38,113 nt of DNA from Bacteroidota bacterium (lineage in GTDB: Bacteria > Bacteroidota > Bacteroidia > UKL13-3). Location of the stretch: the NCBI GenBank assembly GCA_947491825.1, contig CANLLM010000011.1:1-38113 (forward strand), read 5' to 3'. The notes under the pieces are model-generated. The model was not told the origin of the DNA and did not search any database. It saw only the letters and a program-made list of their open reading frames with translations. Of the stretch, positions 1 to 38,113 are shown piece by piece. Within the stretch, counting starts at the first letter, position 1. Each line of letters begins with the position of its first letter. Both the position numbers and the translations under genes were made by a program.

Positions 1-939
1 TTTTATTATGGATACGCTAAAATTAAAACAGTAAATTTTTCTGATAAAACAGCTTGGTTTGGACTGATATTTTATCTCACCTTAATTGCTGTTGCTTTAT
101 GGCAGCTGAAAAAACACCCCATTATTAGCATTGGCATAACTTGGTACTTATTAAGCATGTCATTATTTAGCAATTGGTTTGAGCCCGTTGCAGGAATGGT
201 GGGAGAAAGGCTTGCATACACTCCTTCTGTTGGGTTTTGTATAGCATTTGCGGCTTTCGTTTTATGGTTAAAGCCCAACTTTTCACTACTCAAACCGAAA
301 GGGATGGAGCTTGTTATATTAGTTATTTTAGGGTTGTTTTCACTACGAAGCATAAGCCGAAATAGTGATTGGAAGGATCCAATAACCCTTATGGAACACG
401 ATATTGAACATCTTGAAAACTCGGCACAGGCTCACAATTTATTGGCATTAAACCTAATGTATGTGTCAAGTAGCAATAAAAATTTAAACCCTCAACAGGT
501 TTTAGAGATGCAAAATAAAGCAGCTTTTCATTTACAAAAATCAACAGCAATCTATCCGTACTTTTTTAATACAAATTTTGATTTGGCGCGCATTTACATA
601 ACCTTAGGAAAATTACCAAAGGCTAAACAAGCCCTTGTGCAAGCCCTTAAAATTGATCCAAATAACTTATTTGCATTAGAAGAAATGGCCAAAACATGCT
701 ATGAACTTAAGTTGGTAGATGAAACCGAAAGTTATGCAAACAAATATTTGGCACAAATTCCACAAAATGAAAACATGCATGAGATTTTAATTTACAACAT
801 GCTAGCCAATGGTAGATATGAAAGCGCCATTTATTATGCCGAGAGGGCAATGAGCTATTATCCAAGCAATCAAATTATACAAAAAATGTATACAGACGCC
901 CAAAACATGATGGGGGCAGCTAAACTCAAAAACCAATAA
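1..939 (+). CDS. TMTC/PMT-like multi-pass membrane protein with C-terminal TPR repeats (5' end outside window)
   Basis: Frame is open from base 1 through the listed ORF start at 157. GERLAYTPSVGFC resembles the TMTC-family GERLLYxPSxGFC motif. Hydrophobic segments are followed by TPR-like repeats. Confidence 0.7.
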   Translation, partial: FYYGYAKIKTVNFSDKTAWFGLIFYLTLIAVALWQLKKHPIISIGITWYLLSMSLFSNWFEPVAGMVGERLAYTPSVGFCIAFAAFVLWLKPNFSLLKPKGMELVILVILGLFSLRSISRNSDWKDPITLMEHDIEHLENSAQAHNLLALNLMYVSSSNKNLNPQQVLEMQNKAAFHLQKSTAIYPYFFNTNFDLARIYITLGKLPKAKQALVQALKIDPNNLFALEEMAKTCYELKLVDETESYANKYLAQIPQNENMHEILIYNMLANGRYESAIYYAERAMSYYPSNQIIQKMYTDAQNMMGAAKLKNQ

Positions 940-1021
940 ATATTACATTTGGTAATGATATAAGTCACCGCCAAGGCGAAACGGTTTAGCTACCTTGTGC
1001 TTTCATTTTACCAACCTTACT

Positions 1022-1435
1022 ATGATTATTACAATTAGTGCGCAAACCATTATCAAAGAAATACAAGACGCTTTTACAACACGATTTCCATTTTTAAAAC
1101 TTGAGTTTTTTATTGATGCCAATGCTGATGGTATATTCACTGCGAAAGAAATGATTAAGGACCACGATAAAACTATTGGTGATTTGACAAAAACTGCCTT
1201 AAATAGTGCAGTTGAAATTCATGGCAGCCATACCATCACCGAGTTGGAACAATCTTTTAAAACTAACTTTGGCTTAATTGTGCAGGTATTTCATAATCGT
1301 AAGCACACTTGGATTGTGTCTACTACCTCTGATCAATTAACACTTGAAATCCTTAATGCGAGAGCCGAAGAAGTATCAAAACCATTAAATAACGAAACAA
1401 TTGTTGATCCATCAGACAGAATGGAGTTGGAATAA
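1022..1435 (+). CDS. hypothetical protein with one EF-hand-like loop (DANADGIFTAKE)
   Basis: ORF 995-1435; the ATG at 1022 (MIITISAQ) is the more natural start. No family recognised beyond the loop motif. Confidence 0.55.
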   Translation: MIITISAQTIIKEIQDAFTTRFPFLKLEFFIDANADGIFTAKEMIKDHDKTIGDLTKTALNSAVEIHGSHTITELEQSFKTNFGLIVQVFHNRKHTWIVSTTSDQLTLEILNARAEEVSKPLNNETIVDPSDRMELE

Positions 1436-1490
1436 AAATTAAGCTATAAATCACCTCTTGTAAGTAATTATCCAGGAGGCTTTTTAATGG

Positions 1491-2951
1491 TTAGGCAATC
1501 GTGTTTTTCCTTTCAGAAAAAACAGTTCCACCCACAAACAATAATAATAGTATTGCATTTACAACGTACTTAACAAACCCTTCTGGAATTGGCAAGTATT
1601 TTGAAAGTAAAAACAACGCCAATGCTAAGCCTATGTAGCCCAGCAAACGCCCAATCTGATATGGAATAGGATAGTATCTTGCGCCCACAACATAACAGAT
1701 TATTGCCATGCTAACATAGCAAATCAATGTGGCCCAAGCGCTGCCAGTGTAACCTAGCAGTGGAACCAAAATAATGTTTGCCAAAATAGTTATAACTGCT
1801 CCTGTAGTGGAGATGATAGCGCCTTTACTGGTATTATCACTTAGCTTATACCAAATAGAAAAATTATAATACATCCCCAAAAACATATTTGCTATTAATA
1901 AAACAGGCACCACGTTTAAACCCTCCCAATATCGGTTATTAATAAAATGTTTAAACACATCAATGAATAAGGTAACTGTTAGGAATAGTGCCAAACAGAC
2001 CAAGGTAAAATAGTTCATTACTGTTGCATAAATATGGCGTTTATCGTTGTCTTTTGCAAGGTTAAAAAAGAAGGGTTCGGCTGCATACCTAAATGCCTGA
2101 ATAAACAAACTCATTAATATGGAAAGCTTATAATTGGCACCATAAATACCCGTTGCCCTCAAGCCTTCTTGCACATCAGTATAAACAAAAGAGATAATAA
2201 TTCTGTCCAGCGTTTCATTTATCATACCCGCAAAACCTACTACCATTAATGGTAAGCCATATATCAACATTTCGCGCCATAATGTTTTATTAAACGATGC
2301 ATTACGTATGGCCAAAATCTCTCTCCACAACAACGGTATTGTAACGATACTTGCAATTAAGTTAGCCAGAAAAATGTAGCCAATATTTATGGTACCGTTA
2401 TAAAGTGGTAGTAGCAAACCATACTCATTATGAATGTAAGGACACAACAGCAGAAAATAAAGATTTAAAAGTATATTGGTAAAGATGTTGATGTTTTTTA
2501 CAATGGCAAATTTAAGTGCTTTGTTTTGCTGACGTAAATACGCAAATGGCACAGCGCTAATGGCGTCTAAAGCTATTATTGCTGTAAAATAAACAACATA
2601 CTCGGGGTGCTCGGGAACGCGAATAACCGAAGCTATTTGCGGTGAAAACACACCAAATAACAAACCAAAAAACAATGAAGAGCTAATTAAAGATGTTAAA
2701 GCTGTACTATAAACCTGTGAAGGGTTATCGTATTTTTGAGAAAACCTAAAAAATGCAGTTTCCATTCCATATGTAAGTACAACATTAAAAAACGTAACGT
2801 ACGAATACATTAAAGTATTGATACCAAAGTCCGCAGTATCGAACAATGCCGTATGTAAAGGCACCAAAAGATAGTTTACAAATCGGCCTACAATCTGACT
2901 TAAACCATATACGGCTGTTTGTGACGCGAGTTTTTTGAGCGGATTCAACAA
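1491..2951 (-). CDS. oligosaccharide flippase / polysaccharide biosynthesis membrane protein (MATE/Wzx-like)
   Basis: 486 aa, about 12-14 hydrophobic segments, N-terminal ASQTAVYGLSQIVGRFVNYLLVPLHT typical of the Wzx family. Confidence 0.85.
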   Translation of the reverse strand: MLNPLKKLASQTAVYGLSQIVGRFVNYLLVPLHTALFDTADFGINTLMYSYVTFFNVVLTYGMETAFFRFSQKYDNPSQVYSTALTSLISSSLFFGLLFGVFSPQIASVIRVPEHPEYVVYFTAIIALDAISAVPFAYLRQQNKALKFAIVKNINIFTNILLNLYFLLLCPYIHNEYGLLLPLYNGTINIGYIFLANLIASIVTIPLLWREILAIRNASFNKTLWREMLIYGLPLMVVGFAGMINETLDRIIISFVYTDVQEGLRATGIYGANYKLSILMSLFIQAFRYAAEPFFFNLAKDNDKRHIYATVMNYFTLVCLALFLTVTLFIDVFKHFINNRYWEGLNVVPVLLIANMFLGMYYNFSIWYKLSDNTSKGAIISTTGAVITILANIILVPLLGYTGSAWATLICYVSMAIICYVVGARYYPIPYQIGRLLGYIGLALALFLLSKYLPIPEGFVKYVVNAILLLLFVGGTVFSERKNTIA

Positions 2952-3047
2952 TGATAATTAATTAGGCATCAAAAGTAGTGTAAAATATTTAGCAGAATTT
3001 TCGTTGATTATTAACAAACAGCGCAGGTTTGTATATTTTCGTGCAAC

Positions 3048-4856
3048 ATGTTTAAATATCTATTTTTACTCTTTGGTTTTATTTCGGTTAATGTCTTTGC
3101 CCAACAACAAGATGAGCAGTTGGCTGCCCAATACATGAGCAATAACGAGTACAGCAAAGCCATTGAAGTATACGAACGTTTATTCAACAAGGGTAATAAA
3201 TCAACTTACTTGTATGACAACCTAATTACTTGTTACTTTAAATTAAACCAATTTGAAGATGCCGAGAAGTTGGTAAAAAAGCAACAACGCAAAGAACCAT
3301 CAAGCCCTTATTACGCTGCAGACCTTGGATTTGTGTACGAAAAAGCAAATCAGCCTGATAAAGCAAAAAAAGCCTACGACAACATCATACAAAAACTAAA
3401 CCCCAACTACGATGCCACACTTGTAACAGCAAGTGCTTTTAGGAAACGTAATAAAATAGATTATGCCATTGCCACATTCCAAAAATCTCGAAAGCTTAAT
3501 GGTGATAATGCCAATTTATTTTGTGTTGAATTGGCACAATTACATGCCGAAAAACAAGAAACCGCATTGATGTTGCAAGAATACCTTGCAGCCATTAACC
3601 AAAACCCAGAAATGCTCGAAGACGTTCAGGGTTACCTGCAATTGTATTTGGATAAAGATGCCGACTACGAATTACTAAAACAAACCTTACTTAAAAAAGT
3701 AAAAGACTTTCCAGCAAACGAATTATACAGCGAAATGCTGGTTTGGCTTTATGTACAACACAAGGATTTTGATAATGCATTGGTCCAAACGCGTGCAATT
3801 GATAAGCGCCAGCGTAAACAAGGGGAGCGGATACTTTTGTTGGCCGATTTAGCAGTGGCTAACCTAAAATACGATGCGGCTGATAAGGCATACAACGAAG
3901 TATTGTTACTAGGTAGCGATAAACCATTTTACATTAATGCAAAATTGGGTGTATTGCATACACGCAACCAAAAAATATTTTACAATGGAAATTACACACC
4001 TATTTATCTAACAGCATTAGAAAACGAATACATCGCTTTTTTAAAGGAGTTTGGTAGATACCCTTTTACAGCACAGAGTATAAGGGAGCTTGCACACCTG
4101 CAGGCTTACTATTTATTTAAATACCCTGATGCGATTAGCAACTACAACGAGCTAATTAACATGCCCCGATTAGATAATAGGTTTAAAGCCGAATGTAAAT
4201 TGGACTTAGGGGATATATATGTTTTAAAGAGCGAAGAATGGGAAGCCATGCTACTTTACGGGCAGGTTGACAAAGAGTATTTGGAAGATCCATTGGGACA
4301 AGAAGCCAAATATAGAAATGCGAAACTGAGTTATTACTTAGGCGAGTTTGAATGGGCGCGTGCACAATTGGATGTATTGAAAACAGCAACCACACAATTA
4401 ATTGCCAATAACGCCATTGAACTGAGTTTGCAAATACAAGATAACACCATAGATAGTAACGAGGAGCCTATGCGTTGGTTTGCCCGTGGAGATTTATATT
4501 ATTTTCAAAACAGAATTACAGATGCCACACGCGTTTTAGATAGCATTGAACAAATTTATCCTAAACATGAACTTACTGATGATGTTACTTATAAGCGAGC
4601 AGAGATTGCTTTAAAAGAAAAGGATTATAACAAAGCAGTGCTATTATATGAACGTGTATACAAGGAACATGGTAGTGGTATTTTAGGTGATAATGCTTTG
4701 TTTTACATGGCTGAAACCTACGAAAGCAAATTAAATAATAAAGAAGAAGCCCGTAAAAATTACGAGCTATTTATTGAGAAATACCCAGCAAGTTTCTTTT
4801 TAAACGAAGTTAGAAAACGCTACCGCGCATTGCGTGGCGATGGCAATAGCAACTAA
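3048..4856 (+). CDS. secreted/periplasmic TPR-repeat protein
   Basis: Signal peptide (MFKYLFLLFGFISVNVFAQ) and many TPR-like repeats. Confidence 0.8.
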   Translation: MFKYLFLLFGFISVNVFAQQQDEQLAAQYMSNNEYSKAIEVYERLFNKGNKSTYLYDNLITCYFKLNQFEDAEKLVKKQQRKEPSSPYYAADLGFVYEKANQPDKAKKAYDNIIQKLNPNYDATLVTASAFRKRNKIDYAIATFQKSRKLNGDNANLFCVELAQLHAEKQETALMLQEYLAAINQNPEMLEDVQGYLQLYLDKDADYELLKQTLLKKVKDFPANELYSEMLVWLYVQHKDFDNALVQTRAIDKRQRKQGERILLLADLAVANLKYDAADKAYNEVLLLGSDKPFYINAKLGVLHTRNQKIFYNGNYTPIYLTALENEYIAFLKEFGRYPFTAQSIRELAHLQAYYLFKYPDAISNYNELINMPRLDNRFKAECKLDLGDIYVLKSEEWEAMLLYGQVDKEYLEDPLGQEAKYRNAKLSYYLGEFEWARAQLDVLKTATTQLIANNAIELSLQIQDNTIDSNEEPMRWFARGDLYYFQNRITDATRVLDSIEQIYPKHELTDDVTYKRAEIALKEKDYNKAVLLYERVYKEHGSGILGDNALFYMAETYESKLNNKEEARKNYELFIEKYPASFFLNEVRKRYRALRGDGNSN

Positions 4857-4857
4857 T

Positions 4858-7800
4858 TTAGAACAAGGGGGTTTCCCTGATCTGTTTTATTGGATTCATT
4901 AAATTCAGTTTTAAAGTAAACGTCATACGTTGACCAACTGAGTTGTACGACTCCCACGTTTTATCCGTTAAAGGATCTGCAAACACAGGGAAATTAACCT
5001 GAAATGCTCCTTTGAATAACCAAACACTTACTCCGGTTACATAATGCAAATTAGCTTGATAAAGAATGCCTCTGGCACCCGTATTTCCATTTATCGTATT
5101 ACTTTTAGAATTGATTGCCGCTACATCAAAAAATAAACGTAACGGTAACACCCCAGGAATAGTTGAAGTAAAGTTAGCCGCAGCAACCCAATCATCTGTT
5201 AATGCTACATTTGAGTAGGTTCTGAAACCCGTACCAGTTGGCATCAATTGTTGCGTAAATAAATTAGACTCGTTAATTTTTGTCTCGCTTCTGCCAAACT
5301 GCGCTTGGTCATACAAGTAATCATAATATCCATTATTTTCTGCCAATCGAAAATAGGCTCTTTCATCCTTTCCATCTCCCGGCTTTTGCAAAAACAATCC
5401 TACAAAACCCCTTACTGTTAGTCCTTTCTTTTCTTCACCAAAATCAAAAAAAGCGTTGTACTCTGCAGTAATTTTTTGAAACACACTTTGTGCATTTGCT
5501 AATTGATAGTTTAACTGCACATCATATGGCCTAAGTTTATTTCTTTGGGTGTGGGTGTATTTAACATCAGCATAACCTAAATGTTGGTCGAAATTAGAGA
5601 ATAACGCTGTAGTATGTTTTTGTTCATTTACCATCACGTATCTCATGTCTAACCTTTTTTCTATCCCATTACGTGGATTGTTATTGGCAAAAATAAAGCT
5701 GATACGCGGTACCACTTTTTCATAAACACGTGTTCCATATTTTTGACCCAAAATATTATTATTTAAAGAATCTTGTCCAATGATTTGATTGCTATTATAA
5801 CCCGCTGTTGCAAACCTTGCTACATCAACCCCGATTTGAGCTTCTTTAACAAATCCATTACCTAAAATTCTATGTTGCAAACTCACATATCCAGCTACAT
5901 CTTTTGTACCAAAAGCATACATAGGTGCAATGATGTATTCTGTTTTTTTACGCGGTAATATGCCGTTGTAAAAGGCCAATCCCAGCATGGTTTTATTACA
6001 ATAATTAGCACCAATAATAGGCATCCAAAATAGTTGTTGGCTGTATGGCTTTTCCTTATTTATCAATAAATTAACTTCAAGTTTTTTAGCCGTTTTAAAC
6101 AAGCCACTTGTACGCGCAAAATTGTTATTTCTAAATACATCAATGCTTTCCTCTCGCGCATCAATTTTAACACTTGTAGCCATAGCAGCAGGTAAAGTAA
6201 TGGTGGTTTTTCCAGTAAACGGTTCTACTTTGGTTTCGTCTATTATGCTATCACCACTCATGGTTTGAATAACAAATGGTAACGCCACTCCGCCTTTGTT
6301 TTTTATGGTAACTGCTAAATTACCTTTACTTTTTTTTACACAACAAATGGCGTGGTCAGGATTGTTTTTGGTGTTCATCAACCCATTAAAAAACCAATCT
6401 AAATTTTTGCCTGTATATGTTTTAGCATGATTAATAAAATCGTTAGGTAATGGGTGTTTAAACTTCCATTTTTCATAATAACTTTTCATCATGCCATCAA
6501 AAACATCTTTACCCAAATACACTTCTAATTGTAAAAAAGCCAGGGCTGCTTTACCATAAATAATGGTTCCGTAGTTTTGATTGGTAAACGCTGTAGATGG
6601 CAGAAAGGGGGGCTGTGCATTATTATTTCGGGCTGTATATAAATATTGTAACTCTAGCAAACCAAAAGAAGATTCTGCCAGGTTATCCATACTAAACGAC
6701 CGATTACCTGATTTTTTTATGCCAAACAAATTACCATGCTTAACTGGTTTTGATTTATAGGTACTTCTTGATTCGTAATAGTTGTTAATGCTCTCATCCA
6801 TCCAAGGGTAAAGCCTTTCGTTATTACCCAAAATTCCATAAAACCAATTGTGCCCAACTTCGTGCACAATTACTTGTCGATTTACTTCAGTTACATTGGT
6901 TATTGTAGGATACTCCATGCCACCACCCGCTTTTAGTTTGGTAACTACAACAGATGCGTGTTGGTAAGGGTAATTGCCAACCTGATTAGAATAAAATTTA
7001 ACTGCTTCATTGGCATGTAAAATTCCTTCTGCCCGTTTTTTATCATTATCCTTTTCACTAAAAAACCAAGTTTCAACGTTATGGCCGTTATTAAGCATTA
7101 CCTCTCCTTTACTTACCTTAAACTTAGCACTTGCAAACCATGCAAAATCATGAACAGAGTCTTGCACAAAACGTAATGTTTTTAATGGCTGATTCGATGG
7201 ATGCATTTCATAAACAACATCATTTCGATTAAGCCACCATTCTTTTTCTTCGGGTTGTTGTATTTGACCCGTTGCTGCCACCACGTATTCTTTAGGCACA
7301 GTAATATCAACCACAAACTTTCCGTATTCGCTGTAAAATTCTCCCTGGTCTAAATACGGCATTGGATTCCACCCATTTACATCATATACAGCAGGTTTAG
7401 GGTACCATTGAGTAACACAAAACAACCTGTTTTCTTCACCTAAGCGCGAAAAAACTTTAGGCATTTTAACTCTAAAAGGCGTTGTTATATCCACTTTCTG
7501 TCCAGCCAATATGGGTTTATCTAAAATAAGTTTGGCTACTTCATAACCCACTATAAATTCTGTTTTAATCTTTTGTCCATCAATCTTAAAGTTTAACGAA
7601 TCCAGTTTACCTCTATCGCCTTTAGGTGCATAATAAAAATCCGTTTTACCGTTTTCAATTTGCTGTTGGGCGAAAGGAGTCTCTGTATTTAAATAAGCAT
7701 TAGGCCATAAATGAATATATATTTCTTTTAACGTATCAGGTGAGTTGTTGTAATAGGTCATGGTTTCAAAACCACTCAACATATTTTGTGAGTCGCGCAA

Positions 7801-7920
7801 AACTACTTGTATGTTATAATCAACCCTTTGCTGCCAAATTGATTGGCTTAAAATTTGGGCTTGAGCAACGGTTGTAAAACCTAATAAAAAAGCGAATGCA
7901 ATTAGTGCAGTTTTATACAT
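4858..7920 (-). CDS. M1-family zinc metallopeptidase with C-terminal putative outer-membrane beta-barrel region
   Basis: GGGMEYPT, HEVGHNW and downstream DESINNYYE (HExxH-x18-E). Signal peptide. The C-terminal ~400 aa have alternating aromatic/polar strands. Confidence 0.85.
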   Translation of the reverse strand: MYKTALIAFAFLLGFTTVAQAQILSQSIWQQRVDYNIQVVLRDSQNMLSGFETMTYYNNSPDTLKEIYIHLWPNAYLNTETPFAQQQIENGKTDFYYAPKGDRGKLDSLNFKIDGQKIKTEFIVGYEVAKLILDKPILAGQKVDITTPFRVKMPKVFSRLGEENRLFCVTQWYPKPAVYDVNGWNPMPYLDQGEFYSEYGKFVVDITVPKEYVVAATGQIQQPEEKEWWLNRNDVVYEMHPSNQPLKTLRFVQDSVHDFAWFASAKFKVSKGEVMLNNGHNVETWFFSEKDNDKKRAEGILHANEAVKFYSNQVGNYPYQHASVVVTKLKAGGGMEYPTITNVTEVNRQVIVHEVGHNWFYGILGNNERLYPWMDESINNYYESRSTYKSKPVKHGNLFGIKKSGNRSFSMDNLAESSFGLLELQYLYTARNNNAQPPFLPSTAFTNQNYGTIIYGKAALAFLQLEVYLGKDVFDGMMKSYYEKWKFKHPLPNDFINHAKTYTGKNLDWFFNGLMNTKNNPDHAICCVKKSKGNLAVTIKNKGGVALPFVIQTMSGDSIIDETKVEPFTGKTTITLPAAMATSVKIDAREESIDVFRNNNFARTSGLFKTAKKLEVNLLINKEKPYSQQLFWMPIIGANYCNKTMLGLAFYNGILPRKKTEYIIAPMYAFGTKDVAGYVSLQHRILGNGFVKEAQIGVDVARFATAGYNSNQIIGQDSLNNNILGQKYGTRVYEKVVPRISFIFANNNPRNGIEKRLDMRYVMVNEQKHTTALFSNFDQHLGYADVKYTHTQRNKLRPYDVQLNYQLANAQSVFQKITAEYNAFFDFGEEKKGLTVRGFVGLFLQKPGDGKDERAYFRLAENNGYYDYLYDQAQFGRSETKINESNLFTQQLMPTGTGFRTYSNVALTDDWVAAANFTSTIPGVLPLRLFFDVAAINSKSNTINGNTGARGILYQANLHYVTGVSVWLFKGAFQVNFPVFADPLTDKTWESYNSVGQRMTFTLKLNLMNPIKQIRETPLF

Positions 7921-8092
7921 GTATGCAATAAACGTATTTTAAATGTAAATTATTTGCAGTTTTTACAAGCGGTATATTAGACAAATTAAGTTGTGTACTA
8001 ATTGTGCTGAAACCAAGCCTTACATACCTAGTCATTTAATAAGTTGTGTATAATCTCTGTGTGTGTTTTTAAAAATCGGCCTGTTTTGGTGT

Positions 8093-8100
8093 TATATTTG
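8093..8100 (+). promoter_or_regulatory. candidate Bacteroidota -7 promoter element TATATTTG
   Basis: Exact match to TAnnTTTG 20 bp upstream of the ATG at 8121. No convincing -33 TTG was found. Confidence 0.4.
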
Positions 8101-8120
8101 TTCAGCTAAGGTTTAGAACT

Positions 8121-9533
8121 ATGGATGCTGACGATTTTTTAGACGAAGAAGTACAATCGAACGTACAGCGATACGAAAAGATGTTGCGGAATAAAACCCG
8201 CGAGTTTTTTGAAGCAGAGGCACTAGAAGATATTTGCGATTATTATACCCAAAAGGAAAAACTTAAGAAGGCATTAGAAGTGCTTTATTATGGTGAAGAG
8301 TTATTTCCTAATCACATTGGCTTTATGGTGCAAAAGGCAAGTGTATTTTTAGCAATGGGAAAACTAGAAGAAGCCCTTGAAATTGCAGAAAATGCTGAGC
8401 TATACGAACCATTTAATGCCGATATTGCTTTAATAAAAGGTGAGGTTTTTTTAAACATGGACCAAGATGAAAAAGCAGAAGCCTGTTTTGATAAAGCATT
8501 ATTGCACACTGATGACCGCTCAGATGTGTTGTTTGAAATTGCTTACGCCTACGAAGAAGCCAACCGTTTAAACAAATCTGCTGAATATTTTGAGTTAATT
8601 GTTTCCGAAAATCCTGAATTAGAGCAAGCCTACCACGAAACAGCGAATGCTTATGATTTGCTGGGGAATTACGACAAAAGTATATTCTACGTTCATAAGC
8701 TAATTGATATGGACCCCTACAATACTTCAGCGTGGTACGCATTGGGTGTAATTCACACCAAAATAGGAGACTTTGAAAAATCAATTGACGCATTTGATTA
8801 TTGCTTGGCTATTGATGAAGATTTTACTGCGGCTCGCTTTAACAAAGCTAATGCCCTAGTAGAATTAGAGAGGTATGAAGACGCGATTTTAGAATACCAA
8901 ATAACCATAGAGCGCGATGGGCCTGATGCAGTAACCTATTGTAACTTGGCTGGTTGCCTAGAGCGCATGGATAGAAATATTGAAGCACGTGAATTATACA
9001 AAAAAGCAACCAAACTTAATCCCAATATTGCGGAGGCATGGTTTGGCATTGGACTTACCTTTGAAAAAGAAGGACAACTAAAAGAAGCCTTGCAATTTAT
9101 TAAACGTGCCGTAGTATTGGAACAAGATAACACCGAGTACTTATTGGTTTTGGGTGAAACAGAGTATAAAATGAACCATATTGAAGAGGCAATAGCTTGC
9201 TACCATGATATTATTCTACTCGACCCGATGATGATGGAGGCTTGGTTGGATTGGTCGTACGTACTTTTTGTAGAAAATAAACAAGAAGAAGCTGCTGATA
9301 TTGTTGGCAAAGCCCTTAAGTTAAGCCCTGACAATCACCAGTTACATTACAGAATGGCTACTTATCTATACGCCATGGGCAAAACCAAGCAAGCAACAGT
9401 GCACTTAGAAACAGCTTTAAGTATTAATTTCGAAGACCACTTTTTAATTTTCGAAATTATGCCTCAACTTCAAAATGTGAGCGACATCTTATCACTTATA
9501 GCACTGTACAAAGAAAAAAATGAGAAACTTTAA
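8121..9533 (+). CDS. TPR-repeat protein
   Basis: 470 aa, nearly all canonical TPR repeats; overlaps the next CDS by 14 bp. Confidence 0.85.
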   Translation: MDADDFLDEEVQSNVQRYEKMLRNKTREFFEAEALEDICDYYTQKEKLKKALEVLYYGEELFPNHIGFMVQKASVFLAMGKLEEALEIAENAELYEPFNADIALIKGEVFLNMDQDEKAEACFDKALLHTDDRSDVLFEIAYAYEEANRLNKSAEYFELIVSENPELEQAYHETANAYDLLGNYDKSIFYVHKLIDMDPYNTSAWYALGVIHTKIGDFEKSIDAFDYCLAIDEDFTAARFNKANALVELERYEDAILEYQITIERDGPDAVTYCNLAGCLERMDRNIEARELYKKATKLNPNIAEAWFGIGLTFEKEGQLKEALQFIKRAVVLEQDNTEYLLVLGETEYKMNHIEEAIACYHDIILLDPMMMEAWLDWSYVLFVENKQEEAADIVGKALKLSPDNHQLHYRMATYLYAMGKTKQATVHLETALSINFEDHFLIFEIMPQLQNVSDILSLIALYKEKNEKL

Positions 9534-10311
9534 ACTGAAACAGTTACCCGATAGAACTGCAAAGCCACGTAGTAATGGTTTAACAATGGTGATGGACAAA
9601 GGACTTAGTCTTACAGAAGCCGCAAATTTTATTGAAGCGAACAGCGAGTATGTAGACTTGGTTAAATTGGGTTTTGGAACCAGCATGGTATCTCCACACC
9701 TTGCAGAAAAAATTAAATTATACAAAGATGCAGGTATGCGCGTTTATTTTGGTGGAACATTATTTGAAGCCTTTATTGTGCGTAACCAATACGATGATTT
9801 TTTGAAGGTTATTGATAAATACAAACTTGAGCATGTTGAAGTTTCAGATGGCAGTATTGAAATGCCACACAATGTAAAATTAGAATACATCAATAAAATT
9901 AGCAAGCAAGCCATTGTATTAAGCGAAGTAGGAAGCAAAGATGTAGAAAAAATCATTCCGCCTTACCAGTGGATAGAATTGATGAAAGCAGAGCTTAAAG
10001 CAGGTGCTTGGAAAGTAATTGCAGAAGCACGTGAGGCTGGAAATGTAGGTGTGTACAGGAGCAGCGGGGAAGTTCGCGAGGGTTTAGTACAGGAGATTTT
10101 AACGAAAATTGATAGTGAAAAAATTATTTGGGAGGCCCCGCAAAAAGCGCAACAAACCTACTTTATTAAGTTGGTTGATGCGAACGTTAACCTAGGTAAC
10201 ATAGCGCCAAATGATGTAATTCCGCTGGAAACATTACGTATTGGTCTCCGTAGCGATACGTTTACCTTCTTCCTAAACAAAACAGCCAAGTACATTCCTA
10301 AAAAGAAATAA
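9520..10311 (+). CDS. phosphosulfolactate synthase (ComA family)
   Basis: MVMDKGLS, VDLVKLGFGTS, YFGGTLFE, VEVSDGS, LSEVGSKD, EAREAGNVGVY, WEAPQKAQQ and PLETLRIGLRSDTF match ComA along the full length. Confidence 0.9.
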   Translation: MRNFKLKQLPDRTAKPRSNGLTMVMDKGLSLTEAANFIEANSEYVDLVKLGFGTSMVSPHLAEKIKLYKDAGMRVYFGGTLFEAFIVRNQYDDFLKVIDKYKLEHVEVSDGSIEMPHNVKLEYINKISKQAIVLSEVGSKDVEKIIPPYQWIELMKAELKAGAWKVIAEAREAGNVGVYRSSGEVREGLVQEILTKIDSEKIIWEAPQKAQQTYFIKLVDANVNLGNIAPNDVIPLETLRIGLRSDTFTFFLNKTAKYIPKKK

Positions 10312-10325
10312 GCCTTAATTTTATT

Positions 10326-10775
10326 ATGCGTTTACAACAACAAATAAATACCGATATCATTACGGCAATGAAAGCCAAAGACGAAGTTTCGTTACGTGCT
10401 TTGCGTGCCATAAAATCGGCATTAATGATGGCCGCCACAGCAGAAGGGGCAAAAGACAGCCTAGAGGATGAAACTGCTATTAAAGTTTTTCAAAAACTGG
10501 CTAAACAACGTAAAGAAAGTATAGACATTTTTGTGAGTAATGGCCGAGAAGAACTTGCAGTAACAGAACGAGAAGAACTTGCTGTTATTGAGCGATATTT
10601 GCCAAAGCAAATGAGTGAAGACGAAGTTAAAGCAACACTAAAATTGGTGCTAAAAGAAATAGGTGCAACTGGACCTGCAGATTTCAGCAAAGCAATGCCT
10701 GCGGCTATTAAAGCGTTAGCCGGTAAAGCTGATGGAAAGATCATTTCTTCGCTTTTAAAACAGCTTTTAGGATAA
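10326..10775 (+). CDS. GatB/YqeY domain-containing protein
   Basis: 149 aa; MKAKDEVSLRALRAIKSAL, ERYLPKQMSEDEV and C-terminal ADGKIISSLLKQLL are typical YqeY. Confidence 0.9.
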   Translation: MRLQQQINTDIITAMKAKDEVSLRALRAIKSALMMAATAEGAKDSLEDETAIKVFQKLAKQRKESIDIFVSNGREELAVTEREELAVIERYLPKQMSEDEVKATLKLVLKEIGATGPADFSKAMPAAIKALAGKADGKIISSLLKQLLG

Positions 10776-10801
10776 TAATATTTCTTGTATAATTGTACAA
10801 A

Positions 10802-10828
10802 GGGGGCGCACAAGTGCGCCCTTATTCG
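10802..10828 (+). terminator. GC-rich hairpin, candidate terminator after yqeY-like gene
   Basis: Perfect stem GGGCGCAC (10804-10811), AA loop, GTGCGCCC (10814-10821), followed by TTATT. Confidence 0.55.
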
Positions 10829-10849
10829 TTTAATAATAAATGCATACCT

Positions 10850-11557
10850 ATGACAAATGAAGAGAGAATAAAAAAAGCATTTGAGAAAAAGAATTGGCCC
10901 GAAATAAGAGTTACCGATAGTTGGGCAACCTTTAAAATTATGGCCGAATTTGTAGAAGGTTTTGAAAAAATGAGCCGCATTGGTCCATGCGTTTCCATAT
11001 TTGGTTCAGCTAGAACTAAATCCGATAATCCATATTTTATACTAGCCGAAGAAATTGCACTCAAATTGGTAAATGCAGGTTTTGGTGTAATTACAGGAGG
11101 CGGGCCAGGTATTATGGAAGCTGGCAATAAAGGGGCATACGAAAACGGAGGTAAGTCTGTAGGACTTGGAATTGAGTTGCCTTTTGAGCAGTTTGTAAAT
11201 AAATACGTTGACCGTGATAAGATGATTAACTTTGATTACTTCTTTGTACGTAAAGTTATGTTTATGAAATATGCGCAAGGCTTTGTGGCCATGCCTGGTG
11301 GTTTTGGAACTTTAGATGAATTGTTTGAAGCTTTAACTTTAATTCAAACCCACAAAGTAGCTCGCTTTCCGGTGGTACTAGTTGGCACCGAATATTGGAG
11401 TGGATTAATAGACTGGATAAAAAAAGTTATGCTAGAAAAAGAGCACAACATTAATCCTGACGATTTATTCTTGTTTAAATTGGTTGACACTGCCGATGAT
11501 GCCGTAAACTATATTTTAGATTACTACGCAGATATGTCGATTAGCCCAAATTTTTAA
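10850..11557 (+). CDS. LOG family protein (TIGR00730-type Rossmann fold)
   Basis: GSARTKSDNPYF, GGGPGIMEAGNKGA and MPGGFGTLDELFEALTLIQT (PGGxGTxxE). Start at MTNEERIKK rather than 10793. Confidence 0.9.
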   Translation: MTNEERIKKAFEKKNWPEIRVTDSWATFKIMAEFVEGFEKMSRIGPCVSIFGSARTKSDNPYFILAEEIALKLVNAGFGVITGGGPGIMEAGNKGAYENGGKSVGLGIELPFEQFVNKYVDRDKMINFDYFFVRKVMFMKYAQGFVAMPGGFGTLDELFEALTLIQTHKVARFPVVLVGTEYWSGLIDWIKKVMLEKEHNINPDDLFLFKLVDTADDAVNYILDYYADMSISPNF

Positions 11558-11584
11558 TTACATTTTTGTATTGATAAATAGCGC

Positions 11585-13849
11585 ATGAGCACACTAAAAG
11601 AAGACGCATTAAAGTACCACAGTAAAGGCCGACCAGGTAAGATAGAAGTGGTGCCTACCAAACCAACCAACACCAAACGTGATCTAAGCTTAGCCTACTC
11701 ACCAGGTGTTGCTGCGCCCTGTTTGGCGATTGCCGAAAATATTGATGATGTATACAAATACACCGCTAAAGGCAACTTAGTAGCGGTTATAAGTAACGGA
11801 ACAGCTGTATTGGGGTTAGGCGATATTGGCCCTGAGGCATCAAAACCTGTTATGGAAGGCAAGGGAGTACTGTTTAAAATATTTGCCGATATAGATGTGT
11901 TTGATATTGAAGTAAACACCAAAGATACGGAAGAGTTTATCCGCACAGTTAAAGCGATTAGCCCAACATTTGGTGGGATAAACCTAGAAGATATTAAAGC
12001 CCCTGAGTGTTTTGAAATTGAACAGCGTTTAAAAGAGGAATTAGATATTCCTATTATGCATGATGACCAACATGGAACTGCAATTATTACAGGAGCTGGT
12101 TTAATTAATGCATTAGAGCTAGCAGATAAGAAAATTGATGCAGTGCGTGTGGTATTTAATGGTGCTGGTGCATCGGCTATGAGTTGTGCTAAAATCTTTT
12201 TAAGCCTTGGGGTTAAAAAAGAGCATTTAATTATGTGCGATAGCAAAGGTGTTATCCGCACAGACAGCCCAAACCTTGACTCAACCAAACAATTTTTTTC
12301 CACCAACCAAAACCTAACCACATTAACAGAAGCCATGAGTGGTGCCGATGTATTTGTGGGTTTAAGTAAAGGTAATATAGTTAATCAAGACATGGTGCGC
12401 GGCATGGCAGCAAACCCCATCGTATTTGCTCTAGCAAACCCCGACCCTGAAATTCCGTATGATGAAGCCATTGCATCACGTCCTGATATTATTATGGCTA
12501 CAGGACGCAGCGATCATCCTAACCAAGTAAATAACGTTTTGGGATTCCCTTATATATTTCGTGGTGCGTTAGATGTACGAGCCACTAAAATTAACGAGGA
12601 AATGAAATTAGCGGCAATTTATGCACTTGCTAATTTAACCAAAGAACCCGTGCCTGAAATGGTCAGCTTGGCCTATAACGAAAAACACATTTCATTTAGC
12701 CGCACTTACATCATTCCAAAACCACTAGACCCTCGGTTAATTACAACGGTATCTCCTGCTGTTGCAAGAGCAGCGATGGAAAGTGGTGTGGCCAAAAACC
12801 ACATAACCGATTGGGATGCCTATCATAACGAGTTACTAGAACGCCTTGGGAAAGAGAGTAACTTTATACGTGTAATTGGGAGTAAAGCACGCAAGAATCC
12901 AAAACGCGTTGTATTTGCCGAAGCAGATAATTATAAGATTTTACGTGCCGCTCAAATTGTTAAAGATGAAGGCATTGCTATTCCTATTTTATTGGGAAAT
13001 AAGGAAAAAATAAATGCGCTGATTGAAGAAAATAAAATTGATTTAGGCGATGTAACTATTATAGACCCAATTGAAGAAAATAAAATTCGTGCGCGCTATG
13101 GTGAAGTGTTTTATAAGAAACGCCAACGCAAAGGTGTAACCATATACCAAGCCACTAAATTAATGCGCGACCGAAACCATTTTGCACCAATGATGGTGGA
13201 ACTAGGCGAAGCTGATGCAATGATTTCGGGCTTAACCAAAAACTACCCAAGCACCATTAGGCCCGCATTACAAATTTTGGGTAAAGAAGAGGGAATAAAT
13301 AAGGTAGCAGGTATGTACGTAATGCTAAGCAATAAGGGTACTTTGTTTTTTTCTGACACTACCGTAAACCAAAAACCAGATATTAACGATATTGTTGATA
13401 TAACTAAGCTTACTTATGATGCCGTAAAGAAGTTTAACATTACACCAAGCATAGCATTGTTGTCATACAGTAACTTTGGAAGTGCAGAAGGCGACACGCC
13501 AACTAAAATGCAACGTGCCCGCAAAATTTTAAAAGAAAAATATCCTGAAATGATTGTGGATGGCGACATCCAATCAAATATGGCACTTAACCAAAAAATG
13601 TTAAAAGAAAACTTTCCTTTTAGCGAGCTTTGTGACCATCCCGTAAACACCTTAATTTTCCCTAACCTTTCGGCTGGCAATATTACTTATAAACTATTAC
13701 AAGAAACTGGAGGCGCGGAGGCCATCGGACCAGTATTATTGGGTTTAAAAAAATCTGCACACATATTACAATTGGGTAGCAGTGTACGCGAAATTGTAAA
13801 CATGGTAATAATTGCAGTGGTAGATGCACAAAGCAAAGAAGGAAACTAA
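11585..13849 (+). CDS. maeB: NADP-dependent malic enzyme fused to phosphotransacetylase-like domain
   Basis: N-terminal malic enzyme (SLAYSPGVAAPC, DDQHGTA, GAGASA) with a C-terminal PTA-like domain; 754 aa. Confidence 0.92.
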   Translation: MSTLKEDALKYHSKGRPGKIEVVPTKPTNTKRDLSLAYSPGVAAPCLAIAENIDDVYKYTAKGNLVAVISNGTAVLGLGDIGPEASKPVMEGKGVLFKIFADIDVFDIEVNTKDTEEFIRTVKAISPTFGGINLEDIKAPECFEIEQRLKEELDIPIMHDDQHGTAIITGAGLINALELADKKIDAVRVVFNGAGASAMSCAKIFLSLGVKKEHLIMCDSKGVIRTDSPNLDSTKQFFSTNQNLTTLTEAMSGADVFVGLSKGNIVNQDMVRGMAANPIVFALANPDPEIPYDEAIASRPDIIMATGRSDHPNQVNNVLGFPYIFRGALDVRATKINEEMKLAAIYALANLTKEPVPEMVSLAYNEKHISFSRTYIIPKPLDPRLITTVSPAVARAAMESGVAKNHITDWDAYHNELLERLGKESNFIRVIGSKARKNPKRVVFAEADNYKILRAAQIVKDEGIAIPILLGNKEKINALIEENKIDLGDVTIIDPIEENKIRARYGEVFYKKRQRKGVTIYQATKLMRDRNHFAPMMVELGEADAMISGLTKNYPSTIRPALQILGKEEGINKVAGMYVMLSNKGTLFFSDTTVNQKPDINDIVDITKLTYDAVKKFNITPSIALLSYSNFGSAEGDTPTKMQRARKILKEKYPEMIVDGDIQSNMALNQKMLKENFPFSELCDHPVNTLIFPNLSAGNITYKLLQETGGAEAIGPVLLGLKKSAHILQLGSSVREIVNMVIIAVVDAQSKEGN

Positions 13850-13874
13850 ACCGTTTTTATTGTTGTAGAATTTG

Positions 13875-13901
13875 AAATCCCGACTTGTTCGGGATTTTTT
13901 T
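13875..13901 (+). terminator. rho-independent terminator after maeB
   Basis: AAATCCCGA-CTTGT-TCGGGATTT hairpin followed by a T-run. Confidence 0.8.
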
Positions 13902-14443
13902 GCGCTCCACTTTTCAAACTAAATAGCGTTTCTTGAATAGATGTTGCAGCTCATTCATAGAATTAGGTCCATAACCTCAAATACACCTTTTAGATTTTTT
14001 GTTACTTACTGAAAATTAAGGAACTCCGTCAAGATAAACTTGTTAATTGAGCTCGTTTACAATCAATAATTTATTAAACAGGTAGTCATTTTCAAATAAT
14101 AATAGCAGATAAATTTCAGATCCTTGATGTGTGACTTTTTCAATTTGTATAAATAATGATGTAAGGCTTTTGATTTGAAGAGCGGCTTTGAAAAAAAAGA
14201 TCAAGTATTAAATTCGACTTTTAAGTATCTTTCAACATTTGTAGTTTATTAGCTATTTGAGCATCTCATTCACCACTTTTTAAAATTGGTTAACTTTATT
14301 GTCAATTTATAAAAGTGATATATAAAACACTTGGAACAATACTAATGTAATTTGATGTTGACTAATGATTTGTTTTAGTATACTTTTACACGCCAATCGT
14401 AAAGAGACAATTTAGGTAAAACAATCTTAATAAATAAAGAAGT

Positions 14444-16006
14444 ATGAAAAAAATAATCACAATTATTCTATTAAGCTTAATAGCTAATGTCATTGGCGCA
14501 CACGATATCAATCACGAAAAAGTAATTTCACGTAAATGGAATATCGAATCTGAAAATAGAATAATTGATGGCTCGTTTTACCTACTTAAAAACGGAAAGG
14601 TTTATATAGAGCGCGCTAACAATAATATTACAGCATATCCTTTATCATCTTTATCAAAGCAAGACCAAATATTTGTTATGCAAAAAAGTGAATGGATAAA
14701 GCAAGTAAACAACCAAATACATGCTAAGCAAAACAATCCTGTAAGCTTTCAATCGCAACTAGATTATCAATTTTGGATTGTAATAGGATTGCTTGTTGCT
14801 TTAAGTTGGATTGGTTTCTCAATTATCGAAAGGAAGAAATTAAAATACCTGTTTCCTGTTTTGGCTTTGGGAATGCTTTTCACACTATACAGTTTCACGA
14901 AAAAAGTTTGGAAAACTTTTAAAACAAAAACATCTCCTACTTTTATTGATGCTGCATTTGTTCCATTTAAACCGAATGTGAATACAAATTGGGATACAAC
15001 CTATTTTTATGTTGAATCAAAAGGAATTCCTACTACGCATAACATGATGGTTGGAATTTCAAATCGCGGTTGGCAACAACAAGTCCCAATTCCGCAGTGT
15101 TATATTGGAACAAACGCTTGGCCAATACCATTAAATCCTGTTTTAGCCACCAATCCAATTCCGGTTGATAGTATACATTTTACACGAGGTGCTATTGCCC
15201 TTGCCGTTAATGGTATTCCAATTTTCAATGTACATACCAACACAGGAGTAGATTCTTATTTAGATGGTCAATTAGATACTTATGGCGGGCATTGCGGAAG
15301 AGCAGATGATTACCACTATCATACAGCACCATTACATTTGTATAATTATACGACATCAACTTTACCAATTGCATTCGGCCTAGATGGCTATGCAGTTTAT
15401 GGCAGTGTTGAACCTGATGGACCTGCGATGCAAACATTAGATGCCAATCATGGGCATTTATATAATGGCGACTATCATTATCACGGGACTACATCTGCAC
15501 CCTATATGATTGCAAAGATGGCCGGACAAGTTACAGAAGACAATACAAACCAATTAATCCCACAAGCTGTTGCAAAACCTGTTAGACCTGGGCTAACCCC
15601 TTTAAATGGAGCATTAATTACATCATGTAGCCCAAATTCAGTTAAAAATGGATACAATTTAACATACACCAGAAATGGGCTGACAGATTCAGTAGTTTAT
15701 GGCTGGTCGGCTACAGGCATTTATACTTTTAAGTATTATAGGAATGGTAATCTTGATTCAACAAAAAACTACAATGGTTTTGTTCAATGTATTGTCCCTT
15801 CAACGGGTATAACGGAACCTTCCTATTCATCAACAGATGCCTTGATTTATCCAAATCCAAACAATGGTGTTTTTCATTTACAGTTAAAAAATAGCATTAA
15901 ACAACATGATGTTAAATTGATTTCAATTTATAATCTCCAAGGTGATTTGATTTTTCAAACTACTCGTTTTTTATCCGATTTTGAAATCAAAAATTTAAGT
16001 AAATGA
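14444..16006 (+). CDS. YHYH-domain protein with SHD1-like N-terminal segment, two predicted TM helices and an interrupted T9SS sorting domain
   Basis: DDYHYHTAPLH, GLDGYAVYG and GDYHYHG. N-terminal RKWN..IIDGSFYLLKNGKVYIE..YPLSSLSKQDQIFV resembles SHD1. The C-terminal IYPNPNNGVFHLQ domain is cut by TGA at 16004-16006. Confidence 0.8.
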   Translation: MKKIITIILLSLIANVIGAHDINHEKVISRKWNIESENRIIDGSFYLLKNGKVYIERANNNITAYPLSSLSKQDQIFVMQKSEWIKQVNNQIHAKQNNPVSFQSQLDYQFWIVIGLLVALSWIGFSIIERKKLKYLFPVLALGMLFTLYSFTKKVWKTFKTKTSPTFIDAAFVPFKPNVNTNWDTTYFYVESKGIPTTHNMMVGISNRGWQQQVPIPQCYIGTNAWPIPLNPVLATNPIPVDSIHFTRGAIALAVNGIPIFNVHTNTGVDSYLDGQLDTYGGHCGRADDYHYHTAPLHLYNYTTSTLPIAFGLDGYAVYGSVEPDGPAMQTLDANHGHLYNGDYHYHGTTSAPYMIAKMAGQVTEDNTNQLIPQAVAKPVRPGLTPLNGALITSCSPNSVKNGYNLTYTRNGLTDSVVYGWSATGIYTFKYYRNGNLDSTKNYNGFVQCIVPSTGITEPSYSSTDALIYPNPNNGVFHLQLKNSIKQHDVKLISIYNLQGDLIFQTTRFLSDFEIKNLSK

Positions 16007-16069
16007 ATCTACTTGATACAAATTCAATTTTCAAGAAACAAATTAACTAAAAAATTAATTGTTCAATAA
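16007..16069 (+). other. in-frame continuation of the T9SS sorting domain beyond the TGA (IYLIQIQFSRNKLTKKLIVQ*)
   Basis: Reading on in the same frame gives NLSK-TGA-IYLIQIQFSRNKLTKKLIVQ-TAA. This aligns with the paralogous ending VASGVYFVKITVGNDQLIKKLIIQ of the next gene. Confidence 0.85.
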
Positions 16070-16085
16070 GGAATAAATAAAATCA

Positions 16086-17318
16086 ATGAAACAAATAGCT
16101 TATTTATTCTTACTCTGTTTACCAATTTATGTAAATGCTCAATATACCGGAACGGCTGCTGTAACTCAAGGATTAGCAACGAAAACGCTTTCCAATTTAT
16201 ATCCATGTGCTAATGGAAGAGTTACTGATGTTGGCGCTATTGTTGCTTCTAATTCTTCGATTTGGACAGTACCCGCTATTGTAAATTTTACAAATAATTC
16301 TTTCCCTTTTGCTTCCAACCTTTATAATTCTTGCACCGGAAACTTGTATGCAAATGATATAGCAGCCTTGGTGGCATTAAATGGTTCTGATATTATAAAC
16401 ATTGATTCAAGCGGAGAAGTCATAACAGCATTTGTTTTTGCTGACAATTATTTTGAAATGTACATTAATGGTGTTGCTGTTGGTAAAGACAATGTTCCTT
16501 TCACACAATTTAATTCAAATATTGTTCGCTTTAGAGTAAAAAGACCGTTTACAATTGCTATGCTGCTAGTGGATTGGGAAGAACTTTTAGGAGTTGGTTG
16601 CGAAAACAGCAATGGTTTTCAATACCACATGGGTGATGGAGGTATGGTAGCCGTTTTCAAAGACTCTTTGAATAACATCATTGCAAAAACAGGAAATGAT
16701 TGGAGGGCCCAAACTTTTTATACCGCACCAATAATTGATTTAACTTGCCCTACCGAAAATGGTTCACAGCGAATTTCAACTAACTGTAGCACGCAAGATG
16801 CAAACAATGGAACAAATTATTACGGCTTGCATTGGAACAGGCCAACTACCTGGATGGATGCCTCTTTTAATGATTCCGTATTTCCAATAGCAACTACTTA
16901 TTCCAATACAACTGTAGGGATTAATAACAAACCTGCTTACACCAATTTCACAAATATTTTTGATGATCCATCGAATGATGCGCAATTTATTTGGAGCAGT
17001 AATATTATTTTAGACAATGAAGTGATTGTGCGGTACAAAGTTTCATTAAGCACTGGTATTTTGGAAATGAATCATATTAATAAGGGCATTCACATTTATC
17101 CTAATCCAGCAAAAAACGACTTTCAAATTGCGCTAGACAATTCAATAAACAGCAATGAAATAAAAAATATTAGCATCTTTAATTTGTATGGTGATATCAT
17201 TTTTGAGACAAATAAATATGCTGAAAGAATCTCTTTGAATGATGTTGCTAGCGGAGTATATTTTGTAAAAATTACGGTTGGTAATGATCAATTAATTAAA
17301 AAACTAATAATTCAATAA
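16086..17318 (+). CDS. secreted protein of unknown function with T9SS C-terminal sorting domain
   Basis: Signal peptide; C-terminus IHIYPNPAKNDFQI...ASGVYFVKITVGNDQLIKKLIIQ. Confidence 0.8.
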   Translation: MKQIAYLFLLCLPIYVNAQYTGTAAVTQGLATKTLSNLYPCANGRVTDVGAIVASNSSIWTVPAIVNFTNNSFPFASNLYNSCTGNLYANDIAALVALNGSDIINIDSSGEVITAFVFADNYFEMYINGVAVGKDNVPFTQFNSNIVRFRVKRPFTIAMLLVDWEELLGVGCENSNGFQYHMGDGGMVAVFKDSLNNIIAKTGNDWRAQTFYTAPIIDLTCPTENGSQRISTNCSTQDANNGTNYYGLHWNRPTTWMDASFNDSVFPIATTYSNTTVGINNKPAYTNFTNIFDDPSNDAQFIWSSNIILDNEVIVRYKVSLSTGILEMNHINKGIHIYPNPAKNDFQIALDNSINSNEIKNISIFNLYGDIIFETNKYAERISLNDVASGVYFVKITVGNDQLIKKLIIQ

Positions 17319-18500
17319 ATGAAAAAAGCAATCCTTGTCATTCACTCTTTTTTGATAGCTATTACTTCCTTTTCGCAAAGTGTAATTAAAACGATGCTAC
17401 GACTACCAGACACAGGAGTAACAACTGGTTACACAACAACTTTTGGAGAAGATAATGATTACACCATTTTCCCTCCATTTTTTACTAAAAACGGAAATGG
17501 TACCATAACCGATACCATTACAGGGCTTATGTGGCAACAAACAGATGGTGGGGAAATGTCTATTGAAAATGCAATAATTTATTGCAATAATCTAGATTTA
17601 GGAGGACATACGGATTGGCGATTACCAAACGCACACGAGGCATTCAGCATTCTCAATCACCAAAACTCGAATCCTGCATTAGATGCAACCGTATTTAATT
17701 TATCACTTGCAGAATATTGGTGGACAAGCGATAGACAAGCAAATGATAGTAACAAAGTTTGGGCAACAAATTCAGGGGGAGGAATTGGCAATCATCCTAA
17801 AACGGAAACCATAAGTGCTGGCGGGCCAAAAAGATTTCATGTAAGAGCCGTTAGAGATATTGCAACGCCAACGTTAATACCGAATCATTTCACAGACAAT
17901 GGTAACGGAACTATTACAGATAATATTACTGGACTTATATGGCAAAAAGCCCCTTACACAGACACGCTTTCATGGGAACAGTCATTAACCTATGCTGACA
18001 CACTTTCTCTTTCGGGTACAAGTGATTGGCGTTTACCTAACATTAAAGAATTACAGTCTATTATTGACGTGACTATAATTAACCCTGCTTTAAACGCAAA
18101 TTTTTTCGTTACTGGAGGTGCAAAAAAATATTGGTCTTCTACTAGCATTACAAATCAAACAACAAGAGCATGGTATTTAAATGCCCAGTTTGGCATTACA
18201 ACTTATGACGCAAAGACAACTAAACACAATTTAATTTGTGTTAAAGGAAATCCTGTAACAACAGGAGTAAAAGAAATTCACTCAACAAGTCCATCTGTAT
18301 TTCCAAATCCATTTACATCAAGGATAGTTTTAAATAATAAAACTGGTCATGAAAGTTTTGAACTCACCAATAGTTTAGGTGCCATTATTTATTCTGGTAA
18401 ATTTATTGAGGGACAGCATTTTAATTACCTACCCAATGGAATCTATTTTTTAAAAATAATTGGTAAATCAACTTCAATCATCAAACTTTTAAAAGAGTAA
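17319..18500 (+). CDS. DUF1566 (Lcl C-terminal-like) protein with two DUF1566 units and a T9SS sorting domain
   Basis: Two copies of GNGTITDxITGLxWQ...DWRLPNxxE. C-terminal VFPNPFTSRIVL...PNGIYFLKIIGKSTSIIKLLKE. ATG abuts the stop of the preceding gene. Confidence 0.85.
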   Translation: MKKAILVIHSFLIAITSFSQSVIKTMLRLPDTGVTTGYTTTFGEDNDYTIFPPFFTKNGNGTITDTITGLMWQQTDGGEMSIENAIIYCNNLDLGGHTDWRLPNAHEAFSILNHQNSNPALDATVFNLSLAEYWWTSDRQANDSNKVWATNSGGGIGNHPKTETISAGGPKRFHVRAVRDIATPTLIPNHFTDNGNGTITDNITGLIWQKAPYTDTLSWEQSLTYADTLSLSGTSDWRLPNIKELQSIIDVTIINPALNANFFVTGGAKKYWSSTSITNQTTRAWYLNAQFGITTYDAKTTKHNLICVKGNPVTTGVKEIHSTSPSVFPNPFTSRIVLNNKTGHESFELTNSLGAIIYSGKFIEGQHFNYLPNGIYFLKIIGKSTSIIKLLKE

Positions 18501-18737
18501 ATTAGTTTAATACCCCTAATCGATTTTATTTAAAAATAGTTATTTTTCGGTTTTACAAACTTAATTCAATTGTGATTTGACTAACTCCTTTTTAAAATCA
18601 GTAATTTACTGCTCGGCTTAAAGCAAACCTTTTATTATCCAAGATTTAGTAAAGATAAAAATAGGTATTAAAGTGCTTTAAATATCTTTCAAACGTACGT
18701 ACCTCTGATAAATCCCTTTTTGGAACTAAAGGTAATT

Positions 18738-18768
18738 TTGGTATGCTAATTTATTTATTATTGGTATG
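18738..18768 (+). promoter_or_regulatory. putative MocR-type operator: direct repeat TTGGTATG-N15-TTGGTATG (23-bp phase)
   Basis: TTGGTATG at 18738-18745 and 18761-18768. Same core and phase as the repeat beside the MocR gene at about 31.97 kb; 36 bp upstream of the ATG at 18804. Confidence 0.6.
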
Positions 18769-18803
18769 TTATTTGAAACTGATGAAACTGCTATTTTTAC
18801 GGC

Positions 18804-19748
18804 ATGAAGAGTTTGAAAACCATCTTGTTTGTGACGCTTGCCACAGGGTTTTTTGCCTTGTGGAGTTCGTGCAAGGAAGACGTTCCATCCATAAACGATT
18901 CACCTACTGAAACTCCCGTTGAACCTGCCAAAATGAAAGGAACAGCTGATTTGTTATTTACAGATTACGCCCCTTTAAAAAACAACCCAATTAGGTTGTA
19001 TTATCATATACCGTTCAATGCAACCACATTAACGCCTATTTTGTTGGTATTTCATGGGACAGATCGCAATGCCCAATATAGTAGAGATGAGATGATCGCT
19101 AATGCCGACAAACTGGGTTTTATTATTATTGCTCCAGAGTTTAGCGACCAATATTATCCTACTGCAGATAGTTATAATTTAGGAAACATATTTGTGGATG
19201 GAGATAATCCTTCACCGACTACGCTAAACCCAGAAAGTATATGGACATTTTCTGCTATTGAGCCTATTTTTAATTTTATGAAAGCGCGCATTGGTAGTTC
19301 ATTAAATTCATATGATGTGTTTGGACACTCTGCGGGTGGACAATTTGTGCACCGTTATTTATTGTACAAGCCATTGGCTAAAATAAACAGGTTGGTAGCC
19401 GCCTCATCTGGTTGGTACACAATGTTTGATAATACCATTAACTTCCCTTATGGTACCAAACAAAGTCCGGTAGAGTCAAGCAACTACAATAACCTTTTTA
19501 ATAAAAAAGTATTTATTATTGTAGGGGAATTGGATACTGACCCTAATTCAAGCGAACTTAGGCATAATGAGATTGTAGATAAACAAGGATTAAACAGGTT
19601 TACAAGGGCACAGTATTTTTATACCCAATCAAGGACCGCAGCCATTCAAAGCAATAGCGCTTTTAATTGGAAGTATTATTCTTTAAAAGGAATAGGTCAT
19701 GATTTTGTAGGAACATCAACGGCTGCGGCCAACTATCTTTATCAATAA
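18804..19748 (+). CDS. alpha/beta-hydrolase lipoprotein
   Basis: Lipobox ALWSSC followed by KED; LVFHGT, GHSAGG nucleophile elbow, and GIGHDF with candidate catalytic His. Confidence 0.8.
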   Translation: MKSLKTILFVTLATGFFALWSSCKEDVPSINDSPTETPVEPAKMKGTADLLFTDYAPLKNNPIRLYYHIPFNATTLTPILLVFHGTDRNAQYSRDEMIANADKLGFIIIAPEFSDQYYPTADSYNLGNIFVDGDNPSPTTLNPESIWTFSAIEPIFNFMKARIGSSLNSYDVFGHSAGGQFVHRYLLYKPLAKINRLVAASSGWYTMFDNTINFPYGTKQSPVESSNYNNLFNKKVFIIVGELDTDPNSSELRHNEIVDKQGLNRFTRAQYFYTQSRTAAIQSNSAFNWKYYSLKGIGHDFVGTSTAAANYLYQ

Positions 19749-19775
19749 CACTTAATAATTAAATACCAAAAACCA

Positions 19776-21062
19776 ATGAAAAGAATACTACAACTATTCG
19801 TGGGCATTGCCCTTACCACAAGTATTTTTGCTCAAACTACTATTGAGAATTTTGCTTACGGAACCATTACAGGTACAAGTGCGGACTCGCTTACCAATCC
19901 AGCATTTGGCGGAGGCAACTGGAGAAGGCACAGCGGTACTGGTGGACCAATTTCATACAAAAGCACTTCGCTTAGCTTTCCTGGCTACTTTTCCTCAGGG
20001 GTTGGCGGATCAGCGGAGTTCAGCTTTAATACAGTAAGTAGAGAAGATGCCAATCGCTCTATAACTCCCTATACTTCTGGAAAAGTTTACATTTCGTTTT
20101 TATTAAACATGTCAAATAATGGCGGAACTGCCGCAGATTATTTTTTCCACCTATTAGACACAAGTGCCATGACCTCTTTCAGGGGTAGACATTACATTAA
20201 AGCAGGAAGTACGGCCAATACCTTTAACATAGGTATCAACAAAGGTTCGTCTGCGACACCTGTATATTCACCTATTAATTACCCTTTGGATACTCCCCTT
20301 TTAGTGGTTGTTAAATACAGCTTTGACCCTAATTTCTTAGATACCATTTCAACGTATATCTTTCCCCTTGGAACAACAATTCCTGCAACAGAACCTAGCA
20401 CTCCAACCATAGTTACTGCAGATGTTTCTACTGCGGATATGGTTACCTTAAATGCTGTAGCCATTCGACAAGGCACCATCGGATCAATGAATGGAAGAAT
20501 TGATGGAATTCGTGTTTCAAATGCTTGGGCTAATACTATTTTATCAGTAAAATTAACATCATTTAATGCTGAGCTAACAGGTACTAACTCTACCCTAATT
20601 TCTTGGACTACCTCAACTGAAATAAACAACAGCGGGTTTGAAATTGAAAGAAGTTTGGATGGCGAGAATTTTGAAATGATAGGATTTGTAAAAGGCGCAG
20701 GAAATACTAATGTTTTAAGTAAGTATGCATTTGAGTATGGTTCGGATGAAGGTGCATTTTATCGTTTAAAACAAATGGATTTTGATGGTAAATTCAATTA
20801 TTCCAATATCATATCGATAACCAATACTAAAGGTAAAGCCACAACAAGTCCAAATCCATTTAACAATCAAATTGAAATTAACGCCAATAACATCATTACA
20901 CATGCTGAAATAATAGACATGATGGGTAAAGTGGTGTTGAGTCAAACAATCAACGACTACTCAGGTAATTTAAACGCTCAAGAATTGCGTAATGGCATCT
21001 ATTTTATTAAGCTATACCAAGGTGAGACTATCATTACCAAAAGAATTATCAAAGCAAACTAA
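19776..21062 (+). CDS. T9SS-secreted protein
   Basis: Signal peptide; SVKLTSFNAELTGTNSTLISWTTSTEINNSGFEIERSLDG linker; C-terminal ELRNGIYFIKLYQGETIITKRIIKAN. Confidence 0.8.
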   Translation: MKRILQLFVGIALTTSIFAQTTIENFAYGTITGTSADSLTNPAFGGGNWRRHSGTGGPISYKSTSLSFPGYFSSGVGGSAEFSFNTVSREDANRSITPYTSGKVYISFLLNMSNNGGTAADYFFHLLDTSAMTSFRGRHYIKAGSTANTFNIGINKGSSATPVYSPINYPLDTPLLVVVKYSFDPNFLDTISTYIFPLGTTIPATEPSTPTIVTADVSTADMVTLNAVAIRQGTIGSMNGRIDGIRVSNAWANTILSVKLTSFNAELTGTNSTLISWTTSTEINNSGFEIERSLDGENFEMIGFVKGAGNTNVLSKYAFEYGSDEGAFYRLKQMDFDGKFNYSNIISITNTKGKATTSPNPFNNQIEINANNIITHAEIIDMMGKVVLSQTINDYSGNLNAQELRNGIYFIKLYQGETIITKRIIKAN

Positions 21063-21080
21063 TTGACTATTTATATAAAA

Positions 21081-21114
21081 AACGACCAGCCATTTAAATG
21101 ACTGGTCGTTTTTT
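21081..21114. terminator. bidirectional terminator between convergent genes
   Basis: AACGACCAG...CTGGTCGTT with inner palindrome CATTTAAATG; A-run on one side, T-run on the other. Confidence 0.85.
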
Positions 21115-21118
21115 TATG

Positions 21119-22333
21119 CTATTCATTAATTGCTGTGTTAAATTTGTCATGGTCAAATTCATTCTCGCTTTTAGCAATTACAATAGTGGCGATGGCGTTT
21201 CCAATGAGATTTGTAATCGACCGTCCTTCACTCATAAACTTATCAACCCCCCATAAAAACCCGAGTCCTTCCAAAGGAATTGAATCCATAGAAGCCAACG
21301 TAGAGGCAAGCACCACGAAACCGCTGCCTGTAACTCCTGCTGCACCTTTAGAAGTAATCATTAATACGCCTAGTAATAAAGCCATTTCGCCAAAGCTGAG
21401 AGGCACATTGTAAATTTGCGCTAAAAAAATGGTGGCCATACTGAGGTAAATGGAGGTTCCATCCAAATTAAAGGAGTATCCAACAGGTATAACTAAGCCT
21501 ACTATGGGTTTACTGCACCCGGCTTTCTCTAATTTATGCATAATATTCGGTAAGGCCGTTTCTGATGAAGAGGTACCCAATACAATTAGAATTTCTTCCT
21601 TAATGTATTTTAAAAATTTCCAATTGCTTAAACCATAATATTTCATGATGGCTCCTAGTACCAGAAAAATAAAAATACCCATGGTGATGTATACGCTCAT
21701 GAGTAATTTGCCTAATGGGATTAAGGTATGTAGCCCAAATTTGGATACTGTAAAAGCCATGGCACCAAAAGCGGCAACAGGTGCTAAATACATGACATAC
21801 CTGAGCAATAAAAAGACTTTTTTAGAAGTGTAAGTGAACACTTTAATGATGGGCTCTTTTTTGGTATACAAGTTAAGGACAATACCTACCAATAAGGCTA
21901 CCAATAATATTTGAATGGTGATATTGGATTGGATAAAATTTAACCAACTGAAAGGCACCTTGCCATGCTCGGTGTATTTTGAAACATCGCCAATTGGAAT
22001 TTTTGTACGATTAATATTTCCGGGTTTTAAAATTAGCGCAACTGCGATACCAATGGCCAATGAAAAGGTAGAAATAATTTCGAAGTAGATTAACGATTTT
22101 AAACCTATTCGTCCCACTTTTTTGAGATCTCCCATAAAGCTAATGCCCAACACAATTGTAAAAAAAATGATGGGCGGAATAAACAGTTTAATAACTTGAA
22201 TAAAAGTAGTTCCAATAAACTCCAACTTAAGACCTAACTCAGGATTGTAATGCCCAACACAGATGCCAGAAACAATAGCAACGAGCACATAAAAGGTGAG
22301 GTGTCGGAACATTCCCTTGAATAAAATGGACAT
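21119..22333 (-). CDS. dicarboxylate/amino acid:cation symporter (DAACS, GltP-like)
   Basis: SSSETALPN, PVGYSFNLDGTSIYLSMATIFLAQ, TSKGAAGVTGSGFVVLAST and DKFMSEGRSITNLIGNAIAT are canonical. Confidence 0.93.
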   Translation of the reverse strand: MSILFKGMFRHLTFYVLVAIVSGICVGHYNPELGLKLEFIGTTFIQVIKLFIPPIIFFTIVLGISFMGDLKKVGRIGLKSLIYFEIISTFSLAIGIAVALILKPGNINRTKIPIGDVSKYTEHGKVPFSWLNFIQSNITIQILLVALLVGIVLNLYTKKEPIIKVFTYTSKKVFLLLRYVMYLAPVAAFGAMAFTVSKFGLHTLIPLGKLLMSVYITMGIFIFLVLGAIMKYYGLSNWKFLKYIKEEILIVLGTSSSETALPNIMHKLEKAGCSKPIVGLVIPVGYSFNLDGTSIYLSMATIFLAQIYNVPLSFGEMALLLGVLMITSKGAAGVTGSGFVVLASTLASMDSIPLEGLGFLWGVDKFMSEGRSITNLIGNAIATIVIAKSENEFDHDKFNTAINE

Positions 22334-22390
22334 GTAGTTTAAATATTATTGGAGTAAATAAATTGGGACTGGATACTTTGGATTGTGAAA

Positions 22391-23623
22391 TTAAAAAAGT
22401 AATTGCACATACAAATTACCGATTAAAGATGTAGCTGCAGTGCCCACCTTGAGGTGAGTTAATGAGGCATTTACTTTCAAATTGTTTTCATTAAAATACC
22501 TGCTAAAACCATAAGTAATTTCCTCTTGGTTTTGCAAAACCGAATTTATATTACCAGGAAACTCGCGTATTAATTTAGCATACCTCATATCAACCCCGTA
22601 CTTTTTATTAAGTACATAACCTACTTGTGCATTTAAGCCAGTTCCCAAAGTTAGCCGCTCGCTAATTTCTGTTGTCTTAACAATATCTATACCTGTTTGG
22701 TCAAAATAAGTTCCTTCTTCAATTTTAGCAGTTGCAATAACAAATTCCGTTAATACTGAAAATCCTTTATACTTAATCAAAATATCATAATACAATTTAC
22801 GGTAGTCGGGTAATTTGTTTTGCCCTGCAGTATCATACAATAAAAAACTACCATGGCCTTCTCCTGTCGAGTGACTCGCCCCTTTATTAATGCTTCCAGC
22901 TGCACCTAAGACTATTTTAGGTGTGGATTCATGTTTTATGTCGGCTATCACTTGTTCATTTCCTTCAGAGAAATTACCCAACGGATAAAAATCAATCCTG
23001 CCTGCGTATTTAACGCCACCTAAATCATAATCGGTGCTACTTACGCCAAATGAATTTCGGCCATCGCCAGAGGTAATTGCGGCTTTAGGTGATACAATCA
23101 TTTTGCCCAAATTAAAACTTGATTCAATAAACACCCCAAATTCTCTTCCTGTAGAACTAAATTGTGTACTTAAAATACTTCTATCAATAAACTGAAACTG
23201 AGTTTCCATAATGGACATCTCGCGGTTATTGGTAAAGGCAAGTTGCTGCCCCATGGTAATACTTAATTGTTTGTAGGGCTTATAACAAACCCATGCATCC
23301 ATTAAAGGGGAAGCCAAACTAAAATCTGTTTGTAATAAAAAACTCAGCTTTTCTTTAACTGCTTTACCACTCACATTAAAATAAGTACGTCTTGAGTTTA
23401 AAAAATTGCTTGCTTGAGTTGTACTGTCTTTAATAAAAGCAATTTGGGGCTGAATCATACCGCCAATTTTAACTTGATAATCGCCATTGTTAAAATTGAA
23501 ACGGAGACCCTGGCCCATTTCAAAAGTAGGCTCAACAGATACATTCTCTTGGGCATATAAGCTTACCTTACATGCTATAAGGATTCCTAAAAAAAGGATT
23601 TTGATGTTAGAATAATTTTTCAT
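22391..23623 (-). CDS. OprO/OprP-like porin
   Basis: Signal peptide; GLRFNFNNGDYQVKIGGMIQPQ, SRRTYFNVSGKA, GDGRNSF, LGGVKYAGRIDFYPLG; ends in F. ORF overlaps the M14 gene by 17 bp. Confidence 0.8.
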   Translation of the reverse strand: MKNYSNIKILFLGILIACKVSLYAQENVSVEPTFEMGQGLRFNFNNGDYQVKIGGMIQPQIAFIKDSTTQASNFLNSRRTYFNVSGKAVKEKLSFLLQTDFSLASPLMDAWVCYKPYKQLSITMGQQLAFTNNREMSIMETQFQFIDRSILSTQFSSTGREFGVFIESSFNLGKMIVSPKAAITSGDGRNSFGVSSTDYDLGGVKYAGRIDFYPLGNFSEGNEQVIADIKHESTPKIVLGAAGSINKGASHSTGEGHGSFLLYDTAGQNKLPDYRKLYYDILIKYKGFSVLTEFVIATAKIEEGTYFDQTGIDIVKTTEISERLTLGTGLNAQVGYVLNKKYGVDMRYAKLIREFPGNINSVLQNQEEITYGFSRYFNENNLKVNASLTHLKVGTAATSLIGNLYVQLLF

Positions 23624-25151
23624 TTTTCAGGTATCTATAAATAGGTAAAACAGCATTTAATTGGGTAGGTAATAAACCAAAACGTATAAAGCCATTGGCT
23701 GACTCAGGTTCTAAAACTTCAATGGCCAAACTTGCATTCTCTTGATTCATATCAACAAAGTAAGTACCTTTAGGTAAGGCTAACGATTTGGTATGTACTT
23801 CAGTTTTTACTTTTTGCTCAAACACACCTTCATCCATTTCTACTGCCTTAGAAAAAGAGCTAACCGTATACGTTTCCACCTCTGCAAGAATATTACCAGG
23901 CAATGTTTCAATCTTTAATCCTAGAATGGTTAGTTTTTCAATCAAAGCAGATTGGCTTGCATCCAATAAATAAGCCATAGGGCGTTTGCGGGTTAATACA
24001 GGGCTCGATATTGAGGCATTGTGTATTTCTACATCAATTTGCATTTCGCTTGCTGTTTCCAAATCAATAACTGTTAATGGTTGAGTAGATATTTGCTTTT
24101 TGCTGGTAACTACTGCCAATTCATTAGGGGATAAATCTGGCTTAAGTACTTCTTTTACCTCGTCCACATTATTGTATGCCGAATTTAGGTAGGACATCCC
24201 TATTAAAAATGTAGTTTGAATTCTGCGTTTAAAAGAAGTCCTTCCAAGTCCAACTCCTCTTACCTCTATCAGGCTTGCCACGGCATTAGAAAGCGCATAG
24301 GAAGTAGCACTTGACCGCGCATTATTTGATCCTTGATTGAAGTGAATATCGCCCATCACTTTTTCAGGTGTGAGGTATTCTCTGTGAACTAAACCAGCTT
24401 TATCTAATTCTTCTTTTACATTTTGTACAAATTTTTGATTGGTATAATTTCTTAATTTTTGAGGTACATTTAAATTCCCTGAAGTCATAAACATCACATC
24501 GGGCCTAGAAGTGATGCCCATGATACCGTATTGGGTATACTCCTTGCGGTATGGCCTGTGCTCATGAAAATCAACTGCGATATCAGCATTAAAATCACTA
24601 AATGCCTTTTTAAGAAATATACTTTCCTGAATAATTAATTTAGTTTGATCTCTATTTAAATCGAGGCCATTGGCTGCATACCTGTCTTCTTTTTCATAGC
24701 CATCAATATTGGCCATTGGAACAAGGGCAATTTCCAACCTATTCAACAAATAGCTGTAGTTGGGGTCGTTTAATAACTTATCCAATATGTACAATACTCC
24801 TTCGGTACTGGCCATTTCATCGCCATGTAGGCCCCCTTGAAACCAAACTTTTAACTTTTTTTCGCTGCTGTTTTTATTAAGAGTAACCATAGGAATGGCT
24901 TTCCCCTTTTGGCTTTTCCCAATAAATCGGAAACTCATAACAGAAGAATGCTTTGATTGTTGCATGTTTAAAAAAGCAATCAATTCTTCATAATTGGTAA
25001 AGCCTTTATTTTTTTTGAAGGCAGGTGTATGAATGTCAATTTCTAAATCTGGAAAAAATTTCGAAGTTATCTCTTTAGATTGTGGGTTAAAGTCTTGCAC
25101 AAAACCCCATAATACCATACCAATTAAAATAAATCCTATCCGTTTTTTCAT
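23607..25151 (-). CDS. M14-family zinc carboxypeptidase, exported
   Basis: GGLHGDEMAS, DLNRD, DFHEHRPYRKEY, SLIEVRGVGLG. Likely start at 25151 (MKKRIGF). Confidence 0.85.
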   Translation of the reverse strand: MKKRIGFILIGMVLWGFVQDFNPQSKEITSKFFPDLEIDIHTPAFKKNKGFTNYEELIAFLNMQQSKHSSVMSFRFIGKSQKGKAIPMVTLNKNSSEKKLKVWFQGGLHGDEMASTEGVLYILDKLLNDPNYSYLLNRLEIALVPMANIDGYEKEDRYAANGLDLNRDQTKLIIQESIFLKKAFSDFNADIAVDFHEHRPYRKEYTQYGIMGITSRPDVMFMTSGNLNVPQKLRNYTNQKFVQNVKEELDKAGLVHREYLTPEKVMGDIHFNQGSNNARSSATSYALSNAVASLIEVRGVGLGRTSFKRRIQTTFLIGMSYLNSAYNNVDEVKEVLKPDLSPNELAVVTSKKQISTQPLTVIDLETASEMQIDVEIHNASISSPVLTRKRPMAYLLDASQSALIEKLTILGLKIETLPGNILAEVETYTVSSFSKAVEMDEGVFEQKVKTEVHTKSLALPKGTYFVDMNQENASLAIEVLEPESANGFIRFGLLPTQLNAVLPIYRYLKNEKLF

Positions 25152-26452
25152 TAGAATGATAGTGTTGCAATGATGTTTGTTATCCATTCGTTGTTGGTAA
25201 TTGGTTTACCTATTATATCCAAACTACCGGGCGCTAATTCAACATAAGTAACTGAACCTTGTATTTTAAATCCATAACCGCGAGATATATATTTTGATAA
25301 GCTAAGGGTATAATATTTGGGTCTATTATATACGGTAGGATTGTTTAAAAATGAATTAACCGCAGCATCCAGATAGGTATAGCGAGCATCAACAGAGATT
25401 CTGTTTTTAAATATATATCCACCTTGAATATTGTACCCTTTTCCCAGCATCATTCTTCCTCTCACATAACTTTCAATATTTTCAACTCCATTAACTAAAA
25501 AGGATGTCGAGGTAGTGCCATCATTTCTTACCCTTGTGAAAATTGTTTTAGGAACATTAGCGCTGCTACTCACAAATTCGCCAAGAAAACTAAATCCTTT
25601 ATACTTAAACAAAAAATCAACTCCAAACTTGGTGTAGTCGGGCAATGCATTGTTTCCTGTGCTATCGCGGTATAAAATAGCCCCATTAGATTCTCCTCTT
25701 CTACTACTTACGCCAAAAGCGGTGCTATAAGTAAAGCCAACTAATAATTTAGGCGTTAGCTCCCTCACCATATCTACCTGTCTGAACTGCCCAAAATTAG
25801 TAAACTTACCGAAAGTTAAAACATCCAGTCGTCCGCCATACTTTAACCCTCCTAAATCTTTCCTAAAGGCATTGCTACCATCCCCGGATGTAACAGCCAA
25901 GGCTGGTTTAAAAACAAGATTCTTAGTGGCTTTAAACTCCCCTGATACAAATAGTCCAAAATCTCGAGCAACAGCGAATGCAGAGGTAAGCCTACTTCTT
26001 TCGGGTAATTGCAAGGAATTAGAGGTCATTAATATTTCTAAGTTTTCGGTTGGGCATGAGCTCTGCCCAAACTTAATTTCTAAAAATGGAGTGGGATGGT
26101 AGGCCAACCAAGCATCAAAAAGCGCTCGGCTATTTTCATCGCCAATCTCGGCATTACCGCTAAACTCTGCTTGAAGACGGTATTCCATTTTAAACTTTGG
26201 AAGATTTCCTTCCATCCTAAATCGTAACCTCCTCATTCTAAACCTTAAATAAGGATCAATAGGTGTATCATTCACATATTTTTTAATTTCTAATGATGGT
26301 TGAATATATAAGCCAATATTATAGGTTGAACTGTTTTTATCTGTAAATTTTAGCCCTTCGCCAAACTTATATTTATTCAATACCGGATTTTGAGCCACAC
26401 TTAACTTGGCCAAAACAATAAGCAAAAAGAAAACAATGTATTGTATTTTCAT
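25151..26452 (-). CDS. OprO/OprP-like porin (paralogue of 22391-23623)
   Basis: KFGEGLKFTDKNSSTYNIGLYIQPSLE, RMRRLRFRMEGNL, GDGSNAFRKDLGGLKYGGRLD. Likely start MKIQYIVFF at 26452; shares one base with the M14 start codon (TAATG). Confidence 0.8.
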   Translation of the reverse strand: MKIQYIVFFLLIVLAKLSVAQNPVLNKYKFGEGLKFTDKNSSTYNIGLYIQPSLEIKKYVNDTPIDPYLRFRMRRLRFRMEGNLPKFKMEYRLQAEFSGNAEIGDENSRALFDAWLAYHPTPFLEIKFGQSSCPTENLEILMTSNSLQLPERSRLTSAFAVARDFGLFVSGEFKATKNLVFKPALAVTSGDGSNAFRKDLGGLKYGGRLDVLTFGKFTNFGQFRQVDMVRELTPKLLVGFTYSTAFGVSSRRGESNGAILYRDSTGNNALPDYTKFGVDFLFKYKGFSFLGEFVSSSANVPKTIFTRVRNDGTTSTSFLVNGVENIESYVRGRMMLGKGYNIQGGYIFKNRISVDARYTYLDAAVNSFLNNPTVYNRPKYYTLSLSKYISRGYGFKIQGSVTYVELAPGSLDIIGKPITNNEWITNIIATLSF

Positions 26453-26459
26453 GGTTACG

Positions 26460-27599
26460 TTATTCAAAATGGCCTTTAGCAATAACTTGTGTGTTTTCCA
26501 TCATTTGTTTGCCTCTAGCAAATACATCGATTAGGTTAAACGAAGCGTCTAGGCAACAAAAATCGGCATCGCTTCCAACCTTAATGGTTCCTTTATTTTT
26601 AAGCCCTAGGTTAATAGCAGGATTGATAGTGATAAGTTTGATAGCATCTTCCATTTTCACTTGGCCATGGTTAATTAGCTCCTTTACCTGTAGGTAATTT
26701 TGATTAATTACAGCTCGTCTGAATCCAATTAAATTTCCGTTTTCGTCTAATTTATCCAAGCCAGCATTACCATCACTGCTAAAGGTAATTTTATCAATAG
26801 ATGCGCCTTTTTCAAGCGCATACAATACCGCTTTGTAAGGGTCAGTATACTTAGAAGCACCTGTTGTTAAATCAATCATTCCGCCTAGTTTGGCAAATTC
26901 AATGGCTTGATCAAACAATTCTTTCGTGCGGCCAACATGGGTAGGTGAGATTTGAGCAATTGGGAATTCGTACTCTTGCACCAACCTGAACAATATATCC
27001 ATTTTTGATTTAAGGTTACCAAGGTGAATGTGCAAAATGCCTTTTTTATTAGCAAGCATTCCTCCCACTTTTACAGCCCGTAAAATTCTCAATAAATCTA
27101 ACTCATTGGGGTACGATGATCTGATATCACCAATGGCAATTTTACAACCCAAAACAGGCTCAATAAATACCATATCATCTTGCACCGAATCCATAACATG
27201 AACAGGGTCTAATCCATAATAACCAGTAAACATAAAAGCGGTAATGCCTTCGCTTGATAGCGATTTTGTTTTGGCGAATAGACTCTTTATGCTTCTGGCA
27301 GATCCATCAGTGCCTAACAAACCCACAACGGTGGTGGATCCACACGATATCAAATCTGATACTGAAATTTCTGGTGTCATGGACCCAAATCCGTGTTTAC
27401 CACCTGCACCAATAATATGAATATGCTGATCGATAAAGCCAGGGGTGACAATTTTTCCTTGTGCATCCCATTCATTAAACATCTTATTGGGATTATTGAT
27501 CGAATCTTCTAAGGCAAGAATTTTCTCTGCACCAACCAGAATATCTTTTTTTCCTAAAAATTGCGGAGCAAAAACGGTGGCATTTTTAATTAAAAGCAT
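26460..27599 (-). CDS. iadA: beta-aspartyl-peptidase / isoaspartyl dipeptidase
   Basis: GFIDQHIHIIGAGGKHGFGSMTPE, ISCGSTTVVGLLGTDG, FMFTGYY, HIHLGN, ISPTHVGRT, TFSSDGNAG: full-length IadA signature. Confidence 0.92.
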   Translation of the reverse strand: MLLIKNATVFAPQFLGKKDILVGAEKILALEDSINNPNKMFNEWDAQGKIVTPGFIDQHIHIIGAGGKHGFGSMTPEISVSDLISCGSTTVVGLLGTDGSARSIKSLFAKTKSLSSEGITAFMFTGYYGLDPVHVMDSVQDDMVFIEPVLGCKIAIGDIRSSYPNELDLLRILRAVKVGGMLANKKGILHIHLGNLKSKMDILFRLVQEYEFPIAQISPTHVGRTKELFDQAIEFAKLGGMIDLTTGASKYTDPYKAVLYALEKGASIDKITFSSDGNAGLDKLDENGNLIGFRRAVINQNYLQVKELINHGQVKMEDAIKLITINPAINLGLKNKGTIKVGSDADFCCLDASFNLIDVFARGKQMMENTQVIAKGHFE

Positions 27600-28966
27600 A
27601 AACCAAAATGGTAAATTAATAAGGTGAGTAATACGGTAACAACGGGAATCAAATTCCTTTTAACCACTTGCATAACAGGTACACCTGCAACCTCTGCTGT
27701 TGCAATAAGTACACCTGCAATTGGACTAATGGTCCTACCCATAGAAGCGGAAAGGTTCATGGGTAATAAAATAGAAGTAGTAGATACGCCAAACTGTTTA
27801 GCCACACTCGGAATAAGTGGACCGAAGGCGAAAAAGGCAGCATTGCCGCTTCCCATTAATATGGCAGCAAAAAAGATCATCAGGGTCATTAATATACCAA
27901 TCCCCTTGGCGCCTAATCCTGCGCTTTGCGAAATGGTAATTAGCCCATCCATAAATCCAAGGGCAATTAATCCATTGGCAAAAATTTCTGCTACAATAAT
28001 CAAAGTAACTACAGATTTGAAAATATCGCCCATACCGTCTAGAAACACTTTAAAAGACGCAAAGACTGCTTTCAGGTTTTTAGTTCTGATTAATTCAAAT
28101 AGTAATCCTGCAAACAAACTCAGCAGCATGGCTGTGGTAGTTTCAATGGTAAGCTTAATAGGAAAGATGGCGAACACACCAGAAAAGGTAAGTAATAATA
28201 TAAGCGGTAAAACAGGCAACAAGGCATAAATACCAGGAGCCACCTCTTTTGGTTTAGGCTTTACTTTTACTTCAGTGGGATGTAGCTTATCCTTTTCATC
28301 ATAATATTTGTTAACGAAGAAATAGGTAACCATTAAAACCAGATTTAAAATGATCGCTATAGGGATTTGTAAATTAATAAAATAAGGAACCGTTTCAATT
28401 TGTGCAATTTGAACTGCTGACGCGGTAATAACCGAAGCAGGACCTATGCAAAAGGAAGTGCATCCAGTAATAATGGAAACAGCCGCTATTCTGCTTACAC
28501 CCAAATTAACTAAAATTGGAAAAACCGAGGCCATCAAGAGTAAACCAAAGCCTGCAGCAGATGGAATACATATAAAAATCAGTTGCCCTATAGGAATAAC
28601 AGCTATTGATGCCAGATTGGGGTATTTTTTTAAGACGGCCAATGGTTTTAAAGCTACTCTTACCAATGCTTCTGATGCGCCAATCTTATCCATATAGGCA
28701 ACAAAGCCCCCAATGGTCATAATCATTAAACCTACCCCGGCATTCGTTTTAGAAAACGATTCTTTGATGTATTCAAAAATATCCAAGAAAATAAAGCCAC
28801 TGTTCACTTCAGCCAAGGGAAGTCCTTTTTTAAAAAAACCGGCAATCAACAACATTCCGATACCCGCAATAAGTAAAACCGCCTGAGGGAAAAAATCCTT
28901 AAGTAATAATCTTACCACTAAGGCAATAAAAACGACAGCAATAAAAAGTCCTATATAGTTAATCAT
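27590..28966 (-). CDS. DcuC-family C4-dicarboxylate transporter
   Basis: About 12-14 TM helices; FSKTNAGVGLMIMTIGGFVAYMDKIGAS, FICIPSAAGFGLLLMASVFPIL, MNLSASMGRTISPIAGVLIA. Overlaps iadA by 10 bp. Confidence 0.85.
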   Translation of the reverse strand: MINYIGLFIAVVFIALVVRLLLKDFFPQAVLLIAGIGMLLIAGFFKKGLPLAEVNSGFIFLDIFEYIKESFSKTNAGVGLMIMTIGGFVAYMDKIGASEALVRVALKPLAVLKKYPNLASIAVIPIGQLIFICIPSAAGFGLLLMASVFPILVNLGVSRIAAVSIITGCTSFCIGPASVITASAVQIAQIETVPYFINLQIPIAIILNLVLMVTYFFVNKYYDEKDKLHPTEVKVKPKPKEVAPGIYALLPVLPLILLLTFSGVFAIFPIKLTIETTTAMLLSLFAGLLFELIRTKNLKAVFASFKVFLDGMGDIFKSVVTLIIVAEIFANGLIALGFMDGLITISQSAGLGAKGIGILMTLMIFFAAILMGSGNAAFFAFGPLIPSVAKQFGVSTTSILLPMNLSASMGRTISPIAGVLIATAEVAGVPVMQVVKRNLIPVVTVLLTLLIYHFGLCF

Positions 28967-28976
28967 GGATTATCCC

Positions 28977-29933
28977 TTAAAATGAAGTCCCATCAATTTT
29001 GGTACCTGGTGAGTATTTTTTGGTAGATGGAATTTGGGAGTGCTGAATAAAATCGCCCAGTAAATCGGGATTACGCGTATAAGACTCGTTGGGATTATCT
29101 GAAAGAGGAGTGATGTCATAAGTCAGTACCACATTGTCTGCAGTATCTTTAACGGTTAAAACGTCACCCGCATTGTTAAGGTTTAAATCCCCCGATGTTG
29201 ATTTTTGTATAAGCGCACCCCCAAATGAACCCGTTGGGGTTCCCCCTCCAAAAATAACCAATGCTTTTTGGGGTTGTAAAATGGTGCCTGCAGGAATTAA
29301 GTGATTGGGTGTGCCAGAGGCTAAACCTCCAGCATCAAATATTTTATACCCACTAAGATCAATTACTTTTGTTGAATAATTAATTAATTCAATAAATTCA
29401 TCTCCAGCTTGCGTATAAACACCGTCTCCGTTAGCATCTCCGTCTAAACCAACATTCGATGGATCATATAAAATCTCATTTAAAATTAAGTTTACAATTG
29501 AAGGCACATCATCATCTTCAATGTTAATATTGATAACTTGAATGCCATCTTCTCCTCCACCAAATACAGTATCTACAGCGATTTTGATATCTTCTATGCC
29601 TTCTTTTATGGTATCTTGAATAGCCAATAAATTAGTGCTGTTGGAAATGTTTCCCGCAGGAATGATTAAGGTAAGGTTTGAACTGTAATCTTGTCCAAAG
29701 GTTGCCTTTCCGGTATATAACAATTTCACCTCTACATCATTGGTAGAAACCTTTGTCAATGTAGCCGTTAACTCAGCCGATCCGCCTGCTTCGGCAATGG
29801 CTAGTGTATTAAATGACAAACTCACTAAACTACCGCTATCTGGCAACACAATGGGTTTAACATCATCTGTTTTGCATGATCCAAAAATGAAAAGGAAACA
29901 AATCCCAGTCAAAAAATTAAATTTTCCCTTCAT
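28977..29933 (-). CDS. lipoprotein with Calx-beta-like and lamin-tail (LTD) domains
   Basis: Lipobox FIFGSC followed by KTDD; Calx-beta-like mid-region; LNEILYDPSNVGLDGDANGDGVYTQAGDEFIELIN LTD. Confidence 0.8.
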   Translation of the reverse strand: MKGKFNFLTGICFLFIFGSCKTDDVKPIVLPDSGSLVSLSFNTLAIAEAGGSAELTATLTKVSTNDVEVKLLYTGKATFGQDYSSNLTLIIPAGNISNSTNLLAIQDTIKEGIEDIKIAVDTVFGGGEDGIQVININIEDDDVPSIVNLILNEILYDPSNVGLDGDANGDGVYTQAGDEFIELINYSTKVIDLSGYKIFDAGGLASGTPNHLIPAGTILQPQKALVIFGGGTPTGSFGGALIQKSTSGDLNLNNAGDVLTVKDTADNVVLTYDITPLSDNPNESYTRNPDLLGDFIQHSQIPSTKKYSPGTKIDGTSF

Positions 29934-29940
29934 AAATACT

Positions 29941-31890
29941 TTATTGAGCTATGTTACTTTTAATGATTTTATAGCGAATCCATTCCTCATTTATTTTTAC
30001 ATCCAATAAATAAAGGCCAGTTTGCAATGCCTTCAAATCAACTTGATTGGATTCGATTTTTCCTGATTGAATCAATTTACCGTGAATAGAATATACATTG
30101 TAGTTACTTACAGCCTGATTGGATTGAATATGCAGTATATCTAAAACCGGGTTAGGATAGCATTTTAAAGATGCATTTGGGGGTTGATTTAATCCAGTAG
30201 TTTGACCCGTAATGGTTATGCTTTTAGTTCCTTTAACACCCGCTGTATCAATTGCAGTTGCAGTAACAATAACCGTTCCGTTTGAGAGTGCTTTTAAGAG
30301 CCCATCGCTAGTTATGATAGCAATATCTTCATCATTCACAGACCAAGAAACCTCTCTGATTTCTGCTGTTTCAGGAAACACATTTGCAATCATCTGAAGG
30401 GTACCACCATTTTGACTTATAGTTGATGCATTTCCTTCGCTGGTAACTTCAATAGCTGTTACTTTTATGAGTGTGCAAATTGGGAAAATACATTTAGAAT
30501 TTAAAATGGTTGCAGAACTATCCGTGCAATTTAGACCCCCAAAAATCCATGTGCCTTGGCCATTCTTAAATGCCCATGATCCAGTGTATTCCCATGGTTG
30601 ACCTGTTCCATTTTGGTTTATATCGCCAAATGTTTCCACGACTTCTCCTACCTTAAATAGTTCAACAGCATCATTTCCATTATGATTAATAACACCTACA
30701 GTATCCACTAAAACAATATTAAAATTTGACCAGCAACTGCTCATATAAGCTGCTAAAGCAGCAGAATCCCGCACTACCAAAATTTGGCTTCCTTTGCTCA
30801 CCGAAATTTCCGGAAAACGATATTCTTGGCCATTAGTACCTCCTCCATTATTCGCTATTCCTAAGCCATATATACTTAAATTAGGTATCAGGGTATCAGC
30901 AACAACAAATATGGACTTACCCGATACACCTTGGATAGGTGTAATAAAATCTGTAACTCCTTTTAAAGATAAATTGTTGGTACATGAACTGCATGATTCA
31001 AAACAAGCACTTTTTAATATGCTATCACCTTTCAAAATAAGATACCTAGTAATAATTGAACCGCTTAATTGAGTGCAGGCTCCCACCGTTAAAAATTGCT
31101 CTTGCAAAAAATTGCTTCCTAATTTTAATTTGAACACATACTCAAGCGTATCTTTTAAAACAGGTATGCTTACTTCATATAACCCATCTTTGTTTACATC
31201 CAGCATGGGATTACAATTATTGCATTGTTGGTTAAAGTTACCTACTACAAATACACTGTCAAAAGTGCCATTAAATTTATTAAGGTCTAATTTAAAAGTT
31301 ACCAATTTGGTGACTAGAGCAACAAAACTAGTTCCGTCTACTTTAGTGCCTGGTGAAAACTTCCTTGTATTAATGGAATTATGCTGCACAAAAGAGCCTG
31401 TTAGATCCGGGTTTCGGGTATAAGACTCATTGGGATTATTGGAGAGTACATCGGAATTAAATGTCAAGATGGTATTCCCCAATTCGTTTTTTATTACTAT
31501 AATCTCTCCAGTGTTGGCTAGGCTTAATCCGCTTAATCCGGTATCAGCCAGCACGGTTGCGCCACCAAAAAAACCAATGGGTGTTCCACCTCCAAAAATA
31601 ACCAATGCTGATTGAGGTTGTATAATTGTTCCAATAGGAAAAACATATACCAAAGAACCAATAATTGTATCATCCCAAATTTGATATCCGCTCATGTTCA
31701 AAGGGCTGCTACCCGTATTAACAAATTCTATAAATTCATCTTTAGTTTGATCGTATAAACCATCTCCGTTGGCATCGCCTTCTAGAGCAATATTGGAAGG
31801 ATCATACAATACTTCATTAATAACAAGTTGGGCATTTACACTTACGCATGTTAAAAAAGCAAAAAGAAATAAGAGTATATTTTTTTTCAT
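29941..31890 (-). CDS. T9SS-secreted lamin-tail-domain protein with CBM-like and BIG2-like modules
   Basis: Signal peptide (start MKKNILLF at 31890); LTD; VFVVGNFNQQCNNCNPMLDVNKDGLYEV module; ATISQNGGTLQM..W.VNDEDIAIITSDGLLKALSNGTVIVTATA BIG2-like module; C-terminal CYPNPVLDILHI domain. Confidence 0.8.
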   Translation of the reverse strand: MKKNILLFLFAFLTCVSVNAQLVINEVLYDPSNIALEGDANGDGLYDQTKDEFIEFVNTGSSPLNMSGYQIWDDTIIGSLVYVFPIGTIIQPQSALVIFGGGTPIGFFGGATVLADTGLSGLSLANTGEIIVIKNELGNTILTFNSDVLSNNPNESYTRNPDLTGSFVQHNSINTRKFSPGTKVDGTSFVALVTKLVTFKLDLNKFNGTFDSVFVVGNFNQQCNNCNPMLDVNKDGLYEVSIPVLKDTLEYVFKLKLGSNFLQEQFLTVGACTQLSGSIITRYLILKGDSILKSACFESCSSCTNNLSLKGVTDFITPIQGVSGKSIFVVADTLIPNLSIYGLGIANNGGGTNGQEYRFPEISVSKGSQILVVRDSAALAAYMSSCWSNFNIVLVDTVGVINHNGNDAVELFKVGEVVETFGDINQNGTGQPWEYTGSWAFKNGQGTWIFGGLNCTDSSATILNSKCIFPICTLIKVTAIEVTSEGNASTISQNGGTLQMIANVFPETAEIREVSWSVNDEDIAIITSDGLLKALSNGTVIVTATAIDTAGVKGTKSITITGQTTGLNQPPNASLKCYPNPVLDILHIQSNQAVSNYNVYSIHGKLIQSGKIESNQVDLKALQTGLYLLDVKINEEWIRYKIIKSNIAQ

Positions 31891-31955
31891 ATGAGTCAAT
31901 ATTTAGTCAGCTACATTTTTATTGAGACAACACACAAATTAATACGGGTATTAAG

Positions 31956-31963
31956 TATATTTG
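31956..31963 (+). promoter_or_regulatory. candidate -7 element TATATTTG for the MocR gene
   Basis: Exact TAnnTTTG match. A start about 5-7 bp downstream would fall inside the first ATACCAA repeat. Confidence 0.45.
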
Positions 31964-32004
31964 GCATACCAATTATTTAATTATTAAAATACCAATTATG
32001 CCAA
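31961..32004. promoter_or_regulatory. putative MocR operator: ATACCAATTAT direct repeat (31966-31976 and 31989-31999) bounded by inverted TTGGCATA/TATGCCAA
   Basis: Two identical 11-bp direct repeats with 23-bp phase between divergent genes, the second overlapping the regulator ATG. Confidence 0.65.
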
Positions 32005-33497
32005 TATTGTTGAAGAAAATAATTACAGAGTACCAAAACAACACCATAAAAACAGAATCAACAAAAGAAGATAAGTTGTATATTAGGTTATATAAATTGC
32101 TTTCCAAGATGATTATCAAAATGGAAGTGCCAGGAAATACATTATTACCACCTACCCGAAAGTTGGCTGATGCATTAAGCGTTTCTAGGAGCACCGTGCT
32201 TAGGGCTTATGATATTTTGTTATTAGATGGCCTCATTATTTCTTTGAAGAGCTCAGGCTACCAGGTAAAACCAAAAGAGGAGAAAAAGATTAATTTAAGC
32301 CCTGAGCAAAAAATAGATGATAAGCAGCTCTCGGAGATAGGAAAATCTTTTTTGAAATTAAGTGATTCAAATGTTTCCAATAGCAGAGAAAGTTTGGCAT
32401 TTAGTCCGGGGTTACCTCCATTAGATATTTTCCCGGTGGCGCAATGGAAGAACCTAACCAACATGTATTGGAAAGAAATCAAGTTTTCCAACCTATCCTA
32501 TGCGCCATCTTCGGGTATAGAAAAATTGAAATTGAACATTGCTCATTATTTAAACCTAACCCGCAATATTCAATGCAATCCGGATCAAGTATTCATCGTG
32601 TCTGGTTCATTGCAATCATTATATTTAACAGGAACTTTGTTGGTAAATCCGGGAGAAACTGTTTGTATTGAAAATCCAACATTTCCGAATGTGAATGCGG
32701 TATTCAAAGGCCTAATGGCCAATACTATTGGTATACCTTTGGACTCGAAAGGCATTAGCACAGACTTTCTAAAAAAGGCTATGCTTAAACCTAAGTTAAT
32801 CCATGTTACACCATCCTGTCATTATCCCCTAGGCATTAAAATGCCAATTGATAGACGGATTGAACTATTGGCAGTTGCTGATGAAAAAAATGCGTTTATC
32901 GTTGAGAATGATTACGAACATGAATTAAACAATTGGGACAACCCCATACCTTCCTTATTCAGCCTTGATAAACAACAAAAAACTATTTATCTGGGGACAT
33001 TTAATCGCATACTGCACCCTTCATTAAGAATTGGTTACTTGGTTGTTCCACAAAAACTTAAATTACCTTTAGAGCTGATGTTAAAACACTCCCATCGCTT
33101 TGTGGCTCCTTCCATACAATTTGTATTAAATCAGTTTATAGAAAAAAAACTTTTACATAATCACCTCAATAACCTCATCAATGTTACCCGTGAACGGAAA
33201 TTGTTTTTTTCCCAAACTTTCAACGAAGTTTTTAAGCGGTCGGGATTTGCGATTAATCCCAGTGATGTTCTCAGTCTTCAATCGCTCATAACATTTAATA
33301 ATGGTTGGCTTGATAAAGACCTAGTAACTTTGTTAAATGAGCACAACCTGAGTACCCATTCCTACCAAAAATGTTTTGTATCGAAATCAACAGAACAAGG
33401 ACTAATTTTAGGCCATTGTTCAATCCAAAAACACATTATTAAAAATAAACTGGTTAGAATGTTTTCCACTATTCAGCAGTACCCATCCAACGAATAG
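31998..33497 (+). CDS. MocR/GabR-type transcriptional regulator (GntR wHTH plus class I aminotransferase-like domain)
   Basis: PPTRKLADALSVSRSTVLRAYDILLLDGLI wHTH; aminotransferase domain with IVENDYEHELNNW...TIYLGTFNRILHPSLRIGYLVVP. Confidence 0.92.
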   Translation: MPILLKKIITEYQNNTIKTESTKEDKLYIRLYKLLSKMIIKMEVPGNTLLPPTRKLADALSVSRSTVLRAYDILLLDGLIISLKSSGYQVKPKEEKKINLSPEQKIDDKQLSEIGKSFLKLSDSNVSNSRESLAFSPGLPPLDIFPVAQWKNLTNMYWKEIKFSNLSYAPSSGIEKLKLNIAHYLNLTRNIQCNPDQVFIVSGSLQSLYLTGTLLVNPGETVCIENPTFPNVNAVFKGLMANTIGIPLDSKGISTDFLKKAMLKPKLIHVTPSCHYPLGIKMPIDRRIELLAVADEKNAFIVENDYEHELNNWDNPIPSLFSLDKQQKTIYLGTFNRILHPSLRIGYLVVPQKLKLPLELMLKHSHRFVAPSIQFVLNQFIEKKLLHNHLNNLINVTRERKLFFSQTFNEVFKRSGFAINPSDVLSLQSLITFNNGWLDKDLVTLLNEHNLSTHSYQKCFVSKSTEQGLILGHCSIQKHIIKNKLVRMFSTIQQYPSNE

Positions 33498-33740
33498 GCC
33501 TCCTAAAGCCTAATACCATTAAATGAAACACCTTTGTATAGGTATAGGTACACTCACATTTATTTGTTTAACAAAAAACACCTTTCGCAAACAACAGGAT
33601 TGGGTTCATGAAAAACCCTAAAAAATTGCATCGTGTTGGGTTAATTTACAAAGCCTGCAAATTTTGGTTGCTATCATGTGGTGCTATAAATTCAAACCCA
33701 CTGACATTTTCAATAGGTATTTGGTTTGATATACCAACAG

Positions 33741-33775
33741 AAAACCCGCTCCGAAAAAGCTCCGGGGCGGGTTTT
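33741..33775. terminator. hairpin terminator
   Basis: AAAACCCGCTCCG...CGGGGCGGGTTTT inverted repeat between convergent mocR-like and carB genes. Confidence 0.75.
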
Positions 33776-33795
33776 AATATTACATTTAAAGCAAA

Positions 33796-36615
33796 TTACT
33801 TACTTAAGTACATGCTTTTTTCTTTAATCCATTGACGGAAAACTGGATCGTTTAAATCCTTAATAAAGCGAATCGCTTCCCCAGTCGATTTCATCTCAGG
33901 GCCTAGCTCTTTGTTTACCCCTTCAAACTTATTAAACGAAAACACAGGTTCTTTAATCGCGTATCCTTCTAGTTTACGCTCGAAGGTAAAGTCTTTCAGT
34001 TTTTTTGCGCCCAACATTACTTTGGTAGCAATGTTTATGTAAGGTATTTGGTAAGCTTTAGCAATAAAGGGCACGGTGCGCGAAGCACGTGGATTGGCTT
34101 CAATTACAAAAACCTTTTCGTTTTTAATGGCAAACTGTATATTTAGCAAGCCAATAATTTTCATGCTCTTGGCCAATTGTATGGCGTATACTTCCATTTG
34201 TTGTTTAACTGTTTCGCTTAAGCTAAACGGAGGCAATACTGCGTTCGAATCACCTGAGTGGATACCTGCAGGTTCAATGTGCTCCATCATACCAATAATG
34301 TGTACATCTTCTCCATCACATATTACATCCACTTCAGCTTCCTCAGCTCTATCCAAGAAATGATCAATTAACACACGGTTGCCGGGTAAATCACCCAACA
34401 AGCTGATTACTGCATTTTCCAGGTCCTCATCATTAATCACAATCTTCATGCCTTGGCCTCCTAGTACATAACTTGGGCGCACCAAAACAGGATAACCCAC
34501 ATGTTTCGCCACAGCAATGGCTTCATCAGCATCTTCTGCCACTCCATATTGCGGATAAGGGATATCTAATTCTTTTAACAAATCAGAAAAAGACCCACGG
34601 TCTTCAGACAGATCCATGCTTTCGTAATCTGTTCCAATAATTTTTATACCCTTTTCTTTGAGTTTTTTAGCAAGTTTAAGCGCTGTTTGTCCGCCAAGCT
34701 GCACAATCACACCCTCTGGCTTTTCGTACTCTATAATGTCTAATAAGTGCTCCCAGAATACTGGCTCAAAGTATAACTTGTCTGCCATATCAAAATCGGT
34801 TGATACGGTTTCGGGGTTACAGTTTAGCATGATGGCCTCATAGCCACACTCTTTAGCTGCCAATAAACCATGCACACAGCTGTAATCAAACTCAATACCT
34901 TGTCCAATACGGTTAGGGCCTGAGCCTAAAACAATAATTTTCTTTCTATCGCTAACTTTGCTTTCATTCTCACCATCATAGGTTGAATAAAAATAGTTAG
35001 TAGGCGAAGGAAACTCTGCGGCACAGGTATCTACCGTTTTATAGGTACGGATAATGCCCATTTCTTTACGCAAAGCGCGAACTTCATCTTCTGTTGTATC
35101 GGCACCCAAAAGCCAGGCAATTTGTACATCGCTATACCCCTTTTGCTTTAACTCCAACATCAGCTCACGTGGCATGTTTTTTAAATTAAACCTGCGCGTG
35201 TCGCTCTCTACGCGAACCATGTCGTTTATTTGTGTTAAAAACCAACGGTCTATTCTGGTAATTTTTTCAACCGATGAAATTGGTACGCCTAAACTCAAGG
35301 CATCTTTAACAGCAAATAACCTATCCCAACTAGGGTTTTTTAATTTATCTACAATTTCTTCTAAGTTACGGCTTTGATAACCATCCGCACCTAATCCATT
35401 GCGCTTAATCTCTAAAGATTGACATGCTTTTTGTAAGGCCTCGATAAATGTACGACCAATACCCATTACTTCACCCACCGATTTCATTTGTAAACCTAAT
35501 GTTGTATCAGCTCCTTTAAATTTATCAAAATTAAAGCGCGGTATTTTTACAATTACGTAATCTATCGCAGGCTCAAAATAGGCCGAAGTGGTTTTTGTAA
35601 CGGGATTTTTTAATTCATCTAAGGTATATCCTATGGCTAGCTTTGATGCAATTTTTGCAATTGGATAGCCTGTTGCTTTAGATGCCAATGCTGATGAACG
35701 CGATACACGCGGATTAATTTCGATGGCAATGATGCTTTCATCTTCTGGGTTTACAGAGAATTGAACATTACAGCCACCATTAAAGTTACCTATGCTACGC
35801 ATCATTAAAATGGCCATATCGCGCATTTTTTGATAGCAACTATCGCTCAATGTCATGGCAGGTGCAACAGTAATCGAATCTCCTGTGTGAATTCCCATTG
35901 GGTCGAAATTCTCAATTACACAAATTACCGCTACGTTATCGTTTTTATCACGTAATAATTCAAGTTCATACTCCTTCCAGCCAAACACCGCTTTTTCTAC
36001 TAGCACCTCATGAGTTGGCGAGGCAGATAAACCACGCTGTAAGGCGGCATCTAATTCTTCTTTTTTCCATACAAAACCGCCACCAGTTCCACCTAAAGTA
36101 TACGATGGACGAATTACCAACGGAAAGCCAATTTCTTGAGCAATTTCCTTTCCCTCTAAAAAAGAGTTTGCAGTACGCGATGGGGCAACTCCTATGCCAA
36201 TCTCAATCATCTTTTGGCGGAAAGCTTCACGGTTTTCTGTGGTTTCTATGGCCTTGGTATCTACACCAATCATACGCACTCCGTATTTTTCCCAAATTCC
36301 TAACTCTTCACATTCTATTGCCAAATTTAGAGCTGTTTGACCACCCATTGTAGGAAGCACAGCATCAATTTGTCTTTCTTGTAATATCTTTTCAATACTG
36401 GCTGAATCAAGCGGCCATAGGTAAACATGGTCTGCTGTAACCGGATCTGTCATAATAGTGGCAGGATTGGAATTGATTAATGAAACTTCAATCCCTTCTT
36501 CTTTTAATGAACGTGCTGCCTGACTACCTGAATAATCGAATTCGCAAGCTTGTCCGATAATAATTGGTCCGCTACCGATAATTAATACTGATTTGATACT
36601 TTGGTCTTTTGGCAT
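33796..36615 (-). CDS. carB: carbamoyl-phosphate synthase large subunit
   Basis: SVLIIGSGPIIIGQACEFDYSGSQA, two ATP-grasp halves, SDRKKIIVLGSGPNRIGQGIEFDY; 939 aa. Confidence 0.95.
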   Translation of the reverse strand: MPKDQSIKSVLIIGSGPIIIGQACEFDYSGSQAARSLKEEGIEVSLINSNPATIMTDPVTADHVYLWPLDSASIEKILQERQIDAVLPTMGGQTALNLAIECEELGIWEKYGVRMIGVDTKAIETTENREAFRQKMIEIGIGVAPSRTANSFLEGKEIAQEIGFPLVIRPSYTLGGTGGGFVWKKEELDAALQRGLSASPTHEVLVEKAVFGWKEYELELLRDKNDNVAVICVIENFDPMGIHTGDSITVAPAMTLSDSCYQKMRDMAILMMRSIGNFNGGCNVQFSVNPEDESIIAIEINPRVSRSSALASKATGYPIAKIASKLAIGYTLDELKNPVTKTTSAYFEPAIDYVIVKIPRFNFDKFKGADTTLGLQMKSVGEVMGIGRTFIEALQKACQSLEIKRNGLGADGYQSRNLEEIVDKLKNPSWDRLFAVKDALSLGVPISSVEKITRIDRWFLTQINDMVRVESDTRRFNLKNMPRELMLELKQKGYSDVQIAWLLGADTTEDEVRALRKEMGIIRTYKTVDTCAAEFPSPTNYFYSTYDGENESKVSDRKKIIVLGSGPNRIGQGIEFDYSCVHGLLAAKECGYEAIMLNCNPETVSTDFDMADKLYFEPVFWEHLLDIIEYEKPEGVIVQLGGQTALKLAKKLKEKGIKIIGTDYESMDLSEDRGSFSDLLKELDIPYPQYGVAEDADEAIAVAKHVGYPVLVRPSYVLGGQGMKIVINDEDLENAVISLLGDLPGNRVLIDHFLDRAEEAEVDVICDGEDVHIIGMMEHIEPAGIHSGDSNAVLPPFSLSETVKQQMEVYAIQLAKSMKIIGLLNIQFAIKNEKVFVIEANPRASRTVPFIAKAYQIPYINIATKVMLGAKKLKDFTFERKLEGYAIKEPVFSFNKFEGVNKELGPEMKSTGEAIRFIKDLNDPVFRQWIKEKSMYLSK

Positions 36616-36813
36616 ATTGCTGAGATTATTAATATAGCTTTGTGTAATCTTTAACCCCTTAATGGTATAGCTAAAAATTGGACAAAAATAAGAGAAAGGC
36701 TCAGTTTACAAAATTTTATGATTGAAAATTACCCAAGTAATTTATATAACATGAGCGTTTACAGTGGATTTAATTTTATCAGGTTAATAAAACAAACATT
36801 TATCAGCCAATAA

Positions 36814-36846
36814 AAAAGCCGACCGATTATTAATCGGTCGGCTTTT
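36814..36846. terminator. near-perfect 15-bp-stem hairpin terminator
   Basis: AAAAGCCGACCGATT-ATT-AATCGGTCGGCTTTT just downstream of the 36873 CDS stop (minus strand). Confidence 0.8.
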
Positions 36847-36872
36847 AGTATTTAGCCCTTAGAAATAAGCGG

Positions 36873-38113
36873 TTATTTAACAATAAATCTTTGCGTTTGT
36901 ATTCCTTTATTATTAAGCATACTCACGTTGTACATTCCTTTTGCTAATTGAAGTTGAGCAGGAATGGTATTTAAGCCTTCGTTTAGTGTCGTTGTGTAAC
37001 TCCAAACTTCTGCTCCAATATTATCGTATATGGTAAACGTAGTTGTTAATTTTTCTGTTGATTTAACAGTTAAATTAAATACCCCGTAGTTTGGATTTGG
37101 ATAAACAGTAAGCTCCACAGCATCAAGGTTGTTTAATTCAACCGTTCTTACACCTGTGTATGCAAACTCTCCATCGTAATCAACTTGCTTTAATCGATAG
37201 TAAAGCGTTGTTACATTGGTGTTGATCAACGATTTGATATTATCTACTAGCCTGTATGTGTTCATCATTGATGTGGTTCCGTTACCTTTAACTGTTCCTA
37301 TGAATTCGAAACGGTTATTGTCGACTGAACGCTCAACATCAAAATGACTGTTGTTAATTTCTGATGCAGTTACCCATGTTAGGTTAACCCTTTCGTTTGC
37401 ACGTTTTGCATCAAAACTTAAGAACTCCACAGGTACGATACTTACTATAGGTTTAAATACTGTGTCACCTTTACAACCGAAAGTATCTGTTTCTATCACA
37501 TTAACCATGCCACTGGTGTAAGCCACATCCCAATCAATTGTGATGCTATTGGTTGCTCCTCCGGTTAATTGAAGACCGCCTAAAACATTCCACATATATG
37601 ATGAACCACCAGTAATGTTTACCGAGTAAGTTTCTACCGTATCTGAATGAACTGAAGTTCTTCCGCTTATTGCAGAGGTGATTGGTTTAGGATTTACCGT
37701 GGCAGCTATTGATGTTCTCGCAGCTGTTGTACATCCGTTAGCTGTTGCATCTACAAAGTAATTGGTAGTTGCTGCTATACTTGGTGTGGTAAACGATGCG
37801 CCTGTGTCTAGTGGTGTCCCACCTATTGATATTGAATACCAGTTAATCCTACCTGCACTTGCTGTTGCGCCTAATACCAATGTTCCTGTTCCGCAACGGC
37901 TTGCTGGTGTGCTTGCTGTGATGGTTGGAATCGTATTTACAATTACGGCTACTGCAATTGATGTATCGCTACATCCACTTGCATTACTTACCAATACACG
38001 GTAACTGCCTGCGGCTGTTGCGGTGTATGAGGCATTCGTTGCTGTTGCTATTGGTGCATTATTGTTTAACCATTGGTAAGTTAAGCCTGTTCCTGTGTTT
38101 GCATTAATCACTA
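36873..38113 (-). CDS. T9SS-secreted Ig-like/PKD-type repeat protein (N-terminus outside window)
   Basis: TGLTYQWLNNNAPIATATNASYTATAAGSYRVLVSNASGC repeat units; VEFLSFDAKRANERVNLTWVTASEINNSHFDVERS linker; C-terminal VYPNPNYGVFNL...LAKGMYNVSMLNNKGIQTQRFIVK. Confidence 0.85.
   Translation of the reverse strand, partial: VINANTGTGLTYQWLNNNAPIATATNASYTATAAGSYRVLVSNASGCSDTSIAVAVIVNTIPTITASTPASRCGTGTLVLGATASAGRINWYSISIGGTPLDTGASFTTPSIAATTNYFVDATANGCTTAARTSIAATVNPKPITSAISGRTSVHSDTVETYSVNITGGSSYMWNVLGGLQLTGGATNSITIDWDVAYTSGMVNVIETDTFGCKGDTVFKPIVSIVPVEFLSFDAKRANERVNLTWVTASEINNSHFDVERSVDNNRFEFIGTVKGNGTTSMMNTYRLVDNIKSLINTNVTTLYYRLKQVDYDGEFAYTGVRTVELNNLDAVELTVYPNPNYGVFNLTVKSTEKLTTTFTIYDNIGAEVWSYTTTLNEGLNTIPAQLQLAKGMYNVSMLNNKGIQTQRFIVK

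Follow-up and report, generated by a model that had tools for sequence, protein, structure and literature searches.

A MocR/GabR-type regulator with both hallmark PLP residues replaced, encoded in a beta-aspartyl locus of Bacteroidota

The window, i.e. the whole stretch of 38,113 nucleotides of a Bacteroidota genome that we have analysed, encodes a MocR/GabR-type regulator of 499 aa without the canonical lysine (positions 31998–33497, forward strand), and divergent from it runs an operon on the reverse strand. The first operon gene (29941–31890; assigned by Pfam and by its conserved layout) encodes a surface protein with a lamin-tail domain, a Big_2 domain and a T9SS tail. It is followed on the same strand by genes for a lamin-tail-domain protein with a lipoprotein-like N-terminus (28977–29933; PF00932, conserved order), a DcuC-family C4-dicarboxylate carrier (27590–28966; PF03606 E = 2e-77, NF037994 362 bits), the beta-aspartyl (isoaspartyl) dipeptidase IadA (26460–27599; TIGR01975 383 bits against a cut-off of 331, PDB 7cdh E = 1e-85), a conserved secreted cassette protein with neither a Pfam nor a PDB sequence match (25151–26452), an M14 zinc carboxypeptidase or AstE-AspA-like hydrolase (23607–25187; PF00246 E = 6e-22, PF24827 E = 4e-7), a second conserved secreted cassette protein without a Pfam match (22391–23623) and an SDF-family dicarboxylate/amino-acid symporter of the DctA/GltP type (21119–22333; PF00375 E = 1.7e-93). 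Both secreted cassette proteins are recognised by conserved order; that they are outer-membrane channels is a guess.

Further along, on the forward strand, lie a homologue of PahZ1, i.e. poly(aspartic acid) hydrolase-1 (18804–19748; an alpha/beta hydrolase with the motif GHSAGGQF; 6ve6 E = 9.1e-55, 9o7u E = 1e-49), and a T9SS-tailed secreted protein paired with it (19776–21062; Por_Secre_tail, with synteny at loci L011, L013 and L135–L138); in several other families, the hydrolase gene is followed by a DASS/citrate-type transporter gene instead. PahZ1 cleaves the beta-Asp amide bonds of synthetic poly(Asp) (PMC4456602), the polymer on which it has been characterised; the homology, at E 1e-55, is not enough to assign a substrate here. 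Cyanophycin has been considered as the main substrate and is disfavoured: the window cassette has the PahZ1 homologue and contains no cphA-, cphB- or iaaA-like genes, which makes beta-poly(Asp) or beta-aspartyl peptides the better fit, though a use of cyanophycin dipeptides is conceivable. Another contig of the same genome (L044, G000:C101) carries cphA-like (cyanophycin-synthetase-like), cphB-like (Peptidase_S51, cyanophycinase-type) and iaaA-like (isoaspartyl aminopeptidase-like) genes together, the first and the last of which were named by eye from sequence.

The regulator has been characterised by its open reading frame, Pfam, NCBIfam, a PDB sequence search, AlphaFold and Foldseek. A GntR winged helix-turn-helix (wHTH) occupies residues 28–90 (PF00392 E = 1e-8), and the aminotransferase-like effector domain spans about residues 130–490, with the Pfam scan placing Aminotran_1_2 (PF00155) at residues 164–366. 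The AlphaFold model is of moderate confidence (mean pLDDT 77); its top Foldseek match is Bacillus subtilis GabR (4n0b, E 2e-30), and its comparison with the GabR effector domain 5x03_A gives a TMt of 0.80. With both the wHTH and the aminotransferase-like fold present in sequence and predicted model, the protein is a MocR by descent and architecture, in agreement with the initial annotation, in which the fold and the DNA-binding domain were said to look intact.

The assignment to a named subfamily is less direct. The regulator falls below the GabR model NF052285 (225 bits against a cut-off of 600), and the gabTD locus that would identify a GabR is not what surrounds it, its own locus being beta-aspartyl. 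Among the NCBIfam models listed, only PdxR (NF052282) exceeded its cut-off, by a margin of 5 bits (324.8 against 320), and automatic annotation may therefore name the protein PdxR. Such a name would probably be wrong, as the locus argues against it: the window proteins scanned against Pfam include no B6-synthesis families, and both intergenic operators described below lie in the beta-aspartyl locus. In addition, the position of the PLP-binding lysine is held by an arginine (Arg337). PdxR (PDB 7pq9) shares the architecture of the regulator, but it keeps the lysine in the alignment and controls B6 synthesis.

A phylogenetic footprint has revealed a predicted operator at the start of the regulator gene (operator 1, 31966–31999, forward strand), formed by the direct repeat ATACCAATTAT-N12-ATACCAATTAT with a 23-bp period, the second copy of which overlaps the ATG of the regulator. 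Shuffling yields an expectation of 0 for this pattern, and when up to 3 mismatches are allowed, the full pattern still has this one match only in the genome. Directly abutting operator 1 in the aligned sequences is TATATTTG (31956–31963, forward strand), an element of the type TAnnTTTG, which fits the -7 element of Bacteroidota promoters. When the intergenic region between regulator and divergent operon is aligned for the window and for its relatives at family level, the arrangement ATACCAATTAT-N12-ATACCAATTATG is nearly unchanged, with a TAnnTTTG-like element directly 5' of the first copy; sites in other families differ by a few bases.

A genome pattern match places a second predicted operator, ATACCA-N17-ATACCA (operator 2, 18739–18767, reverse strand), 36 bp upstream of the pahZ1-like gene. 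The exact pattern occurs six times in the genome, and only two occurrences are intergenic: at the regulator start and upstream of the hydrolase; the occurrences at L127, L130, L131 and L132 have been rejected as operators, as they lie inside open reading frames and probably arose by chance. The same exact half-site pair precedes the orthologous hydrolase gene in four further genomes (L135–L138), where the hydrolase is 12–13 kb away, and a site of this type is found upstream of the hydrolase in most other clade loci that were checked. The motif of GabR is a direct repeat with ATACCA as its half-site (PMC4494728), and MocR operators commonly consist of direct repeats spaced by two or three helical turns (PMC5320631); the predicted sites thus have the direct-repeat, autoregulatory and locus-linked arrangement of MocR operators.

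The residues of the effector pocket have been matched to GabR (4n0b) by phmmer and profile alignments, with the functional roles taken from the literature (PMC6917764). The regulator segment EN304DYEHE aligns on ED279DYDSE of GabR and GTFNR337 on GTFSK312: Asn304 (codon AAT, 32907–32909) is located at the position of Asp279, which contacts the pyridine N1, and Arg337 (codon CGC, 33006–33008) at the position of Lys312, which forms the internal aldimine, with a spacing of 33 in both proteins. Seven residues further, Arg344 (33027–33029) retains the position of the phosphate-binding Arg319 (PMC6917764, Table 2). The initial annotation had proposed this double substitution in a GabR-type protein, with the same codons, spacing and phosphate-contact-like arginine, and the alignment bears it out in each respect. 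A loss of the C-terminal RLGF-type arginine has been rejected as a third hallmark: GabR itself has Ile there (alignment; PMC6677901), so that the lack of this arginine is ordinary for the GabR cluster.

Scans of genome collections recovered relatives of 43–77% identity. In the clade defined here, the region is covered by 21 distinct sequences, which come from six family-level groups of Bacteroidota and are as little as 40% identical in pairs. All 21 have both Asn and Arg (motifs END[YF] and GTFNR), while the other aligned MocRs (n = 41) have Asp in 41 and Lys in 39. Arg337 is encoded across the clade by all six Arg codons (CGC, AGA, AGG, CGT, CGA, CGG) and Asn304 by both Asn codons (AAT, AAC), which indicates that the residues are held by selection. 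A pseudogene, sequencing error or assembly artefact might be suspected, given that the window genome is a fragmented assembly of 88% completeness, but 21 distinct sequences, taken from independent assemblies and with the frame intact in nearly all of them, share the two residues; this already refutes the explanation, to which we assign next to no probability. The IadA cassette, whole or in part, is present beside all clade members for which there is enough flanking sequence, and this holds for each of the six families; nearly all clade loci have the two lamin-tail-domain proteins (in the window, 29941–31890 and 28977–29933) at the head of the operon. Within the genus of the window genome (G000–G008), just two of the nine genomes carry the regulator, and the locus is perhaps mobile or often lost.

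The nearest outgroup consists of three orthologs from another class of the phylum (L092–L094; G586, G552 and G499), about 37–38% identical, which retain EDDY and GTFNK. In a tree of 61 sequences, the Asn/Arg clade and the group that unites it with these sisters each have a support of 100/100; as the sisters keep Asp and Lys, the replacements Asp>Asn and Lys>Arg are most simply placed on one stem, to which Tyr205>Phe (in GabR numbering) and three changes at query positions 206 (His>Gln), 364 (Gln>His) and 366 (Leu>His) also belong. The sisters share FNxxLHPS and K458 with the clade and differ from it in their EDD and FNK motifs and in their amino-acid-gene neighbours, i.e. class-IV aminotransferase, DAP-dehydrogenase-like, M20 and amidohydrolase genes; the beta-aspartyl locus is absent beside them in the stretches read. 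We had considered the loss of the lysine to be confined to the Asn/Arg clade, and this has been rejected, as Arg at the Lys position also occurs in L081 and L082. These two Bacteroidota MocRs (G316 and G238) keep EDD and are located elsewhere in the tree; L082 also lacks the phosphate Arg, having Gly there.

With the equivalent of Lys312 lost, no internal aldimine can form at the canonical site, and by its lysine and aspartate positions the aligned protein is not a PLP-Schiff-base regulator. Another lysine in the pocket has been looked for: the alignment contains none at position 312, and Lys458 (33369–33371) is located at the position of GabR Arg430. An aldimine that has moved to Lys458 or to some other lysine is very improbable: Lys458 does occupy a ligand-contact position in 19 of 20 clade members, but all three Asp/Lys-bearing sisters have it as well, beside their Lys312 equivalent, so that it is older than the substitution and not its replacement; moreover, the remaining clade member has Ala there, and the GabR counterpart contacts the GABA carboxylate (PMC6917764).

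The rest of the pocket is well preserved. The stacking aromatics F229, Y306 and Y276 are kept together with T334 and the phosphate-type Arg344; Tyr306 (32913–32915), at the position of the PLP-stacking Tyr281, is Tyr in 20 of 21 members and Phe in one. N231, Y276, N304, R337, R344, H366 and R367 are invariant in the clade down to 40% identity, and Thr334, like Tyr276, Asn231 and Arg344, is kept throughout it. It would be odd for the aromatic cage, T334 and Arg344 all to be kept if PLP never enters. The initial suggestion of an effector domain that senses a ligand without PLP chemistry is thus partly upheld: the internal aldimine is lost with the canonical lysine, but PLP itself may still bind, given the retained cage and Arg344.

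These same residues, invariant or nearly so, lend weight to the possibility that PLP or PMP continues to serve the regulator, bound without a covalent link by Arg344, the aromatic sandwich and Asn304, and that the regulator senses this compound or the adducts that it forms with amino acids. An asparagine is able to hydrogen-bond a neutral pyridine nitrogen, which counts in favour of this reading. We nevertheless regard it as unlikely, though the strongest of the alternatives, because neither Lys nor Asp is left at its position, all members have Phe in place of the stacking Tyr205, and the cassette genes beside the clade include no B6 genes. A lysine mutant of another MocR also counts against it: EnuR Lys302His loses PLP attachment and the inducer response and represses constitutively (PMC8739950). 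In MpaR, reporter output is abolished by Lys314Ala (PMC10790758), and from both mutants it follows that the loss of the lysine would not be tolerated in an ordinary PLP sensor. The constitutive repression by the EnuR mutant is, in turn, a point for an effector domain that has become a mere dimerisation platform, i.e. a ligand-blind constitutive autorepressor or regulator; a dead pocket should decay, however, and as this one is strictly conserved to 40% identity, such a state is quite improbable.

The reading that we prefer, at a probability of roughly 0.56, is that the regulator is a dedicated autoregulating switch for the use of beta-aspartyl polymers or peptides, with an effector pocket that has no internal aldimine. 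As a descendant of the GabR-type MocR regulators, it would bind two ATACCA boxes head to tail, as GabR does, and would block its own promoter, the boxes covering the -7 flank and the start codon; from the position of the boxes and by analogy with GabR, the ligand-bound form may activate the flanking operons. In the absence of an aldimine lysine at the canonical site, the ligand would bind non-covalently and not through a PLP external aldimine. The most natural ligand, we infer, is an acidic compound of the pathway: the regulator may read aspartate, a beta-aspartyl dipeptide or a C4-dicarboxylate, with Arg337, Arg344 and Lys458 as candidate anion contacts. We put at about even odds a bolder reading, in which one lineage of MocR regulators has given up the covalent B6 cofactor. 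Two replacements on one branch, together with a regulon switch away from amino-acid genes and towards the use of beta-aspartyl polymers, would have turned a PLP-aldimine sensor into a cofactor-free one, and living orthologs would still show both states.

Compared with GabR, the regulator shares the wHTH and AAT-fold architecture, the GabR-cluster residues (an aromatic at 250, Tyr281 and a hydrophobic residue at 446) and, as predicted, the ATACCA direct repeats and the divergent layout with autoregulation; it differs in Lys312>Arg, Asp279>Asn, Tyr205>Phe, Arg207>Asn, Arg430>Lys and His114>Pro, and in having a beta-aspartyl locus instead of a GABA locus. The PahZ1 systems of Sphingomonas KT-1 and Pedobacter KP-2 have the homologous hydrolase (E 9e-55); neither a regulator nor an IadA/DcuC cassette has been found for PahZ1 loci in the open-access literature that was searched. 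This open-access literature also yielded no report of a naturally Lys-less MocR.

In a survey of 1331 aminotransferase-like domains, Asp279 and Lys312 were conserved across all of its clusters (PMC6677901). MocR regulators are described as PLP-dependent, and here both residues are fixed otherwise in one clade; with this clade beside an Asp/Lys sister, the loss of the cofactor by a cofactor-based sensor becomes testable, and the fold, as the clade suggests, is no sufficient ground for assuming PLP dependence. The locus itself speaks for a natural pathway of beta-linked poly-aspartate that is under regulation, the hydrolase of which is otherwise known from work with a synthetic polymer.
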